Shown here: positions 1-64,000 of the stretch, in pieces
Position numbering within the stretch: the first letter of the stretch is position 1
Layout of the letters: every line of letters begins with the position of its first letter
Assembly (NCBI RefSeq): GCF_003131205.1
Contig: NZ_QFFY01000002.1
Location: 457,016-521,015, forward strand
Length of the DNA: 64,000 bases
Origin: Occallatibacter savannae
GTDB taxonomy: Bacteria; Acidobacteriota; Terriglobia; Terriglobales; Acidobacteriaceae
Direction of reading: 5' to 3'
The notes under the pieces: model-generated
The model's input: only the letters and a program-made list of their open reading frames with translations
Told to the model about the DNA's origin: nothing
Database searches by the model: none
Translations under genes and position numbers: made by a program

Positions 1-2038
1 GACGAAGGTGACGGACAACTACCGTTGGCTGGAGAATGCGAAGAGCCCGGAGACGCGCGCGTTTATCGACGAGGAGAATGCTTATACGACCCGGTATCTG
101 AAGCAGGCGCGGGTGCGAAGTCAGATTGTGGATGATCTGGATCCGCTGGAGCACACGACGCGCTGGTCGATTCCCATGCAGAGGGCGGGGAACTACTACT
201 TCATGAAGCGGCTTGCGGGGGAGGAGCAGGGGTCGATCTACGTGCGGCGCGGTTGGACCGGTGCGGCGGAGAAGGCCGGACCGAAAGACGAGCGCCTGGT
301 GGATCCGGCGAGCTTCAGCCGGGACAAGAACACGTCGGTGCGGCTGGTGGATGTGTCGCGCGACGGGCTGCTGGTGGCATACCAGGTGAGGCAGGGCGGG
401 GCGGACGAATCGACGATTCGCGTGTACAGCCTCACGAAGAAGAAGGCACTGGAAGATGAGATTCCGGCGGGGGTGTACTACTCGGTTTTCTTCTCGCCGG
501 ATGGGAAGGGACTGTACTACGCGCGGACGGATGCGAAAGGGACGCTGCTGTATCTGCACACGCTGGGTATGCGCAATTCGACTGACAAGCTTGTGTTCGG
601 ACGGGAATTTCATGGCGAGCTGCTTGGGCCGATTGATCTCTTCAATGCGGAGATCACGGATGACGATCGGTATCTGGTGATCACGATCCAGCGCGGGGTT
701 CCTCCGACGCGCGTTGATATCTGTTTCCGCGATTTGAAGAAGCCGGGCGCGCCGTTCGATGTGCTGGTGTGGGGGCTGGATTCGCGGTTCTCGGCGAGCT
801 ACTTCAAGGGATCGTGGTATGTGAAGACGGACTACAGTTCGCCGAATTACCGGATACTGCGCGCTGACCCCGGGATCATGCCGGAGGCGTGGAAGACGGT
901 TATCCCCGAGGGGAAAGATTTGATCGAGAGCTTCGAGATTGTCGGCGGGAAGCTCTATGTGAAGCGGCTGCACGATGTGAAGTCGGAGATCAGCGTGTAC
1001 ACGGTGGACGGGAAGCCGGCGGGGCAGGTGGATCTGGAGGGGATTGGCAGCGCGTCGAACGTGACGGGGCGAACGATCGACCGCTATGGGTTCTTCAGCA
1101 TGGAGTCGTATATTCAGCCGCCGACAATCTATCGGATCGATACGCTGACCGGTAAGCGCGAAGTGTTTGCTGAGCCGAAAACGGCGTTCAAGACGGCTGA
1201 TTATGAGTTGAAGCAGGTGTTCTTCAAGTCGGCTGATGGAACGCAGGTGCCGATGTTCATCGCGGGGAAGAAAGGCCTGAAGCAGGATGGCTCGGAACGA
1301 CTGCTGATGACGGGGTACGGCGGGTTCAACCTGAGCGAGACGCCGGCGTGGAGTCCGGCGTGGGCGTGGTGGCTGGAGCAGGGCGGGTGGTTCGCGGTTC
1401 CGAATCTGCGCGGCGGCGGCGAGTACGGCCAGAGCTGGCACGAGCAGGGGATGTTTGCGAAGAAGCAGAACGTGTTTGACGACTGGTTCGCGGCGGCGCG
1501 GTATCTGATCGAGCAGAAGTACACGTCGGCGGAGCACTTCGCGATCAGCGGGCGTTCGAATGGCGGATTACTGATGGGTGCGTCGATTACACAGCACCCG
1601 GAGTTGTTCTCGGCGGTGTGGTGCGGGTATCCGCTGCTGGACATGCTGCGGTATCAGAAGTTTGAGCAGGGGCCGCACTGGACGACGGAGTACGGGTCGG
1701 CGGAGAAGCAGAAGGATTTCGGGTGGATCTACAAGTACTCGCCGTATCAGAACGTGAAGCCGCGGGCGGACTATCCGGCGGTGATGTTCTTCACGGGGGA
1801 CAGCGATACGCGAGTGGATCCGCTGCATGCGCGAAAGATGACGGCGCTGCTGCAGGCGGAGTCGAAGAGCGGACGACCGGTGCTGCTGCACTACAGCACC
1901 ACAGGCGGGCACTCGGCGGGCGTGAGCGTGGAGCAGCAGATTCAGGATGACGCTGATCAGTTGACGTTCTTGTGGACGGAGACGGGGAGTTCGTCGAAGG
2001 CGCGGCAGGCGCGGACGGCGGGCGGGGATCAGCCCTGA
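1..2038 (+). CDS. Prolyl oligopeptidase family serine peptidase (S9A), 5' truncated
   Basis: Cleaves short peptides after proline, or a related specificity. The frame is open to the window edge: the codons before the GTG at position 8 read T-K-V-T-D-N-Y-R-W-L-E, matching the conserved N-terminal region of the S9A family (DPYRWLE). The GTG is therefore an internal Val codon and the true start lies upstream. About 676 residues are visible. An N-terminal seven-bladed propeller is followed by an alpha/beta hydrolase domain. The nucleophile Ser lies in GRSNGGLLMG (Ser codon 1556-1558), the Asp in GDSDTRVDPLHA and the His in GGHSAG, so the triad is complete. The C-terminal tail after the catalytic His region is short and low in complexity. 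Whether it carries a signal peptide cannot be seen because the N-terminus is missing. Confidence 0.93.
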   Translation, partial: TKVTDNYRWLENAKSPETRAFIDEENAYTTRYLKQARVRSQIVDDLDPLEHTTRWSIPMQRAGNYYFMKRLAGEEQGSIYVRRGWTGAAEKAGPKDERLVDPASFSRDKNTSVRLVDVSRDGLLVAYQVRQGGADESTIRVYSLTKKKALEDEIPAGVYYSVFFSPDGKGLYYARTDAKGTLLYLHTLGMRNSTDKLVFGREFHGELLGPIDLFNAEITDDDRYLVITIQRGVPPTRVDICFRDLKKPGAPFDVLVWGLDSRFSASYFKGSWYVKTDYSSPNYRILRADPGIMPEAWKTVIPEGKDLIESFEIVGGKLYVKRLHDVKSEISVYTVDGKPAGQVDLEGIGSASNVTGRTIDRYGFFSMESYIQPPTIYRIDTLTGKREVFAEPKTAFKTADYELKQVFFKSADGTQVPMFIAGKKGLKQDGSERLLMTGYGGFNLSETPAWSPAWAWWLEQGGWFAVPNLRGGGEYGQSWHEQGMFAKKQNVFDDWFAAARYLIEQKYTSAEHFAISGRSNGGLLMGASITQHPELFSAVWCGYPLLDMLRYQKFEQGPHWTTEYGSAEKQKDFGWIYKYSPYQNVKPRADYPAVMFFTGDSDTRVDPLHARKMTALLQAESKSGRPVLLHYSTTGGHSAGVSVEQQIQDDADQLTFLWTETGSSSKARQARTAGGDQP

Positions 2039-2148
2039 GGCTGGACTGAATAGGGAAGTAAGCGACGAGGGTGGCCGAATCGGGAATGCGATCGAAGAAT
2101 TCCGGCGCGATGTGTGATCGCTGGTGGCAGCGCGCGTAAGCTTTGGCC

Positions 2149-2664
2149 ATGTCGCAGCCGGCACAGTCCGCGTCTCGTGGATCGGGGAACAGCTTTGCCG
2201 ATATGCTCGCATCGTTTGCCGGCGGGGAGAGCGATGGATGGGACGATAGCGGTCTCGAGGCGGATGTAAGCACGATTGGCGGCGTACCGGGCGGGCGCGT
2301 GACTGCCGAAACGCGCAACGTTTCGGTTGCGGATGAGACTGAGCAGAATACGGCATTGGGTGTTGATGCGCGAGAGCCGGGCAGTTCTTCGGCCCGGGTG
2401 AGGCGGGGGGCAAGTATCACGATTCGCGTGACGGCTGAGGAGCAGAGCCGGCTGCAGGAACGTGCAGCCGCGGCTAAGGTGAGTGTTTCGGCCTATCTTC
2501 GGTCGTGTGTGTTTGAGGCAGAAGCGTTGAGAGCCGAGGTGAAGGAAGCGCTTGCGCAGCTGAAGTCGGCGCAGGAGACCGCTGCCAGTTCTTCGGATGC
2601 GCGCGGCCGGCGGCGATGGGCATTGCGTTCAGGATGGTGGCGGGGCCGGGCTGCCAACAGTTGA
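2149..2664 (+). CDS. Hypothetical protein with a MobC/RHH-like C-terminal domain
   Basis: A 171-residue protein, taken from the ATG at 2149. A TTG two codons upstream is also possible, and no good ribosome binding site precedes either. The N-terminal half (about residues 1-80) is polar and low in complexity. Residues about 85-145 read as a ribbon-helix-helix followed by a helix: SITIRVTAEEQSRLQERAAA, then KVSVSAYLRSCVFE. This pattern is shared by MobC-type relaxosome proteins and other RHH DNA binders. No relaxase, oriT-like gene set or plasmid function is nearby, so a role in conjugation is not supported; a chromosomal DNA-binding regulator is as likely. It converges on the methyltransferase gene four bases downstream. 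Function unknown. Confidence 0.6.
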   Translation: MSQPAQSASRGSGNSFADMLASFAGGESDGWDDSGLEADVSTIGGVPGGRVTAETRNVSVADETEQNTALGVDAREPGSSSARVRRGASITIRVTAEEQSRLQERAAAAKVSVSAYLRSCVFEAEALRAEVKEALAQLKSAQETAASSSDARGRRRWALRSGWWRGRAANS

Positions 2665-2668
2665 GTTG

Positions 2669-4024
2669 TTATTCGACTTCGAGGATCAAGCACTTGAGGT
2701 ACTCGGTTTCGGGGATGTTGAGGATGACGGGGTGATCGGGCGCTGCGCCCCGGCGTTCGAGAAGGCGCACGCGGCGGTGGGCGTCGGCTGCCGCTGCGGC
2801 GACGATCGCTTCGAAGTCCGACAGCGAGACGTGGTGGGAGCAGGAGCAGGTAACCAGCAGGCCATGGGGCTTGAGCATCTGCATGGCGCGGAGGTTGAGT
2901 TCTTTGTAGCCGCGAAGAGCGCCTTCAACAGCACGTTTGCTTTTGGCGAAGGCGGGCGGGTCGAGGACGATGGTATCGAAGCGTTCTTTGGCGGCGGCCC
3001 AGTCGCGAAGGACGGTGAAGGCGTCGGCTTCGAGCCAGTCGACTTGAACGTTGGAGCGGAGCTGGTCGCGGTTCGCGGCGAGATTGCGCTCGGCGACTTC
3101 GAGTGAAGCGCGCGAGCTGTCGATGCCGGTGACGTGGTTTGACACGCGGGCGAGGTGCAGAGCGAAGCCGCCCTGGTAGGTGCAGACGTCGAGAGCGCGG
3201 CCGCCGGGTGAAAGGATCCGGGCCCAATCGGCTGCGGCTTTGTAGTTGGCATGCTGGTCGAGAAAGGCGCCGGTTTTCTGTCCGGCATTGGCGTCGTAGT
3301 GGAACTTGAGTCCGTTGAGTTGGAACTGGGTGGCGGTCAGCGGATGCGCGGGATCTACGGCGTAGAGAGGGGCGGGTGAAGGCGCGGACATGCCTTCCAA
3401 CTCGCGGATGCGCGGATCGGGACGTTCGAGGATGGTTGACGGATTGATCTGCTCGCGCAGAACGGAGACGATCTGGTCGCGGACGGCGGGGGAGTCGAGG
3501 CCTTTTGTCAGGAGCTGAACGATGACCAGGTCGTCGTACTTGTCGATGACGAGGCCGGGAAGCTCGTCGGCTTCGCTGAAGCAGAGGCGGCACGAGTCAT
3601 TCTCACCTTTTGGCGCCTGCAGCGCGGCCATGCGTCTTTCAATTGCAGCCTTCAGCCGTTCCTGCAGCAGGTTGAGCCACTCGGTCTCTCTGATTGCTTC
3701 GCGCGAGATGAGGCGCAGCGCGATCTGGGAGGTGGGGCTGTAGAGGGCAGTGCCCAGGAGGACGCCGCGGTAGTCGGCAACGGGAAGGAGTGCCGGCGGT
3801 TCGGCACTGGCCGCAGCGAGCTCGGTAAATTCGATATCGGAGGAGTAGACCCAGACGTGGCCAGCTCGGAGGCGGTCCGCGGCGCGGCGGCTGACGCGTG
3901 CGCCGAAATCTGCCTGTGTAGCAGAAGTGAGTTTTTCTTGAGAATGGGGATTTTGCGGGGGAAGCGTTCTCTGGGTGGAGGACGCTTCCCGCTTTTTCCG
4001 CTTGTGTGTCTTCGGCTTTATCAT
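2669..4024 (-). CDS. rlmI: Class I SAM-dependent rRNA methyltransferase, RlmI-like
   Basis: Predicted to methylate a cytosine C5 in 23S rRNA using S-adenosylmethionine, in the cytoplasm. The 451-residue protein has a basic, Lys/Arg-rich tail (about 1-40), a PUA-type RNA-binding region (about 41-110), a central domain (about 140-235) and a Rossmann methyltransferase domain (about 245-451). SAM motif I is ALDVCTYQGGFALHLA (about 277-292), motif IV is LDPPAFAKSK (about 354-363), and a Cys-rich TCSCSHHVS lies near residue 392. The order matches the RlmI/RlmK family (COG1092), whose usual length is about 400. The extra length is the basic tail, so a start about 40 codons further in cannot be excluded. 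The exact rRNA position is inferred from family only. Confidence 0.85.
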   Translation of the reverse strand: MIKPKTHKRKKREASSTQRTLPPQNPHSQEKLTSATQADFGARVSRRAADRLRAGHVWVYSSDIEFTELAAASAEPPALLPVADYRGVLLGTALYSPTSQIALRLISREAIRETEWLNLLQERLKAAIERRMAALQAPKGENDSCRLCFSEADELPGLVIDKYDDLVIVQLLTKGLDSPAVRDQIVSVLREQINPSTILERPDPRIRELEGMSAPSPAPLYAVDPAHPLTATQFQLNGLKFHYDANAGQKTGAFLDQHANYKAAADWARILSPGGRALDVCTYQGGFALHLARVSNHVTGIDSSRASLEVAERNLAANRDQLRSNVQVDWLEADAFTVLRDWAAAKERFDTIVLDPPAFAKSKRAVEGALRGYKELNLRAMQMLKPHGLLVTCSCSHHVSLSDFEAIVAAAAADAHRRVRLLERRGAAPDHPVILNIPETEYLKCLILEVE

Positions 4025-4057
4025 CTGCTTCCTTGCCGGAAGCAGTGCTGCCGGCGA

Positions 4058-4483
4058 CTAGGGCTGCTGGATCGATTCGAGGTAATGCGCCAGGTTTGAG
4101 ATTCTGAGCTGTTTTTCCTGGACGTTCGTGCGGCTCATGTTACCAAAAATGGGTCCCCAGACCGGCATAGCGGCAGAGCCGTGGGAGGAGAGAGTTGAGC
4201 CGAACTGAAGGACGGCGACAACATGGGTGTCCGGGTACTTCCCATGGTTGTTGCGGGTAAGCTGGGTCAGATCAGTGGGGGAGGACTTCATCGCGGGAGC
4301 GACGGGACCTTTACCCTTTCCGTCAACACCATGACACGGGGCGCAGTAGTTTGTGTACATTTGCCGGGCATCGTTCGGGGCAGTTTTGCCTGCGGGTATG
4401 ACGACCTTGCTGGTCTGATCCGCAAAGGTGATGGTTGCTGCCAAGATCCCGATTGTTGCTGTGAGTACAAGACCCTTTCTCAT
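4058..4483 (-). CDS. Small monohaem c-type cytochrome, exported
   Basis: A 141-residue periplasmic electron carrier. The start is the ATG at 4483, because GAGGAG lies six bases before it. An in-frame TTG at 4495 would place this Shine-Dalgarno inside the gene. A signal peptide (about residues 1-22, MRKGLVLTATIGILAATITF) is followed by one haem motif, CAPCH in NYCAPCHGVDGKGKGP, and a likely distal Met in AMPVWGPIF. This is the cytochrome c (class I, cytochrome cbb3 subunit III-like) fold. It is not in an operon with an oxidase: the methyltransferase lies 34 bases downstream on the same strand. The redox partner is unknown. Confidence 0.85.
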   Translation of the reverse strand: MRKGLVLTATIGILAATITFADQTSKVVIPAGKTAPNDARQMYTNYCAPCHGVDGKGKGPVAPAMKSSPTDLTQLTRNNHGKYPDTHVVAVLQFGSTLSSHGSAAMPVWGPIFGNMSRTNVQEKQLRISNLAHYLESIQQP

Positions 4484-4801
4484 AAAACTCCTCAATTCCG
4501 GACCTCTCCCGCGGGCGAGTTTGGGCAGGAAGTTGCGCGTCTGCCGGAGTTGCCGGTTCGCGGCATCGTCCCGGGAGGGTTCAGTCCGACGGAGACTTTA
4601 CTCCCGTCATGGCTATCGGGGGCAGTGATGGCAGGCACATGGATTTTGCCTTAAACATTGCAGCTCAGGAGGGCACTCGTCGCCGAAGATTAACTCATAG
4701 AGCCTTGAAGCCTAATGATCTCTGCTTGCGAGATGGAAGAGAGAGATCGCTTCCCGGAGCGCTTGTTTTGGCGGTTTGCAGGCGCTCGCAAAGTCAGGCG
4801 G
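4484..4801. other. Intergenic region between the cytochrome c gene and rel
   Basis: About 320 bases separate divergent genes. I see no convincing coding frame: a + frame from 4609 runs into rel in another phase and has no family resemblance. It should hold the cytochrome promoter and the distal part of the rel promoter. No riboswitch or strong hairpin was recognised. Confidence 0.4.
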
Positions 4802-4839
4802 TTGAGGCAAGTTCAACATTCGGTGCCTATAATGAAGTA
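4802..4839 (+). promoter_or_regulatory. Candidate rel promoter giving a leaderless mRNA
   Basis: A perfect -10 hexamer TATAAT (4828-4833) lies five bases before the rel ATG (4839). Counting +1 seven bases after its last base puts transcription start at about 4840, essentially on the start codon. No Shine-Dalgarno precedes the ATG. The best -35 candidate is TTGAGG (4802-4807), with a long 20-base spacer, so the promoter would be weak or activator-dependent. Confidence 0.4.
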
Positions 4840-7154
4840 TGGCGACAGTCCGGCAGCCTACTCCAACGCCGAGCGCTGATCCCGCGATCCCTGCGGTGCA
4901 GGTCAAGGCTGTCCAGCCGGGCCCCAAGCCGGTGCTGGACCAGGCTGCGATCGACCGCCGGTTTGAGTCGCTGCTTGGCAGGGTGCAAGCGAATCGCCCC
5001 ACCGAAGATGTTGCGCTGATCCGGAAGGCCTGGGAGTTCTGCGTTCACCACCATGAAGGGCAGATGCGGGCATCAGGCGAGCCGTACATCATTCATCCGC
5101 TTGAGGTGGCTGAAGTTCTGGCCGAGATGAAGCTGGACGCGACCGCGATCGCTGCGGGGCTTCTGCACGATGCGGTCGAGGATACTCCGGCAACGAGCGA
5201 GCAGATTGAAAGCGATTTCGGCGACCAGGTGGCGCATATCGTCGAAGGCGTCACGAAGATCGACAAGATTCAGTTTGCCAATCGCGAAGACCGGCAGGCG
5301 GAGAACGTTCGCAAGATGCTGCTGGCCATGGTGACGGACGTGCGCGTGGTGCTGATCAAGCTTGCGGATCGCCTGCACAACATGCGGACGCTGGAGCATC
5401 TGCAGCCGGATCGGCGCGAGGCCATCGCGCGGGAGACTCTCGACATTTACGCGCCCCTTGCGCACCGGCTTGGAATGGGCAAGGTGCGCGGCGAGCTCGA
5501 GGATCTGGCGTTTCGCTATACCGACCCGGTGAGCTACGAGAAGGTTTCGGCTGCGGTGGAGGCTCAGCGAGTCGAAGGTGAGCAGTTCCTGCGCAACGTT
5601 GAAGACACGCTGGTCGAGCAGCTGCGGGAGAACAACGTTGAGGCGCGCGTGGAGTGGAGGATCAAGCGGTACTACTCGATCTTCCAGAAGCTGCAGCGGT
5701 CGAAGGTGACGTTCGACCAGGTTTACGACCTGCTTGCGGTGCGCGTGATCACGCAGGATGTTGCGTCATGTTATGCGGTGTTCGGGCTGATTCACACGAT
5801 CTGGCGGCCGGTGCCGGGCCGGATCAAGGACTTCATTGCGATTCCGCGCGCGAACCGCTATCAGTCGTTGCATACGACGGTGATTGGGGAGGGCGGGCAT
5901 CAATTTGAGGTGCAGATCAGGACTGAAGAGATGCACCGGATCGCGGAAGAGGGAATCGCGGCGCACTGGAAGTACAAGACGAAGGATGATGTCGTCACGG
6001 CGCGGGACGAGGAGCGGCTGAACTGGATTCGCCAGCTGGTTGAGTGGCAGAAGGAGATGACCGATCCGAATGAGTTCCTCTCGAGCCTGAAGATGGACCT
6101 CTATCCGGATGAGGTCTACACGTTCACGCCGAAGGGCAAGGTGGTGGTTGTTCCGGCGGATGGAACCCCGGTGGACTTCGCATACACGATTCACACCGAG
6201 GTCGGGCATACGTGCGTGGGGGCCAAGGTCAACGGACGCATGGTTCCGCTGCGGACGAAGCTGCGCACGGGCGACATTGTCGAGATCGTCACGCAAAAGG
6301 ATCACAAGCCGAGCCGGGACTGGCTCACGTTCGTCAAGAGCCCGCGAGCGCGCAACAAGATCAAGCACTGGCTGAATGAAGACCAGCGACGCAGGGCGGT
6401 TGAGATCGGCCGCAAGCTTTTGGAGCGCGAGGCGCGCAAGTTCAAGGTGCCGATGACGCAGATCGACGACCAGGATCTTGGACGTATAGCGGGCGAGTAC
6501 GGCGTGGCGACGGCTGTGGATCTGCTGGCGACGATCGGGCAGGGGAAGCACAGCGCGCACCAGATTCTGAACAAGCTGGCGCCGGGTTACGCCAATCCCC
6601 CGGAGGGTACGACGGGGAGCGAAGCGCAGCAGCCAGGTACGGTTGAGCAGGCGATGTCGGATGCGGTGCGCAAGCTGCACCTGACGGGCTCGGATTCGCT
6701 GCAGGTGGAGGGGCAGAACGATCTGCTCGTATATCGAGCGCGATGTTGCAATCCGATTCGCGGCGAGGAGATTGTCGGGTATGTAACGCGAGGCAAGGGA
6801 GTGGCGGTACACGCGCGCAGTTGTCCGAACGTGCAGAACCTGCTGTACGAGAGCGACCGGCGGATTAACGTGGAGTGGTCGCGGGTTGGCGACGAGAATG
6901 GACGACCGCAGCGCTATCCGGTGAAGATCACGATCTTCTGCGACGATCGGACAGGCATGCTGAAAGAGCTGACTGCTGTGATTTCGGATGACAACACGAA
7001 TATCCGCGGAGTGGATATCCGGCATGATGACAATGGCGAGGCGGTCATCGAATTTGTGGTCGAAGCGGAAGATGTGCGGCACTTGAACCGGATGGTGCTT
7101 GGCCTGCGGCGCGTGCAGGGAGTGCGCACGGTGCAGCGGACGCAGAAGCTGTAG
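4839..7154 (+). CDS. rel: Bifunctional (p)ppGpp synthetase/hydrolase (RelA/SpoT homologue)
   Basis: Makes and degrades the stringent-response alarmone (p)ppGpp in the cytoplasm. The 771 residues match the usual long RSH length. The order is: HD hydrolase (about 40-200) with HHEGQ and an intact HDAVEDT at about 110-116; synthetase (about 255-380) with RIKRYYSIFQKLQ, PGRIKDFIAIPRANRYQSLH and FEVQIRT; TGS (about 412-475, VYTFTPKGKVVVVPADGTPV); a zinc-finger/CC region with YRARCCNPIRGEEIVG near 630-650; and a C-terminal ACT domain (about 690-771). Both catalytic halves look intact, so it is probably the single bifunctional enzyme typical of bacteria with one long RSH. The ATG at 4839 is favoured by the adjoining TATAAT. 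An orphan antitoxin gene converges four bases downstream. Confidence 0.96.
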   Translation: MATVRQPTPTPSADPAIPAVQVKAVQPGPKPVLDQAAIDRRFESLLGRVQANRPTEDVALIRKAWEFCVHHHEGQMRASGEPYIIHPLEVAEVLAEMKLDATAIAAGLLHDAVEDTPATSEQIESDFGDQVAHIVEGVTKIDKIQFANREDRQAENVRKMLLAMVTDVRVVLIKLADRLHNMRTLEHLQPDRREAIARETLDIYAPLAHRLGMGKVRGELEDLAFRYTDPVSYEKVSAAVEAQRVEGEQFLRNVEDTLVEQLRENNVEARVEWRIKRYYSIFQKLQRSKVTFDQVYDLLAVRVITQDVASCYAVFGLIHTIWRPVPGRIKDFIAIPRANRYQSLHTTVIGEGGHQFEVQIRTEEMHRIAEEGIAAHWKYKTKDDVVTARDEERLNWIRQLVEWQKEMTDPNEFLSSLKMDLYPDEVYTFTPKGKVVVVPADGTPVDFAYTIHTEVGHTCVGAKVNGRMVPLRTKLRTGDIVEIVTQKDHKPSRDWLTFVKSPRARNKIKHWLNEDQRRRAVEIGRKLLEREARKFKVPMTQIDDQDLGRIAGEYGVATAVDLLATIGQGKHSAHQILNKLAPGYANPPEGTTGSEAQQPGTVEQAMSDAVRKLHLTGSDSLQVEGQNDLLVYRARCCNPIRGEEIVGYVTRGKGVAVHARSCPNVQNLLYESDRRINVEWSRVGDENGRPQRYPVKITIFCDDRTGMLKELTAVISDDNTNIRGVDIRHDDNGEAVIEFVVEAEDVRHLNRMVLGLRRVQGVRTVQRTQKL

Positions 7155-7157
7155 TGC

Positions 7158-7442
7158 TTACCGCTTTGTGCTTTTGTCAATCTGTCGGAATCCTGCAGGT
7201 CGGAACACTTTTCCGACCAAAGATGGCGGGTCGAATTCGAGTTGTTGCGAACTTTCGCGCATTGCCAAGGCGTCAGCAAGGTTTTTCTGCTTCGACGTGA
7301 TCCGGTTGTATTCCCTGATGCTGAGCAGCACATAAGATGGCTTGCCTCGATGAGTGATGATGACAGGCACTGTTTCCGCGGTGCGCTTGACCTTCCCTGA
7401 ATTGTTGTTAAGATCACGGCTCGAAAAAGTCGCTTCAGTCAT
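7158..7442 (-). CDS. Phd/YefM-family antitoxin, no toxin partner visible
   Basis: A 94-residue protein. The ATG at 7442 is chosen because GAGGTG lies a few bases upstream; an in-frame TTG at 7460 lies before that site and is unlikely. The N-terminus, MTEATFSSRDLNNNSGKVKR, and the following VPVIITHRGKPSYVLLSIREYNRI region are the standard Phd/YefM fold, which binds operator DNA and neutralises a toxin through its C-terminal tail. In normal modules a PIN/VapC, RelE or Doc toxin follows directly. Here the next bases on this strand are antisense to rel, and upstream is a divergent methyltransferase gene, so no toxin is present. It may be an orphan regulator or a remnant. Confidence 0.85.
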   Translation of the reverse strand: MTEATFSSRDLNNNSGKVKRTAETVPVIITHRGKPSYVLLSIREYNRITSKQKNLADALAMRESSQQLEFDPPSLVGKVFRPAGFRQIDKSTKR

Positions 7443-7508
7443 TCCATCACCTCGTAACAACGCACCTACATTGTGGCACCCTTGTGCTCAAGAGGCTAAC
7501 CTGTAGCT

Positions 7509-8423
7509 ATGTTGGACGTGCGAGAGTGGCTACGTGATGTGCGCGTGCTTGATGGCGGGTTGGCGTCGGAGTTGGAGTACCTGGGCGCTGATATCAACGG
7601 GCCGCTGTGGTCGGCGCATGTGCTGGAACAGACTCCAGAGAAGATTGTCGCTGTGCATCGCGCGTACATCGAAGCTGGCGCAGAGATTATCGAGACGGCC
7701 AGCTACCAGGTATCGCGGATGGGCTACGCCGAAGTTGGGCTCGGAGCGTGCTGGGCTGACGGCGCGCTTTTGCGCTCCGTTGCTCTCGCCAAGGAGGCGG
7801 CCCGGTTCTATCCTAAGCGCCGAGTCCTGGTAGCAGCATCGCTCGGACCGTATGGAGCGGCGCTGCATAACGGTGCGGAGTATCACGGCAAGTACGACTG
7901 CACCTTTGGCGACCTCGTGGAGTTTCATCGGCAGCGCATCAACGTGCTTGCTTCTGCGCCGCCGGAGGAGAGTGCCGACCTGCTGGCGTTCGAGACGCTG
8001 CCTTCGCTGGCGGAGGCTGAGGCGATCGGGGAAGCGCTTGCGCGGCATCCGGAGCTTGCGGTCTGGTTTTCGTTTACGTGCCCGGATGCAATTCATGTAG
8101 CCCACGGGGAATTGCTGAGGCAGTGCGCGACGGCGGTGAGCGCGTTCCCGCAGACGGTTGCGGTGGGCGTCAACTGTACGCACCCGACGCTGATCGAGTC
8201 ACTGATTGGGGAACTGCGAGATGCATCGGACAAGCCGGTGATCGTGTATCCGAACTCCGGGGAGGGATGGGACGCGGAGCGCCGGTGCTGGACAGGCGCC
8301 AGCGATCCTCAGGATTTTGGAGATGCGGCGCGAAGGTGGTTTGGCGCCGGCGCGCAAATCATCGGAGGCTGCTGCCGCACGCGTCCGGCGCACATCTCAG
8401 CAGTCGCTGCTTCCGCAGGATGA
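7509..8423 (+). CDS. mmuM: Homocysteine S-methyltransferase
   Basis: Transfers a methyl group from S-methylmethionine (or SAM) to homocysteine to give methionine, in the cytoplasm. The 304 residues match the MmuM family length. The N-terminus VLDGGLASELEYLG and the zinc-binding cysteines are in place: Cys223 in VNCTHP and Cys288-Cys289 in GGCCRTRPAHI. The gene stands alone. No mmuP permease, metH or SAM-sensing leader is seen next to it. Start ATG at 7509. Confidence 0.93.
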   Translation: MLDVREWLRDVRVLDGGLASELEYLGADINGPLWSAHVLEQTPEKIVAVHRAYIEAGAEIIETASYQVSRMGYAEVGLGACWADGALLRSVALAKEAARFYPKRRVLVAASLGPYGAALHNGAEYHGKYDCTFGDLVEFHRQRINVLASAPPEESADLLAFETLPSLAEAEAIGEALARHPELAVWFSFTCPDAIHVAHGELLRQCATAVSAFPQTVAVGVNCTHPTLIESLIGELRDASDKPVIVYPNSGEGWDAERRCWTGASDPQDFGDAARRWFGAGAQIIGGCCRTRPAHISAVAASAG

Positions 8424-8496
8424 AGATCTATTCATTTTGAATGTGTTAGCTCGATAGGGGCTGATGTCCGAACCACCCTTATGGCTCGAGGCGCGT

Positions 8497-8537
8497 CTCA
8501 CCCAATGGGTACCTTTGCAAGACTCTCATTGGTGAGG
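8497..8537 (+). promoter_or_regulatory. Hairpin covering the putative ribosome binding site of the downstream gene
   Basis: CTCACCCAATG (8497-8507) pairs with CATTGGTGAG (8527-8536), one base bulged and a 19-base loop. The 3' arm includes GGTGAGG (8531-8537), the only Shine-Dalgarno-like run before the TTG start at 8545. If folded, it would hide the binding site. Confidence 0.35.
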
Positions 8538-8544
8538 TTTTTGT

Positions 8545-9648
8545 TTGCACAGTTTTCGCGTTTGTCCTAGACCGCGCGTTCTGGTCTGGTGTGTCCTCCT
8601 ACTCAGCTTCAGCTTCGCATCTCCTCGATCACAGGCGCAGTCGGGCACGCCAGAAGGCGCGCTTCCAAGTGCCCCGGTTCCTGCACAGGTTCCCGGCCAG
8701 CCAGCTGGAGAAATCGCACAGAACGCTGCGACCGGGAACATCTCCGGTACCGTTCTGGATTCGAACGGAGATGTTGTTCAAGGCGCGACGGTGACGCTTT
8801 CGGCGGGTTCAGTGAAGCAGACTGCGGAGTCGGGCGCGGACGGGCAATTTCAGTTTGGCGGATTGACGGCGGGCACGTACAGTGTTTCGGCGACCGGGCA
8901 GGGGATGAGCTCGTACACCTCGCAGCCGGTTGAGCTTAAGCCGGGGCAGTTTCTCATTCTGCCTGCGATCAAGCTGAACGTGTCCGGAGGAACAACAAGC
9001 GTCGTTGTGAACGGAGACAAGGAGCAGCTGGCAGAGGAGCAGGTGCGGATTGCAGAGCAGCAGCGGGTTGCCGGCATCATTCCAAACTTCTTCAGCGCGT
9101 ACGACTGGAACGCGCCGCCGATGATGGCGAAGCAGAAGTTCAAGCTGTCGTTCCGATCGCTGATCGATCCAGTTTCGATCGTGACTGTGGCGGGCATTGC
9201 AGGCGCGGAGCAATATAAAGGGCTGTTCTCAGGGTATGGCAGCGGCATCGGCGGATACGGAAAGCGATTCGGTGCGGCGTATACGAATCGATTTGCGGGA
9301 GAGATGCTTTCGCGTGCGGCGTTCCCGTCGATCTTTCACCAGGACCCGCGGTACTTCTACAAGGGCAAGGGGAGCATCAGCTCTCGCGCGCTGTACGCGA
9401 TGTCGCGGGCTGTGGTGACGCGGACGGACGATGGACAGCTTCGACCTAATTACTCGGAAGTGCTTGGCGACTTTTCGGCTGGGGCAATTTCGAATCTCTA
9501 CTATCCGAAGGCGGATCGAGGTTTTTCGCTGGTGATGCTGAACGGGGCCACGGGAGTTGGTGCGAACGCGGTATCGAACCTGATACGGGAATTCTTGCTC
9601 AAGGGGCTGACGTCGCACGTGCCAGCGGGAGCGGACGGTCAGCCCTGA
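8545..9648 (+). CDS. Secreted carboxypeptidase-regulatory-like domain protein
   Basis: A 367-residue envelope protein of unknown function. The start is probably TTG at 8545, seven bases after GGTGAGG. A signal peptide covers about residues 1-32 and ends near RSQAQ. Residues about 65-130 form a carboxypeptidase D regulatory-like (transthyretin-like) beta-sandwich: SGTVLDSNGDVVQGATVTLS, then GGLTAGTYSVSATG. The remainder (about 170-355) is rich in Gly, Phe and Tyr with motifs such as FHQDPRYFYKGKG. In my recollection this C-terminal region is typical of Terriglobia and often sits under or near the outer membrane. Unlike TonB-linked relatives it has no visible beta-barrel plug. Its expression may be limited by the hairpin over its start. 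Confidence 0.75.
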   Translation: MHSFRVCPRPRVLVWCVLLLSFSFASPRSQAQSGTPEGALPSAPVPAQVPGQPAGEIAQNAATGNISGTVLDSNGDVVQGATVTLSAGSVKQTAESGADGQFQFGGLTAGTYSVSATGQGMSSYTSQPVELKPGQFLILPAIKLNVSGGTTSVVVNGDKEQLAEEQVRIAEQQRVAGIIPNFFSAYDWNAPPMMAKQKFKLSFRSLIDPVSIVTVAGIAGAEQYKGLFSGYGSGIGGYGKRFGAAYTNRFAGEMLSRAAFPSIFHQDPRYFYKGKGSISSRALYAMSRAVVTRTDDGQLRPNYSEVLGDFSAGAISNLYYPKADRGFSLVMLNGATGVGANAVSNLIREFLLKGLTSHVPAGADGQP

Positions 9649-9664
9649 TCGGGCGGATTCGTTT

Positions 9665-9701
9665 CCCACTCATCGCACGATGAGGCTGTGCGATGAATGG
9701 G
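9665..9701 (-). repeat. Palindromic repeat, copy 1, possible terminator
   Basis: CCCACTCATCGCAC (9665-9678) and GTGCGATGAATGGG (9688-9701) form an inverted repeat with one imperfect position. On the minus strand the imperfect pair is a G-U wobble, so the hairpin is best formed by the transcript of the acyl-CoA dehydrogenase gene that ends just beyond it. A second copy with the same asymmetric position lies at 31060-31090. Confidence 0.5.
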
Positions 9702-9735
9702 ACACATAGACATTCAGAGCCCGTGGTTTCTCCGT

Positions 9736-10917
9736 TCAGAGCACCTGTTTGGCGATGGTCATGAGCTGCATGTTGGAAGTGCCCTCGTAGATCTTGCCGA
9801 TTTTGGCATCGCGGTAGAACTTTTCGGCGGGGTAGTCGCGAACGAAGCCGTTGCCGCCGAAGATCTCGACACATTTGCTGGCGACGCTCTCTGCAACCTG
9901 TGAGGCGAAGAGTTTGGCCATGGCAGCTTCGGTGACGTAGGGCTGTCCGGCATCTTTGACGCGCGCCGCGTTGTAGACGAGAAGCTTCGCGGCCTCGATG
10001 TCGGTGGCCATCTCAGCGAGCGCGAACTGGACGGCCTGGAACTCGGAGATGGGTTTGCCGAACTGCTTGCGCTGTTTCGCGTAGCGTGCGGCGTGGGTCC
10101 ATGCGCCCTCGGCGAGGCCGAGCATCTGCGCGCCGATCCCGATTCGTCCCTCGTTGAGGGTTTCGATCGCAATTTTGTACCCCTTGCCTTCTTCGCCGAG
10201 CAGATTCGCGGAGGGAACTTCGCAGCCGTCGAGGAGCAGCTCGCAGGTGCTGCTGGCGCGGATGCCCATCTTGTCTTCTTTGCGGCCGATGGTGAGACCG
10301 GGGGTGCCCTTCTCGACGAAGAAAGCGGTGATGCCCTTGTATCCGGCTGCGGGATCGAGCGTGGCGAAGACGAGGAAGATTCCTGCTTCTTTGGCGTTCG
10401 AGATCCAGAGCTTGCGGCCGCTCAGGCGGTAGCCGCCGTCGATCTTTTCTGTGCGTGTCTGAAGGGCAAAGGCGTCTGAGCCAGACCCAGCCTCGCTGAG
10501 AGCGTATGCGCCGACCGTACCTTCGGCCAGTTTCGTGAGCCAGTGAGCGCGCTGATCTTCGGTGGCCCAGCGGCGAATGGCATTAACGACAAGGGTATTG
10601 TGCACGTCGACGAGAACGGCGACACCTGGGTCGACCTGGGAGATAGCCTCGATGGCGAGGACTGCGTCGAAGAAGGAGCCGCCCGAGCCGCCGAGAGCTT
10701 CCGGTACTTCAATTCCCATCAGACCGAGTTCGGTGAGTTTCTGGAGGAGGCCGGGAGCCAACTGCTGTTCGTCATCCATGGAGCGAACGAGCGGCGCTAT
10801 CGTTTCTTCAGCGAAGCGACGGATGGTCGAGTAGAACAGCTGTTCTTCTTCGCTCAGACGCGTGAGGGGAGCAGACGAGTGGCCATGTTCTGACAAGAAA
10901 ATCGGTACCTCCGGCAT
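9736..10917 (-). CDS. Acyl-CoA dehydrogenase
   Basis: FAD-dependent alpha,beta-dehydrogenation of an acyl-CoA in the cytoplasm, passing electrons to ETF. The 393 residues include an N-terminal helical domain, a middle beta domain with AYALSEAGSGSDAF and LWISNA, and a C-terminal helical domain ending in RDAKIGKIYEGTSNMQ. The catalytic base Glu378 of YEGTSN is present, as in short- and medium-chain and isobutyryl/2-methylbutyryl dehydrogenases. The chain-length preference cannot be read from sequence. There are no ETF, thiolase or hydratase genes beside it. A palindromic repeat follows its stop. Confidence 0.94.
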   Translation of the reverse strand: MPEVPIFLSEHGHSSAPLTRLSEEEQLFYSTIRRFAEETIAPLVRSMDDEQQLAPGLLQKLTELGLMGIEVPEALGGSGGSFFDAVLAIEAISQVDPGVAVLVDVHNTLVVNAIRRWATEDQRAHWLTKLAEGTVGAYALSEAGSGSDAFALQTRTEKIDGGYRLSGRKLWISNAKEAGIFLVFATLDPAAGYKGITAFFVEKGTPGLTIGRKEDKMGIRASSTCELLLDGCEVPSANLLGEEGKGYKIAIETLNEGRIGIGAQMLGLAEGAWTHAARYAKQRKQFGKPISEFQAVQFALAEMATDIEAAKLLVYNAARVKDAGQPYVTEAAMAKLFASQVAESVASKCVEIFGGNGFVRDYPAEKFYRDAKIGKIYEGTSNMQLMTIAKQVL

Positions 10918-10980
10918 CGGAGTTTAACAGACCGGCGGGCGGGCTCGCATTGGGGCCCGGCTTTACGAGTGGAGCACACG

Positions 10981-11012
10981 AAAAAGGGCAGGCACCTTGA
11001 TGGAGCCTGCCC
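10981..11012 (-). terminator. Rho-independent terminator of the S53 protease gene
   Basis: On the minus strand GGGCAGGC and GCCTGCCC form an 8-bp GC-rich stem (outer ends 11012 and 10986) with an 11-base loop, followed at once by five T residues (10985-10981). It lies 26 bases past the protease stop. Confidence 0.85.
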
Positions 11013-11037
11013 CGATTGCGGTGAAGCGAGTTGGACT

Positions 11038-13935
11038 TCAGTTGATGGTCAGCGTGAAGGATGCGCCGGAGGTGAGTGCGGTGTTGGCGGAATCCGTGCC
11101 CGTGAAGGTGATGGTGTAGGTGCCTTTGGGCGGATCGGAGACCGTGCTCCCGCTGGTGCCTCCGCATGCTGAAAGAACGAGTCCAGCAGATGCGAGGGCG
11201 ATCAAACAGGCAAGCTGGCGCAGCTTGCGCGAGGAGCGTCCGAGAAAACCTGCGAGAAGGAGGCCGGCGAAGGCGATCTCCGCGGGAAGAGGGCTGCGCT
11301 TTGCGGGGGGATGGGGTGCCGTCGCAAAGGCCTTGGCGTGTGGAAGGACTCTCAGGCCACGGCCCTTCACGACGCCGCCAGTGGTGGGGCTTCCCGAGCA
11401 GTCGGCGGCATTGGTGTCGATGGTGATCTGGCCGCTGACGGGAGAAGTGCCGGTCACGGATGCCGAGCCGTTGCTGTTCAAGCCGGTTCCAACTAGCACG
11501 CAGAGGTTCGTGAGGGCGGTGTCGTTTGATGTGGCGTAGGTGAAATTCACCGTTCCGGTATATCCGCCGGAAGGGGTAACGGTTAGGGTTTCGGCCTGCT
11601 GCGAGCCTCTCTTAATGGTGAGGGTGGCCGGAGAAAGCGCAACCTTAAAGGTGCCCTTTCCTGTAGTGGTTCCGCCCACGGTCAAGATGACGCTGCCGGT
11701 GGATGCTGCATGGGTTGCGTCTCCGGCGTACTGGGCAATGATGGTGTGCACACCCGCGGAAGCGAAGTTGGCATTGTAGGTTGCGGTGCCGTTGGCGCCG
11801 AGCGTTACGGATGTTTTGGAGCCACTGCTGCTGTAGGTTGTGCCGCCGCCATCGATGGAGAGGTTGACGGTTCCGGTTGGAGTGCCCTTACCCGAGGCTT
11901 CAACGACTGTGATGGTGATTGAGTCGTTGGTGCTTGTATTGGGCGATGTGGTAGCGGCTGCCAGGGTCGTTGTCGTGGCGAGGAGCGACTTGGTGTTGGC
12001 GGGCCAGGCGGTGATGAGGTTTGCGAGATCGACGGAGCCGAGGCCGGTCACCTGGTCATAGCCGGTACCTGCGGCGAAGCCACCTGTAGTTGTGCCGCAG
12101 TAGGTTGCGCCCGCGGTGCAGTTGTTGTTTCCGCTGGTGACATCGTGGAAACCAGAGCTGTAGGTCGAGGCGCTGGATGCGAGGGTGTATAGAGTTGAAT
12201 TTGTCAGGCCTTGTCCGCCGGTCCAGCCCTGCTTCTGGTTGATGAGGGCGATCATGCCAGCAAAGATGGGAGCTGCGAAGCTGGTGCCGCCGGCGACGGT
12301 GAGGTAGTTGCCACCCGAAACGGAATCGCGGAAGCCGCTGCTGCAACTCGCGGCTTGAGCGGGGCCGGAAGAGCTTTGTCCGATCCAATCGGACTTGTCG
12401 CTGGTGCAGAAGAGATAGCCGGGCAGGTTGGGTGAGGAGTAGAGCGAGATGTCGGGCAGGTCGCGCTTGCCGTCGTTGGGGATACCGGCGACGCCCTTCT
12501 GCCAGGCAGGCTTGGTGAACAGGGCGCTGGCTCCGCCTCCGGAGGAGCTCAACCCGTACTGGGTCGAGTTGTCGTTCCAGGAGACCTCGGGGATGTAGCT
12601 TCTGACGGAGGTCAGGAGATCGGTGCCCGAGGTGCTGGTCCAGTAGGTCGATGAGGTGGCATTGGCGCTCGAGATCTCAGTGCCGCCTACGGCGGTGACG
12701 TAGGGGCTGCTGGCCGGATAGTTGACCGCGATCGCGTCCTGTTCAGTCTGAGTGAGGCCGTTCGTATCGCCGGAGCAGGCTGTTGAGCCCTGATCGCCGG
12801 ACGACGCGACGATGGTCTGGCCCTGAGCCTGTGCCTGCTGGAAGACAGTCTCGAGGGAGAAGTTGCTCTTCTGGATGGCGGTTTCGCAGGCGCCGTAGCT
12901 GATGCTGATGATGTTGCCGATGCCTTCAACGATTGCGTACTGAAGGGAGTCGAAGGTGTTGAAGTTCGTATTGCTGCCGGTGTAGACGAAGTTGAGAGTC
13001 GCGCCTTTGGCGATCGCGCCGGACCACTCAAGATCGAGGTCGGACTCGCCCTCGTCGCCGGCGACCACGGTAGAGCTGCCGGATCCGGGAACGATGACCA
13101 TCACAGGAGCCTTCGTGGGCAGACCCGCGGCAGCCTGGAAGTTCTCGATGTCCTTGGGATCAATTGCAGACTGGCCGACGACGGTAATTGACTGGCCCGT
13201 TCCATCGATGCCGGCGGTGTAGAGCGGCGCGACGTCGTAGGTGAGGGCGATGTCGCCCGGAGCGAAGAAGTTGTTGCCGGATTTGCCTGAGGTGAAGGCT
13301 GTCCGCGGCTTCACGTGCATAGGTCTCGGCCTGAAGCTGCTGAGATTCGTGACCGCCTGCACGGTGGGAGCGATGGCGGCGGGCATCGAAAGCTGGGTCG
13401 AGGGCGCAAAATGAGTGCCGGAACCAGCTTCGTAGTAGTGCAGTTCTGTCTGGAAGGCCTGTTCGAGCTGGCCCACGGTTCCAGAGAACCGGATCTCGTT
13501 GCGGCTGCGTGCGACCCGTTCGACGGCGAGACCCTGCTGCTCGAGCCAGGTCTGGACCTTGTCGAGGTCAGACTGCGCCATTCCGAACTGCGCGCCGAAC
13601 TGCTCGGGGGTCAACCAGCGGTGGTATTGAGGGGATGAAGGATCCTGTTGAGCGGCGAGGAGCTTTTCGAGGGCTGCCTGTTGTTGGGCTGACCGGTTGA
13701 AGACGATGCTCACGCCGGTGAGTTTCGTGTTCGAGGGCATGCGGCCGGCGTCGAACTCCGCGGGGCTGGGCTGCAACTGTCCGCTCCTGAGAGGAGCCGT
13801 ATCGGAGTTGTTGACTTCGTTTTGAATCCGGGTAGCGGGCCGCTGCGCGGCAATGCTGGTTGCGGCCAGGACGCAAGGCGCCAGCCATCCGAGTACACGA
13901 AATCTGCCTCGACCTGCAAACGGCTTTGAAAGCAT
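11038..13935 (-). CDS. Secreted S53 (sedolisin/kumamolisin) protease with Ig-like C-terminal region
   Basis: An acid-acting serine-carboxyl endopeptidase of 965 residues, exported. The ATG at 13935 is preferred because AAGGA lies six bases upstream; a TTG ten codons earlier lacks one. A signal peptide is followed by a pro-kumamolisin activation domain (about 40-185) and the catalytic domain (about 215-570). The catalytic Glu and Asp lie in EGESDLDLEW (codons 13047-13045 and 13035-13033), the oxyanion Asp in SSGDQGS, and the Ser in GGTSFAAPIFAG (codon 12282-12280). After this come a Big_3-type Ig-like repeat (about 580-680), a further beta-rich segment, a hydrophobic stretch with an LSACGG lipobox-like motif (about 910-925), and a final beta-strand segment. 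The hydrophobic stretch suggests envelope anchoring of the C-terminus. Confidence 0.92.
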   Translation of the reverse strand: MLSKPFAGRGRFRVLGWLAPCVLAATSIAAQRPATRIQNEVNNSDTAPLRSGQLQPSPAEFDAGRMPSNTKLTGVSIVFNRSAQQQAALEKLLAAQQDPSSPQYHRWLTPEQFGAQFGMAQSDLDKVQTWLEQQGLAVERVARSRNEIRFSGTVGQLEQAFQTELHYYEAGSGTHFAPSTQLSMPAAIAPTVQAVTNLSSFRPRPMHVKPRTAFTSGKSGNNFFAPGDIALTYDVAPLYTAGIDGTGQSITVVGQSAIDPKDIENFQAAAGLPTKAPVMVIVPGSGSSTVVAGDEGESDLDLEWSGAIAKGATLNFVYTGSNTNFNTFDSLQYAIVEGIGNIISISYGACETAIQKSNFSLETVFQQAQAQGQTIVASSGDQGSTACSGDTNGLTQTEQDAIAVNYPASSPYVTAVGGTEISSANATSSTYWTSTSGTDLLTSVRSYIPEVSWNDNSTQYGLSSSGGGASALFTKPAWQKGVAGIPNDGKRDLPDISLYSSPNLPGYLFCTSDKSDWIGQSSSGPAQAASCSSGFRDSVSGGNYLTVAGGTSFAAPIFAGMIALINQKQGWTGGQGLTNSTLYTLASSASTYSSGFHDVTSGNNNCTAGATYCGTTTGGFAAGTGYDQVTGLGSVDLANLITAWPANTKSLLATTTTLAAATTSPNTSTNDSITITVVEASGKGTPTGTVNLSIDGGGTTYSSSGSKTSVTLGANGTATYNANFASAGVHTIIAQYAGDATHAASTGSVILTVGGTTTGKGTFKVALSPATLTIKRGSQQAETLTVTPSGGYTGTVNFTYATSNDTALTNLCVLVGTGLNSNGSASVTGTSPVSGQITIDTNAADCSGSPTTGGVVKGRGLRVLPHAKAFATAPHPPAKRSPLPAEIAFAGLLLAGFLGRSSRKLRQLACLIALASAGLVLSACGGTSGSTVSDPPKGTYTITFTGTDSANTALTSGASFTLTIN

Positions 13936-14199
13936 ATAGATCCTTGAGTGATTTATTTGAGACAAGACGTGAGCCCTTGTTTGAGGCCCATGCTCGAGTC
14001 ACGCCAGTGTCATGCCGCCGGGGGACAGGTTTCGTGCGGGGAGGGGAGTTCTGGCGCCCGGGTGCAAACGTGGAGAATCAGCAGGCCGCCCGGCCGGGGC
14101 CGAGGAGATTCTGCTTCTCTCCTTAGACTCAAATCCGTCTACAAAGTTGTGTGGGGTGTTGGGGCTGCGGCTTCTACGCCGGGGATGTGGGAGGGCTGG

Positions 14200-15144
14200 T
14201 CAGCCGATAAAGGGAACGAGCTGCAGTGCGACGCCACCACCCTTGGGGGCGATGTACTTTTCAGCGCGGGCGGCGATGGTGAGTTTCTCAGATTCCAGAA
14301 GCTTGCGGATCTGGCCACGGGCGTGTTCGGCCCATGGTCCGCGTTTGTCGAGGCGAGCGTAGGCTTGCCAATGCCGGAGTGCGGCCCGTTTCTCTCCCTT
14401 GCGCTCGAAGGCCAAGGCAAGGTTGTAGTGGGCATCGGCGTAGCGCGGGGCCAGCTCTACGGCGCGCTGATATGCGGCAATGGATTCGTCGGGCCGGTCG
14501 AGTTCGTCGAGGACGTTGCCGAGATCGAAGAAGGCCAGAACGTACCCGGGGTCTTTGCGGGTTGCCGTCCGGTAGAGCTCCTCGGCGCGGGTGTATTGCT
14601 TCAGGTGGAAGTGAATTGTGCCGAGGTTGATGTATCCGGGAGCGTAGTCGGGGTCGAGCCGGAGCATCTCTTCGTAGATTGATATGGCTCTGTGTTTGTC
14701 TCCGGACTCTTCAGCCTGCACGGCAGTGACGAAGAGTTCCTGGATTCCGCGGGAGGCCTGGTCAACGCGGCGAAGGGGACGGACTGAAGTCCTGACCGTA
14801 GCATCGTTTTCGATGCGCTCGAAGTCGAACATGAGCTGGCGCCGGATGGGGTCCATCATCGCGCCATCGACTCTGAAGGCCAATCTGCTTCCGGAGCGCA
14901 CGAGGGAAGCTTGCTGCAGAGGGTTCGATAGTCCGGCGACCGCCTGCATGGCGGTGATGGAGTGACGGATGGAGGCAGCGGAGACGTCTTCCTCGCGGAG
15001 CGAACGGAGGGTTCTCAGCTGGCCGAGGTCCTGAAACGTATAGGTTTCGCGAGGTGAGATGAGTCCTGCTTTTTCCCAGCCCTGCAACTGGCGGGAACTG
15101 ATCTGCAAGATTCTCTGTACGTCCTGGCGGCTAAAGCTGGTCAC
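14200..15144 (-). CDS. MerR-type helix-turn-helix fused to tetratricopeptide repeats
   Basis: A 314-residue cytoplasmic protein starting at a GTG (15144), with GGAG about nine bases upstream. Residues 1-70 resemble a MerR winged helix: SRQDVQRILQISSRQLQGWE, then AGLISPRETYTFQDLGQLRT. Residues about 135-290 hold at least three TPR units, for example AISIYEEMLRLDPDYAPGYI, AEELYRTATRKDPGYVLAFF and SIAAYQRAVELAPRYADAHY. The usual MerR dimerisation coiled coil and effector domain are absent. It is divergent from the PAS-GGDEF-EAL gene across a region of about 530 bases. Likely role: a transcription factor regulated by protein-protein contacts; targets unknown. Confidence 0.8.
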   Translation of the reverse strand: MTSFSRQDVQRILQISSRQLQGWEKAGLISPRETYTFQDLGQLRTLRSLREEDVSAASIRHSITAMQAVAGLSNPLQQASLVRSGSRLAFRVDGAMMDPIRRQLMFDFERIENDATVRTSVRPLRRVDQASRGIQELFVTAVQAEESGDKHRAISIYEEMLRLDPDYAPGYINLGTIHFHLKQYTRAEELYRTATRKDPGYVLAFFDLGNVLDELDRPDESIAAYQRAVELAPRYADAHYNLALAFERKGEKRAALRHWQAYARLDKRGPWAEHARGQIRKLLESEKLTIAARAEKYIAPKGGGVALQLVPFIG

Positions 15145-15677
15145 TCTACGATGCTCCGGCGTTTTGGTACCCAGTCGGATTCAGGCTGCGAATTCGGTGC
15201 AGGTTTGGATTTCTACTCCTGCACTTGCCACTCGGATCAGCTGCGAAGAAACCGCTCTCTCGATCGCTCCCGTGGTGCGAGCCAGGTTCTGAGCCGGGCC
15301 AATGCATTCCCGCTCAGACATTTGCTTGCGTTCTACGGAAGAGACTGAACAGCTTGGATTATGCCAAGAATATGCGTGGATAAGGAGGGACGAAACACGC
15401 TTGTATTAAAAAGTGAGTGGATAACCGGTACCTGATTTGGTTCCATGCCGTTGTTAACGCATCACTTCCGGTGCATACAGGTTGCGGGGACTGTTGCAGG
15501 ATCGTTGTTCTCGCGTCTCAGTTCCGTTTCGGAGCGGTTGGGGCGGGGTGTACCTCGAGCAGACCTGCGTTGCGTGTCTGTCAAGATAAACCGTTTTTGT
15601 GTTGATCCTGTTCCGTGCTAGATTACGGTCACTTCCGGACAACGAGCATTTCGCAGCATCAGACGGTGGCCAGGGCC
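15145..15677. other. Divergent intergenic region upstream of the c-di-GMP enzyme
   Basis: About 530 bases (470 if the GTG start at 15615 is used) between divergent regulators. Short open frames here have no family resemblance and I do not call them. The stretch 15350-15430 is locally AT-richer than the surroundings and is the most likely place for promoters. No tandem operators or clear sigma-54 site were recognised. Confidence 0.35.
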
Positions 15678-18515
15678 ATGAACGACGATAACCCCACCAG
15701 CGACGCCGGTCAGAGTCTTCGCGACCTGGCGAACTCTCTTCAAGAATCGCAACGCATCGCCGGTATCGGATCCTACGTGCTGGATCTGAAGACGATGTGC
15801 TGGTCCTCTTCCGATGTTCTGGATGAGATCTTCGGCATTGGTCCGGATCATCCGCGGACGGTGGCGGGTTGGCTCGCAATCATTCATCCGGACGACCGGG
15901 AGATGATGTCGGCACACCTCGACGGTGCGGTCCAATTTCGTTCCGGATTCGACAAGGAGTATCGGATCGATCGACGCCGCGATGGCGAGCACCGCTGGGT
16001 TCACGGGCGCGGCCGGTTTGAGTTCGACGAGCGTGGTCGGCCTGCCATCATGCGCGGAACGATCGAGGACATCACCGAACGGAAGCGCGTTGAGGCCGAT
16101 CTTCGACAGAACGAGGAACTGCTGAATCTTTTCATTCAGCATGCTCCAGCAGCACTGGCGATGTTCGATCGAGACATGCGTTATATCGCAGTGAGCCGCA
16201 AATGGATCGACAGCTACGGCCTCGTGGGCCGCTCAATCATCGGAAGATCTCACTACGAGATCTTTCCGGAGATTCGCGCCGAGTGGGTGGCGTTGCATCG
16301 GCGGGCGCTTGGCGGGGAGACGCTGAAGAAAGAGGAGGATCGTTTCGAACGTGCGGATGGTTCGGTGCAGTGGCTTCGGTGGGAGATCCGGCCATGGCTG
16401 ACGGGGACAGGGGTAATTGGCGGGATCGTTATCTTCACGGAAGACATTACGGCGCGAAGGCAATCGGAGGAGAGGCTGGAACTGGCGGCCAGCGTGTTCA
16501 CGCATGCTTCAGAAGGGATTGTGATCGCCGATCGACAGGGCAAGATCCTCGACGTGAATGATGCGTTCACGCGCATCACGGGGTACAGCCGGGAAGAAGC
16601 AATCGGCCAGCCCACGAGCCTGCTGCGATCGGGTCGCCATGGGAGAGAGTTCTACGACAACATGTGGCGGGATCTCATCGACTCGGGCCAGTGGTCGGGT
16701 GAGATATGGAACAGAGCGAAGGATGGGAGGGTCTTCGCGGAAAAGCTGACGATCACCGCTGTGCGGGGAAAGGCCGGTGAGATCGAGCGCTATGTTGCGC
16801 TTTTCTCGGATATCACGGCGAATAAGGAGCACGAGCAGACGCTGCGGCGCATGGCCCAGTACGACATTCTTACTGGTCTGCCGAACCGATCGCTACTTCG
16901 TGACCGGCTGCATTATGCGATGCAGCAGACGGTGCGGCAAGGCGACGTGCTGGCGGTGGTGTGCATCGATCTGGACAATTTCAAGCACGTCAATGACGTT
17001 TACGGCCATGGCGCTGGAGATGAGATTCTCACCACCATCGCGCACCAGATGAAGCTTGCGATGGGGGAGAGTGACACGCTGTCGCGGCTGGGGGGCGATG
17101 AATTCATCGCGGTTCTCTTCGGTCTGGATAATCCGGATCAGAGCCTGCCGAAGATCAAGCGGCTGCTCGGAGTGGCCTCCCAGAGGGTGAATGTAAGCGG
17201 GGAAGCTCTGGACCTGTCTGCGAGCGCCGGTGTGGCTTTCTACCCCCAGGCAGAAGATGTGGATGCGGATCAACTGCTGAGACAGGCGGGCCAGGCTCTT
17301 TATCAGTCAAAGCTGCGAGGAAAGAATCAATTTCACGTCTTCGATTCCCGTCTCGATCTCTCCGTACGCGGCCATCATGAAGACCTGGAGCGCGTTCGCC
17401 GGGCATTGCGCGAGAACGAATTTCTTCTGTTCTATCAACCGAAGATGAACCTGGCGACCGGTGCGATCCATGGCGCTGAGGCTCTGATCCGGTGGCAACA
17501 TCCCGAGCGCGGGCTGTTGCTGCCCTCACAGTTTCTTCCGGTTTTGGAGGGTCATCCGCTGGTGCTCGAGGTCGGCGAGTGGGTGATCAAGAGCGTACTG
17601 CAGCAGATCGAAATGTGGAAGGCGGGCGGACTCGACATACCGGTGAGCGTGAACATCTCTGCGCAGCAGCTGCAGCATCCGGGGTTCTCAGCAAGGCTGC
17701 ACGAGATTTTGTCCGCGCATGACGGCGTGGACCCGTCGCGTCTCGAGATCGAGGTGCTGGAGAGCACCGCTGTGCAGGACATGGCGCAGGTGTCGCAGGT
17801 GATTCATGCCTGCGGGAAGCTGGGCGTCTCGTTTGCGCTGGATGACTTCGGTACGGGCTACTCTTCTCTCGCGTATCTGAAGCGCCTTCCGGTGGATGTC
17901 CTGAAGATCGATCAGACCTTCGTCCATGACATGCTGGACGATCCGGAGGACCTGACGATCGTGGAAGGAATGCTGGGGCTTGCGTCGGCGTTCCGTCGAG
18001 AGGCGATCGCTGAGGGTGTAGAGACAGTGGAGCAGGGGATCCTTCTTCTGAGGCTGGGGTGCAAGATCGCGCAGGGATTTGGGATTGCGGCTCCGATGCC
18101 GCCGGGCGATCTGCCGGGGTGGCTTGCGTCGTGGACTCCGGACCCGCAGTGGCTGAAGATTTCTGCTCTGGATCCGGCGGACAGGCCGCTGCTCTATGCC
18201 GGCGCCGAACACACGGCTTGGGTGAGCGCGATTGAGGCGTACCTGCATGGGACGCGCCGGGTAGCACCATCGATGGAAGAGACACAGTGCCGTCTTGGGG
18301 CATGGATGAGCGGCGAGAACCCAAGTGCGGCGGGGCGGATTTCTCTGTTTCGAGACGTTGCCGCTGTGCATGGGGCGCTGCATCGCTGCGGCGCGGAAAT
18401 ACTGCGCTGCAAGGATGGCGAATGCATGCAGGAGGCGCTGGATCGCGTGCCGGAGCTTCATCGCCTGCGCGACAACCTGACGGGTGAACTGCGTGCGCTG
18501 CTGCAGCGAGACTGA
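15678..18515 (+). CDS. PAS-PAS-PAS-GGDEF-EAL-CZB cyclic-di-GMP enzyme
   Basis: A cytoplasmic sensor that can make and/or break c-di-GMP. The ATG at 15678 gives 945 residues; an in-frame GTG at 15615 would add 21. No strong ribosome binding site marks either. No membrane segments are seen. Three PAS domains (about 20-380) are followed by GGDEF (about 385-550) with an intact GGDEF motif in RLGGDEFIAV, then EAL (about 560-815) with AEALIRWQHPERG and DDFGTGYSSLAYLKRLPVDV intact. The RxxD inhibitory site five residues before GGDEF is absent (GESD). The C-terminal 110 residues fit the zinc-binding CZB domain: HTAW, then QCRLGAW, then HGALH, matching Hxx[W], Cx[L]Gx[W] and HxxxH. Zinc or oxidant control of c-di-GMP turnover is an inference. 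Confidence 0.9.
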   Translation: MNDDNPTSDAGQSLRDLANSLQESQRIAGIGSYVLDLKTMCWSSSDVLDEIFGIGPDHPRTVAGWLAIIHPDDREMMSAHLDGAVQFRSGFDKEYRIDRRRDGEHRWVHGRGRFEFDERGRPAIMRGTIEDITERKRVEADLRQNEELLNLFIQHAPAALAMFDRDMRYIAVSRKWIDSYGLVGRSIIGRSHYEIFPEIRAEWVALHRRALGGETLKKEEDRFERADGSVQWLRWEIRPWLTGTGVIGGIVIFTEDITARRQSEERLELAASVFTHASEGIVIADRQGKILDVNDAFTRITGYSREEAIGQPTSLLRSGRHGREFYDNMWRDLIDSGQWSGEIWNRAKDGRVFAEKLTITAVRGKAGEIERYVALFSDITANKEHEQTLRRMAQYDILTGLPNRSLLRDRLHYAMQQTVRQGDVLAVVCIDLDNFKHVNDVYGHGAGDEILTTIAHQMKLAMGESDTLSRLGGDEFIAVLFGLDNPDQSLPKIKRLLGVASQRVNVSGEALDLSASAGVAFYPQAEDVDADQLLRQAGQALYQSKLRGKNQFHVFDSRLDLSVRGHHEDLERVRRALRENEFLLFYQPKMNLATGAIHGAEALIRWQHPERGLLLPSQFLPVLEGHPLVLEVGEWVIKSVLQQIEMWKAGGLDIPVSVNISAQQLQHPGFSARLHEILSAHDGVDPSRLEIEVLESTAVQDMAQVSQVIHACGKLGVSFALDDFGTGYSSLAYLKRLPVDVLKIDQTFVHDMLDDPEDLTIVEGMLGLASAFRREAIAEGVETVEQGILLLRLGCKIAQGFGIAAPMPPGDLPGWLASWTPDPQWLKISALDPADRPLLYAGAEHTAWVSAIEAYLHGTRRVAPSMEETQCRLGAWMSGENPSAAGRISLFRDVAAVHGALHRCGAEILRCKDGECMQEALDRVPELHRLRDNLTGELRALLQRD

Positions 18516-18634
18516 AGGCGCGGCCGACCGCTTACTTTCGTTCACGATGCGGCATTGACCAGAGTGTCCGGGGCTGTGGTGCCGGTCATACGTGGAGTGT
18601 TGTGGATCATCTATGATTGGTCCAATTTCAAAAC

Positions 18635-20983
18635 ATGCAGGGATCCGTGAAGAACTGGAAGAACTGGCTGCGGTGTGCAGGAACTTCGGTATTGGCCGCA
18701 GCGTTTGCGGCACTGAGCGGGTGCGGGGGCGGGAGCGGCGGTGGTTCGAACAACAATCCACCACCCCCGGTGACCACCTACGTCCTGACCGTGAATACGA
18801 CCAATCCGACGACGGGGGTTGCGATCACGGTTGCGCCGGCGGATAACACTGGTGCGGGGAATGGCAGCGCGAGCTTCAGCCGGACTTACAACGCGGGCAC
18901 ATCGGTGACAATTACGGCTCCGGCGTCGGCAGGCGTGCACGCGTTCAGTGCGTGGTCGGGATGCACGACAGTGACTACGGTGACCTGCAAGGTGACGTTG
19001 AATGCGAACACAACGATCACAGCCGCCTACACGTCTCCTGCGATTACGGTCACACCGAATGCGGCCATCATCGGCACGCAGGTACAGTTCAAAGCGGCGC
19101 TCCCGGCGGGAGTAAGCGGAAACGTAACGTGGTCGGTTGCCGCGCCATCGGGAAGCGGCCTGAGTGCAGGGACGATCAGCAGCTCAGGGCTTTACAACAC
19201 GCCGTATCCCGCTCCCGCCACGGTGACGGTGACCGCCACGAGCGTGCAGGACACGAGCGTGGTGGGGAGCGCGACGGTGACGCTTTCGCAACCGGCGGCA
19301 TCGAGCGGCCCAGCTCTGTCAGTCGATGCGGGAAATGTGACGCATGCCATCAATCCTCTGATTTACGGGATGAACGCTTTTCAATTGGCGGGCACCGCGG
19401 CGAAGAGCGCGGGGATCACGGTGGATCGCTGGGGCGGCGATGCGACCTCCCGTTATAACTACCAGCTGGATGTGACGAGTTCCGCGAGCGACTGGTATTT
19501 CGAGAACCACACCGGCGCTACGGGTGTCCAGGACACAGGCGCGTTCAGTGCGCAGGTTCAGGCGGATCGCGCGATCGGAGCGAAGACCATTGGCACGGTG
19601 CCGGTGAATGGATGGGTGGCGAAGGATGGCAGCTCCTGCAGCTATCCAAAAAGTGTCTACCCGAATCAGGCCGCGGTTGATCCCTATGGAGGGGTCTGCG
19701 GAAACGGGATGTATCCGCAGGGCGTGAATGGCTGTACGAACTCGGGCGGCTGCAACATCACGGGAGTGGCGGCTACTGTGACGAGCACTGCTGTCGATGC
19801 GACGTGGACGGGAAATTGGGTGAAGTATCTGGTCAGCAAGTTCGGAACTGCCGCAAGCGGCGGGGTTGCTATCTACGACCTGGATAATGAGCCGAGCTGG
19901 TGGGATGCCGTGCATCGGGACGTTCATCCAGCGGCATTCACCTACGACGAGGTCACGAACAACGGGATTGCGCACGCCGCGGCGATCAAAGCGGCGGATC
20001 CGAGCGCCGAGGTCAGCGGTCCGGTGATGGACTACTGGTGGGCGTACTTCTATTCCAAGAAGGACATTGAAAACGGTTGGGGCAATGGGTCGCCGTGCTG
20101 GGCGCCATGGAGCAATCCGGTGGATCGCGATGCGCATGGAGGCGTGCCGCTGATCGAGTACTACCTGCAGCAATTCGCGGCTTACGAGAAGAACCACGGC
20201 ACGCGGTTGCTGGACTATCTGGACCTGCACACGTACTTCGCGCCAAGCAACCTGGCGTTCTCGACGGGCGGAGATACGCAGACGCAAGAGGCGCGGCTGA
20301 ATTCGACGCGTGTTTTCTGGGATGCGACGTATACCGATCCGAACTTCCAGCAGCCCAACTACCGGACGGATGCGAATTACACGCCGAACTGCAATCCGCC
20401 CGCCCAGGCTCCGCAGGTCATTCCGATGATGAAGAAGTGGGTGGCGGCGGATTATCCGGGTACGAAGCTCGCGATCACCGAGTACAACTGGGGCGGGCAG
20501 GAGAGTATCAGCGGCGCACTGGCGCAGGCGGACATTCTGGGTATCTTCGGCCGCGAGGGGCTGGACATCGGGACCCTGTGGGGAGCGCCTGATCCGGCAA
20601 CGCAGGTACCGGGGTTGATGGCGTTTGAGGTATTCCGCAACTACGACGGAGCCGGTGCGACTTTTGGCAACGAGGCGGTGAGCTCGGCAAGCGTCGATCA
20701 GGGCAAGCTTTCGATCTACGGGTCTTTCAGGACCAAGGACAATGTTCTGGTTGTGGTGGTGATCAACAAGACGTACGGAGACCTGAACAGCAGCCTGAAT
20801 CTGGGCAACTTCAATGCGAGCGGTCCGGCGCAGGTGTGGCTCTACAGTGCCGCAAATCTCAACGCGATCGTCTCCAAGCCGAGCGTGGCTGTCAGCGGGC
20901 CTACCGGGGGCGGAACGAGCAGTTCTCTGATGACGACGTTTCCTGCGCAGTCGATCACGATTCTCGCGATTCCGAAGGTCTGA
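18635..20983 (+). CDS. Glycoside hydrolase family 44 lipoprotein (endoglucanase/xyloglucanase type)
   Basis: A predicted surface lipoprotein hydrolysing beta-1,4-glucans. The ATG at 18635 gives 782 residues; an upstream TTG (18617) is less likely. A lipoprotein signal ends in ALSGCGGG (Cys about residue 29). Next come a divergent InlB/Ig-like repeat (about 45-130) and a second Ig-like segment (about 130-220). The catalytic part (about 230-780) shows NPLIYGMNAFQ, RWGGDATSRYNYQLD, the acid/base Glu in DNEPSWWDAVHRDVHP (codon 19889-19891) and the nucleophile Glu in AITEYNWGG (codon 20480-20482). These are the GH44 signatures, with a C-terminal beta-sandwich subdomain. The gene stands alone, with no carbohydrate transporter or other hydrolase nearby. 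Confidence 0.9.
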   Translation: MQGSVKNWKNWLRCAGTSVLAAAFAALSGCGGGSGGGSNNNPPPPVTTYVLTVNTTNPTTGVAITVAPADNTGAGNGSASFSRTYNAGTSVTITAPASAGVHAFSAWSGCTTVTTVTCKVTLNANTTITAAYTSPAITVTPNAAIIGTQVQFKAALPAGVSGNVTWSVAAPSGSGLSAGTISSSGLYNTPYPAPATVTVTATSVQDTSVVGSATVTLSQPAASSGPALSVDAGNVTHAINPLIYGMNAFQLAGTAAKSAGITVDRWGGDATSRYNYQLDVTSSASDWYFENHTGATGVQDTGAFSAQVQADRAIGAKTIGTVPVNGWVAKDGSSCSYPKSVYPNQAAVDPYGGVCGNGMYPQGVNGCTNSGGCNITGVAATVTSTAVDATWTGNWVKYLVSKFGTAASGGVAIYDLDNEPSWWDAVHRDVHPAAFTYDEVTNNGIAHAAAIKAADPSAEVSGPVMDYWWAYFYSKKDIENGWGNGSPCWAPWSNPVDRDAHGGVPLIEYYLQQFAAYEKNHGTRLLDYLDLHTYFAPSNLAFSTGGDTQTQEARLNSTRVFWDATYTDPNFQQPNYRTDANYTPNCNPPAQAPQVIPMMKKWVAADYPGTKLAITEYNWGGQESISGALAQADILGIFGREGLDIGTLWGAPDPATQVPGLMAFEVFRNYDGAGATFGNEAVSSASVDQGKLSIYGSFRTKDNVLVVVVINKTYGDLNSSLNLGNFNASGPAQVWLYSAANLNAIVSKPSVAVSGPTGGGTSSSLMTTFPAQSITILAIPKV

Positions 20984-21111
20984 GCTGAAATCGAGGCAGG
21001 CATGACGGCTGGTTCGAGGAATCAGCCGGGCGAGCTTCCATTGCCCGAACGAACGCTCAACGGTGTCTAAACCATCGAGGAGACTTGTGGGTTGGAGCGT
21101 GGTGGATCAGA

Positions 21112-21187
21112 TGGAGCCGACGATCGGACTTGAACCGATGACCTGCTGATTACGAATCAGCTGCTCTACCAACTGAGCTACGTCGGC
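21112..21187 (-). tRNA. tRNA-Thr, anticodon CGT
   Basis: Read on the minus strand, the acceptor stem GCCGACG (21187-21181) pairs with CGTCGGC (21122-21116). The D arm contains AGCTCAGTTGGTAGAGC. The anticodon stem GCTGA/TCAGC carries loop TTCGTAA, so the anticodon is CGT (codon ACG). The T arm is ATCGGTTCAAGTCCGAT. The discriminator is T (21115), and CCA is encoded at 21114-21112. All four arms fold. Confidence 0.95.
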
Positions 21188-21361
21188 TGCTGGAACGCAC
21201 ACGAAATGCGCCGCTAACAGCGTCTCATCTGATTGTATCGTTGCGCAGTTGTTCGGTAAAGCGGGGTGGAGGGAGGCAGCCAATCCTGTGCTGTTCGCGT
21301 CCTTTCAAGGGTAGGTCCCCGAGCAGGTATGGTGCTGCAGTAGAGAGGAGCCATCGATTCG

Positions 21362-21613
21362 ATGATGAACATCACCCTTCAGCTCTCTTTCAGAATCGCC
21401 CTGGTGTGGGCGGCCGGGTTTCTGATTGCAGTGGCTGTGCAGGCTCTCTTGCCCGATCAGGCGGGGATCAATCTAACGGGAAAGGACAGCGTTCTGTTCA
21501 TTCCGTTCAGCCGGATGGGGTTCTGGACGTGTGTGCTCGCAGCACTGATTGTGACTGCCCTGGTGGTTGGGCGCGCCATGCTCGCGGATATCGGATGGAA
21601 CACGTTTCGCTAG
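21362..21613 (+). CDS. Small hypothetical membrane protein
   Basis: An 83-residue protein with two predicted membrane segments (about 9-29 and 54-74) separated by a loop with a conserved-looking NLTGKDSVLF. The ATG at 21362 is preceded by AGAGGAG at a ten-base spacing, which supports real translation. It ends 29 bases before the convergent gene. I do not recognise a family. Confidence 0.6.
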   Translation: MMNITLQLSFRIALVWAAGFLIAVAVQALLPDQAGINLTGKDSVLFIPFSRMGFWTCVLAALIVTALVVGRAMLADIGWNTFR

Positions 21614-21642
21614 AGCGGCTTGGTTTCGGGCCGGGAAAGGCT

Positions 21643-22389
21643 TCAGCCTTTGCGGCGGTAGAGGATCTGGAACTCGTAGCCGGGGTTGGGCGGGAAGAGG
21701 CTGGCTACGTGCCGGAGGCGTTCTGCGAGCGCCGGAGCGGCGAGAAGAGGGTACTCGCGCTCTCTGAGGTCGTGGTAATCGAAGTCGACGGCGAGCGAGA
21801 GCATGTAGATGGCGAGAGCGTCTGAGAAAGACGCGTCGTAGAACGTGCTGCGGGCCCGCTCGTCGATTGTCTTTCGACCATTGATGTCCTGTGCGCGACG
21901 GCGTGACTCCCAGGCGTCCTGGCTGGTTTCCCCGCGGACCTGGGCATCGGCCTGCGACCAGACGAGCTGCGAGAAGCTTTCAGGCACACCGGCTACGTCG
22001 ACGAAGTTGTGAGCGACGTTGATGAAGAACTCAAAGGCGAGGCCAAAGCGGTCTTCGACAAGGCGCGTGGAGAGGAAGACGGCTTCGGTGGTTCCGAACG
22101 AAGCGTTGCGATGACATACGGCGCGGTCGCCGAGCTCGACGGTGTACGAGGGAGCTACCAGCGTTTCGCCGGTGTCGGCGATGGCCAGGGGCACGAAGTA
22201 GTACGCGCGATTCTTGAGGGCCGGAGTCATCGCAGATGGAACTGCGGCGACAAGGCGCTCGAGGTCGGTGTCGCCCATGCGCGTCTCGCCCCAGGGCGCA
22301 TACCCCAGCCCGTTGGGCGCGCGAACGATGAGCGCTTTCGCCGCGACCCTTTCAGCAGGCCATAGTTCGATTTGCGCGCTGCTTGGCAT
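21643..22389 (-). CDS. Conserved hypothetical protein
   Basis: A soluble protein of 248 residues. The frame stays open upstream to 22851, but those codons lie antisense to the next gene and are low in quality. The ATG at 22389 (MPSSAQIELWPAERVAAKAL) fits much better. It has no signal peptide or membrane segment. Features such as LAVDFDYHDLREREYPLLAAP and a C-terminal LFPPNPGYEFQILYRRKG suggest a compact alpha/beta fold, but I cannot assign a family. It is divergent from the small membrane protein at 22426, with 36 bases between the starts. Confidence 0.65.
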   Translation of the reverse strand: MPSSAQIELWPAERVAAKALIVRAPNGLGYAPWGETRMGDTDLERLVAAVPSAMTPALKNRAYYFVPLAIADTGETLVAPSYTVELGDRAVCHRNASFGTTEAVFLSTRLVEDRFGLAFEFFINVAHNFVDVAGVPESFSQLVWSQADAQVRGETSQDAWESRRRAQDINGRKTIDERARSTFYDASFSDALAIYMLSLAVDFDYHDLREREYPLLAAPALAERLRHVASLFPPNPGYEFQILYRRKG

Positions 22390-22425
22390 AAAACTGTATT
22401 CTAGACGAGAGAGGTCCCTTCCACG

Positions 22426-22719
22426 ATGCAATCCATCCACACCCAGCGCCATCATGGCGGAACCGTTCTGGGCTTTCCGTTGGAGGGGTTCAGTCTGTTC
22501 CAGAGCCTGCTGCTCTCTTTTGCGTCGGCGTTCTTTACGTTTTTCCTGACGACCATGCTGGCCATCTTCGGCTTGCTGGCGTGGAACATTGGCGGGCACC
22601 ATACGGTGAACTACGCGGATAGCTATCTGTACGTCGGATTGCCGGCGGGATTGATCGTTCTGCTTATCGCACTGCCGCTCTTTGCGACCCTGTGGGTGCG
22701 GGCCAAGATCCGCAAGTAG
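22426..22719 (+). CDS. Small hypothetical membrane protein
   Basis: A 97-residue protein with two membrane segments (about 23-55 and 70-90), a His-containing N-terminus (SIHTQRHHGG) and a basic C-terminus (WVRAKIRK). The ATG at 22426 is preceded by GAGAGAGG. Its start sits close to the divergent gene at 22389, so the two promoters overlap. No family recognised. Confidence 0.6.
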   Translation: MQSIHTQRHHGGTVLGFPLEGFSLFQSLLLSFASAFFTFFLTTMLAIFGLLAWNIGGHHTVNYADSYLYVGLPAGLIVLLIALPLFATLWVRAKIRK

Positions 22720-22823
22720 AGCCGGTCGACGGCGGTTCTCCATAGCTGTCCGGGAATGGTGACACGGGACACTGCGCACAGTGCTGTCCGTGAGAAGATT
22801 TCCGAGCCGGACGAGCCTGAACG

Positions 22824-23576
22824 ATGAAACACACGCAAGCAGTGGGGCCAAATCACGCGGTGAAAGGCGTCAAGCCCTCCAATGGGCCGCTGTCGCCTGA
22901 TGAGTTTGTGCGCGCGGTTTCGAGGGTGCTGGTTCCGATAAGCGACCCGGCGCTTCGGCCGTGGATGCAGGCGTACATGAAGGGCCAGTTCGAGTTTCTC
23001 GGGATCAAGACGCCGGTCCGCAGGAAAGCCGTGGCCGAGCTGGCACGTATGCAGAGAGGCGCGACTGCAAAGGATCTGATTCGCGCGGCGCGGATTTTGT
23101 GGGCGCTGCCGGAACGGGAGTATCAGTATGTCGCCGTTGACCTGCTCGCCAAGCATATTGAGAAATTGAGCCCGAGGGAATTGCCAGCGGTGTTCAAGCT
23201 CGTGCGGCTGAAGTCATGGTGGGATACGGTCGATGCGCTGGCTGCCGGTGTGATTGGTAAAGTTGTGCGGAATGCGCGCGCAGAGAATCCTGAGGTACAG
23301 ACCGAGATGGATAAGGCGCTCCGGTCTTCGGATTTCTGGGTGCGCCGGGTTGCGATCCTCCATCAACTCGGGTGGCGGGGGCAGACGGATGCGGGGCGGC
23401 TGTTTGCGTACGCTCTCGCGTGCGGACACGAGAAGGAATTCTTCATTCGCAAGGCGATCGGATGGGCTCTGCGTGACTATGCGCGGCATGCGCCGGCGGA
23501 GGTTCGGGATTTCGTTCGGGCGAATGGTGACAAGCTGTCGGCGTTGACGGTGCGTGAGGCTGCGAAGCATTTGTAG
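22824..23576 (+). CDS. alkD: DNA alkylation repair protein, AlkD-like
   Basis: Predicted to excise N3- and N7-alkylated purines without base flipping, in the cytoplasm. The 250 residues are a HEAT-like all-helical repeat, with WMQAYMKGQFEFLGIKTPVR, then LPEREYQYVAVDLL, KSWWDTVDALA, SSDFWVRRVAILHQL and FIRKAIGWALRDYARHAP. The Trp and Asp of SWWDTVD and the RRVAILHQL stretch correspond to the DNA-binding cleft of the family. Start ATG at 22824, ribosome binding site weak. A REP-like element follows its stop. Confidence 0.88.
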   Translation: MKHTQAVGPNHAVKGVKPSNGPLSPDEFVRAVSRVLVPISDPALRPWMQAYMKGQFEFLGIKTPVRRKAVAELARMQRGATAKDLIRAARILWALPEREYQYVAVDLLAKHIEKLSPRELPAVFKLVRLKSWWDTVDALAAGVIGKVVRNARAENPEVQTEMDKALRSSDFWVRRVAILHQLGWRGQTDAGRLFAYALACGHEKEFFIRKAIGWALRDYARHAPAEVRDFVRANGDKLSALTVREAAKHL

Positions 23577-23620
23577 AGCTTCGTACAGGACTGCATGGAT
23601 TTTGCTCCAGCAGAACCCGT

Positions 23621-23690
23621 CCCTCAGTGGCTAAAGCCCGGATCAATCAGGCAGTTTAGCGGCACGGATAAATCCGTGCCCTTTCAAAAC
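23621..23690 (+). repeat. REP-like intergenic element with two hairpins
   Basis: CCCTCAG, then GGCTAAAGCCC (23629-23639), then about 20 bases, then GGCACGGATAAATCCGTGCC (23661-23680) and CTTTCAAAAC. The second palindrome is a perfect 8-bp stem followed by CTTTC, so it could also end the alkD transcript. The layout (GGCTnAAGCCC, then about 32 bases start-to-start, then a GGCACGG hairpin) recurs in decayed form inside moeA. Confidence 0.55.
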
Positions 23691-23737
23691 CATGTTGAAC
23701 CCAGCTTTGAAGTCGGCCTTTATCGAGAAGCCGTTCG

Positions 23738-24538
23738 CTATCGTTTGTTGAGACGGAGGGATTCCCAGCTGGCGTCGGAACTCCAGCCGCCGTCGACGGT
23801 GAGGGTGTGGCCGTTGACGAAACTGCTCTGCGCGTCGTCGGCGAGGAAGGCGATGGCGCGGGCGACGTCATCGGGGGTAGCGAATCTTCCCATCGGGACG
23901 CGCTGGGTGATGTCGGCATCGCTGTAGGTTCCGCGGGCCTGGTCGGCGGCGTCCATTTCAGTCTTCACCCAGCCGGGGCAGACGGCGTTGACGCGAACGC
24001 CGCGGCCGCCCCACTCGGCGGCGAGAGTGCGCGTCAGACCGACGAGGCCATGCTTCGATGCGTTGTAGGCGGCGCGATCGGAGACGCCGAGAAGGCCGGC
24101 GATGGAGGCGACGTTCACGATAGATCCACTGCGGGCGGCCAACATGATGCGGCCGAAGGTTCGTGCCAGGAGGAAGGGCGCGACGAGGTTTACTTCCATG
24201 ACACGGCGGTATTCGGCGGCAGTGGTGTCTTCGGCGGGACGAATGAGGCTGATGCCGGCGTTGTTGACGAGAACATCGACGCGTCCGAAGCGCTGGAGTA
24301 CTTGATGAGCGAAGTCGTCGACGATCTCTTCGCGGCAGATGTCACCGGTGAAGGAGAGGACTTCGCCGCCGCTGTGCTTGATCGCCTGCACCGTGGCGGT
24401 GGGTTCCTGGAGGTCGATGATGGCGATGGAGAAGCCGCGTTCGGTGAGGAGTTCGGATGTGCAGCGACCGATGCCCTGGGCTCCGCCGGTGATGACTGCA
24501 ACTCGTTTGTCGCTGGTGATGCTTTGCTTCGGATCCAT
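23738..24538 (-). CDS. SDR family NAD(P)-dependent oxidoreductase
   Basis: A 266-residue classical short-chain dehydrogenase starting at ATG 24538. An earlier TTG would add 14 residues. The cofactor loop is TGGAQGIGRC, the structural motif is NNAGIS, the catalytic Tyr and Lys lie in YNASKHG, and the Ser lies upstream in VNVASIAG. VNAVCPGWVKTEMD and a C-terminal NGHTLTVDGGW are typical of 3-oxoacyl-ACP reductase and glucose-dehydrogenase-like members. The real substrate cannot be told. It sits downstream of the desaturase gene on the same strand, with a terminator between them. Confidence 0.9.
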   Translation of the reverse strand: MDPKQSITSDKRVAVITGGAQGIGRCTSELLTERGFSIAIIDLQEPTATVQAIKHSGGEVLSFTGDICREEIVDDFAHQVLQRFGRVDVLVNNAGISLIRPAEDTTAAEYRRVMEVNLVAPFLLARTFGRIMLAARSGSIVNVASIAGLLGVSDRAAYNASKHGLVGLTRTLAAEWGGRGVRVNAVCPGWVKTEMDAADQARGTYSDADITQRVPMGRFATPDDVARAIAFLADDAQSSFVNGHTLTVDGGWSSDASWESLRLNKR

Positions 24539-24574
24539 TCTGAAAGCAAGATTAGCAAGTCCGAAGAAGTTGTG

Positions 24575-24614
24575 ATGCAAAAGGAGAACGGCCGCCCCTC
24601 ATAGGGACGGCCGT
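24575..24614 (-). terminator. Rho-independent terminator of the desaturase gene
   Basis: On the minus strand ACGGCCG (from 24614) pairs with CGGCCGT (to 24588), with an inner CCCT/AGGG pairing. The stem is followed by TCTCCTTTTG. It lies 26 bases beyond the desaturase stop. Confidence 0.75.
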
Positions 24615-24640
24615 CGCGGACTGAATCGTGTCCTGGTGAG

Positions 24641-25636
24641 TTACAAGCCTGCGGGCTTGGGATTCGCGGGATCGAACTTGGCGACCTGAATCTTCTTGGC
24701 GAGGCCGAGCTTGGAGAGGATCCAGATGCCCCAGAAGTTCGGGTCGAGCTCGTACCACCTGAGGCCATGACGAGCCGAAACCGGATGGGCGTGGTGGTTG
24801 TTGTGCCATCCTTCGCCGCCGGTGAGCAGCGCAACCCACCAGCTGTTGCGGGAGTCGTCGCGAGTTTCAAAGCGGCGGCTGCCCCAGAGGTGCGTGGCGG
24901 AGTTGACGAGCCATGTGGCGTGGAGGCCAAGCGTGACGCGAAGGAAGACGCCCCAGAGAACCATACCGAGCGCGCTCTTCCATCCGCCCATGTTCCAGCC
25001 AAGTGCAACCAGGCCGAGGCCGCTGAGGGTGATGGGGAGCCAGTGATATTTGCTGAGCCAGACGTGGAACTTGTCGCGATAGAGATCGGGGCAGTAGCGC
25101 TTAAGAACGCTGGTCTGCGAGTGAAGCGCTTCACCGAAGAGGATCCAGCCGGTGTGGGCCCACCATCCGCCTTCGCGGGGGGTGTGGGGATCGCCTTCAT
25201 GATCGCTGAGCTGGTGGTGGATGCGGTGGGTGGCTACCCAGAAGAGCGGGCCGCCTTCGAGCGACATGGTGGCGCAAACGGCCATGATGTACTCGATCCA
25301 CTTGGGGGTCTGGTAGCCGCGATGGGTCAGCAGCCGGTGATAGCACATGCCGATGCCCACGTTGATGGCGAGGACGTAGAGGATCGCCATGACCGCGAGG
25401 CGCGACCAGCTAAAGAAGAAGAAGGCGGCAAGGGCGCCGGCGTGGAAGATGATCACCGTGACGAGCGTGATCCAGTTGAGACCCTCTTTGGTGGTGGCCG
25501 CGCGGCCCAGACGGACGAGGTCGCGAGCGGCTACGTCGTGAGCAGCCTTCGGTGCGGTGTCGTGCGTCTTCGTGATCTGTTCAGTTGAGGGTTGGGTCGA
25601 GCGGTCGGGGGATGGTGCGGTCAAAACTGACGCCAT
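24641..25636 (-). CDS. Acyl-CoA/lipid fatty acid desaturase (delta-9 type)
   Basis: A di-iron membrane enzyme that introduces a cis double bond into a fatty acyl chain. The 331 residues have two pairs of membrane segments (about 60-110 and 190-240). The three His boxes are HRLLTH (about 123), HRIHHQ (about 160) and HNNHH (about 295), as in the OLE1/DesC-type family. The N-terminal 50 residues are polar. Start ATG at 25636, with AAAGGA eleven bases upstream. The hydrogen-donor partner is not encoded nearby. Confidence 0.92.
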   Translation of the reverse strand: MASVLTAPSPDRSTQPSTEQITKTHDTAPKAAHDVAARDLVRLGRAATTKEGLNWITLVTVIIFHAGALAAFFFFSWSRLAVMAILYVLAINVGIGMCYHRLLTHRGYQTPKWIEYIMAVCATMSLEGGPLFWVATHRIHHQLSDHEGDPHTPREGGWWAHTGWILFGEALHSQTSVLKRYCPDLYRDKFHVWLSKYHWLPITLSGLGLVALGWNMGGWKSALGMVLWGVFLRVTLGLHATWLVNSATHLWGSRRFETRDDSRNSWWVALLTGGEGWHNNHHAHPVSARHGLRWYELDPNFWGIWILSKLGLAKKIQVAKFDPANPKPAGL

Positions 25637-25998
25637 TCGTTACTAAATCCTTTGAAGAGGGTGCTTGCGGCAGAACCAGAGAGGGGTAACGTGTCAGCCT
25701 TTCGGCGGGCCGCCGCTACCCGGTGATCATGCTCTGTTGATAGAAAGAATCGAGAATGAGCCGAATGGTTGCGTCGACTTCAGTTGTAGGCCTTGAAGTG
25801 GAATCTCTCTGAAATCTGCAGCTGTTACTGCCACTTTCTTCCTGAATTGTATAGGAGGCAAGGGGTTTGTACCCACAATCTGCAACTGATTGTCACGAAA
25901 GTTACTAAACGTTGTTGGCGGGGCGAAAAAGGCGCCCGGGGTTGGACGTAGTGAGCGTTCAGAGAGACCCGGCCCGGACGTGACGAGACTCTGACGGG
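25637..25998. other. Intergenic region upstream of the desaturase gene
   Basis: About 360 bases. The part nearer 25850-25910 is AT-rich (for example TTGTACCCACAATCTGCAAC) and is the probable desaturase promoter region. Near 25920-25945 the minus strand has GGGCG, a T-rich loop and CGCCC, a weak terminator candidate for the upstream gene. I see no coding frame. Confidence 0.35.
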
Positions 25999-27381
25999 CT
26001 ATTCTCCCGGAGCAACCCCGAACTCGCCTCCGCCGGTGACGAAGATTTTCTCAGCGGTGCCGCGCAAAACTCGGTAGAGGGCAAACTGGCGCTGGCCGGC
26101 TCCGCGGAGCTCGAAGAGCAGCTCGCCGCGGTTATCGGCCAGGGCATCGACGGCATCGACTAGGCGCATTTGCGGGGTCTGGTCGAGATGCGCCGCGTCG
26201 GTCACGTTTTTCAGCAGGACGAGAGGATTTCCGTAGAGATCAGGCTGGGCGATGAGGGTGACGAATTTCTGAGTCTTCTCAGGGTCGTCGGTGTGGGCGG
26301 AGAAGACCATGGTCGCACCGGAGCCGTAGGCGAGCTCCAGGACCCTGAATTTTTCATCGACCAGCGGGGGCGGCTCGGGCGCCGGGGATGGCTTTATGGC
26401 TTTGTGGGCGGCAGCGCGCCTGGTCGCGGGCGGAGGCGGGGGTGTCTTCAGGCCGAGGGCGGTGCGGGCGATGTCCTCGAGGGCGGCCTTCATTTTATCT
26501 TCGTCGTCAGGGTTGGCCCACTTGTAATCCCACGTGTGTTCTTGGCGGGACTTGGAGTCGGAGACGGCGACGGCCTGATTCATGTCTGGCGGAAGGCCGA
26601 GGAGGCTGGGGAGAACATCAAGGCCATTGGCGCCCCCCTGCTTGCCGCGCATCAGGCGGGGGCGGTCGGGGTCAGTAAAGCTGGCGTGCTCGCCGTCGCT
26701 CGTGTCCGTGCCGGAGTGTTTGTGGAGGACGGGATTGTCCGAATCCGCTGGTGCTTTTTCCTTGTGAAGCGTGGGGCGGTCGGGGTCGGGAGCCGGATCG
26801 GACTTGGAGCTTGTGTCCTCTGTCGTAGGTTTGTGCAGTGTGGGGCGATCGGAATCCGGAGAGGACGCAGAAGCGGTGGAGTCGGACTTGGCGGACGTGT
26901 CGGAGTGCTTACGATGGAGCACGGGCTTGTCGTCGTTTGCGTCGAAGCCGGTATCGACGATTTGCTTTGGAGCGGTGGGCTTGGCGGAGGGCGTGGCTTT
27001 CCAGGAGCCGTAGCCAACCCATGAGCCCATTTCCTGGGCGGCGTTCTTGATGTCGAAGAGGCCGATGGGGGCACCGTTGCGCTGGAGTTCGTATTCGACT
27101 TCGCCGGCGAGCGCCATCGGATGAGGACGCGCCATGTAGATGCTGGCGTCGTGCAGTTCCTGACCGTCGTAGATGCTGATGGGAACCAGGCGGCTCTTTT
27201 TGGGCTTGCCGAGATCGCCGGTCCACTCAAGGACAGCGACGGCGCGCAGGGTTGGGCCGTCTTTGGATTTCTTTTCAATCTGGCCGGGGTATTGAGCGCT
27301 GGCCGCGGAGGCAATCAGGCCGAGAATGAGGGCAAGCGATGTTCGCTTGGTGGAAAGCTCGTTGGATTGGCGCGGTGACAT
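25999..27381 (-). CDS. Secreted hypothetical protein with DxDRPTLHK-type repeats
   Basis: A 460-residue exported protein of unknown function. The ATG at 27381 gives a clean signal peptide ending in ASAASAQYPG; an in-frame ATG at 27441 would add 20 residues before it. After an N-terminal beta-rich region (about 20-130, with VPISIYDGQELHDASIYMAR), about residues 145-265 hold five degenerate repeats: DDKPVLHRKH, SDRPTLHKPT, DPDRPTLHKE, SDNPVLHKHS and DPDRPRLMRG. They are separated by Ser/Thr/Asp linkers. A Pro-rich spacer (TPPPPPATRR) and a C-terminal globular part (about 350-460, LAYGSGATMVFSAHTDDPEK) follow. Repeat function is unknown; metal or polymer binding is possible. Confidence 0.7.
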   Translation of the reverse strand: MSPRQSNELSTKRTSLALILGLIASAASAQYPGQIEKKSKDGPTLRAVAVLEWTGDLGKPKKSRLVPISIYDGQELHDASIYMARPHPMALAGEVEYELQRNGAPIGLFDIKNAAQEMGSWVGYGSWKATPSAKPTAPKQIVDTGFDANDDKPVLHRKHSDTSAKSDSTASASSPDSDRPTLHKPTTEDTSSKSDPAPDPDRPTLHKEKAPADSDNPVLHKHSGTDTSDGEHASFTDPDRPRLMRGKQGGANGLDVLPSLLGLPPDMNQAVAVSDSKSRQEHTWDYKWANPDDEDKMKAALEDIARTALGLKTPPPPPATRRAAAHKAIKPSPAPEPPPLVDEKFRVLELAYGSGATMVFSAHTDDPEKTQKFVTLIAQPDLYGNPLVLLKNVTDAAHLDQTPQMRLVDAVDALADNRGELLFELRGAGQRQFALYRVLRGTAEKIFVTGGGEFGVAPGE

Positions 27382-27464
27382 AGGGCGCGGTGCTCGGAAA
27401 TAATGCAAACGAAACAGAGTTGGCAAGAGGCTATTCACCATACTGAAGATACGAGGAAACTCCC

Positions 27465-27938
27465 ATGGAAGTGAACCAGAAGGTCGCCGATTTCACGTTG
27501 CAGACAGACGAGGACAAGACGGTAAGCCTGTCGGACTATAAGGGAAAACCGGTAGTGCTGTTCTTCTATCCGCGCGCAGATACTCCTGGCTGTACGATTG
27601 AGGCCTGCGGTTTCCGGGATGCCTTCAAGAAGCTCCAGGCTACAGGCGCGGTAGTGCTTGGCATTTCGCGGGACACGCCGAAGGCTCAGGCCAAGTTCAA
27701 GGCCAAGTACGACCTGCCTTACACACTCCTTGCTGATGTAGACGAGAAAGTCTGCAATCAGTTTGGTGTGATGAAGGAGAAGAACATGTATGGGAAGAAG
27801 GTCTGGGGCATCGAGAGGACGACGTTTTTGATCGGGCCTGACCAGAAGCTGGTTCATGTCTTCCCCAAGGTGACACCGGAAGGCCATGCGGAAGAGGTAC
27901 TTGCGCTGCTGAAGGAATGGAACAAGAAGCAGAAGTGA
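27465..27938 (+). CDS. bcp: Thioredoxin-dependent thiol peroxidase (peroxiredoxin Q/Bcp)
   Basis: Reduces H2O2 and alkyl hydroperoxides using thioredoxin, in the cytoplasm. The 157 residues match the family. The peroxidatic Cys43 lies in PRADTPGCTIEACGFRD, with Cys48 as the resolving residue of the atypical 2-Cys type. Start ATG at 27465 with GAGGAAAC just upstream. It overlaps the DNA glycosylase gene, so both are probably made together as an oxidative and alkylation damage pair. Confidence 0.94.
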   Translation: MEVNQKVADFTLQTDEDKTVSLSDYKGKPVVLFFYPRADTPGCTIEACGFRDAFKKLQATGAVVLGISRDTPKAQAKFKAKYDLPYTLLADVDEKVCNQFGVMKEKNMYGKKVWGIERTTFLIGPDQKLVHVFPKVTPEGHAEEVLALLKEWNKKQK

Positions 27939-28606
27939 GCGGGCGTCGCAGGTCTGAGCTTCCGGGGCGGCTTGTTTCGCGGAGATTCTTCGAGCAGTCG
28001 CCTGAGACGGTTGCGCCGCAGCTGCTGGGCAAACTGCTCGTGTCGGTGGAGGCGGGCAGGATTCTGGCGGGGCGGATTGTGGAGGTTGAGGCGTACCTGG
28101 GGCCGCACAGCGATCCGCCGGATCCGGCTGCTCATTCGCATCGCGGGCCCACGCCGCGGAACATGGTGCTGTTCGGGCCAGCGGGGTATGCGTATGTTTA
28201 CTCGATCTACGGGCTGTATTACTGCATGAACATTTCGTGCGAGCGGGAGGGGTTGGCGGGTTGCGTGCTGTTGCGGGCGCTGGAGCCGGTAGTCGGGGTT
28301 GCGGAGATGGCGCGAAACCGGGGGCTGGATGAGAGCGCGCCGGTGAGGATGATTGCGTCCGGGCCGAGCCGGTTGTGCCTGGCGCTGGGGCTGACAAGGC
28401 CGGGGCATAACGGCTTGGATGTTGCGAGTGCGGGGTCGTCGCTGCAGGTGCGGGAGGATGATTTTGCGGCGCCGGAGGTAGTGGTTACGCCGCGGATCGG
28501 GATCAAGCATGCGGTGGATTTGCCGCTGCGCTTTGCGGTTCGAGGGCACCCGTGCGTCTCGGGGCCGAAAAAGCTGGAACGATGGGCCTCAAATCCGTCA
28601 ACTTAG
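27917..28606 (+). CDS. mpg: DNA-3-methyladenine glycosylase (AAG/Mpg type)
   Basis: Removes 3-methyladenine and other damaged purines from DNA. The ATG at 27917 gives 229 residues and overlaps bcp by 22 bases. A GTG at 27935, which overlaps the bcp stop as GTGA, is an alternative and would give 223 residues. Family motifs are FEQSPETVAPQLLGK, the catalytic Glu in VEVEAYLGP, a HSHRGPTPRNMVLFGPAG stretch, YVYSIYGLYYCMN and SGPSRLCLALGL. The overlap implies translational coupling with the peroxidase. Confidence 0.9.
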   Translation: MEQEAEVSGRRRSELPGRLVSRRFFEQSPETVAPQLLGKLLVSVEAGRILAGRIVEVEAYLGPHSDPPDPAAHSHRGPTPRNMVLFGPAGYAYVYSIYGLYYCMNISCEREGLAGCVLLRALEPVVGVAEMARNRGLDESAPVRMIASGPSRLCLALGLTRPGHNGLDVASAGSSLQVREDDFAAPEVVVTPRIGIKHAVDLPLRFAVRGHPCVSGPKKLERWASNPST

Positions 28607-28664
28607 TGGCGCTATCTTTCGTCGATACAATAGCTGTCAATCTACAACTTGCGAGGTCGTTGTC

Positions 28665-29198
28665 TTGAAAATTGCTTCCCCGTTGTCCATTGCTGTTGCC
28701 GTAGCGGTGCTGTCTGTTGCCGCATTCGCCCAGGAGCACCCTTCGCAGCCAGCAGCCGGTGGAGCTGGGGAGCACCGCCAGTTCAAGGCTCCGGCGCCGA
28801 CCAACCTGAAGGTGCTGCCCAAGGACACTACGGGCGAGCAGATTCACGAGATCATGCACGGCTGGGAGGCGCAGCTGGGTGCAGAGTGCACGACGTGCCA
28901 TGCGGTCGATCCGAACCGGAAAATGCCGAACGGACGGCCCGCGCTGAACTTCGCGGACGACTCGAAGCCCGAGAAGAATACGGCGCGGCTGATGTACAAG
29001 ATGATGGAAGACATCAACAAGAACTACGTGAGCAAGGTCGAGGACCACGAAGGGCACGAGGCTCACGAGGAGCATGGGAAGGAAGAGGCGGGAGTGACGT
29101 GCGGGACGTGTCACCGCGGGCATCTGCATCCGCCGACCTTTGTTGCGCCCAAGGAAGATCATGACCACGATCACCCGGCGCCTCCGGCTGCCAAGTAA
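28665..29198 (+). CDS. Dihaem c-type cytochrome, reaction-centre-type family
   Basis: An exported electron carrier of 177 residues. The start is TTG at 28665: GCGAGG lies eight bases before it, and it is the only choice that places the signal peptide (KIASPLSIAVAVAVLSVAAF) at the N-terminus. NLKVLPKDTTGEQIHEIMHG followed by CTTCH (about residue 75) and CGTCH (about residue 145) matches the photosynthetic-reaction-centre cytochrome subunit family (PF02276-like). In non-photosynthetic acidobacteria its partner is unknown. The C-terminus is rich in His and Asp (EDHDHDHPAPP). A TTAGTG-17-TACAAT promoter may lie at 28603-28631. A terminator follows. Confidence 0.85.
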   Translation: MKIASPLSIAVAVAVLSVAAFAQEHPSQPAAGGAGEHRQFKAPAPTNLKVLPKDTTGEQIHEIMHGWEAQLGAECTTCHAVDPNRKMPNGRPALNFADDSKPEKNTARLMYKMMEDINKNYVSKVEDHEGHEAHEEHGKEEAGVTCGTCHRGHLHPPTFVAPKEDHDHDHPAPPAAK

Positions 29199-29243
29199 AT
29201 CGGGAAAATCTGTCACTCCGCAGGGTGCGAGAGTGTTTTGAAT

Positions 29244-29277
29244 GCGGCCTCTTAGCTTTCGGCTAGGGGCCGCTTTT
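29244..29277 (+). terminator. Rho-independent terminator of the dihaem cytochrome gene
   Basis: GCGGCC (29244) pairs with GGCCGC (ending 29272), and an inner TAGC/GCTA closes a TTTCG-containing loop. A TTTT run follows directly. It lies 46 bases past the stop. Confidence 0.85.
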
Positions 29278-29387
29278 CATTTCGTCGGTTTCGCCCTCGT
29301 GAAAGATGGAACGGTGGTTAGCGCTGGTTTGTTGTAACTCCAGCCGAATACGTTGGGCAGATTCCTGAAAGCCGCATCCAAGGAGAG

Positions 29388-29771
29388 ATGCTGGTGATCG
29401 TCGAAGACGAACAGCGCGACCTCAAGACCGCAGCGCGGGTGCTTTCGCGCGTCGGCAGGAGGTTCAAGGTGTTTGACGATGCCTCGCGCGTCATCCAGTT
29501 TCTGGATGAAGTTCGCGCGGGGTTCCTCTCCAAGCCCGAGGCGATCATTCTGGATCTGAATCTTCGCAAGGGTTCTGGGCAGGACGTGCTGGCGGCACTT
29601 CGACGCGAGCCTGAGCTGGAGAACATACCGGTCATCGTCTGGACGGGATCGGATGATCCAACCCAATCGGACATCTGCATTTTTCTGGGCGCGCGCGAGG
29701 TGCTCTTGAAGACCGAAAACGGGCAGGAGCTCAAGGATGCGGTCTCCCGGTTGCGCGAGCCGGCGCACTGA
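29388..29771 (+). CDS. Single-domain response regulator (CheY-like receiver)
   Basis: A 127-residue receiver domain with no output domain. The acidic pair lies in VIVEDEQRD (residues 6-7), the phosphoacceptor is Asp56 in IILDLNLRKGSG (codon 29553-29555), Thr lies in VWTGSDD (about residue 87) and the conserved Lys in VLLKTE (about 108). AAGGAGAG directly precedes the ATG at 29388. No kinase is adjacent. The nearest are the degenerate kinase at 35.6 kb and the partial one at the window end, so the partner is unknown. Confidence 0.88.
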   Translation: MLVIVEDEQRDLKTAARVLSRVGRRFKVFDDASRVIQFLDEVRAGFLSKPEAIILDLNLRKGSGQDVLAALRREPELENIPVIVWTGSDDPTQSDICIFLGAREVLLKTENGQELKDAVSRLREPAH

Positions 29772-29831
29772 GGGTTCGAGCCCTCTGTCCGAACAGAAAC
29801 AATCGATCAGGACCGGAACGGTCTCTCAGCC

Positions 29832-30599
29832 TCACCAGCCCATCTGGCGCATGCGAGTTTGGATGAGAGTGCTGTAACGGGTCATGCGGGCGGGCCGGCG
29901 GCGGAGCGGAGACGGAAGGATGGCGGCAAGGCGCGCGGCTTCGTCGCGGTCTAGCGCACGGGCGGATGCCTCGTAGTGGTAGTGCGCGGCCGCGTCGGCG
30001 CCGTAGATGCCGGGTCCCCATTCAACGATGTTGATGTAGAGCTCGAGAATGCGCTGCTTGCGGAGGACGAGTTCGGCAACGGGGACGAGGGTGAATTCGG
30101 CTCCTTTGCGCAGCCATGAGCGGCCGGTTCCGAAGAAGAGATTTTTGACGAGCTGCTGCGTGATGGTGGAAGCGCCGCGAGTGCGTGCGCCTTCGAGATC
30201 GTCTTCAGCGGCGATCTGGATTTCGTGCCAGTCGAAGCCATGGTGCTGGTAGAAGCGAGCGTCTTCGGCGGCGACGACGGCGTGCTGAAGCTCGGGCGAG
30301 ATCTGCGCGATGGGGGTGAACCGATAGCGCTTGTGATAGGGCGTGCCGTGGAGGAGAGCCTGGATGCGGCGCTGCGTTTGAACGACGGTGGTGGGCGGGT
30401 CGATGAAGCGAAGAGCGATGAGGGTGAGGGCGGCGAGAGTCCAGGCAAGAGCGAGACAGAGGGCAATGCCGAGAAGGACGTGCCGGACGCGCAACGATCG
30501 AGGATGAGCAAACCGGAGGCGAGTGAATTGAGAGGCCCGCAGCCAGGCCGGACGAGACCGACGGGGGAATTCGGCGGTTGGAGGCAGGGTAGCGGGCAC
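29832..30599 (-). CDS. mtgA: Monofunctional biosynthetic peptidoglycan transglycosylase
   Basis: Polymerises lipid II into glycan strands at the inner membrane. Of 255 residues, the first 40 are basic and cytoplasmic, and one membrane anchor spans about 41-65. The GT51 domain follows (about 80-250). Catalytic Glu112 lies in AAEDARFYQHHG, and GASTITQQLVKNLFFG and ELYINIVEWGPGIYG are the standard GT51 motifs. There is no transpeptidase domain, which sets it apart from class A PBPs. Confidence 0.93.
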   Translation of the reverse strand: MPATLPPTAEFPRRSRPAWLRASQFTRLRFAHPRSLRVRHVLLGIALCLALAWTLAALTLIALRFIDPPTTVVQTQRRIQALLHGTPYHKRYRFTPIAQISPELQHAVVAAEDARFYQHHGFDWHEIQIAAEDDLEGARTRGASTITQQLVKNLFFGTGRSWLRKGAEFTLVPVAELVLRKQRILELYINIVEWGPGIYGADAAAHYHYEASARALDRDEAARLAAILPSPLRRRPARMTRYSTLIQTRMRQMGW

Positions 30600-30637
30600 G
30601 GATCAGGATACTTCGGTCTGTGGTGCGGGTTCGAATA

Positions 30638-30988
30638 TCACCACTGGCGGAAGATGATGCAGACGGTGGTCTTGTCGAGGACGGCGAATTCAGTAGCACC
30701 CCAGGGCTTCTTCTGGACGGTGTTGCCGTTGGGGTGGAGCATGTGGGGGCACCGTGCCCAAATCTCGTCGTAGAGGGCGTGGATGTTGTCGGTTTCGATG
30801 GCGATTTCAGGACGGTCTTTGGCGGCGAACTCGGGGCTGGCGACGATGTAGGCTTTGGCGCCGTCGCGCTCGACGACGGCGAGATCGTCATCGCGATAGC
30901 GGACTTCGAAGCCGAGGCAGTTGACAAAGAGGTCGAGTCCTTCTTCGAGGGTGTCGTAGAAGACCTTGGGGATGAGGCGAAGCATCAT
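30638..30988 (-). CDS. VOC (glyoxalase/bleomycin-resistance fold) family protein
   Basis: A 116-residue small protein starting at one of two adjacent ATGs (30988/30985). The frame continues upstream to a start at 31048, which is possible but less likely. The fold features LIPKVFYDTLEEGLDLFVNC, then LGFEVRYRDDDLAVVERDGA and PWGATEFAVLDKTTVCIIF, as in the vicinal oxygen chelate family. No substrate can be assigned. It lies upstream of mtgA on the same strand, 38 bases away, so co-transcription is likely. Confidence 0.72.
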   Translation of the reverse strand: MMLRLIPKVFYDTLEEGLDLFVNCLGFEVRYRDDDLAVVERDGAKAYIVASPEFAAKDRPEIAIETDNIHALYDEIWARCPHMLHPNGNTVQKKPWGATEFAVLDKTTVCIIFRQW

Positions 30989-31059
30989 GGGGAGATTGGA
31001 ACACAGGATGCTTCCGTTCGGAATGGCTGGTGAGAGGCCGTGAGGCAACTGTGTTAATT

Positions 31060-31090
31060 CCGCTCATCGCGGTGAAGCTGCGATGAACGG
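31060..31090 (-). repeat. Palindromic repeat, copy 2
   Basis: CCGCTCATCGC (31060-31070) and GCGATGAACGG (31080-31090), with the same single asymmetric position (C against A on the plus strand, wobble on the minus strand) and a similar trailing GGGCACA as the copy at 9665-9701. It lies just past the moaC stop, again on the 3' side of a minus-strand gene. Confidence 0.5.
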
Positions 31091-31125
31091 GGCACAACTC
31101 CCGTTTGTCTGCCCGCGCGGCGCCA

Positions 31126-31608
31126 TCAGGCGCGTTTGTAGTCGCCGGATTTGCCGCCGGACTTTTGTTCGAGCTGGATGGAGCGGATCACGATGGATTT
31201 GTCGAGCGCCTTGGTCATGTCGTAGACGGTGAGGGCGGCGACGGTAGCGGCGGTGAGGGCTTCCATCTCGACTCCGGTTTGCGCGGTGGTGGCGGCGGTG
31301 GCGCGGATGGAGACGCCGCTGTCGACGATGCGCGCTTCGACATCGACGTGTGTCAGCGGGAGCGGGTGGCACATGGGGATGAGCTCGGAGGTGCGCTTGG
31401 CGGCCTGGATTCCGGCGAAGCGGGCGACTTCAAGCGGATTGCCCTTGGGGTTCTGCGGCAGGGCGGCGAGGACGGCTGCCGATAGCTCGATGAAGGCGGA
31501 GGCGGTGGCGGTGCGGCGGGTGGATTGCTTGGAGCTGACGTCGACCATGCGGGCGGTGCCGGCGGCGTCGTAGTGGGAGAGCTTCTGCGGCGATTTTGGT
31601 TTGGGCAT
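31126..31608 (-). CDS. moaC: Cyclic pyranopterin monophosphate synthase
   Basis: Converts the MoaA product to cyclic pyranopterin monophosphate in molybdenum cofactor synthesis. The ATG at 31608 gives 160 residues, the usual length. An upstream extension to 31692 would run through a repeat element and is rejected. Motifs are ARMVDVSSK, KRTSELIPMCHPLPLTHVDV and QTGVEMEALTAATVAALTVY, followed by a catalytic Lys/Asp region in DMTKALDKSIVI. moeA lies upstream on the same strand; no moaA is in the window. Confidence 0.95.
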   Translation of the reverse strand: MPKPKSPQKLSHYDAAGTARMVDVSSKQSTRRTATASAFIELSAAVLAALPQNPKGNPLEVARFAGIQAAKRTSELIPMCHPLPLTHVDVEARIVDSGVSIRATAATTAQTGVEMEALTAATVAALTVYDMTKALDKSIVIRSIQLEQKSGGKSGDYKRA

Positions 31609-31621
31609 ATTTGTGATTTCC

Positions 31622-31745
31622 GGCGATCCCCGGTCCCCAAAAGCGAGGGACCGGGGGCACCCGCATGTTGTTCTGGCGTGATGGTCTCCCATGTCTTCAA
31701 ATTCGGGAGACCCTTCGACAAGCTCAGGGCAGGCTAAGGGGCACC
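31622..31745. repeat. Compound intergenic repeat between moeA and moaC
   Basis: CCCGGTCCC pairs with GGGACCGGG (31625-31653 region), then GGTCTCCC pairs with GGGAGACC (about 31681-31710). These are followed by CTTCGACAAGCTCAGGGCAG, a sequence I recall as common in Terriglobia intergenic elements. The first hairpin starts about 15 bases upstream of the moaC ATG on the minus strand, so it could influence moaC translation or end moeA transcripts. Confidence 0.5.
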
Positions 31746-31767
31746 CGAGATCATAAGAACGGCGCTT

Positions 31768-33111
31768 TCAATGTAGCAGGATGCGGACGGTGGAGCCGGC
31801 GTCGAGGTGGGCGGCGTCTTCGGGGATGACGAGGAAGCAGTTGGATTGGGCAAAGGCGGTGAGGTCTCCGGAGCCGTGCCAGGGGATGGTGGCGACCTGG
31901 GGAAGCGCGTTGGCCGAGCGGTTGAAGGTGCAGAGGGCGGGGAGGAAACGGGTGAGGCCGGGTTTGGCTTTGCGATCGGTATCGCGCGCGAGTTGAGCGA
32001 GGACGAAGCGGGGGTGGGTTTCGCGGCTGCCGGAGAGCGCGGCGAGGATGGGGGCGGCGAAGAGGAGGAAGGTGGCGGCGGAGGAGATGGGATTGCCGGG
32101 GAGGCCGAAGAAGGGGATCGAATTTGATCGAGAGGCTGAAGCCCTTTCGTCTGTATGGGCGCTGGTTGGCACGACTGAAGTTTTGCCCTGATGCTTCTTG
32201 TCCTGCTTCTGCGATTCTGCGCTTTGCGGGATCTGGCCGAAGACGAGGGGTTTGCCGGGCTGGATTTTCACGCCGGTGAAGTGGAACTGCGCGCCGCGGC
32301 GGGCAAGGGCGGGTTCGACGAGGTCGTGGGTGCCGGCGGAGACTCCGCCGGAGATCAGGAGCAGATCGGCGGTGGCCGCCTGAGCGAGTGCGGCGTCGAG
32401 CGCTTCGGGGGAGTCGGCTGCGGTGGGGAGGATGAGGGGATCGGCGCCGCATCGAGCGACGAGGGCGGCGAGCATGGGGGCGTTGGAGTTGCGGATCTGG
32501 CCGGGGCCGGGCGTGGCGTCGACCGGGACGAGTTCGTCGCCGGTGGTGAGGATGGCAACGCGGGGACGGCGGAACACTTCGACGGTGGAGTAGCCGCAGG
32601 AAGCAGCGAGGGCGATCTGGGCGGGGCCGAGCGCGAAGCCGGCGCTGAGGATCTGGTCGCCGCGGCGCGACTGGGCTCCGCGGGAGACGATATTGTCGCC
32701 CTGGGCGATGGTGCGGGATGCGGAAAGCTGGATAGTGTTGCCGGATTCTTCGACGTGTTCGAGCATGACGACGCAGTCGGCGCCAGAAGGGACGGGAGCG
32801 CCAGTCATGATCTCCCAGGCGGAGGAGGGAGGGAGCGGGCTGGCGGGGGGCTGGCCGGCGCGGGTGGATCCGGCGATGGGGAGGGGGACGTGGGCTGACA
32901 GTTCGTCGGCTCGGCAGGCGTAGCCGTCGCGCGTGGAGCGGGGGAAGGGAGGCTGGTCGTCGTCGGCGAGGAGGGGTGTGGCGAGGATGCGTCCGGGAGC
33001 TGCGGCGAGGTCGATGCGTTCGATGGATGGCCGGCGGCTCTCAGAGATGGCGCGTGCGTTTTCAGCGATGAGGGACGCGGCCTGCTCGTAGCTCAGGAGG
33101 TCGGGGGGCAT
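31768..33111 (-). CDS. moeA: Molybdopterin molybdenumtransferase
   Basis: Inserts molybdate into adenylated molybdopterin, in the cytoplasm. The 447 residues are somewhat longer than the usual 400-410. Motifs are PPFPRSTRDGYACRADEL, EIMTGAPVPSGADCVVMLEH, a GDNIVSRGAQSRRGDQIL stretch, TTGDELVP and SGGVSAGTHD, with a LPGNP segment (FFGLPGNPISSA). An Ala/Ser/Lys-rich insertion of about 30 residues (QDKKHQGKTSVVPTSAHTDE and around) before FFGLPGNP is atypical and coincides with a decayed REP-like element. Start ATG at 33111; no clear ribosome binding site. moaC follows downstream. Confidence 0.94.
   Translation of the reverse strand: MPPDLLSYEQAASLIAENARAISESRRPSIERIDLAAAPGRILATPLLADDDQPPFPRSTRDGYACRADELSAHVPLPIAGSTRAGQPPASPLPPSSAWEIMTGAPVPSGADCVVMLEHVEESGNTIQLSASRTIAQGDNIVSRGAQSRRGDQILSAGFALGPAQIALAASCGYSTVEVFRRPRVAILTTGDELVPVDATPGPGQIRNSNAPMLAALVARCGADPLILPTAADSPEALDAALAQAATADLLLISGGVSAGTHDLVEPALARRGAQFHFTGVKIQPGKPLVFGQIPQSAESQKQDKKHQGKTSVVPTSAHTDERASASRSNSIPFFGLPGNPISSAATFLLFAAPILAALSGSRETHPRFVLAQLARDTDRKAKPGLTRFLPALCTFNRSANALPQVATIPWHGSGDLTAFAQSNCFLVIPEDAAHLDAGSTVRILLH
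32134..32190 (+). repeat. Decayed REP-like element inside moeA
   Basis: GGCTGAAGCCC (32134-32144), followed 34 bases from its start by GGCACGACTGAAGTTTTGCC (32168-32187). This repeats the order and spacing of the intact element at 23621-23690. It encodes, in frame on the minus strand, the atypical insertion in MoeA. Confidence 0.45.
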
Positions 33112-33130
33112 GGGGAAATTGTAGCGAGAT

Positions 33131-33195
33131 GTGATCAGTGATCAGTGGTCAGTGTTCAGGAAACGAGAACAGGGACTGGAGATCAGTCCCTGTTC
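33131..33195 (-). terminator. Terminator hairpin of the S9 peptidase gene, next to short GATCAGT repeats
   Basis: GAACAGGGACT (33167) pairs with AGTCCCTGTTC (ending 33195) to give an 11-bp stem with a 7-base loop. On the minus strand it is followed by TCGTTTCC, a weak T tail. Directly beyond lie GTGATCAGTGATCAGTGGTC and GTGTTCAG (33131-33158), short degenerate 7-bp units like those at 35474-35596. Confidence 0.55.
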
Positions 33196-33207
33196 GCCTG
33201 ATTGCGT

Positions 33208-35424
33208 CTAGTTGGGTTTTGTTGTCCATTGGTCGACCCAGTCGTTGACCGTTTTCCACCAGAGCTGGGAGTTCTGGGGCTTGAGGACCCAGTGGCCTTC
33301 GTCGGGGAAGTAAAGCATTTTGCTGGGGACGCCGAGGCGCTGGAGGGTGGTGAAGAGCTGATAGCCCTCGCTGACGTCGAGACGGAAGTCGAGCTGGCTA
33401 TGAACGACGAGGGTGGGCGTTTTGAAGGTTTTTGCCGACATCATGGGGGCCCATTTGCGATAGGGATTCTCTGAGTCGGGCTTGCCATAGTAGTCCCACG
33501 GTTTGCCTTTGAACTCCCACTCGTTGAACCAGAGCTCTTCGGTGGTTCCGTAAGCGGACTCGGGATCGAACATGCCGTCGTGGGAGACGATGCACTTGAA
33601 GCGGGTGGTGTGGCCCAGCACCCAGTTGGCCATGTACCCGCCGTAGCTCGCGCCAAGGGCGCACTCGCGGGTCTTGTCGATGAAGGGGTAGTGCTGCTCG
33701 GCGTAGTCGAGGCCGGACATGAGGTCGGTGAAGGGCTTGCCGCCCCAGTCGCCATTGACGCTATCGACGAAGGCCTGACCGTATCCGGTGGAGCCGCCGG
33801 GGTTGATCATGACGACGACATAGCCGTTGGCGGCGAAGAGCTCGGCATTCCAGCGGTAGGACCAGGCGTCGCCCCAGGCACCCTGCGGGCCGCCGTGGAT
33901 GAGGAACTTGAGCGGGTACTTCTTGCTGGGGTCGAAGTTGGGCGGGCGGATGAGGAAGCCCTGTTCTTTGGTGCCGTCGGATGCGGTGAACCAGAAGTCT
34001 TCCATCTCGGAAAGATCGAGGTTAGCGAGTAGGGCGTCGTTGAGGTGAGTGAGCTGTCGAAGTTCTTTTGCCTCTGGCACTGGGTAAACCGGCAATCTTC
34101 CTGCTTGTGCTGCGTTTTCCTTCTTGGTGGGCAGCACATCTACGATTGCTGGCGAATTCACAATCTCGAACACTTCGCTCGGGTGCCCTGCCGTCATGCG
34201 CGTCGCGACAACCGAATTACGAACCGGTGTCGGATGGATACTACTGAACTCTCCCGACCCTTGTTGAAGAGTCACCCAAAGAGCAGCCCGCCCTGTCCTC
34301 AAATCCAATTCATAAACCGGAGCAGAGCCGCGAGAGCCGGAAACGAAATAGATCGTTTCCGAATTCAGTCCCCACGCAAACTCATCCACCCAATTCTCGA
34401 ACTTCGGCAGTAGGTACTTGATCGTCTTCGCCCCGCGGTCATAAAGAGCCAAGCGGAATTTGTCGCTCTCGTAGCCGGCGCGGGCCTGGGAGCGCCATGC
34501 GAGGTATCTGCCGTCGGGGGAGTAGGCGGGATCCATGTCGCCGCCGAGAGCGGTGCTTACCTTGATGGGCTTTGCGTCGGGGCTGGTGAGGTCGAGCGTG
34601 AAGATGTCGGAGTTGGTGCTGGTGGCCTCTTCTGGCACATCCTTCTTCACAAAGGCCATTTCCTTGGCGTCGGGAGAGATGGCGCAGCCGCAGCCAAGGG
34701 GGGACGTCGGATAATCCGTCGGCACATCGTGCGTGTCGTTCGGGGTTAGATCGCGGAGCTTTCCGGTGTCCACCTCGATGAGGAAGAGATGCGAACGTTT
34801 GTCGCCTGTGAAGTGGTTCCAGTGGCGGTACATCAGGTGGGTGAAGATTTGCGCCTTGACCTTGCTCTCGGCCTTCGCCTTGTCGCGATCGGCGTTGCAC
34901 TGGTCGCCGGTTTTGGAATCGGCGAAGGTGATAGGCGCGCAATCGGGATAGACGTTTGAAGTAAAGACGATGAACCTTCCGTCGGGAGACCATTTGGCGT
35001 TGTCGGCTTCGGTCGAGATGGACGTCAGCTTCTTCGCGTTGCTGGTCGCGCCGGTTGCGTCGTCGAAGTCTGCAATCCAGACCTGACTGGCGCCTTCGCG
35101 GCCGCTGACGAAGAGGACGCGCTTGCCGTCCGGAGCAAACTGCAGTCCACCGTCGCCGGGCTGGGTAGCAGAGACTTTCAAAGGCTCGCCACCCGCAATC
35201 GGCTGAAGCCAAATCTCCGGAGTCTTTGTGTTCTTTTCGAGGTCAACTGTTGTGACTGAATAGCCCAGCCACTTTCCGTCGGCAGAGACGGCGGTTTCGC
35301 CCAGACGCTTCATGTGCATCATGTCTTCGAAGGTCATGGGGCGCTTCGGTTGAGCCTGAGTTGTGATGGAAGCTGCAGAGAAGACCGCAAAGAAAAGAAG
35401 AGCAGACGAACCCGATCTACGCAT
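33208..35424 (-). CDS. Secreted S9 family peptidase (DPP4/acylaminoacyl-peptidase type)
   Basis: A 738-residue exported serine peptidase that acts on peptides or N-blocked amino acids. A signal peptide covers about residues 1-24 (ending TTQAQ). The beta-propeller (about 45-440) contains WD40/TolB-type blades, including SADGKWLGYSV and SPDGRYLAWRS. The alpha/beta hydrolase domain (about 480-738) has Ser in GASYGGYMANW, Asp in HSQLDFRLDVSEG and His in DEGHWV, so the triad is complete. Start ATG at 35424 with GAGGGGAAC just upstream. It differs from the S9A enzyme at the window start in having the DPP4-type GxSYGGY motif. Confidence 0.93.
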   Translation of the reverse strand: MRRSGSSALLFFAVFSAASITTQAQPKRPMTFEDMMHMKRLGETAVSADGKWLGYSVTTVDLEKNTKTPEIWLQPIAGGEPLKVSATQPGDGGLQFAPDGKRVLFVSGREGASQVWIADFDDATGATSNAKKLTSISTEADNAKWSPDGRFIVFTSNVYPDCAPITFADSKTGDQCNADRDKAKAESKVKAQIFTHLMYRHWNHFTGDKRSHLFLIEVDTGKLRDLTPNDTHDVPTDYPTSPLGCGCAISPDAKEMAFVKKDVPEEATSTNSDIFTLDLTSPDAKPIKVSTALGGDMDPAYSPDGRYLAWRSQARAGYESDKFRLALYDRGAKTIKYLLPKFENWVDEFAWGLNSETIYFVSGSRGSAPVYELDLRTGRAALWVTLQQGSGEFSSIHPTPVRNSVVATRMTAGHPSEVFEIVNSPAIVDVLPTKKENAAQAGRLPVYPVPEAKELRQLTHLNDALLANLDLSEMEDFWFTASDGTKEQGFLIRPPNFDPSKKYPLKFLIHGGPQGAWGDAWSYRWNAELFAANGYVVVMINPGGSTGYGQAFVDSVNGDWGGKPFTDLMSGLDYAEQHYPFIDKTRECALGASYGGYMANWVLGHTTRFKCIVSHDGMFDPESAYGTTEELWFNEWEFKGKPWDYYGKPDSENPYRKWAPMMSAKTFKTPTLVVHSQLDFRLDVSEGYQLFTTLQRLGVPSKMLYFPDEGHWVLKPQNSQLWWKTVNDWVDQWTTKPN

Positions 35425-35473
35425 AGCGTTCCCCTCGCGCGGTCTCTCGGCGCGAAGGAGAAGTGTACAACGG

Positions 35474-35596
35474 CAGTTGCCAGTTGCCAGTTGCCAGTCG
35501 CCAGTTGTCAGTTGCCAGTTGCCAGTTGCCAGTGATCACTGATCGGTTCACTGAGCATCCGCGGGAAGACTGCTGAGAACTGAGGACTGAGAACTG
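35474..35596. repeat. Tandem 7-bp repeat (CAGTTGC)n and related heptamers
   Basis: Eight near-perfect copies of CAGTTGC run from 35474 to 35529, with copies 4 and 5 reading CAGTCGC and CAGTTGT. Divergent units CAGTGAT and CACTGAT follow, and then a second patch (35572-35596) built from ACTGAG(A/G). The region lies between the S9 peptidase start and the sensor kinase stop. It is too short in period and lacks spacers, so it is not a CRISPR array. Confidence 0.8.
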
Positions 35597-35599
35597 TTC

Positions 35600-37630
35600 C
35601 TAGGCGGCCTGGAGTTCGAGGAGGATGCCGGCGCCGCGGGGTTCGAAGTTGAGGGCGCTGGCTTTGCCGTTGTTTTCGCGCAGGATGGATGCGCACATGC
35701 TGAGGCCGAGGCTGGTGGACTCTTCGCCTGTGGGCTCGGGAACGAATGGATCGAAGGCGCGGGCCGGGACGGTGAACTTCGCACCGCTGTGGGCGACAAG
35801 AATCTGGACGTGGCCCTTCTCCGCGACGGCTTCGAGGCGGACAGTCTTTTCCTGCGCGGTGTCGAGCTTCTCGACGGCGTCCATGGCGTACTGGAGGCAG
35901 TAGAGGACCGCCTGCCGGACCTGCTGCGCGTTGCCCAGGATGCGCGGCAGGGCTGGCGCGATCTGCACGCGGAAGTCGATGGAGCGCTGGACGAATTCAG
36001 AGCGATGGAGCTGTTCGAGGTCGCTGAGGAGTTCTGTTACGGAGATCGCGGCCATCTGATCGCCCTGCGGACGCGAGATGCGGGCGAGGCTCTCGAGGGT
36101 CAGGCGCATATGCCGGGCCTCGGTGAGGATGGCTTCGATGGCTTTGTGCGCCTGCGGGTTGAGGTCCTCGGTTTCGTCGAGGAGAGAGGCGTAGCCGAGG
36201 ATGACGGTCAGAGGGTTGTTGAGCTGACGCGTGACATTGCCGGCGAGCTGTCCAAGGCCGACGAACTTCTCGGCGTCGACGAGCTTTTCGAGCATCATGG
36301 TGTGGCTGCGGAGCGCCTGGAGCCGGGTGGCGAGAACTTCCAGCGGGAGCAGATCGACAGCGGTGATGGGATCGTGAGGTTTTTCAAGACCTGCGAGCAA
36401 GATTGCGCCCTCGGTGGAAGTCCTGCCGCGCAAGGGAATCGCCTGCACGGTGGTCAGCTTCAGGCGGGTGAGGTCGTCACCGGGGACGAGGAATGGAGTG
36501 AGATCGAGATCGAAGGTCTGAGCGTGCTCGAGGGTTGGGGTCACGTTCTCCGGATCAAGGAAGCCGCTGACGGGAATGCGGCCTGCAAGCGCTTCGAGGG
36601 CAGTGAGGGTTGCGTCATCAAAGCCGGCGGAGCCTGAGAGGTGATAGCGGCCGGAGCCCTGGAGCAGGATGATGGCGGACTGCTTGAAGCGGCTGTTCTC
36701 GACGATGGACTGGCAGACGGTAGCGGCCTGGCCGTCGAAATCCTCGACGCGGCGGCGTGCCAGGTTGAGGCGCGTGTAGGCCTCCATCTCCTGGCGAGCA
36801 TGGCGTTCCCGTTTCTCTCCCGCCTGGTTGGTCGCGAGTTGATCTTCGAGCGCGATGAGGATCATGCCGATTGCCGCTACGACTTTGGACAGCACGATGA
36901 TTCGTTCTTCGACCAGACCGGGCCGTCCGGCATGGAAGAACCCCAAGTGGAACGGGAGCGCTTCGCCGATGTTCAGGGACCAGCCAATAAAGCCGAGTGC
37001 CGCCAGCAGCGTACCGGCAGAGATGCGCCGGAAAACGTAGAAGACCAGCAGGGCAGTGGTCAGGTGGATCGCGCACTCAACGTAGGTGAGCGGCCACCCT
37101 CCGCCAATTCTGAAGCAGATCCAGAGTCCCACGGCGCCCAGGAGGATGCAGAGGCCGAGGGGCAAGGCTCTTGGAATTCCCCGGTGGGAGATGGCCCATG
37201 CACAGGCCACGAAGAGGGACAGGCCGCCTAAAGCGGGGAAGAGGAGGAAGGTGGTGCCTGAGGGCGTTACGCCTCCATATACGCCGTAGATCAGGAGGGC
37301 GTAGGCGATGAGGGGCAGGATGAAGGGGATGACGTAGAGCACCCGGACCCGCCCGAGTCGGAAGCGCATGGGCGTAAGCGATGCGAGAAAGAAGGCGGAG
37401 CTGATGAGGATGGCGGTCTGGCCGGTCGCCACAATCCAGGGATGTTCTACGGCACTGGTGTAATCCCAGACGCCCAGCTTGTAGTACTGCAGCATGCGGA
37501 GGCAGGCAAACAGGAAGCCGAGGAACCAAAGGAGGGTCCGGGCGTTGCGAAAGCGCAGGTAAAGCTGACAGAAGGCCGGCAGCAGAAGCAGCGTAAGAAC
37601 CAGCGCGGGAAGCTGATAGCTGTCGGGCAT
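35600..37630 (-). CDS. Membrane GAF sensor with degenerate histidine kinase core
   Basis: A 676-residue inner-membrane protein. Seven or so membrane segments (about 8-260) form a 7TM-type sensor, followed by a GAF-like region (about 295-430) and then HisKA and ATPase-like domains (about 450-676). The architecture is that of a hybrid-less histidine kinase, but key residues are changed. The H box reads GQLAGNVTRQLNNPL, with Arg468 where AHELNNPL has its phosphoacceptor His (codon 36229-36227, cgt). The N box is VLYCLQYAMDAV, without the Mg-binding Asn. The G1 box DxGxG is replaced by AHSGAKF. The fold-defining LNNPLTVILGYASLL and LGLSMCASILRENNG remain. It is probably a pseudokinase that binds a partner. 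Start ATG at 37630. Confidence 0.85.
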   Translation of the reverse strand: MPDSYQLPALVLTLLLLPAFCQLYLRFRNARTLLWFLGFLFACLRMLQYYKLGVWDYTSAVEHPWIVATGQTAILISSAFFLASLTPMRFRLGRVRVLYVIPFILPLIAYALLIYGVYGGVTPSGTTFLLFPALGGLSLFVACAWAISHRGIPRALPLGLCILLGAVGLWICFRIGGGWPLTYVECAIHLTTALLVFYVFRRISAGTLLAALGFIGWSLNIGEALPFHLGFFHAGRPGLVEERIIVLSKVVAAIGMILIALEDQLATNQAGEKRERHARQEMEAYTRLNLARRRVEDFDGQAATVCQSIVENSRFKQSAIILLQGSGRYHLSGSAGFDDATLTALEALAGRIPVSGFLDPENVTPTLEHAQTFDLDLTPFLVPGDDLTRLKLTTVQAIPLRGRTSTEGAILLAGLEKPHDPITAVDLLPLEVLATRLQALRSHTMMLEKLVDAEKFVGLGQLAGNVTRQLNNPLTVILGYASLLDETEDLNPQAHKAIEAILTEARHMRLTLESLARISRPQGDQMAAISVTELLSDLEQLHRSEFVQRSIDFRVQIAPALPRILGNAQQVRQAVLYCLQYAMDAVEKLDTAQEKTVRLEAVAEKGHVQILVAHSGAKFTVPARAFDPFVPEPTGEESTSLGLSMCASILRENNGKASALNFEPRGAGILLELQAA

Positions 37631-37906
37631 GATGGTGCGCTTTTCTCCTTGGAAGCGTCCGCGCCCTCTTTGAGGGTCGCGCGCGTCCAGTTCGGGTGTT
37701 GCCGGGGGCAGCTACTGACTTTAATCAGTGAGCTTAAACCATTGATCCCCAACGGTAAATGCTGAGTTTGAGTCTGGCCGGACGCGGACCGATCGTCGAG
37801 GGACGTGGCGGTCCGTGCGCCACCGGCTTCGCCACTGGCGATTTTGCTTGGCACCCGGGCATCCTGTAAATACGTCTAACGTGGTAACAAGAAGAGAGTG
37901 TCCTGA

Positions 37907-38833
37907 ATGCGGACCATGAGGAGTCAAGCAGTGAGAAACCGTTGGTGGCTCATACCAGCCATCGCCACAATGCTGGTGTTGCCCGCAGTCGCGCAGGATA
38001 AGGACACCTTTACCCCGATGCCGCTGGACGCAGGGTTCGGGAAGCTCGACTTGACGCAGCCGTCTACGCCGCCCGAAGAGATCATCAAGAAGTTCGCGGC
38101 CAAGGAGAGCGAGTTCCGGGAAGCATTGAATCACTACACGTACCGCAGAGTGGCGCGGGTGCAGACGCTGGACGATGACAACAAGGTCGATGGCGAGTGG
38201 TACCAGGTTGACGATGTGACGTTTGACCCGACCGGCCGGCGCATGGAGAAGACGGTATATGCGCCGGAGAACACACTGCAACGCGTGACGATGAGCCCTT
38301 CGGATCTTCAGGACATTCAGAAGGGTTATCCGTTTGTTCTGACCACGGAAGAGATCACGCAATACAACGTGAAGTATGTCGGTAAGCAGAAGGTCGATGA
38401 AGTAGATTGCGTGGTTTTCGATGTGTCTCCCAAGCAAATCGAGAAGAACAAGCGGTACTTTCTCGGCCGTATCTGGGTGGATTCCGGCGAGTTGCAGATC
38501 GTGGTCACGAACGGCCGCATGGTTCCCGATGACACGCGCAAGAACAACGAGGACCTTCACCCGCCGTTCATGACCTGGCGCCAACAGGTGGATGGGCACT
38601 ACTGGTTCCCGGTCTACACAAAGGGCGAGGGCGTGCTGCACTTCAAGGGCGGCAGCTACACGATGAGCGAGGACGTGCACATCCGGGACACGATCAAGTA
38701 CACCGACTACAAGCGCTTCGGCTCCACGGTGAAGATCATCTACGACGGGCAGGACATCACCCAGAACGGACAACAGCCCAACCAGCCCGGAGAGCAGAAG
38801 AAACAGCCCGCTCCTGCGAAACCGCAGAAGTAA
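37907..38833 (+). CDS. Secreted hypothetical protein, outer-membrane-lipoprotein-sorting-like
   Basis: A 308-residue exported protein. The ATG at 37907 is used; a GTG at 37931 has a better Shine-Dalgarno (GAGGAG, seven bases upstream) and would give a compact signal peptide, MRNRWWLIPAIATMLVLPAV. The body (about 45-275) is beta-rich, with YTYRRVARVQTLDDDN, DCVVFDVSPKQIEKNKRYF and GRIWVDSGELQIV. This order resembles the LolA/LolB-like half-barrel proteins that handle lipids. The tail is Gln/Pro/Lys-rich. No lipoprotein Cys is seen. It is divergent from the degenerate kinase gene; function unproven. Confidence 0.65.
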   Translation: MRTMRSQAVRNRWWLIPAIATMLVLPAVAQDKDTFTPMPLDAGFGKLDLTQPSTPPEEIIKKFAAKESEFREALNHYTYRRVARVQTLDDDNKVDGEWYQVDDVTFDPTGRRMEKTVYAPENTLQRVTMSPSDLQDIQKGYPFVLTTEEITQYNVKYVGKQKVDEVDCVVFDVSPKQIEKNKRYFLGRIWVDSGELQIVVTNGRMVPDDTRKNNEDLHPPFMTWRQQVDGHYWFPVYTKGEGVLHFKGGSYTMSEDVHIRDTIKYTDYKRFGSTVKIIYDGQDITQNGQQPNQPGEQKKQPAPAKPQK

Positions 38834-38856
38834 GATCGGCGGAACTCAGCGGAGTC

Positions 38857-39654
38857 TCAGAAGCGCAGGGAGAGGCAGCTCAGGCCGCCGTCCATCTTGC
38901 GGAACTCCGACATGTCCAGCGCGAGTGGATTGAAGCCCCGCGCTTCGAGATCGGCGGTCATTCTTGTGAATCCGTCGGCTACGAGCACCCGGTTGTTGAC
39001 GCGGACACAGTTGGCGGCGTAGCTCTCTTCAGCGGAAACCCGGATGAGCTCAAAGCGGCTGAAGAGGGGATTCGAAGCCATCTCGTCCATGACGACTAGC
39101 GTGTTGTCGCCGATGTAGCTGATGCCGCTCTTGAGATGCAGGATCGAGGTCATTCCCCTCACGTCGATGGTGGAAGCTGTATATCCCAGCGCGTTCAGAC
39201 ATATGGCGAGCTGACGGGCGCCTTCGGCGTCCGTCCGGTGCGAGATGCCGATGAAGAAGTGCGAGCCGGCTTCGCAGATGTCGCCGCCGTCGACGCTGCC
39301 CGGAGCTTCGATGGTGAAGGTGCTGAAGTAGAAGCGCTCGACTGCGGGTTTGATGGCCGTGACCTCGCCCTGCCGGCTTGCTGCTCCGGGTCGGCAGAAG
39401 ATGGCGACCTGAGGCGTGAGGATGGCGGTGTCCTCGACGAAAGTGGAATCCGGGTGACGCAGATCCGGGTCGAGGACCGTCAGTTCCAGGCCGCATGCGC
39501 GCAGCGCGTCGCAGTAGGTCGAGTGCTGTTTCAGGACTTCATCGAAGTGAGGGACGCCGAGGTCGACGGTGGTCAAGCCATCAGCAAAGTTGCTGCCGGG
39601 TATTCGCACAATGGCGCGAGTGAACAGAGGCGCACCTCCAGCTTCCGTAGGCAT
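38857..39654 (-). CDS. ddaH: Dimethylarginine dimethylaminohydrolase
   Basis: Hydrolyses methylated arginines to citrulline and methylamines, in the cytoplasm. The ATG at 39654 gives 265 residues. A long upstream extension (to 39888) is antisense to the next gene and is rejected. DDAH motifs are ARLFTRAIVRIPGSNFADGL-like near the N-terminus, DSTFVEDTAI (about 69-78), SVDGGDI (about 120), His173 in ILHLKSG and Cys260 in DGGLSCLSLRF. The His and Cys are the catalytic pair of the guanidino-modifying superfamily, so the enzyme should be active. No Shine-Dalgarno is obvious. Confidence 0.88.
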   Translation of the reverse strand: MPTEAGGAPLFTRAIVRIPGSNFADGLTTVDLGVPHFDEVLKQHSTYCDALRACGLELTVLDPDLRHPDSTFVEDTAILTPQVAIFCRPGAASRQGEVTAIKPAVERFYFSTFTIEAPGSVDGGDICEAGSHFFIGISHRTDAEGARQLAICLNALGYTASTIDVRGMTSILHLKSGISYIGDNTLVVMDEMASNPLFSRFELIRVSAEESYAANCVRVNNRVLVADGFTRMTADLEARGFNPLALDMSEFRKMDGGLSCLSLRF

Positions 39655-39722
39655 CGAAGTGTTTGTGTAGCGTTGTTTCGAACTGCGTTGACAACGCTTC
39701 GAATCGAGGCAGTGCGAGGACG

Positions 39723-40346
39723 CTAATAGAACAGGTACTTGCGCCAGCGATCGTCGCCGCGGCCCAGCATGCGCATAATTTGGCGGCTGGTGTGCAGGGA
39801 GAAGGGGCGCGGTTCGCGCAGCAGCGCCATATCGTCGATCTCCGACAACAGGCGGTTGCCCTTGCGGCGATTGCAGGCGTGACAGCACGCGACCAGATTC
39901 TCCCAGGTCGAGCTGCCGCCGCGAGAACGCGGGACAACGTGGTCAAGCGTCAGTTCGCCGGAGGGGAGGACTACGCCGCAATACTGGCACTGGTTGCGAT
40001 CGCGAAGAAGGATGTTCTTGCGCGAGAGCGCCCGCGTCTGGTGCGGGATTCGCCGGTATTCGAGCAGCCGGATGACGGACGGCATGGCGACGAAGCTTCG
40101 TTGCGCGTGCAGCGTGGTTCCGTGCTCTTCCTCGGTGCGTGCGATTCCTTTCAGCACCAGAACAAGCGCGCGGCGCGCTCCGCAGATGTTGATCGGCTCG
40201 TAGGAAGCGTTGAGGACCAGTACCGGCATTTGCAGGATGTGGCCCGCGTGGATGCCCGCGTGCGCGCCAGATTCAGCAGCATGGGCGGCGGCGCGGGCGG
40301 CAGTCTTTTGCTTGCGTGCATGAATCATGGCTTTTCCGAGCGACAT
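39723..40346 (-). CDS. HNH endonuclease family protein
   Basis: A 207-residue protein. An N-terminal basic stretch of about 38 residues precedes [20 protein letters not shown], the usual beginning of this family, so a start nearer residue 40 cannot be excluded. The ATG at 40346 is preceded by GAGGGGAAGAAGG. The HNH core is [18 protein letters not shown] and [18 protein letters not shown], with the metal-binding His and the four-Cys zinc site complete. Members of this standalone type are widespread in bacterial chromosomes and their substrate is mostly unknown. It is unlikely to be a restriction enzyme here, since no methylase is nearby. Confidence 0.85.
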
Positions 40347-40360
40347 CCTTCTTCCCCTCG

Positions 40361-41293
40361 TTATGAAGCAGGTTGATGACTGGATGATGACGAATGCATG
40401 TCTGCGAACGCATGAGTTCGTGAAACGTTGCTGTTGATGCGACGCGCCCTGGCCAGCGTCGCTACGTAAACGGAGGCCGCTCCGGCCTTGATGAGGGACT
40501 GCGCGGCGGCCCGAGCGGTGGCCCCGGTAGTCAGGATGTCGTCGACGAGCAGGACGTGCTGTCCGCTTACTGCGTTCGGATCGCTTACTTTGAATGCGCC
40601 GCGGACGTTTCTGCGCCGCTGGGTGGGAGTGAGCCCGGCCTGAGTTTCGGTAGCGCGGAGGCGCATGAGCGTACTGGGGGCGAGCGTGAACTTCCAGTGG
40701 GGATGAGATTGGGAAAGGGAGCCGATCGCTGCCTGCGCGAGAGTTCTGGCCTGATTGAATCCCCTTTGGCGATTCTTGGTTCGGTGCAAGGGAACCGGGA
40801 CGACCAGCATTGCGGAAGGAGCTTCGGGAAGAATCTGCGCAATGGCCTCAGCGAGCAGGGCGCCGAGATTCCGTGCGGCAGGACGAATGCGGTCGTATTT
40901 CAACGCGTGGATCGCATCGCGAAGCCGGCCGTCGTAAATCCCGAAGGAGACGGCTTTTGCGAAAGGCGGAGGGGCGATGGCGCAGGCCCGGCAGAGATTT
41001 GTGGCGGGAATGCCGTCGAGAACGGGTGCGTCGAGCGTGTCGCCGCACCGAGAGCAGACGAGCCCAGAGTGGGAGGTGATCTCGGACCAGCAGGCGTCGC
41101 AAATTGGAGCGGAAGAAAGTCGCGGCAGCGGGGAGCCGCAGAGAGAACAGGAGGCGGGCAGCAGTGCGGAACTAATTGCGTCTGCAGGACTTCGGAGGAC
41201 ACGCACAATCGCGCGCCAACGGGATGTCTCCGATAGTGGACCGTCAATCGACAGTGAACCGTAGTTCCTGCGGAAGGCGCACCTCACTGGCAC
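40361..41293 (-). CDS. comF: ComF family phosphoribosyltransferase-like protein
   Basis: A 310-residue protein related to competence factor ComF. The start GTG (41293) is uncertain; the first 50 residues are poorly conserved. Zinc-finger cysteines occur in SCSLCG, ICDACW, VCSRCG and LCRACA (about 50-105). Then come [39 protein letters not shown] and the PRPP-binding loop [18 protein letters not shown] (about 257-273). ComF proteins are needed for DNA uptake in Gram-positives and often persist elsewhere with unknown roles. It is directly upstream of the HNH gene, 14 bases apart, so the two may be co-transcribed. Confidence 0.9.
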
Positions 41294-41484
41294 CGAGCGC
41301 AGAACCGGGTGTCCTGCTTCTCCGGTGTTACCTATATCTATAGCTTCATTCGTAATCTTTTAGCAAGCGGGGTGCCCGAGTCGGCACTCTCAGGCGATGA
41401 GATTCTGATGTCCCCTGGCCCGAGTCCGGAGCTTAAACCGCGTGAACTTATGGGGCGGGACGGTCAAAGCTGCGGATTACGGGA

Positions 41485-41515
41485 AATGAAAATGGGAGGC
41501 GTTGATCCGCCTCCC
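41485..41515 (-). terminator. Rho-independent terminator of the CsbD-family gene
   Basis: On the minus strand GGGAGGCG (from 41515) pairs with CGCCTCCC (to 41494) around a 6-base loop, followed by ATTTTCATTTCCC. It lies 21 bases beyond the stop of the CsbD-family gene. Confidence 0.85.
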
Positions 41516-41536
41516 ACGATTGCTTCGATCAGAGAA

Positions 41537-41776
41537 CTACTCGCGATCGCGAACCGATTCACGGTCGGTGTTGTCGTCGATGTCCCGATCCGCGTCGACG
41601 CTACGATTGCCGTTCACGGCGTCGCGAAGGTTGCCGACGGCCTTCTCAGCCTTGCCCTTCACCTGCTGCGCTGCGCCGTCTACCTGGGTGCCCGTATCGC
41701 CGGTCCACTCGCCCACCTGACGTTTTACGCGGCCTGCCGCATCATCAATGGATCCCTTGATATTGTCACTATTCAT
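41537..41776 (-). CDS. CsbD family stress protein
   Basis: A 79-residue, highly charged, helical and soluble protein. MNSDNIKGSIDDAAGRVKRQ, then VDGAAQQVKGKAEKAVGN matches the CsbD family (sigma-B-controlled in Bacillus), whose biochemical role is unknown. The tail is rich in Asp and Arg. An ideal GGGAGGT lies upstream of the ATG at 41776, and a terminator follows. It is the first of three small stress-type genes in 1 kb. Confidence 0.92.
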   Translation of the reverse strand: MNSDNIKGSIDDAAGRVKRQVGEWTGDTGTQVDGAAQQVKGKAEKAVGNLRDAVNGNRSVDADRDIDDNTDRESVRDRE

Positions 41777-41842
41777 ATGTATTTACCTCCCTGGGTATGG
41801 CTTGCGTTTTTAACTGAGCACCGGAGTGAGCCGGCACCCGCG

Positions 41843-41867
41843 AAAAAGCGCGCACTTGCGTACGCGC
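41843..41867 (-). terminator. Rho-independent terminator of the lmo0937-like gene
   Basis: On the minus strand GCGCGTAC (41867-41860) pairs with GTGCGCGC (41855-41848) around a GCAA tetraloop, followed by five T (41847-41843). It lies 31 bases past the stop. Confidence 0.9.
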
Positions 41868-41898
41868 CTTTCATTTCAAAACTTGTTTTCCGAACTCG

Positions 41899-42051
41899 CT
41901 ATAGTGCTGCTCTGCGTCCGGATATCAGCTGGATCACGAGGACGACCAGTGCCAGCACCAGCAGAACGTGGATGAAGCCACCCAGCGTATAGCTGCTTAC
42001 CAGACCCAGAAGCCACAGAACCAGGAGGACGACGAAGATTGTCCAAAGCAT
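41899..42051 (-). CDS. lmo0937-family small membrane protein
   Basis: A 50-residue protein too short for routine calling. It has two hydrophobic segments (MLWTIFVVLLVLWLLGLVSS and HVLLVLALVVLVIQLI) around a YTLGGFI turn, and a short basic tail (SGRRAAL). This matches the lmo0937/DUF5670 small membrane family. The ATG at 42051 is preceded by an ideal GGAGGT. Function unknown; members are often stress-induced. Confidence 0.85.
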   Translation of the reverse strand: MLWTIFVVLLVLWLLGLVSSYTLGGFIHVLLVLALVVLVIQLISGRRAAL

Positions 42052-42373
42052 CGTTACTACCTCCGTGAAACTTTACGTATATCTACAACACCTGCTTGGA
42101 CGCCTCTCTCATTCCCGTTGGTTGTTCGTGCTGCTCAGAATCCTGAACAAAATATCTGCTCGAATGTCAAGTGCCGCAGATAACCCACTTCGACGACATC
42201 CTTTCCTGCCGCGCATCTTTGGCCGTACAGCTTTAGCAATCTCAGCCGCATCAGATTTTCAGAGTTGCTGCTTGCGTCATCTGCACGTACAAAAGCCGCA
42301 CCCATATATGCGCGCATTCGGACAAGTCGTGTGCGCGGGGTCAATACATTAACGAAAGAAGGAGATTAAAACT
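42052..42373. other. Divergent intergenic region between two small membrane-protein genes
   Basis: About 320 bases, AT-richer than average near both ends. The 42070-42090 stretch (TTTACGTATATCTACAAC) is a probable promoter region for the lmo0937-like gene. The 42340-42365 stretch includes AAGGAG for the DUF3309-like gene. I see no further coding frame. Confidence 0.35.
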
Positions 42374-42520
42374 ATGTTGATTGTTCTTCTCATTGTCCTG
42401 ATTCTGGTGTTCGGCTTCGGCGGATATCGCATGGGCCCCGGCATCGGCTACTACGGCGGCGGCGGGCTCAGTCTCATCCTCACGATCGTGCTCATCCTGG
42501 TGCTGCTCCACGTTTTCTAG
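42374..42520 (+). CDS. DUF3309-like small hydrophobic protein
   Basis: A 48-residue protein: MLIVLLIVLILVFGFGGYRM, a GPGIGYYGGGG linker, then a second hydrophobic helix (LSLILTIVLILVLLHVF). This is the DUF3309 pattern. AAGGAG lies nine bases before the ATG at 42374. It is divergent from the lmo0937-like gene and upstream of the CRTAC1-like operon, but 120 bases separate it from that operon. Confidence 0.85.
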   Translation: MLIVLLIVLILVFGFGGYRMGPGIGYYGGGGLSLILTIVLILVLLHVF

Positions 42521-42640
42521 TCTCACGCAAGCTCCACACCTCCGCCTTACACAGCGCGTTCGTGTGCGCGACATGCCATTCGAAAGTGATCCCCTCGATG
42601 CGATACACTGCGACCGTATCCACCGAGGGGGTTTCTTCTT

Positions 42641-44599
42641 TTGCGCGTCCGCGGTCTCGCATGTTTTCTTCTTTTCCTGATCGCAGGATCCGCCGCAAGA
42701 CCTCAGGCTCCCGCCAGCCCTTCGCAACAGCCTCCGCAATCGGGCCAGAAGCCCGGGATGTCGAGCGGCATCGCTGCCGGCGTGCAGTCAACGCCGCAGT
42801 ATGACGAGCAGAAGCGGCCCATCACCGCGGGTGGATTTGTCGAAAAAGGAACGGTTGTCTTCCAGGACATTACGAAGTCGGCGGGACTTGCCGGCTGGAC
42901 GCACAAGATGGGTGTGCCGCAAAAGCAGTTCATCGTTGAGACGAATGGCTCGGGCGTATGCCTGATCGATTACAACAACGACGGCTGGCTCGATATTTAC
43001 CTCGTGAACGGCTCGACGTTTGACGCGCTTGATGGGAAGGAGCCGACGGCCCATGCCGCGCTGTTTCGCAATAATCGCGACGGCACGTTCACCGATGTAT
43101 CAAAAGAGGCCGGGGTACAGAACGATCGCTGGGGATACGGGTGCTCCGTCGCCGACTACGACAACGATGGCTGGCCCGATCTCTACGTCGGCAATTACGG
43201 TAAGAACCGGCTCTTTCACAATAATCATGACGGGACGTTTACCGATGTTGCAGAAGGGGCAAAGGTCGATCTCGGCAACTGGTCGCCGGGCTCGAGCTGG
43301 GGCGACTATGACGGCGACGGCAGGCTGGATCTCTACGTAACGGGATATGTTCACTTCGATCGCAACAATCTGCCGATCGCAGGGACCAAAGCAGTTGGAT
43401 ACGCCTCCTGTCTTTATCGGGGCGACAACGTGAACTGCGGACCGCGGGGCCTTCTCGGCGAACCGGATCATCTCTTTCACAACGATGGCGTGGACAAGGA
43501 CGGGAATATCAAGTTTTCGGACGTCACGGTAAAAGCCGGCGTGGAGGACAAGGACAAGTACTACGGCTTTACGACGATCTTTGCCGACGTAAACAACGAT
43601 GGGAAGCCCGACATTGTTGTTGGTAACGACTCAGAGCCGAACTTCCTCTACATCAATAAAGGGGACGGCACGTTCGACGATCAGAGCTATGTCTCCGGCT
43701 TCGCTCTCAATAAGGATGGGCGCGAGATTGCGTCGATGGGGATTGCGGCCGGAGATTACGAGAACAGCGGACTGCTGAGCTTCTACGTCACCGACTTCGG
43801 CGATGACTACAAGGTTCTCTACCACAACGACGGGGATGCGAGCTTTACGGATGTGAGTTACAAGGCGGGGCTGGCACAGACGACGATTCCGTTCGTGGGT
43901 TGGGGCGATGGGTTTCTTGATTTCGACAACGATGGCTGGCTCGATCTGTTCGAAGTGAACGGGCACGTCTACCCGGAAGTCGACAAGCACGATTGGGGCA
44001 CCACGTTTGCGGAGCGTCCGCTGCTCTTCCACAACATTCCCGAGAACAGCGGCAAGGGCAGGAAGTTTGAGTATGTCCCGCCCGTGAAGGGATCTGGTCT
44101 GGCGGACGTACTGCCCGCGCGCGGAGCCGCATTTGGCGATCTCTTCAACGACGGCAAAATCGATGTGATCATCAACCCGGTGGACGGGCCGCCGGCGCTG
44201 CTGCGGAACGTGAATCCCGACAAGCACCACTGGGTCGCTATCGGCCTGGTAGGCGGAAAGAACGCGGCGAACGGCAAGATGAGTCCGAAGGATGCAACAT
44301 GCGCGACGGTGTACCTGCAGGCGAATGGCGTGCGTCAACGACAGGACGTGCTTTCGAGCGGCAGCTATATTTCGTCCAATGACCGGCGACTTCACTTCGG
44401 GCTTGGAGATGCGACGGACGCGGGAACGGCCGAGATTCACTGGCCATCCGGAGCGAAGGAGAAGATCAAGCTGCCCGCGGTGGACCGCATCTACACGATC
44501 GAAGAGGGCAAAGGGATCACCGCCGCTCTCTGCGGCGGCAAGCTGTGCGATGGCAAAGCAGCTGAGGTAAAGCTGTTGCCCGAAGCGCCGGCGAAGTAG
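42641..44599 (+). CDS. Secreted FG-GAP/VCBS repeat protein with ASPIC/UnbV domain (CRTAC1-like), copy 1
   Basis: A 652-residue exported protein, probably starting at TTG 42641 after a GAGGGGG run. A signal peptide (about 1-22) and a Pro/Gln-rich linker precede the propeller. The FG-GAP/VCBS blades carry Ca-binding DxDxDG-type loops: DYNNDGWLDIYLVNG, DYDNDGWPDLYVGNYG, DYDGDGRLDLYVTGY, DVNNDGKPDIVVGND and DFDNDGWLDLFEVNG. A CGPRG stretch with its paired Cys is conserved in all three copies. The ASPIC/UnbV domain (about 540-635) includes QDVLSSGSYISSNDRRLHFG and AEIHWPSGAKEKIKLP. The role is unknown; family members are thought to mediate extracellular binding. It is the first of three tandem copies, with nine bases to the next. 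Confidence 0.9.
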   Translation: MRVRGLACFLLFLIAGSAARPQAPASPSQQPPQSGQKPGMSSGIAAGVQSTPQYDEQKRPITAGGFVEKGTVVFQDITKSAGLAGWTHKMGVPQKQFIVETNGSGVCLIDYNNDGWLDIYLVNGSTFDALDGKEPTAHAALFRNNRDGTFTDVSKEAGVQNDRWGYGCSVADYDNDGWPDLYVGNYGKNRLFHNNHDGTFTDVAEGAKVDLGNWSPGSSWGDYDGDGRLDLYVTGYVHFDRNNLPIAGTKAVGYASCLYRGDNVNCGPRGLLGEPDHLFHNDGVDKDGNIKFSDVTVKAGVEDKDKYYGFTTIFADVNNDGKPDIVVGNDSEPNFLYINKGDGTFDDQSYVSGFALNKDGREIASMGIAAGDYENSGLLSFYVTDFGDDYKVLYHNDGDASFTDVSYKAGLAQTTIPFVGWGDGFLDFDNDGWLDLFEVNGHVYPEVDKHDWGTTFAERPLLFHNIPENSGKGRKFEYVPPVKGSGLADVLPARGAAFGDLFNDGKIDVIINPVDGPPALLRNVNPDKHHWVAIGLVGGKNAANGKMSPKDATCATVYLQANGVRQRQDVLSSGSYISSNDRRLHFGLGDATDAGTAEIHWPSGAKEKIKLPAVDRIYTIEEGKGITAALCGGKLCDGKAAEVKLLPEAPAK

Positions 44600-44614
44600 C
44601 TGAGGGGAGTGGCA

Positions 44615-46495
44615 GTGCACGCAGGATCGGCATTGAAGATTGCACTCGCGCTCGCGGTCGCAGCGGCGCAATTGCTGGCTCAGGATGCTCCGGCTCCCGC
44701 GGGTCAAACGCGACCAGGCGGGGGCATGGCAAGCTCCGCTCCGCAAGCAGCTGTGTATGACAGCCAGCATCGCGCAATCACCGCCGGCGGGTTCGTCAAG
44801 GCTGGTCCGGTCGTCTTTCAGGATGTGGCGAAAGCCGCGGGCCTGACCAGTTTTCATCACTCTGCCGGAACACCGAAAAAGGAATTCATTCTGGAAGCCA
44901 AAGGGCCGGGCGTTTGCCTGCTCGACTATGACAACGATGGCTGGCTCGATATCTACCTCGTCAACGGAGCGAATTTCGATTTCCTCGCCGGCAAGTCTCC
45001 CGCTCCGCATGCCGCTCTTTTCCGCAACAACCATGACGGCACGTTCACGGACATTACAGCAAAAGCTGGTGTGGCCAACGACCGGTGGGGCTTCGGCTGC
45101 GTTGTTGCGGACTATGACAACGATGGGTACCCGGATCTCTACATCAGCAACTACGGAAAGAACCGACTGTATCGCAACAACCACGATGGCACATTTAACG
45201 ATGTGGCGGAAAAGGCCGGCGTGGACGTGGACAAGTGGTCCACCGGCGCCACGTTCGGGGACTACGATGGCGACGGCAGACTCGATCTGTTTGTTGCAGG
45301 GTATCTGCAGTTCGACTGGAAGAATCCTCCGAAGCAGGACAACGTTACGCCGCTCATGTTCTGCCAGTACCGCGGGATTCCGGTGATGTGCGGACCGCGC
45401 GGGATGAAGGGCGAACGCGACACTCTCTATCACAACAACGGCGACGGCACATTCACTGACGTAAGCAAGAAGCTCGGCGTGGACAACTCTGCCGGATACT
45501 TCGGGCTCGGCGCTCTGTTCGTTGATGTGAACAATGATGGCAAGCCCGACTTGCTTGTCGCGAATGACACATCGCAGAACTACGAGTTCATCAACAAGGG
45601 CAACGGCACGTTCGAAGACAAGAGCGTTGAGGACTGCTATGCGTTGAACGGGGCCGGACGCGAGATGGCCAACATGGGCATCGCCGTAGGCGACTACCAG
45701 AACAACGGCAGTCTGGCCGTGGTGAATACCGACTTCAGCGACGACTACGATGTGCTCTTCCAGAATGATGGAACCGGCTACTTCACGGACGTCAGCTATG
45801 AAGCCGGCCTGATGAAACCGACGATGCCATTTGTTGGCTTCGGCGATGGGTTTCTCGATTTCGACAATGACGGGTGGCAGGATCTGCTGATCGTGAACGG
45901 GCACGTGTATCCGGAGGCCGACAAGCACCCGGAGTGGGGCAGCACCTACGCGCAAAGACCGCTGCTCTTTCACAATCTCAAGAACGGCAAATTTGACCTG
46001 ATGCCGGCGGTTGAAGGAACAGGACTCGCGGTTGTCAGCGTGGGTCGCGGCGCGGCCTTCGGAGACATCTTCAATGACGGCAAGATCAGCGTCGTCATAA
46101 ACAATATGGATGGCGTTCCGGTCCTGCTGCGGAATGTGGATGCTGATCATCACCACTGGGTGGAACTCCGACTGATTGGCGGAGCGAAGAGCCCGCGTGA
46201 TGCGGTAGGCGCGACCGTTTATCTGAGCGCAGATGGAATACGGCAGCGCCAGGATGTTCTGAGCGGAGGCAGTTACCTTTCCTCGAACGACATGCGGCTG
46301 CACTTCGGGCTGAGCGATGCAACGGATGCCGGCACCGCTGAGATCCACTGGCCGTCGGGCGCGAAGGAAACGATCAAGGTTCCAGCAGCGGATCGTATCT
46401 ACACGATTGAAGAGGGCAAAGGCATCACCGGCGCCCTCTGCGACGGCAAGCCCTGCGACGCGGCGCCATCGAGCGCCAACGTGAAGAAGAACTGA
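44615..46495 (+). CDS. Secreted FG-GAP/VCBS repeat protein with ASPIC/UnbV domain (CRTAC1-like), copy 2
   Basis: A 626-residue exported protein. The GTG at 44615 is preferred because GAGGGGA lies six bases upstream; a GTG at 44609 abuts that site. A signal peptide (HAGSALKIALALAVAAAQLL) is followed by the same propeller blades as copy 1, for example DYDNDGWLDIYLVNGANFD, DYDNDGYPDLYISNYG, DYDGDGRLDLFVAGY and DFDNDGWQDLLIVNG. The Cys-containing CQYRGIPVMCGPRGMKGE is present. The ASPIC/UnbV end reads QDVLSGGSYLSSNDMRLHFG. It is five bases from copy 3, so the three form one operon. Confidence 0.9.
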   Translation: MHAGSALKIALALAVAAAQLLAQDAPAPAGQTRPGGGMASSAPQAAVYDSQHRAITAGGFVKAGPVVFQDVAKAAGLTSFHHSAGTPKKEFILEAKGPGVCLLDYDNDGWLDIYLVNGANFDFLAGKSPAPHAALFRNNHDGTFTDITAKAGVANDRWGFGCVVADYDNDGYPDLYISNYGKNRLYRNNHDGTFNDVAEKAGVDVDKWSTGATFGDYDGDGRLDLFVAGYLQFDWKNPPKQDNVTPLMFCQYRGIPVMCGPRGMKGERDTLYHNNGDGTFTDVSKKLGVDNSAGYFGLGALFVDVNNDGKPDLLVANDTSQNYEFINKGNGTFEDKSVEDCYALNGAGREMANMGIAVGDYQNNGSLAVVNTDFSDDYDVLFQNDGTGYFTDVSYEAGLMKPTMPFVGFGDGFLDFDNDGWQDLLIVNGHVYPEADKHPEWGSTYAQRPLLFHNLKNGKFDLMPAVEGTGLAVVSVGRGAAFGDIFNDGKISVVINNMDGVPVLLRNVDADHHHWVELRLIGGAKSPRDAVGATVYLSADGIRQRQDVLSGGSYLSSNDMRLHFGLSDATDAGTAEIHWPSGAKETIKVPAADRIYTIEEGKGITGALCDGKPCDAAPSSANVKKN

Positions 46496-46500
46496 ATCGA

Positions 46501-48444
46501 ATGCACGAGCTTCGTCGATTTCTCGTCTGCACGTTTCTCGCGCTTGCCACCACATCCGCTTTGGCGCAAAACACACAGACTGCTCCGAATCAGAAACCCA
46601 AGCCTGTGCAGACTGAACCCCAGGGCGGAATGGGCGGCATCTCTTCGGCCGGCACATTTGCGCCTGTTTACGACGAGAACAAGCGCCCCATCACCGCTGG
46701 AGGCACGGTCGATAAAGGCGTAGTCGTTTTTGAGGACGCAACCAGGGCCTCGGGGCTGAGCACATGGCAGCATGTGATGGGCACAAAGCAGAAGAAGTAC
46801 ATTCTCGAGACGGACGGCTCGGGCGTCGGCCTGATCGATTACGACAACGATGGCTGGCTCGATATTTATCTGGTCAACGGTTCGACCTACGATGCGCTCT
46901 CTGGAAAGAAAACGCCGCCGCACGCCGCGCTGTTTCATAACAACCACGACGGGACGTTCACGGATGTCGCGGCGAAAGCCGGCGTTCAAAACGATCGGTG
47001 GGGATTCGGCGTAGCGATTGCGGACTATGACAACGATGGCTGGCCTGACATCTTCGTTGGGAACTTCGGACACAACAGGTTGTACCGGAATAACCACGAC
47101 GGCACGTTCACGGACGTTGCCGAGAAGGCCGGGGTCACGCTGGGGAACTGGTCGGATGGGGCGACCTGGGGCGACTACGACGGCGACGGACGGCTCGATC
47201 TCTTCATCTCCGGCTACGTCCACTACGACCTCGAACATCAGCCCGAGTCGTTGAACACGGGAGGGGTGGCGTTCTCTTTTTGCCAGTTGCACGGGATCCC
47301 GGTGATGTGCGGACCGCGGGGTTTACCCGGTGAAGGCGACCATCTGTTTCATCAGAATGCGGACGGCACGTTCAGCGATGTCAGCGTGAAGGCCGGGGTT
47401 TCCGATCCGGGGCGCTACTACGGGTTTACAGCTACTTTCGTCGACGTGAACAACGATGGCCGGCCCGACCTGCTGGTTGCGAACGATTCAAATCCCAACT
47501 ATCTCTACCTGAATAAAGGCGACGGCACCTTTGAGGATCGGAGCTACGTGTCGGGGTTTGCGCTGAACAACGACGGCCGAGAGATCGCGTCCATGGGCCT
47601 TGGGGTCGGCGACTACGACAATGATGGACGCGTGGATCTCGTGGTCACGGACTTTTCCGACGACTACAAGACGCTCTACCACAACGATGGGGAGGGAAGC
47701 TTTACGGAGCTTGGCAGCGAAGCGGGTATCGCGCAGGTTCCAGTTCCGTTTGTGGGTTGGGGAGTAGGGTTTCCGGACTTCGACAACGACGGCTGGAAAG
47801 ACATCATGATGATCAACGGCCATGTCTATCCCCAGGTGGACGAGCACGACTGGGGGACGACGTTCGCCGAGCGGCCGCTGTTGTTCCGGAATCTACACAA
47901 CGGAAAGTTCGAGTATGTTCCGGCCGTGAAGGGGTCGGGCCTGGCGGCGCTTACTTCGGGCCGCGGCGCGGCATTCGGTGATCTCTTCAATAACGGCAAG
48001 ATCGACGTGGTTATCAATCCGATCGACGGTCCGCCTGTTCTGCTGAAGAACGTCGATCCGGATCACCATCACTGGGTGGAACTCAAGCTGATCGGTGGGG
48101 CGAATCCAGCGAACGGCAAGACCAGCCCCCGCGATGCGATCGGTGCAACGGTGTATCTGACGACGAATGGAATGCGGCAGCGCGAGGACGTGATGAGCGG
48201 AGGAAGCTACATTTCCTCGAGCGACCAGCGGGCTCATTTTGGATTGGGGGATGCGACCGACGCAGGCACAATGGAGATTCACTGGCCGTCGGGGGCTGTC
48301 GAGAACGTAAAGCTTCCGGGAGTCGATCGCATCTTCACGATCTTTGAAGGCAAGGGGATCACCAGCGTTCTTTGCGAGAAGCAGCCTTGCACAAGCAAGC
48401 CGCGTTCTGCACCGAAACACATGGAGCGTTCCGGCCGACGATAG
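46501..48444 (+). CDS. Secreted FG-GAP/VCBS repeat protein with ASPIC/UnbV domain (CRTAC1-like), copy 3
   Basis: A 647-residue exported protein, ATG 46501, with signal peptide about 1-22 (ending SALAQN). It has the same blade order as copies 1 and 2, with DYDNDGWPDIFVGNFG, DYDGDGRLDLFISGY, DVNNDGRPDLLVANDS and DFDNDGWKDIMMINGHVYPQ, plus CQLHGIPVMCGPRGLPGE. The C-terminal ASPIC/UnbV part is EDVMSGGSYISSSDQRAHFG, then MEIHWPSGAVENVKLPGVDR. It appears closer to copy 1 over the AGVxDxxxYYGFT segment, and closer to copy 2 in IPVMCGPRG, so recombination between copies is possible. Last gene of the operon. Confidence 0.9.
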   Translation: MHELRRFLVCTFLALATTSALAQNTQTAPNQKPKPVQTEPQGGMGGISSAGTFAPVYDENKRPITAGGTVDKGVVVFEDATRASGLSTWQHVMGTKQKKYILETDGSGVGLIDYDNDGWLDIYLVNGSTYDALSGKKTPPHAALFHNNHDGTFTDVAAKAGVQNDRWGFGVAIADYDNDGWPDIFVGNFGHNRLYRNNHDGTFTDVAEKAGVTLGNWSDGATWGDYDGDGRLDLFISGYVHYDLEHQPESLNTGGVAFSFCQLHGIPVMCGPRGLPGEGDHLFHQNADGTFSDVSVKAGVSDPGRYYGFTATFVDVNNDGRPDLLVANDSNPNYLYLNKGDGTFEDRSYVSGFALNNDGREIASMGLGVGDYDNDGRVDLVVTDFSDDYKTLYHNDGEGSFTELGSEAGIAQVPVPFVGWGVGFPDFDNDGWKDIMMINGHVYPQVDEHDWGTTFAERPLLFRNLHNGKFEYVPAVKGSGLAALTSGRGAAFGDLFNNGKIDVVINPIDGPPVLLKNVDPDHHHWVELKLIGGANPANGKTSPRDAIGATVYLTTNGMRQREDVMSGGSYISSSDQRAHFGLGDATDAGTMEIHWPSGAVENVKLPGVDRIFTIFEGKGITSVLCEKQPCTSKPRSAPKHMERSGRR

Positions 48445-48487
48445 CTGCAAGATTCTTGATTCAGGAAATCTGACGAGACCGGCACCA

Positions 48488-48526
48488 CCGGGTGAACTCT
48501 ACGCGTCCTGGATTGAGTTCACCCGG
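48488..48526. repeat. Perfect 12-bp inverted repeat between convergent genes
   Basis: CCGGGTGAACTC (48488-48499) and GAGTTCACCCGG (48515-48526) with a 15-base loop. There is no T tract on either side, so it is not a standard terminator, although it lies between the stops of a plus and a minus gene. Confidence 0.6.
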
Positions 48527-48608
48527 CGTCGCGTCCGGTTGGTATGGCGGTAACCCCAGCCGCTTGCTCCAGAGTCCCAGGCCGTGGATCCCGCGTTGCC
48601 GGTGATCT

Positions 48609-49562
48609 CTAAAACACACCCGCCAGAAAACTTTCTGCCGGATGTTCTTTGCGATGCATAGCACCGCTTTCCGCGAGGACTGAAGGCGACAAGGTGATGA
48701 CGGGGCAGTGCGCGTGTGCCAGAACTTTGTAGACAATGCCGTGGCGGGCGATTGCGGCGAAGGCCGAAGCTCCATGCGCTCCGAGTATGATCAGGTCGGC
48801 CTGCTGCGCACGACTCTGATAAAGAAGTTCTTCGGTCGGGTCGCCGGGAACGACGATTGTCTGGATGGAGATTCTTTCGCGAAGCTCTGCGGGGATAAGC
48901 GCCAGCAGACCCGACTCGATCTCCTCAATGGTGTGCCCTGCGAGGACCTCGGCTCTCTCCTGCGGGCGAATGACATGCTGCAGAATTAGTCGTGCGTCGT
49001 GCTGCAGGGCTACTTCGGCGGCAAAGGTTGCGATGACGTAACTGCTCTCGATGAGGCTAACGGCACAAAGGATGGTGCGCGTTGCGAAGCTCCGGTAAGA
49101 TCCGTCAACGACCTCCGGCCCGATGGTGAAGACGGGTACGCGCGCGCTGCGCAATACAGCTTCGGCCACTGAACCCACCAGCAGCTTTCCGATGGGACCC
49201 GGCGAATGCGTTCCCGTGACGATGCGGTCGATGGGACGCTGATTCAAGTAGTCAAGGATCTGATCTGCCGGGAGGCCCGGCCGCACGACGATCTCGCATT
49301 CAATGCCTGCGTCGCGCGCGCGTTGAGCCAGCGGCTCAAGGTGCTTGATTTCGGCGCGGGCGGCCGCAGCGTAGTCGTAGTAGCGGATGCCCGAAGTTTC
49401 CGAAGCCGCCACGACCAGCGTGTCATATGCGTGGAAGAGGATGAGATCGGCAGCAGACGCACGCGCTTCAGCGAGCGCGAAATTGAAGGCTCGCTCGTTT
49501 GCGGGAATCTCGGTGGCGAAGAGAATCGTGGAAGGCTTGCTCCAACCCGGCTTGTTGGCCAT
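48609..49562 (-). CDS. Tandem-domain universal stress protein
   Basis: A 317-residue cytoplasmic protein with two USP domains (about 10-145 and 160-305). The ATG at 49562 is set by GGAGG eight bases upstream; an extension to 49634 lacks support. ATP-binding-type loops occur in GTHSPGPIGKLLVGSVAEAV (domain 1) and GAHGASAFAAIARHGIVYKV (domain 2, less regular). Tandem USPs often act in hypoxia or stationary phase. It is divergent from the radical SAM gene, and a GTGGT-N4-ATCAC palindrome lies about 75 bases upstream, which suggests control by an FNR/CRP-type regulator. Confidence 0.9.
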   Translation of the reverse strand: MANKPGWSKPSTILFATEIPANERAFNFALAEARASAADLILFHAYDTLVVAASETSGIRYYDYAAAARAEIKHLEPLAQRARDAGIECEIVVRPGLPADQILDYLNQRPIDRIVTGTHSPGPIGKLLVGSVAEAVLRSARVPVFTIGPEVVDGSYRSFATRTILCAVSLIESSYVIATFAAEVALQHDARLILQHVIRPQERAEVLAGHTIEEIESGLLALIPAELRERISIQTIVVPGDPTEELLYQSRAQQADLIILGAHGASAFAAIARHGIVYKVLAHAHCPVITLSPSVLAESGAMHRKEHPAESFLAGVF

Positions 49563-49638
49563 GGGAAACCTCCTTCGGGTGCTTAAAGATGTTAGGCGTC
49601 CAGAGCCGGCAGGACAGTGCCGTGGACCACACAAAAAC

Positions 49639-49652
49639 GTGGTTTAAATCAC
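49639..49652. promoter_or_regulatory. FNR/CRP-type palindrome near usp
   Basis: GTGGT-TTAA-ATCAC (49639-49652), one mismatch from a perfect GTGAT-N4-ATCAC palindrome, about 77 bases before the USP start. It shares the half-site and spacing of the site at 49817. Confidence 0.4.
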
Positions 49653-49816
49653 ACCACCCGCAGTCTGATACGGGTCGGATCTGCAGAGTCTGTCCTCATC
49701 CCGACACCCCGGTCTCCGAGGCCGCGAGGACAGTCATTTGCCTTGGATTGTGGACCTATCGCAAATTTTTGTCTACCCGATAGAACTCCCAGTTCATGAA
49801 AATCCTTCGCGATTTG

Positions 49817-49830
49817 GTGATCTGAATCAC
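49817..49830. promoter_or_regulatory. FNR/CRP-type palindrome near the radical SAM gene
   Basis: GTGAT-CTGA-ATCAC (49817-49830) is a perfect inverted repeat with the FNR spacing (consensus TTGAT-N4-ATCAA), about 94 bases before the radical SAM start. Confidence 0.45.
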
Positions 49831-49923
49831 TGATTGGGGCATTGGGATGGTGGTCTTCTGAATGCGACCGGGGACGTTCTCCTGCTGATTTTGAGCCGTC
49901 CCTTCGAGGTTGGAGGCCGCACG

Positions 49924-51144
49924 ATGCAACAACCGATGCACCACATACCCGCCCGGGGCGGGCTCAATTACGACGAAGCGCCGTTCCTGGCGATCTGGGA
50001 AGTCACACAGTCCTGTGACCTTGCCTGCAAGCATTGCCGGGCAGCCGCGCAGCCGATTGCGCACCCCGATCAGCTCACTACCGCGGAAGGCAAGGCGCTG
50101 ATCGATCAGATCGCGGCGATGCATATCCCGATATTTGTGTTTACCGGGGGCGATCCGCTGAAGCGCCCGGATCTGTACGAGCTCATCCGGTATTGCGACG
50201 AGAAGGGGGTTAAAGTCGCCGTGACGCCGAGCGCAACGCCGCTGCTGACGCGCGACGCAATCTTCAAAATGAAGGAGGCCGGAGTGGTGCGGCTGGGGAT
50301 CTCGCTTGATGGTTCCTCACCGGAGATCCATGACGCGTTCCGCGGATTGCCCGGCGCGTGGGCCCGGACCATTCAGGCCGTCGAGTGGGCTGGCGAAGCG
50401 GGACTCCCCATTCAAGTGCACACCACGATCAGCCGGCACAATGCGCAGGACCTCGACAATCTGTGCGCGTTGTTCGAGAGGCTGAACATTGTGATGTGGA
50501 ACGTCTTCTTCCTGGTTCCGGTGGGGCGCGGGCAGCTCGGCGATCTGCTGAGCGGGGATGAATTCGAGCAGGTATTCGGAAAGATTTATGAGCTCTCGAA
50601 TCGCGTGAGTTTCCAGATCAAGACGACCGAGGCGATGCACTACCGCCGTTATCTGCTGCAGCACAACCTGGAGGAGAAGCGGAAGGGACACGGGCATCCG
50701 GGATCGCTGCCGGGCTCGATCGCGCGTGAGTATGAACCCGGTGCGCCGGAGGCGGATGCGCAGACCCGGACGAAGAACTGGATGACGCGACGCGTGAACG
50801 ACGGCAAGGGATTCCTGTTTGTGTCGCATGTGGGCAATGTCTATCCCAGCGGGTTCCTGCCGATTCATGCAGGGAACATCCGCGAGGATTCGCTCGCGAA
50901 TATCTACCAGAACGCGCCGATCTTTAAAGCGCTGCGCGACACCAGCCGTCTTGAGGGCAAGTGCGGCGCATGCGAGTACAAGGAGATCTGCGGTGGTTCG
51001 CGTGCCCGCGCTTACGCCATCACAGGCGATCCGCTCTCGCAGGAACCCTGCTGCATCTACCAGCCGAAGAACTGGGTACCGACCGACACTCCGGCAGTGT
51101 GTCAGCCGGAGTTTACGGGGCCTCTCGTGAACCTCGAGGCGTAG
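49924..51144 (+). CDS. Radical SAM/SPASM domain protein
   Basis: A 406-residue iron-sulfur enzyme. The ATG at 49924 is fixed by TGGAGG seven bases upstream. The radical SAM cluster is CDLACKHC (Cys31, 35 and 38) in IWEVTQSCDLACKHCRAAAQ. GGDPLKRPDLYELIRY and GISLDGSSPEIHDAFRGLPG are further radical SAM motifs. The C-terminal SPASM-type Cys set is CGACEYKEICGGSRARAY and EPCC. The general arrangement resembles TIGR04053-type enzymes and the AhbD/haem-maturation group, but the substrate cannot be assigned. No precursor peptide gene was found within 300 bases on either side. It is divergent from usp with FNR-like boxes between, suggesting low-oxygen expression. Confidence 0.88.
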   Translation: MQQPMHHIPARGGLNYDEAPFLAIWEVTQSCDLACKHCRAAAQPIAHPDQLTTAEGKALIDQIAAMHIPIFVFTGGDPLKRPDLYELIRYCDEKGVKVAVTPSATPLLTRDAIFKMKEAGVVRLGISLDGSSPEIHDAFRGLPGAWARTIQAVEWAGEAGLPIQVHTTISRHNAQDLDNLCALFERLNIVMWNVFFLVPVGRGQLGDLLSGDEFEQVFGKIYELSNRVSFQIKTTEAMHYRRYLLQHNLEEKRKGHGHPGSLPGSIAREYEPGAPEADAQTRTKNWMTRRVNDGKGFLFVSHVGNVYPSGFLPIHAGNIREDSLANIYQNAPIFKALRDTSRLEGKCGACEYKEICGGSRARAYAITGDPLSQEPCCIYQPKNWVPTDTPAVCQPEFTGPLVNLEA

Positions 51145-51266
51145 ACGACGGGGGTCAGAAGATGGTGGGGGCCCATCTTCGCCGCATTTGATCCAGCGGC
51201 GAGGGCGGGCGGGTTCAGGCTTGCCGCGTATTCCTTGTTCCGTGGTTTCTCGCTATACTCTGCGCC

Positions 51267-51872
51267 ATGCGCTCCAAAACAGGCTGTCTGGCCGGATGCC
51301 TCAGCAGGCTTGTCCTCTGGGGAGTGATCGCGGTCGCGTTTGTTTATGTGTTCACCATCGCGCTCAATCCCTGGGCGCTGCATATAGGCGGCCGATCAAC
51401 GCCGTTGCTCTGGTGGCATGGAGCGGGAAGTGTGTTGGCGAAGGACGGCAGGAGCTATCCACTGTACATTTCGTTCTGGCCGGGCCGACCACGCGGATCT
51501 CACGGAGGCGGACGCCGCGAGGGCAAAACGACTAGCGCGCGTCTGCAGGGCAATGCATGGCTGTGCACCGCGCCAGGCCAGCTTCGCAGGCTTACCCTCA
51601 GCGGCACGATGTACGGCGGCTATACGAGCACTGACAGCAGTCTCTTTGATTTCCGTCTGATCGACTACACGCCGCCCTTCAGCGTCCGACGACCTAACCG
51701 CGGGTTTTTCGATCTCGCCGGAAGCTTTCGTGGGCAGCAGCTTCTTCTGGATCGCCCCGGAGAACAGGGCATTCCTTTCGATAACTCACTTTTCGTCGAT
51801 CACGCGACTGCCACCCTCGACTGGTCGGCGTGGGACGCATTCAGGGCAGCGTGCAATGTGAATGCGAGATAG
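51267..51872 (+). CDS. Hypothetical protein with one membrane segment
   Basis: A 201-residue protein. One membrane helix (about 14-36, VLWGVIAVAFVYVFTIALNP) anchors a beta-rich exterior domain containing LQGNAWLCTAPGQLRRLTLS and YTSTDSSLFDFRLIDY. A TATACT -10 candidate (51254-51259) ends seven bases before the ATG at 51267, and there is no Shine-Dalgarno, so the transcript may be leaderless. It converges on the Spy-like gene nine bases away. No family recognised. Confidence 0.65.
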   Translation: MRSKTGCLAGCLSRLVLWGVIAVAFVYVFTIALNPWALHIGGRSTPLLWWHGAGSVLAKDGRSYPLYISFWPGRPRGSHGGGRREGKTTSARLQGNAWLCTAPGQLRRLTLSGTMYGGYTSTDSSLFDFRLIDYTPPFSVRRPNRGFFDLAGSFRGQQLLLDRPGEQGIPFDNSLFVDHATATLDWSAWDAFRAACNVNAR

Positions 51873-51881
51873 GTTGCGGAC

Positions 51882-52271
51882 TCAGGAGGCACCGTGCCCG
51901 GGGTGCATTTGCTGTTCCATCTCGTCGAGTTTGGTCTTTTGCTCGTCGGTAAGGAACTCGCGGAACTTCTTGTCGGCTTTCATGAAGGCTGCGTGGGTTT
52001 TGGCATTTGCCTCATCGTGGGTGAGGCTCTTGTCGTCCGTGATCTTCTGCATCTCGTCCTGCATTTCGGTGATGATCGGGCGAGCTTTGTTCTGCTGATC
52101 GTCGGTGAGGTCGAGCTTCTGCGCGAGCATATGCAGATGGTCGTCAACACTCGGCATGCTGTGCGGCGCGGCAGCCGGAGCTTCGGATTGTTGGGCAAAA
52201 GCTGACGGGATTGCCGGCACAGCGAGAGCTAAAGCGGCAGCAGCGATGGTGAGCAATCTTCTACGATTCAT
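51882..52271 (-). CDS. Spy/CpxP-like periplasmic protein
   Basis: A 129-residue exported protein. The signal peptide spans about 1-26 (ending PSAFAQ). The rest is helical: LAQKLDLTDDQQNKARPIIT, then an LTDEQKTKLDEMEQQM motif with the LTxxQ-type repeats of Spy/CpxP. The C-terminus HPGHGAS is His-rich. Spy and CpxP act as periplasmic chaperones in envelope or metal stress. It is divergent from the TetR-family gene, which may regulate it. Confidence 0.8.
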   Translation of the reverse strand: MNRRRLLTIAAAALALAVPAIPSAFAQQSEAPAAAPHSMPSVDDHLHMLAQKLDLTDDQQNKARPIITEMQDEMQKITDDKSLTHDEANAKTHAAFMKADKKFREFLTDEQKTKLDEMEQQMHPGHGAS

Positions 52272-52395
52272 CTTTGTTCTCCCTCTTGTTTTTCTCGATT
52301 GGGGAACCGCGGTTCAGGCCTATGATTCGGAATGTAGCGTTGAATTCGATCCGCGTCGAGACCCCAACGCGCGTTGCTGAACAAAGAGGCCATGG

Positions 52396-53052
52396 ATGTC
52401 CAGGAACGCTCGCAAGAAGGGAAGCCCGCCCCTGGTTATCAGCGAAAAGCTGAAGCGTTCTACGGGTACACTGTCCGCCATCGAACCACTCTCGATGCGC
52501 AGCGACGATGCCCGCATCCGCCGCACGCGGATGCAACTTGGCACGGCGTTGCTCAATCTGATCGTCGAGAAGCCGATCAGGGAGGTGACAGTTCAGGAAA
52601 TTCTCGACCGCTCCGGCGTGGGCCGTTCCACCTTTTACCTGCATTACCGCGATATCGATGACCTGCTGCTCAGTCAGCTGGAGATGTTCTGTGAAGCCAT
52701 GAGCACCACGCTCAGCAATCAGCGGGACAGATCGCATCGCGTTGCGCCGGTCGCCGAACTGTTCGCGCACATCGGCAACGGCAACAAACTGTATCGCGTG
52801 CTCTCCGACTCGGGCCATCTGAAGGATTTTTACGAATTGGCAGAGGGCCACTTCGCGCGCGGCATCGAGCGCCGCCTCACCGAGTCGGGACGCCTCAGCA
52901 GCGTTCAACCCCGTGAACTTGCCGCTCGCGCATCCGCTCTCTCCGGCAGTCTGTTCGCGCTGCTGCGGTGGTGGCTCGACCGAGGCGAGAAGGAGTCGCC
53001 TCACCAGATGGATAAGCTCTTTCACCAGATCGTCTGGCCCGGGCGCACCTGA
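52396..53052 (+). CDS. TetR/AcrR family transcriptional regulator
   Basis: A 218-residue repressor-type protein starting at ATG 52396, with AGAGG six bases upstream. The HTH (about 45-95) reads RRTRMQLGTALLNLIVEKPI, then VTVQEILDRSGVGRSTFYLH and YRDIDDLLLSQLEMF. The C-terminal ligand domain has the helical layout of the family. The first 30 residues (SRNARKKGSPPL) are basic and unusual. No efflux pump is adjacent; its divergent neighbour is the Spy-like gene. The stop (TGA 53050-53052) leads directly into the next gene. Confidence 0.9.
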   Translation: MSRNARKKGSPPLVISEKLKRSTGTLSAIEPLSMRSDDARIRRTRMQLGTALLNLIVEKPIREVTVQEILDRSGVGRSTFYLHYRDIDDLLLSQLEMFCEAMSTTLSNQRDRSHRVAPVAELFAHIGNGNKLYRVLSDSGHLKDFYELAEGHFARGIERRLTESGRLSSVQPRELAARASALSGSLFALLRWWLDRGEKESPHQMDKLFHQIVWPGRT

Positions 53053-53132
53053 TTCTCCCGTTCGGCTATACTGCTCGCCATCCAAGTGACCCGGTTGAAG
53101 AGTGGCGCCGCCTGTCTGCGCTCTACGGCGAG

Positions 53133-53744
53133 ATGGGCGATGTGGAGATCAATGAGCTTGTGGCGCAGATCGGCGATCTTACCCCGGTTGCGCAGGATGT
53201 GCTTCGGGATGAGATGAAGAAGCGCGGGATCAGCGCTGAGGCAGAGAATCCGCGCGTGAGAACGCGGCATCGAGCAGATGGCGCAGAGGTCCACTGGGCT
53301 GAGAACAACGACAGCTCAGATGATGAGCTCGATCCGACTTCTGAGGACGGAGTTTTTGATTACACGTGGAAAGTTGAGCTATGCCATTGTGAATCCCTGG
53401 ACGAAGCAGCAGGGCGTTCAGAGATGTTGCGACGGGCCGGCGTCGACTCCTGGATTCCACGTCCTGACCGGTTCGGCGGCAACATTCGGATCGATGTTGG
53501 GGCAGATCAGCTCGAACAGGCGCGCAACATTCTTGAGCAGCCGATCCCGCAGGACATTCTCGACCAGTTGAAAGCAGAAGTGGAATCGCTGGACTATGAG
53601 ATCCCGACGTGCCCGGAGTGCGGGGCTCCCGATCCGACGCTCGAATCTGTGGAGCCTACGAACAACTGGCTGTGCGAATCGTGCGGGCATGCATGGTCGG
53701 ACCCCGTGGCGGACCCGGCTGCGGCCTCGGGACCGGCTAATTAG
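53133..53744 (+). CDS. DUF2007/zinc-ribbon protein with a damaged N-terminus
   Basis: A 203-residue protein from the first available ATG (53133). A DUF2007-type signal-transducing module (about 75-140, YTWKVELCHCESLDEAAGRS and GADQLEQARNIL) is followed by a zinc ribbon with CPECGAPD and NWLCESCGHAW (about 150-185). In frame upstream of the ATG, codons 53082-53132 encode PSDPVEEWRRLSALYGE, which reads like the true N-terminus and has no start codon. One missing G at 53082 would restore ATG-CCA-AGT-GAC. A TATACT (53067-53072) also lies 13 bases before that point, exactly as for the gene at 51267. Function unknown. Confidence 0.7.
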   Translation: MGDVEINELVAQIGDLTPVAQDVLRDEMKKRGISAEAENPRVRTRHRADGAEVHWAENNDSSDDELDPTSEDGVFDYTWKVELCHCESLDEAAGRSEMLRRAGVDSWIPRPDRFGGNIRIDVGADQLEQARNILEQPIPQDILDQLKAEVESLDYEIPTCPECGAPDPTLESVEPTNNWLCESCGHAWSDPVADPAAASGPAN

Positions 53745-54087
53745 GCCTCAGAAACGGAAAGAGCCGCCCGGCAACAGGGCAGCTCCTTCCTCAGGGAGAA
53801 TAGTTCCAACGGAGGCAAAACCATCAGAACTTTCTGGCTGCATAGTAGGGGCGTGGAAAGGGAGTGTCAAGAATAAATCCGGTTCTCGACAACCCTTGCA
53901 GAATGTTGCAGATACGCGGCGCACCATGCGTGAGGCGTTCCGGCTTGTTTCGTCTTGTATTCGCCTATTCATGCCCGGTTTTTCGCCGGTTTTTGCCGTG
54001 ATTTCTTGGGTTTACCGCCGGTTTTCCACAAGAGAAACGGGGCATTTACCCATCGGATGCATACCCCCATCGCGCTTACGGCTGGTC
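53745..54087. other. Intergenic region with a hairpin
   Basis: About 340 bases between convergent genes. GAGCCGCCC (53761-53769) and GGGCAGCTC (53777-53785) form a hairpin with one imperfect pair; on the minus strand a wobble pair and TTTCCGTTTC follow, so it could end the 54088 gene far downstream. The stretch 53974-54030 contains three GCCGGTTTT-type units. No coding frame is convincing. Confidence 0.4.
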
Positions 54088-55299
54088 TCAGTCTTCAAGA
54101 TGGAGGCTGATGAACTCCGCCTCGTAGACCGAGGAAGCCGGTCTTCCGCGAGCCACCCTGTACAGCGCACGCCCGCCGCCCAGGAAGAGGCCAAGGAGGA
54201 CCGCGGCGGTACATCCGATGATCACGAGGGATGCCACGCCCATGAGGAACCGGCTGGTTTTGGAGACCTCGGACTCGTGGGGTTGGGGCATGGAGGTCAA
54301 CTCGGCGGAGTAGTGCACCTGGGCGATCAGCTTGTGGCTCTCGTCGGGAATGGCATCTCCGCTGACCAGGGCGACGATTGGCCCGCTGCGGCGGACTTCA
54401 AGGGAAGCTTGGTCTGAGTCCTGGAGAGCCTTGGTGAAAGGGGGCTGGGCTGCCTGGCCCGCTTTGATGTAATCGCGGATGCGCTTCTCCTGCGCCTCAG
54501 CGATCTGTGGGGTCGGGTAGTCAATCAAGGTGAGCACTGCCGGATTTGAAGGGAGCGAGTAGTTGGCGGTCACCGCTTCAGCGTCCTTGTCGAAACCGAC
54601 CAGTTCCGGGGGCAGCACTCCGCCAGCGCCCGCGTACCCGACCGGCCCTTGCGCGAAGTGCATGGTTTGACGATCCATCGAGCTTTGCGGAAGGGCGGCA
54701 AGAATCGGAGGGTTCAGTGCGCGGTTGCCCTGGGGGACGGGCAGGTTCTTCGCCAGCTCCCGGAGTTCACCGGCCGACATCGGGCCAATGTGCGAGAAGG
54801 TGGCGTCTACGACGGTGTTGCCTTTCCAGAAGACGACGTGATTCTTGTCCGAAGCGCCTCCGGTGCCGATGTCAGCCTTGGGCCATCCGTTCTGCCTGTA
54901 GAAGGAGTAGGCGCCGTAGGCCCCGCTCACGTCAGGGAAGGTGAGCGCCTTTACGTCCAGTGTTTCGCCGGAACGCTTGTAGCTGGCCACCATGCCGCCT
55001 GTGCAGCCGTACTCTTTGAGTGCAGCGGCATGGGTGCTGTCCAATTGCGCGGGATCGCCCACAGTCTTCGGCTTCTCGCTTGCGACCCATCCGGAGAAGT
55101 CGTCGGGGAGGAGGGGGCCCTGTGCCGGTGGGGGGGTAGGGGGTGTGGCGGGCTCTGCGGTGGCGCCGGGCTTGGCCACGGAGGGGCTGCCGGTCGTCAC
55201 CATAATCGGCGAGGACTTCTTTTCGGGCGCTTGCTGCGCCTCGACGCGCGCCGCTCCCAGCAAAGCCACCCCGCACACAGCAAATCCAATCCACCGCAT
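54088..55299 (-). CDS. DUF6599-like exported protein
   Basis: A 403-residue protein with the start at ATG 55299; GGGAG lies seven bases upstream and inside a longer frame that begins at TTG 55314. A signal peptide covers about 1-22 (ending VEAQQ). A Pro-rich linker (PATPPTPPPAQGP) precedes DDFSGWVASEKPKTVGDPAQ, DVSGAYGAYSFYRQNGWPKA and NHVVFWKGNTVVDATF, which I associate with DUF6599. A C-terminal membrane helix (about 350-372, LMGVASLVIIGCTAAVLLGL) anchors it. Function unknown. Confidence 0.7.
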   Translation of the reverse strand: MRWIGFAVCGVALLGAARVEAQQAPEKKSSPIMVTTGSPSVAKPGATAEPATPPTPPPAQGPLLPDDFSGWVASEKPKTVGDPAQLDSTHAAALKEYGCTGGMVASYKRSGETLDVKALTFPDVSGAYGAYSFYRQNGWPKADIGTGGASDKNHVVFWKGNTVVDATFSHIGPMSAGELRELAKNLPVPQGNRALNPPILAALPQSSMDRQTMHFAQGPVGYAGAGGVLPPELVGFDKDAEAVTANYSLPSNPAVLTLIDYPTPQIAEAQEKRIRDYIKAGQAAQPPFTKALQDSDQASLEVRRSGPIVALVSGDAIPDESHKLIAQVHYSAELTSMPQPHESEVSKTSRFLMGVASLVIIGCTAAVLLGLFLGGGRALYRVARGRPASSVYEAEFISLHLED

Positions 55300-55391
55300 T
55301 CCGTACACTCCCAACTCAGGCTACCAGCTTCGCAAGTGAAGGCGTGAAAAGCCCATCTCCTCTTTGACACCGCGACTGCGGGAAATGTTCG

Positions 55392-55880
55392 CTAGCCGTT
55401 GACATAGGGACGCCAGCCCTCGCCTTCAGCAAGGCGCTTGATGAGGGCGAACCTCTGGCACATCAGCTTGCGGATGTGCGGCATCAGGATGGTGCGGCCG
55501 ATGAGCAATCCTGCTGCGCCCCACTTCATGGAGAAGCGCACTTCATCCTGCAGCAGCACGCTGCCGCCGTCCTGAGCTTTGAATCGATGGTCGTGCTCGA
55601 ACGTGGCGAAGCGCCCCGCGATCATTCGATCTCGAAAGAAGACCGGCGGATCGTAGGCCTCAATCAAGCTTTCATGCATCTGGGGCAATCCCCACTTCCA
55701 TCCGTGCCAGCGCACCGTGTCTCCATCAACCACCGCGCCCCGCGTCCGGCCGGCAACGGGGCGCATAGCCAGAGTCATTTCGACGACAGCCAGGTGCGTT
55801 GAGAGCGCGAAGCAGCGATCGATGGGAGCCATAACCGATGCTTCATCGCGCACCACGAAGAACTGCGGGCCTTGCTCCAT
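55392..55880 (-). CDS. SRPBCC-family protein
   Basis: A 162-residue protein. The ATG at 55880 is preferred to an upstream extension to 55973 that adds poorly conserved residues. FVVRDEASVMAPIDRCFALS begins the START/Bet v 1-like fold. TFEHDHRFKAQDGGSVLLQDEVRF and a C-terminal helix (MPHIRKLMCQRFALIKRLAE) complete it. Such small proteins bind lipids or polyketides; no substrate can be told. Confidence 0.75.
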   Translation of the reverse strand: MEQGPQFFVVRDEASVMAPIDRCFALSTHLAVVEMTLAMRPVAGRTRGAVVDGDTVRWHGWKWGLPQMHESLIEAYDPPVFFRDRMIAGRFATFEHDHRFKAQDGGSVLLQDEVRFSMKWGAAGLLIGRTILMPHIRKLMCQRFALIKRLAEGEGWRPYVNG

Positions 55881-56078
55881 ACCTCGATTAGACAGTGATT
55901 CACGGGCTCCAGAGGGGAGCCGGAGTTGCTGGGTTTCACCATACGAATTGCGGAGCACCGCTCTGGAAATCACTCCAAGACGATTTGCCGCTTGCCGTAT
56001 GTACGGCGAACCTAATGCACTGCATCTCGCACACCGGACTTGGCATCGAACCTCACCAACACGGAGGAAACTCGAGCA

Positions 56079-56228
56079 ATGTCCCGTCTACCTTTTTATG
56101 TCTTTGGAGTCTCTGCGTTTCTTGCCGCGTGGGCCCTCTATCGCAATCAGAGAACCCGGCCCGTGCCGGTAAAGAAAGCAGCAGAGATGCTTCAGGAGGC
56201 TTGGGCCGATAACCACACGCGCGTCTGA
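56079..56228 (+). CDS. Small hypothetical membrane protein
   Basis: A 49-residue protein with one membrane helix (LPFYVFGVSAFLAAWALY) and a charged C-terminus (VPVKKAAEMLQEAWADN). GGAGG lies eleven bases before the ATG at 56079. An in-frame ATG at 56040 would add 13 residues before the helix. The ribosome binding site makes it more likely than not real. Confidence 0.45.
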   Translation: MSRLPFYVFGVSAFLAAWALYRNQRTRPVPVKKAAEMLQEAWADNHTRV

Positions 56229-56298
56229 CCGACCAGAGTGTGAGACCGTTCCGGCTGATTGATTTGTCCCGTACGTGAAAACCTCAATCAGCCGGACT

Positions 56299-57348
56299 TC
56301 AATCGGCCGGAGCGCCTGGAATGCCTGCCTGCACAAGTTGCGAAGCAGGAAAGAGCAGTTCGCCAAGCTTCTGATACCGGCTTCCGTAGAAAACGAGCGC
56401 GTACTCGCGGATGGCTGTGCTGACCGGCCCGCCGATGCTGATTCCGATTACCAGAGCGAAGGCAAGTGCAATCACACCGATGAAGATCTCGAGCACGGCG
56501 CCGATCGCGGCTTGAGCTCCAGCGGCCTCGGCAAATGCAGAGTGGATAGCGTACTCAGCGCCGGCAACGCATCCGACCAGAACCAGGCCGGGAACGAGCA
56601 GCACGATCACGATGCCGATGAACGCGATGACGGGGAGCACGATGCGGAGGATGCCGTACGCGAAGAAGGCGCCCTTTTCAGCGAGCACGCGTTCCCACAG
56701 CGCCGACCACGCCTGACCTGCGGTCGCGTCTTCGAGTGCGTAATGCGGCAGCATTCCATCGCGCAAGATAATGTCGAGGGCGATAGCCGCAACCACGATC
56801 AGCATGAAGATGGGGATGAGGGGCAGCGCCAGGGAGAGGACGAGCGAAACGTCCGGCCCACGTCCTTCCTGAATGTTGTGGAAGAGACGGATGAAGCCCG
56901 GAATGAACGGCGAGACCATCAGCGCCGCCATCAGCGCAAAGCAGATTCCGACCCCGACGTTCATCCGGAAGAAACGGTTTGCCTGCGGCCTGTAGAGGTT
57001 CCAGCCCGGCTTGATGAGCCTTGTATTTGTCGTGAGGCAGTGGAAGTAGGCGAACCGCAGACGCGTCATGACGTAGAAGATGAGCAGGACGACTACAAAC
57101 AAGAGCAGCGCAACTGCGATGATCGCTGCGATCATCATTGGCGAGAAGTGATAGATCATCGGTCCGACATCGCCGGATGAGTGGTTCTTGTTCGCATTGG
57201 ATTGCAGGTTGGTCCCCAGCCCCTCTGTGATCGCGGCTACGAGGCAGAGCTTCAGGAAGGTGAGCCAGCGAAACGGCGGCGCAAACAGGAACTCGCGGGT
57301 ACGGTTGATGGCAGGAGAGATGGCCTCTGCGGCAGAGAGTGCGCGCAT
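56299..57348 (-). CDS. Hypothetical integral membrane protein
   Basis: A 349-residue inner-membrane protein with about six membrane segments (about 25-45, 70-95, 133-155, 178-205, 240-270 and 285-315). The N-terminal region ALSAAEAISPAINRTREFLF and the following segments are typical of a large uncharacterised membrane family seen in acidobacteria and others. AAAGG precedes the ATG at 57348. Function unknown. Confidence 0.75.
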   Translation of the reverse strand: MRALSAAEAISPAINRTREFLFAPPFRWLTFLKLCLVAAITEGLGTNLQSNANKNHSSGDVGPMIYHFSPMMIAAIIAVALLLFVVVLLIFYVMTRLRFAYFHCLTTNTRLIKPGWNLYRPQANRFFRMNVGVGICFALMAALMVSPFIPGFIRLFHNIQEGRGPDVSLVLSLALPLIPIFMLIVVAAIALDIILRDGMLPHYALEDATAGQAWSALWERVLAEKGAFFAYGILRIVLPVIAFIGIVIVLLVPGLVLVGCVAGAEYAIHSAFAEAAGAQAAIGAVLEIFIGVIALAFALVIGISIGGPVSTAIREYALVFYGSRYQKLGELLFPASQLVQAGIPGAPAD

Positions 57349-57428
57349 ACAAACCTTTCCGGGGGAACGTCCGATCTAGATAACGATACGCAAGGTTGCG
57401 GGGTCAGGTTCCCTGCCGCGGATCTCCC

Positions 57429-58166
57429 CTAGAACCGGAAGATCACTCCATTCACCGGGATATCGATCTCCCCAAGCTGCGAACTCGCCGTAATCTCCTG
57501 CGAAAAACCCTTGGGTTTATGGACAAAGACATACCCGCTCGCCTGCGAGCCGTTCTTCACGGTCGTGCGCTTCAGGAATGCCGGCGGATGTGCCGGGTCG
57601 AGCTGCGGACCATGCGGAGCGCTTGCCCCGGGATTTCTCATGCCCATATTACGCGCTTCGGCTTCCGACTTCGTCGCCTGGTTCGTCTCGCCCGGCCCGC
57701 CGATCGACATCACCTCGGGGTGCGTCATCGGCGGAGCCGCGCCGCTGCTGTCGCCATTCGATCCGCCAAATCCTCCCGGCCCACCTGGCCCTCCGGCGCC
57801 CGGCTGCCCCATCCCTTGCGAACGCATACTGGCCAGCGTGTCGAGGTCATGTTTCTTATCGAACCACGAGAACCGGGTGTGCGCCGGATCCGAGAAGAGC
57901 GCGTAGATTTCCTTCGGATTCACTTCAGCGCTTCCGTCGCCCTTCTGCGAAACCATCACGAAAAGCGAGTACTCACCATTCATCCAGTTGTCAGGCAAAG
58001 AAACCGCAACTGTGGTTCCGTCATAGGTGCTCGACAGCAAAGGCTTCCCGTTCGCCACCAGCACACGGCAATGCTCCGTATCAGCGCGATTGAACGTGAT
58101 CACCTTGGGAGATTCTTGCGCTCTCGCCAGCAACGGAACAGTCAACAACAGCCCTATGAACTTCAT
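57429..58166 (-). CDS. Secreted hypothetical protein with a Gly-rich linker
   Basis: A 245-residue exported protein with signal peptide about 1-16 (ending LLARAQ). A beta-rich N-terminal part (about 20-100, with VITFNRADTEHCRVLVANGK) is joined by a Gly/Pro/Ser-rich linker (about 117-165, GAGGPGGPGGFGGSNGDSSG) to a C-terminal part ending in PVNGVIFRF. No family recognised. Confidence 0.6.
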   Translation of the reverse strand: MKFIGLLLTVPLLARAQESPKVITFNRADTEHCRVLVANGKPLLSSTYDGTTVAVSLPDNWMNGEYSLFVMVSQKGDGSAEVNPKEIYALFSDPAHTRFSWFDKKHDLDTLASMRSQGMGQPGAGGPGGPGGFGGSNGDSSGAAPPMTHPEVMSIGGPGETNQATKSEAEARNMGMRNPGASAPHGPQLDPAHPPAFLKRTTVKNGSQASGYVFVHKPKGFSQEITASSQLGEIDIPVNGVIFRF

Positions 58167-58226
58167 GGTTCACCCCGACCAAGAAGGATAACTCCATTTA
58201 GCGCGACGAAGTGTCTGCGCGAAGGC

Positions 58227-59597
58227 TTAGAGCACCTCTGCCGTGTTGATTGCGGGTGTTTGTTCCCGCTGCCTCCACCACTGATCGAACTCGGCCAGCG
58301 CTCGTTCGCACTGCATGCGATGACGTTCTTTCTTGTCGCGGATCTTGCGGCGAATCTCTTCGTCGAGCGGCAGCAGCAGGTCGAAGGTGATGTTCGCGGG
58401 CTGGAAGCCCTTCGCATCTGCATGCGTGATGTAGTGAACCAGAGAACCCAGCGCTGTTCCGCGCGGCGCCGCCTGAGGTTCGATTCCCCGGATCAAGGAT
58501 GCCCCGTAGATGCCCGCGAGCATGCCTGTAGCGATCGATTCGGTGTAGCCTTCGACTCCGGAGATCTGGCCTGCAAACAAGATCCGCGGATTGTCTTTGA
58601 GGCGAAGCGTCTGGTCCAGCAACGCCGGCGCGCAGATGTAGGTGTTGCGATGGATTTGGCCGTAGCGGAGGAACTTGGCATTTTCGAGGCCGGGAATCAT
58701 GCGCAGTACGCGGGCCTGCTCGCCATACTTCAGGTGGTTCTGGAAGCCGACGAGGTTGTAGCTGTCGGCGCGGACGTTCTCTTTGCGCAACTGGACGACG
58801 GCCCAGGGCTCGCGGCCGGTTCTGGGATCGCGCAGACCACGCGGCTTCATTGGACCGTAACGGAGCGTGTCGCGTCCGCGGCGCGCTAACTCCTCGATGG
58901 GCAAACAGCCTTCGAAGTAGTCGCAGGTCTCCCAATCCTTGAGCTCCGCAGGTTCGGCGGAGACCAGCGCGTCGTAGAAGCGGTCGTATTCTTCGCGCGA
59001 CATGGGGCAATTGATGTAGTCGGCTGTGCCCTTGTCGTAGCGTGCGGCGAAGTAGACGCGCTCCATGTCGATCGACTCCGCATCGACGATGGGCGAGATG
59101 GAATCGTAGAAGGAAAGGTGTTGGGATCCTGTGATCCGCCGGATGTCTTCGCTCAGCGCATCGGAGGTCAGCGGCCCAGTCGCCACGATCGTGATGGCGA
59201 AGTCTTCCGCATCGAGGCTTGTCACCTCTTCGCGGATCACGCGTATCCGGGGTTCAGACGCGATCTCCTCCGCGATATGACGCGAGAACTCGACACGATC
59301 GACAGCGAGGGCGTGTCCTGCGGGAACCGCGGTCTGGTCCGCGATGCGGAGCAGAGCCGAACCTGCGCGCCGCATCTCCTGCTTCAGGAGCCATGGGGCG
59401 GTGTTGGGCGACTCGCTTTTGAGGGAGTTGGAACAGACGAGTTCTCCAAACTCGATGGTCTGGTGCGCAGGCGTGAGCCTTGGCTCTCCGTTCACGAGCG
59501 CTCGCATCTCGAAAAGATCGACGTCGGCGCCCAGGCTGGCTGCAGTCAGGGCTGCTTCGGGGCCGGCCAGTCCGCCGCCAATGACTCGAATCCTCAC
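58227..59597 (-). CDS. trmFO: Folate/FAD-dependent tRNA (uracil-54-C5) methyltransferase
   Basis: Methylates U54 of tRNA using methylenetetrahydrofolate and FADH2. A GTG start at 59597 gives 456 residues and overlaps the stop of the acetyltransferase gene as GTGA, so they are translationally coupled. The FAD-binding start MRIRVIGGGLAGPEAALTAA, CSNSLKSESPNTAPWLLKQE, FYDSISPIVDAESIDMERVY and GQISGVEGYTESIATGMLAG are diagnostic. Length and motifs match the family throughout. Confidence 0.95.
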   Translation of the reverse strand: MRIRVIGGGLAGPEAALTAASLGADVDLFEMRALVNGEPRLTPAHQTIEFGELVCSNSLKSESPNTAPWLLKQEMRRAGSALLRIADQTAVPAGHALAVDRVEFSRHIAEEIASEPRIRVIREEVTSLDAEDFAITIVATGPLTSDALSEDIRRITGSQHLSFYDSISPIVDAESIDMERVYFAARYDKGTADYINCPMSREEYDRFYDALVSAEPAELKDWETCDYFEGCLPIEELARRGRDTLRYGPMKPRGLRDPRTGREPWAVVQLRKENVRADSYNLVGFQNHLKYGEQARVLRMIPGLENAKFLRYGQIHRNTYICAPALLDQTLRLKDNPRILFAGQISGVEGYTESIATGMLAGIYGASLIRGIEPQAAPRGTALGSLVHYITHADAKGFQPANITFDLLLPLDEEIRRKIRDKKERHRMQCERALAEFDQWWRQREQTPAINTAEVL

Positions 59598-60100
59598 TTC
59601 GCAGGCTCCGCTTCTGCATCCGGGGCTCCGGCGAGCCTCCTGAGTGCTTTTCCGCTTACGCGGACGTTCCGCCAGGTGTCGAGGAACTCCGCTCCCATGG
59701 CTGAGTAGAATTCGATCGCCGGGGTGTTCCAGTCCAGGACTTCCCACCCAAGGCGGGGGCAGTCTTTCTCGACTGCCACCGCCGCGACCCGCTGAAGCAG
59801 AGCTTTGCCGATGCCGAGCCCGCGGAATTTGGGGAGTACGAAGAGGTCTTCAAGGTAGACCCCGGGGCGGCCCATCCAGGTGGAATAGCTGTAGAAACAG
59901 AGCGCGAACCCGGCCGGCTCTCCCTCCTGTTCGGCAATGAGGCACCAGTAGTAGGGATTGGGACCGAATCCGTCTCGCAGAAGGTCTGCTTCGGTTGCTA
60001 CCACAGCATCCGGTTCCCGCTCGTATTCCGCCAAGGCGCGAATAAACATCAGAATCCGGGGAACATCGGCGGCCACGGCCGGTCGAATCGTCATCGCCAT
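59594..60100 (-). CDS. GNAT family N-acetyltransferase
   Basis: A 168-residue acetyl-CoA-dependent transferase. RPAVAADVPRILMFIRALAE starts it, and YLEDLFVLPKFRGLGIGKAL (motif A, acetyl-CoA pyrophosphate loop R-x-x-G-x-G) and WNTPAIEFYSAMGAEFL (motif B) follow. It resembles the spermidine/diamine-acetyltransferase-like group. Its stop overlaps the trmFO GTG. Start ATG 60100 or the ATG two codons in. Confidence 0.9.
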   Translation of the reverse strand: MAMTIRPAVAADVPRILMFIRALAEYEREPDAVVATEADLLRDGFGPNPYYWCLIAEQEGEPAGFALCFYSYSTWMGRPGVYLEDLFVLPKFRGLGIGKALLQRVAAVAVEKDCPRLGWEVLDWNTPAIEFYSAMGAEFLDTWRNVRVSGKALRRLAGAPDAEAEPAK

Positions 60101-60458
60101 GCCGCTATTCTAGGGTGTGATGCAGGCCACATGTTGGGTGTGCAGGGCCAAACTAACATCAGGGTGCGCGATACTGGCTCTTATTCCGGCGCTGCAGTTT
60201 GCGCGGTCTTGTGCTGAAGCATCCGTTAGATTTACCTTGGACCGTGCATCAAGAGCGCTGTGTCCTTGTACGCGCTCGACTCGTTGGAACCGTGCCGGCC
60301 GATTCCCGGCCTTTGCCGCAAGCAAGCTGGGCGTGCCGATGCGCATCTAACGGGTAATTACTGGGTTTATTTGTTTAGCGATGTCAGACACCTACACAGA
60401 AAATTTTCGATCGAGCGCGCGAGGCTCAATGCTCGCTCAAGCTCCCAAGGAGAAGAAC
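60101..60458. other. Intergenic region upstream of the TPR protein
   Basis: About 360 bases between divergent genes. In-frame codons 60381-60458 precede the preferred ATG of the next gene but encode no signal-peptide-like sequence. The stretch must hold the promoters of both neighbours; no strong consensus site was recognised. Confidence 0.35.
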
Positions 60459-61655
60459 ATGAAACGCACGATTTCGCTCTGGCTTGGAATGCTGGCACTA
60501 GCCGCGATGCCCGCGCTCGCCCAGACTCCCGCGCCTGCTGCCAGTGGTCAGCCTCAGGGCAAGATCCACGGCAAGATCACCAATCCCACCGGCGCTGCTC
60601 AGTCCGGCGGAACGGTCAGCCTCAACCAGGGAACGAAGGAGGTCGCCAGCTTCCCGGTTGACGCAAACGGTGACTACTCCGGCTCGGCGGCTCCTGGCAC
60701 CTATACGCTTGTTTACCGCACACTGGGCATGGCCGCAGACAAGGACGCCGACAAGATCGACAACATCAAGATCGTCGCCGGGCAGGACACCGCTGCCGAT
60801 GACGACATGTCGCGCGATGAGTATGTGAAGACGCTGCCGGAAGAGACCCGCAAGCAGCTTGAAGAGATGAAGAAGCACAATTCGGAAGCTCTGAAGGCGA
60901 ATGCGGTGATCAAGAACCTGAACGCTGATCTGAAGACCGTGACGGGCGATATCCACGATGCCGATGCGGCGCACGCCGCCGCTGTTCAGCAGCTCGGCGC
61001 CTCCGCCTCCAAGACCGATGTTGCGGCCAAGGAGAACGAGATCAAGACGGCTAAGTACACCGACGTGGTCACGCTCATGTCCAAGGATACGCAGCTTCGA
61101 CCGACGGAGTCGGTTCTCTGGGCGTATCTGGGCCAGGGACAGATGGGACTGAAGAAGTACGACGACGCGGAGACATCGTTCAAGAAGGCTCTTGAACTCG
61201 ACACTGCTTCCAAGAAGCCGCGTCCTGACATCGAAGGTCTGGTGAATGCCGGCCTGGGCGAGATCTACGCACGTACGAACAAGATCGATCAGGCCAATGC
61301 AGCCTATGACGCGGCTGTGAAGGCGGATCCGACGAAGGCCGGTTTCTACTACAAGAATGAAGCCGTGATCTTCTCGCAGGTGGGCAACACCGACGGCCAG
61401 GCACAGGCCGCAGATAAGGCGATCGCAGCAAACGCGCAGGACCCGATCCCTTACTACCTGAAGGGTCAGGCGTTGATCAGCAAGGCGACGGTCGATCCGA
61501 AGACCTCGCGCATCGTTCTGCCTCCGGGCTGCGGCGAGGCGTACCAGAAGTATCTTGAACTCGATCCGAACGGGCCGTATTCCGCGGATGTGAAGGGCAT
61601 TCTTGACTCCGCAGGCCAGAAGGTCAACTCCACCTACAAGGCGGGCAAGAAGTAG
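60459..61655 (+). CDS. Exported TPR protein with a carboxypeptidase-regulatory-like N-terminal domain
   Basis: A 398-residue protein. The ATG at 60459 is chosen because AAGGAG lies six bases upstream, and because the signal peptide (KRTISLWLGMLALAAMPALA) then begins at residue 2. A beta-sandwich domain (about 30-95, with KIHGKITNPTGAAQSGGTVS and PGTYTLVYRT) is followed by a helical linker and TPR units (about 215-330), including VLWAYLGQGQMGLKKYDDAE, VNAGLGEIYARTNKIDQANA and GFYYKNEAVIFSQVGNTDGQ. PPGCGEAYQKYLELDPNGPY closes it. The role is probably in a periplasmic assembly. A terminator follows. Confidence 0.75.
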   Translation: MKRTISLWLGMLALAAMPALAQTPAPAASGQPQGKIHGKITNPTGAAQSGGTVSLNQGTKEVASFPVDANGDYSGSAAPGTYTLVYRTLGMAADKDADKIDNIKIVAGQDTAADDDMSRDEYVKTLPEETRKQLEEMKKHNSEALKANAVIKNLNADLKTVTGDIHDADAAHAAAVQQLGASASKTDVAAKENEIKTAKYTDVVTLMSKDTQLRPTESVLWAYLGQGQMGLKKYDDAETSFKKALELDTASKKPRPDIEGLVNAGLGEIYARTNKIDQANAAYDAAVKADPTKAGFYYKNEAVIFSQVGNTDGQAQAADKAIAANAQDPIPYYLKGQALISKATVDPKTSRIVLPPGCGEAYQKYLELDPNGPYSADVKGILDSAGQKVNSTYKAGKK

Positions 61656-61680
61656 GTTCACCGCAATCCCAAGCCTCAAC

Positions 61681-61716
61681 AAGGGCGCGCTCCTCAGGGG
61701 TGCGCCCTTCCTGTTT
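61681..61716 (+). terminator. Candidate terminator of the TPR gene
   Basis: AAGGGCGC (61681-61688) pairs with GCGCCCTT (61702-61709) around a 13-base loop, followed by CCTGTTTGTG. The stem is strong but the T tail is broken. Confidence 0.55.
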
Positions 61717-61932
61717 GTGTCCAGGAAACATCGAAACGGGTACGGGTCGCCCCCGGGTCCGCAAGACGGCAAAGCTGCGGGTGTGATGTCAGGTTCGGGA
61801 TCTTTGAGTTTGTTCAGCTTAGGGGACAAACCGGCGAGTGATGGCAGCATCTAAAGATGTTGCCCCGGCCTGACGTTACGCAGCGCAGTTGCAGCGATGT
61901 AACCGTTTGCCAGAGCTAGACCACAGCGACAA

Positions 61933-62943
61933 ATGGAGAACATCGGGAGAATGGAGACACGTCTATCTACGGGAATTGGGGGGCTGGACGACGTCCTGCA
62001 CGGAGGGCTAGCTAAGGGCTTTCTCTACCTCGTTGAGGGGAGCCCAGGCGCGGGGAAGACAACGCTCGCGCTTCAGTTTTTGATCGCGGGAGCGAAGAAG
62101 GGCGAGCGGGGGCTTTATATCTCGCTTGCTGAAAGCGACGCAGAGCTGCGGCATGTGGCGGCATCGCACGGGATGGATCTGCGCAACGTGGAGATCTGCA
62201 AGATCTCGCCCCCGGAGATTGCAGGCGACGCAGGGAAGCAATATACGGTGTTCCAGCCGGCCGAAGTGGAGTTGTCGGACGTGCTGGAGACGATTCTGGC
62301 GAAGGTGCGCGAGATCAATCCCTCGCGAATCATCATCGACTCGATGTCGGAACTTCGCATGCTCGCGCGGGATTCTCTGCGCTATCGGCGGCAGGTGCTG
62401 AGCCTCAAGCAGTTCTTTGAAGGGCGGGACTGCACGATTCTGCTGCTCGACGAACGGTTCGGAGACCACCAGGAGAACCAGGTGCAGACGATCGCGCATG
62501 GCGTGCTCTGCATGGAGGTGCTTTCCCGCACTTATGGGGTTACGCGGCGCCGGCTCCAGGTGATGAAGATTAGGGCATCCAGCTTCCGAGAGGGGTATCA
62601 CGACTACGTCATCGTGAAGGGCGGCGTGGTGGTATTTCCAAGGCTGGTATCGGGTGAGCATCGGGCGGCGTCGGTGATGTCGGAAAACCTGCCCAGCGGC
62701 GTGAAGGAGTTAGACGAACTGTTTAACGGCGGTGTCCAGAGAGGCACGAGCACGCTAATTGTGGGACCGGCGGGTTGCGGGAAGTCGACGATGTGTACGC
62801 AATTCGTTTTGCAGGCGGCAATGCGCGGCGAGAACACCGCGATCTTCACTTTCGATGAAACGCGTCAGTCGTTCCGGGTGAGGAGCCGGGGTCTGGGGGA
62901 TGGATCTGGATCAGTATCTAGAAAAGGGGCTGATCCATCTTGA
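61933..62943 (+). CDS. KaiC-like ATPase, N-terminal domain plus first part of second domain; frameshifted
   Basis: The first 322 or so residues read as a double-domain KaiC-family ATPase. Walker A1 is SPGAGKTTLALQF (about 38-50), Walker B1 is IIIDSMSEL (about 137-145), and the second domain opens with SGVKELDELFNGGVQRGTST and Walker A2 GPAGCGKST. At a run of five G (62895-62899) the frame shifts: ...SRGLG is followed here by DGSGSVSRKGADPS and a stop. The other frame continues as MDLDQYLEKGLIHLEQVDPA, the expected sequence. One extra G explains it. Joined, the reading frame is 494 residues, typical of the family. It could be a sequencing error, a real mutation or programmed slippage. Confidence 0.8.
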   Translation: MENIGRMETRLSTGIGGLDDVLHGGLAKGFLYLVEGSPGAGKTTLALQFLIAGAKKGERGLYISLAESDAELRHVAASHGMDLRNVEICKISPPEIAGDAGKQYTVFQPAEVELSDVLETILAKVREINPSRIIIDSMSELRMLARDSLRYRRQVLSLKQFFEGRDCTILLLDERFGDHQENQVQTIAHGVLCMEVLSRTYGVTRRRLQVMKIRASSFREGYHDYVIVKGGVVVFPRLVSGEHRAASVMSENLPSGVKELDELFNGGVQRGTSTLIVGPAGCGKSTMCTQFVLQAAMRGENTAIFTFDETRQSFRVRSRGLGDGSGSVSRKGADPS

Positions 62944-63418
62944 GCAGGTGGATCCAGCGGAGTTGTCTCCCGGTGAATTCATTCACAGGATCAGGCGCGG
63001 TGTGGAAGAGAAGCGCTGGCGGATCGTGGTGATCGACAGCCTGAACGGGCTGCTGAACGCGATGAGCGAGGAACAGGGGCTGTCCGTACAGCTACATGAA
63101 CTGCTTGCATATCTAAACCAGGTAGGGGTGGCGTCGTTCCTGGTGATGGCGCAGTACGGGCTGCTGGGAGGAGCGATGGTTTCTCCCATCGACGTGAGCT
63201 ACCTTGCCGACAACGTACTGCTGCTGCGGTATTTCGAGGCGCTGGGAGAAGTGAGGCAGGCAATTTCGGTGGTGAAGAGGCGGTCGGGCCCACATGAGCG
63301 ATCGATCCGCGAGATGCAGTTGACTACGGGCCGGCTGGTTATCGGGGAGCCGCTGAAGAACTTCGCCGGAGTTCTGACAGGCACACCGGAGTACAGGGGA
63401 GGGCAAAATCTGTTGTGA
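62900..63418 (+). CDS. KaiC-like ATPase, C-terminal part of the second domain; frameshifted continuation
   Basis: This 172-residue frame starts with ATG 62900, directly after the G run, and supplies the rest of the second KaiC domain: PAELSPGEFIHRIRRGVEEK, Walker B2 RIVVIDSLNGLLNAM, then FLVMAQYGLLGGAMVSPIDV and RSGPHERSIREMQL. On its own it has no Walker A, so it is unlikely to work alone. GTCTGGGGG precedes the ATG, so reinitiation is possible. The stop overlaps the histidine kinase GTG start as GTGA. Confidence 0.8.
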   Translation: MDLDQYLEKGLIHLEQVDPAELSPGEFIHRIRRGVEEKRWRIVVIDSLNGLLNAMSEEQGLSVQLHELLAYLNQVGVASFLVMAQYGLLGGAMVSPIDVSYLADNVLLLRYFEALGEVRQAISVVKRRSGPHERSIREMQLTTGRLVIGEPLKNFAGVLTGTPEYRGGQNLL

Positions 63419-64000
63419 GCGAACTAGCTGCCAATGTTCCCCGGTTCGTTGTTGTTGCTCCTCTGGGCCGCGATGGTGATCTGATTTCAGGATTCCTGAA
63501 TGGGTCGGGGTACCCGGCTGCGTGCGTTGGTCATGTGCGCGAGGCGGAAGGAATCGATTGCGCGATGCTCCTGGGGCTCATCGTGACCGACGAGGCATTG
63601 CTACGCGGAGGAATCGACGCGCTGAAGCGGATCGTCCATTCGCAGCCGGTGTGGTCGGATCTGCCCGTCATTCTGCTAACCAGCACGGCAACTGAGCCGG
63701 GGTGCGCAGCGCTGGCGAGCGAGGCGCGGCTCGAAGTACGAAGCCTCATTTTGCTGGACCGGCCGATTCGCAAAGAGATGCTGCTGAGCGCGATCCAGGT
63801 GGCGTTCAACGCACGCCAGAAGCAGCTGCAAGTTCGCGACGCGGCAGTGAAGCAGTTCCAGAGCGATGAAGCGCTGCGGAAGTCGGAACACCTGGCCGTT
63901 GCGGGCAGGCTCGTGGCGACCCTGGCGCACGAGGTGAATAATCCTCTGGAGGCACTGGGGAATCTTCTCTTCCTGGTGGAGAACAGCTCGACGCTGGAAG
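63415..64000 (+). CDS. Receiver-like/histidine kinase protein, 3' truncated by the window end
   Basis: About 195 residues are visible, with no stop before position 64000. A GTG start (63415) overlaps the upstream stop. Residues about 1-130 resemble a degenerate CheY-like receiver (FVVVAPLGRDGDLISGFL, LPVILLTSTATEPG) with no clear phosphoacceptor Asp. Then comes a helical linker and the HisKA H box AGRLVATLAHEVNNPLEALG with an intact His (codon 63928-63930). The coupling to the KaiC-like gene suggests the two form a signalling unit. Confidence 0.85.
   Translation, partial: MSELAANVPRFVVVAPLGRDGDLISGFLNGSGYPAACVGHVREAEGIDCAMLLGLIVTDEALLRGGIDALKRIVHSQPVWSDLPVILLTSTATEPGCAALASEARLEVRSLILLDRPIRKEMLLSAIQVAFNARQKQLQVRDAAVKQFQSDEALRKSEHLAVAGRLVATLAHEVNNPLEALGNLLFLVENSSTLE

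Follow-up and report, generated by a model that had tools for sequence, protein, structure and literature searches.

An open reading frame on the reverse strand of a 64,000-nucleotide stretch of the Occallatibacter savannae genome (the window) encodes a membrane sensor that has lost the catalytic residues of a histidine kinase. Judged by its sequence and by a structural model, it fits the pseudo-histidine kinase class, in which those residues are gone and the kinase fold is kept. The loss has a single origin on the tree, and purifying selection has acted on the gene. Because the shape of the protein and the surface with which it would grip a partner are almost unchanged, it probably controls a partner, either through binding or by turning it off. 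The particular form of this idea that we favour, and give an even chance of being right, is that of a kinase-dead membrane sensor acting through response-regulator docking, either as a phosphatase or as a sequestering partner. Known pseudo-histidine kinases include DivL, RetS, RocA and a laboratory-selected ChrS variant (PMC7028121, PMC9491836, PMC4211667, PMC5992135). A search of the literature on such kinases and on Acidobacteria with such proteins returned no report of this family.

Domain layout and lost catalytic residues

The features of the gene and its surroundings are collected in Table 1. Pfam recognizes the HisKA domain (PF00512) at residues 460-521 (E 8.1e-11; 42.3 bits, above the cut-off of 26.9), and the HATPase_c match at residues 567-673 (E 2.9e-5) scores 24.9 bits, just under the curated cut-off of 26.4. 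The Pfam scan of the protein found no receiver domain. The AlphaFold2 model has a mean pLDDT of 91.5, but its alignment of 71 sequences (own included) contained intact homologues, and the model alone is therefore no proof that the dead domain folds. It places the membrane helices between residues 6-27 and 205-224 and the linker helix at 236-286. A simple hydropathy scan gives six hydrophobic stretches where the model has about eight helices.

In structure comparisons, which barely cover the membrane module and the GAF-like part, residues 445-676 group with known histidine kinases. The catalytic domain of ThkA aligns with Z 20.9 and rmsd 1.7 over 141 residues, DivL (chain 4q20) with Z 20.9 and rmsd 6.6 over 217 residues and RetS with Z 19.4 and rmsd 5.0 over 206 residues, and many other matches, with Z about equal to those of DivL and RetS, are active kinases. 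The same DivL chain is also matched in sequence (E 3.6e-8), with the match confined to residues 461-666. The membrane module has a paralogue (24% over residues 4-304) in a GGDEF protein encoded elsewhere in the genome (L112:1548-2903; G000:C1:401815-402693), and Pfam scans assign no family to the shared part. The occurrence of the same module on a GGDEF protein in one genome suggests that it has been shuffled between output domains.

In the H box, NVTRQLNNPL, R468 takes the place of the phosphoacceptor His. The N-box region, YCLQYAMDA, contains no Asn and has Y581 where the Asn should be, and in the G1 box, AHSGAKF, H614 stands for the Asp. The G2 stretch, ESTSLGLS, retains LGL, but positions 638 and 640, mostly Gly in intact proteins, are Ser. 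A first-pass annotation had described a membrane sensor with a histidine kinase fold but without the phosphoacceptor His, the N-box Asn and the G1 Asp, and this description is confirmed. The combination is also unusual within the genome. Among its 47 HisKA matches, one of which (L209) had no alignable H region and was not scored there, the His was found absent from the window protein alone, and no other match has lost all three boxes. In L177 and L182, too, the G1 Asp is absent, but the His is present.

Table 1. Features of the pseudo-histidine kinase gene and its neighbours, in window positions
Feature	Position	Strand	Remarks
Pseudo-histidine kinase gene	35600..37630	-	Open reading frame, ATG start, 676 aa; Pfam
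Membrane sensor module, residues 1-286	36773..37630	-	AlphaFold2: about eight predicted transmembrane helices and a long linker helix
GAF-like domain, residues 287-440	36311..36772	-	Predicted topology only; no Pfam match
HisKA (DHp) helical hairpin, residues 441-525 (424-519 in model)	36056..36310	-	PF00512, AlphaFold2, VIA-align
Catalytic (HATPase) domain, residues 526-676 (527-675 in model)	35603..36055	-	Predicted fold kept, ATP site lost
R468, place of phosphoacceptor His	36227..36229	-	Dead-clade rows: Q 37, R 9, H 3, W 2, E 2, T 1 (n = 54)
Q469 (H+1), place of kinase-only Glu	36224..36226	-	Q 48/54, E 4, H 1, K 1
N472 (H+4), phosphatase residue, retained	36215..36217	-	N 48/54, S 5, D 1
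Residues 475-484, most of putative response-regulator docking face	36179..36208	-	Nearly frozen
Degenerate N box YCLQYA, residues 577-582	35885..35902	-	No Asn at 577 or 581 in 54/54
H614, replaced G1 Asp	35789..35791	-	His in 53/54 dead-clade rows; Asp in 39/41 intact rows
LolA-like protein, divergently transcribed	37907..38833	+	Pfam LolA_like below cut-off; adjoins dead and intact lineages
S9 peptidase, downstream	33208..35424	-	Often a conserved neighbour

Single origin at a shared locus

At E 1e-40, 42 of the 59 same-genus genomes have a match to the protein (full-length or partial, the window's own included). At E 1e-30, 79 of the 200 family genomes do, in many cases to the kinase core only. 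The nearest named record is an Acidobacteria metagenome-assembled genome, 86% identical at one locus in the genome-contig search. Of the 103 aligned rows, 41 intact ones (without the g34 rows, L087 and L093) served for comparison. Fifty-four orthologues, 43 from genus g1 and 11 from genus g44, make up what is called here the dead clade. L038, from an Acidobacteria metagenome-assembled genome, is excluded from these counts, as its match appears identical to that of L009. The N-box Asn and the G1 Asp are absent from all 54 orthologues and the His from 51. By comparison, the His at 468 and the Glu that follows it are present in all 41 intact rows, of which 40 have Asn at 581 and 39 have Asp at 614.

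When the motif columns are masked, the 51 dead-clade rows of a 100-row tree form one group (SH-aLRT 100), on a stem of 0.65 changes per column that is placed among intact kinases. The trees were quick ones (LG+G4, SH-aLRT only) and left out the partial sequences L109, L106 and L043; residue changes are parsimony counts. Since the group forms even without the motifs, the loss most likely occurred in the common ancestor of g1 and g44. The first-pass annotation had gone further and counted three independent losses. All of them fall on the one stem branch, so their independence cannot be shown. Its question whether R468 and the altered boxes are conserved among homologues is answered yes for the N box and G1 and no for R468. 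Position 468 drifts: the ancestral residue is Gln by parsimony, with 7 changes, and R, W, E, T and H also occur. Three members (L024, L029 and L096) have His there and neither the N-box Asn nor the G1 Asp. As for the N box, the absence of Asn holds throughout but is specific to the clade at one position only. Asn at 577 is found in 1 of 17 nearer intact rows and in 22 of 24 farther ones, which makes its loss older and leaves 581 as the loss special to the dead clade.

Do the dead proteins replace an intact kinase or accompany it? Gene neighbourhoods were compared over 40 stretches (22 dead, 18 intact), none longer than 20 kb. By automatic listing, 37 of them have the LolA-like gene next to the kinase gene in divergent orientation, sometimes with short called reading frames between; a direct search finds it beside L118 too. 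The S9 peptidase is present in 25 stretches (12 dead, 13 intact), RecX in 21 (12 dead, 9 intact) and alanyl-tRNA synthetase in 18 (10 dead, 8 intact). The window protein is single, with no second full-length copy of the 676-residue protein in its genome. Common neighbours and a single copy indicate that the dead proteins occupy the intact kinase's place and are not extra copies. Indeed, the positional orthologues in other genera (g33, g66, g70 and others) are intact kinases, about 30-36% identical, with the same architecture; they keep the His, the Glu and mostly the N box and the G1 Asp. Two proteins of genus g66 (L050 and L062) have the His, but their G1 box reads NSGPGF, with Asn in place of the Asp; this may be a further lineage in which ATP-site function is being lost. 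A long fused frame at L015 is an artefact produced by a stretch of N in the contig, which connects the kinase gene with the S9 peptidase.

The LolA-like gene is present in 54 of 59 same-genus genomes. A regulator site shared between the divergent genes was searched for and not found. A conserved promoter-like block is seen on the LolA-like side only (about 37840-37880, upstream of that gene); it is conserved in six aligned sequences, and the rest of the intergenic region mostly is not. The Pfam scan of six window neighbours and seven family representatives yielded no response regulator and no partner gene beside the kinase gene.

Putative docking face and phosphatase-type residues

If the protein no longer phosphorylates anything, what might it still do? 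One clue lies in helix alpha-1 of the DHp domain. In DivL of Caulobacter crescentus, contacts with the regulator have been modelled, and partly tested by mutation, at offsets +3, +7, +11, +12 and +15 from the His place (PMC4211667), and titles of structure entries for a rewired HK853 interface add offset +8. The six corresponding positions of the dead clade have a mean of 1.17 changes, versus means of 8.24 across the DHp (p 0.00035) and 4.32 across helix alpha-1 (p 0.011); the positions were picked from the published offsets after the conservation of the helix had been seen, which makes these p-values descriptive. With an earlier set of seven positions the values were p 0.0002 and 0.0042. Residues 475, 476, 479, 480 and 483 have 0, 0, 0, 1 and 3 changes, respectively (DHp mean 8.2).

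Such a set might be equally conserved in any kinase. This was checked, and the effect is less marked in 43 intact rows, where the same positions have a mean of 4.33 changes versus 9.08 for the DHp (p 0.046) and 5.43 for helix alpha-1 (p 0.34). Positions 476, 478 and 484 have 10, 13 and 14 changes in the intact orthologues and 0, 0 and 1 in the dead clade, although part of this contrast is depth, since the intact rows span more genera (all-site mean 13.5 vs 10.7). The frozen docking positions fit a single fixed protein partner, for which a response regulator would be the natural candidate. However, the same helix could instead touch a catalytic domain or another kinase. The DHp helix alpha-1 can also contact the kinase's own catalytic domain, and its conservation is accordingly no proof of regulator binding. 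A comparison of nine alpha-1 positions with the genome's own kinases pointed to no clear partner: the best agrees at 5 of 9 (L189), and three intact orthologues agree at 7 of 9.

DivL is like the window protein in having a kinase fold with the His replaced, and its T557, G561, Y562 and L565 (offsets +7, +11, +12 and +15; PMC4211667) correspond to T475, G479, Y480 and L483. It differs in having a Tyr at the His place, which drifts in the dead clade, and in its PAS domains (PMC4211667). The window protein has a multi-helix membrane module and a GAF-like domain instead, and its G1 Asp has become a near-fixed His.

Another clue is provided by the residues that separate kinase from phosphatase activity. 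For HisKA proteins, the kinase reaction alone is reported to need the Glu that follows the His, and the phosphatase reaction to need Thr or Asn at H+4 (PMC3510030). The Glu is lost in 50 of the 54 dead-clade rows, and N472 conforms to the Thr-or-Asn rule for HisKA transmitter phosphatases. The Asn at H+4 has 3 changes on the tree and is no more conserved than its neighbours. The natural substitutions of the clade resemble engineered ones in CrdS of Myxococcus xanthus, whose E-to-Q (H+1) and H-to-A mutants still dephosphorylate the regulator. CrdS with Gln at H+1 is described as fully competent for dephosphorylation. CrdS without the His keeps most of the activity, with a regulator-phosphate half-life of 2.6 min versus 53.5 unaided and 0.7 for wild type, and an N-to-D change at H+4 abolishes it (PMC3510030). 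The likeness has its bounds, as those mutants carry one change each. Moreover, 6 of the 54 orthologues have Ser or Asp at H+4, and given the effect of N-to-D in CrdS, phosphatase activity is not to be assumed for the whole clade.

RetS of Pseudomonas aeruginosa, too, has an ATPase domain that is degenerate while its DHp is conserved and its H+4 residue is of the phosphatase type, and transmitter phosphatase activity is reported for it (PMC5992135). However, it has receiver domains and an intact HExxT motif (PMC5992135). The window protein has neither the His nor the Glu, and RetS, which keeps both, is thus no precedent for a phosphatase without them. Two further cases bear on such assignments: DivL is described as binding its regulator without phosphatase activity (PMC4211667), and PhyP, once thought to be a phosphatase, proved to be a phosphotransferase (PMC5898713).

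A parallel is found in genus g34. Its 26 loci (L075, L076, L084-L086, L110 and L210-L229; L087, from g64, is left out of the count) come from 28 genomes with a match, less G271 and G274, and there are g34 genomes without a match at E 1e-25. At H+1 they have Ala in 20, Ser in 2 and Glu in 4. The His is kept in 25 (Arg in L227), and Asn is found at H+4 in 23. In most of these proteins the match to the query starts no earlier than about residue 250, and six that were scanned have 0 to 3 hydrophobic stretches versus 6 in the window protein. The LolA-like neighbour is present in all 12 g34 stretches and in the one g64 stretch; of these 13, 11 have RecX, 9 the S9 peptidase and 3 alanyl-tRNA synthetase. 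On the tree g34 stands apart from g1 and g44, with intact kinases between. By sequence, then, g34 appears to have lost the H+1 Glu separately, as a second, independent case. By analogy with CrdS, its proteins with Ala or Ser at H+1 should have no kinase activity and should retain phosphatase activity.

How, then, might the window protein work? An intact sensor kinase at the same locus would be the ancestor, and autophosphorylation would have been lost once, before g1 and g44 split. Helix alpha-1 of the DHp would still dock a response regulator and lower its output, by dephosphorylation (N472 being kept) or by holding the regulator. The membrane and GAF-like modules would gate the docking, and the dead catalytic domain would be kept as a structural or allosteric arm.

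The strongest alternative, to which we give roughly half the credence of this model, is one that the first-pass annotation had also suggested: the protein would be a heterodimer or scaffold partner of an active kinase, in the manner of RetS-GacS, DivL-CckA or RocA-CovS, and would pass on its sensory input through the partner's activity. Such action on a partner kinase is reported for known pseudo-histidine kinases (PMC7028121, PMC9491836, PMC5992135). One of them, RocA of group A Streptococcus, is by description like the window protein a membrane-spanning pseudokinase related to sensor kinases, but acts through the kinase CovS (PMC7028121). The DHp is among the most conserved parts of the window protein, RetS and DivL are among the structural neighbours of the model (beside many active kinases), and the genome has 46 other HisKA matches that could supply a partner. 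However, none of its kinases is close (the best reaches 29% over the kinase core), so a partner would be a distant one, and none was seen encoded beside the gene in the neighbours scanned. The frozen positions, moreover, include the regulator contacts described for DivL and HK853. The conserved surface would seem to point at least as much to a response regulator as to a kinase partner. It is mainly because of the g34 parallel that a regulator-directed function is preferred over a purely kinase-directed one.

Rebuilt active site and selection after catalytic loss

The old active site has not simply eroded. H614 has one change in 51 rows versus a mean of 10.7 per site. A647 (for Tyr) is found in 53 of 54 rows with one change on the tree, Q580 in 51 of 54 with two, and an aromatic residue at 581 in 52 of 54. 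With position 468 drifting and H614, A647 and Q580 near-fixed, the phosphoacceptor site appears to have been set free and part of the nucleotide site rebuilt. What if the catalytic domain now binds a ligand other than ATP through H614, Q580 and the aromatic at 581, which would make the protein a two-input ligand sensor? The near-fixation of these residues and of A647, and the single change at H614 and at A647, would suit such a pocket. However, bulky aromatics where the N-box Asn should be, with glycines 618, 638 and 640 partly lost in the dead clade, would rather fill or close it, and we consider a ligand site improbable.

The remaining question is whether the gene is under selection at all. 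Of 14 dead-clade pairs, 12 gave a finite dS; in these dN/dS is 0.045-0.162 over the whole gene and 0.027-0.211 in the catalytic domain, and 7 of 8 intact pairs give 0.076-0.282; many dS values exceed 0.5, so these figures are rough. Within g1 (38 rows) mean identity is 65% in the dead catalytic domain versus 52% in the membrane module. These patterns indicate that purifying selection acted after the catalytic loss. The earlier suggestion that the protein is a selected pseudokinase, not a product of random decay, is supported by the 54 orthologues in one clade, the low dN/dS and the near-fixed G1 replacement. Close homologues with intact boxes and a high dN/dS in this copy, which would have spoken for decay, were not found: the intact orthologues belong to other genera at the distance given above, and dN/dS is low.

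Conservation does not mean that the gene is indispensable. No match at E 1e-40 is found in 17 of 59 same-genus genomes, which counts against essentiality. Some of the 17 are incomplete, and 6 belong to the 32 better-quality genomes. Eleven stretches with the LolA-like gene contain no remnant of the kinase gene, though some contigs end too soon upstream for a verdict. In a quick LolA-like protein tree the presence of the kinase gene changes 6 times, 4 of these changes being forced by well-supported branches. The gene is conserved where present and has probably been lost several times. Slow decay of a dispensable gene, its function lost piecewise, would accommodate the genomes without a match and the stretches without a remnant. 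It is already largely refuted, and as the main account rejected, by the low dN/dS, by the near-fixed new residues at the old active site and by the lack of internal stops in 44 listed same-genus matches; we regard it as very unlikely. Least likely of all is a phosphotransferase like PhyT, with a dead ATPase domain and a phospho-shuttling His, since the three members with His at 468 are scattered among His-less relatives and look like later changes, and the other 51, the window protein included, lack it.

A broader scenario, which we hold only tentatively and consider doubtful as a whole, is that a single orthologous sensor kinase has on at least two occasions, through different residue changes, become a dedicated kinase-off regulator acting on its response regulator. 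The route in g1 and g44 would have been loss of the His, the Glu, the N box and the G1 Asp, with a rebuilt site, and that in g34 loss of the Glu as the sole one of these, along with most of the membrane module. If true, the locus would offer a natural evolutionary series from a bifunctional kinase to a stand-alone sensory phosphatase or regulator sink. To our knowledge few pseudo-histidine kinases have been studied, and for most of them the route from a working kinase is unclear. Here related genera carry intact, half-disabled and fully dead forms at one locus, which would allow the steps to be put in order and tested with natural proteins.
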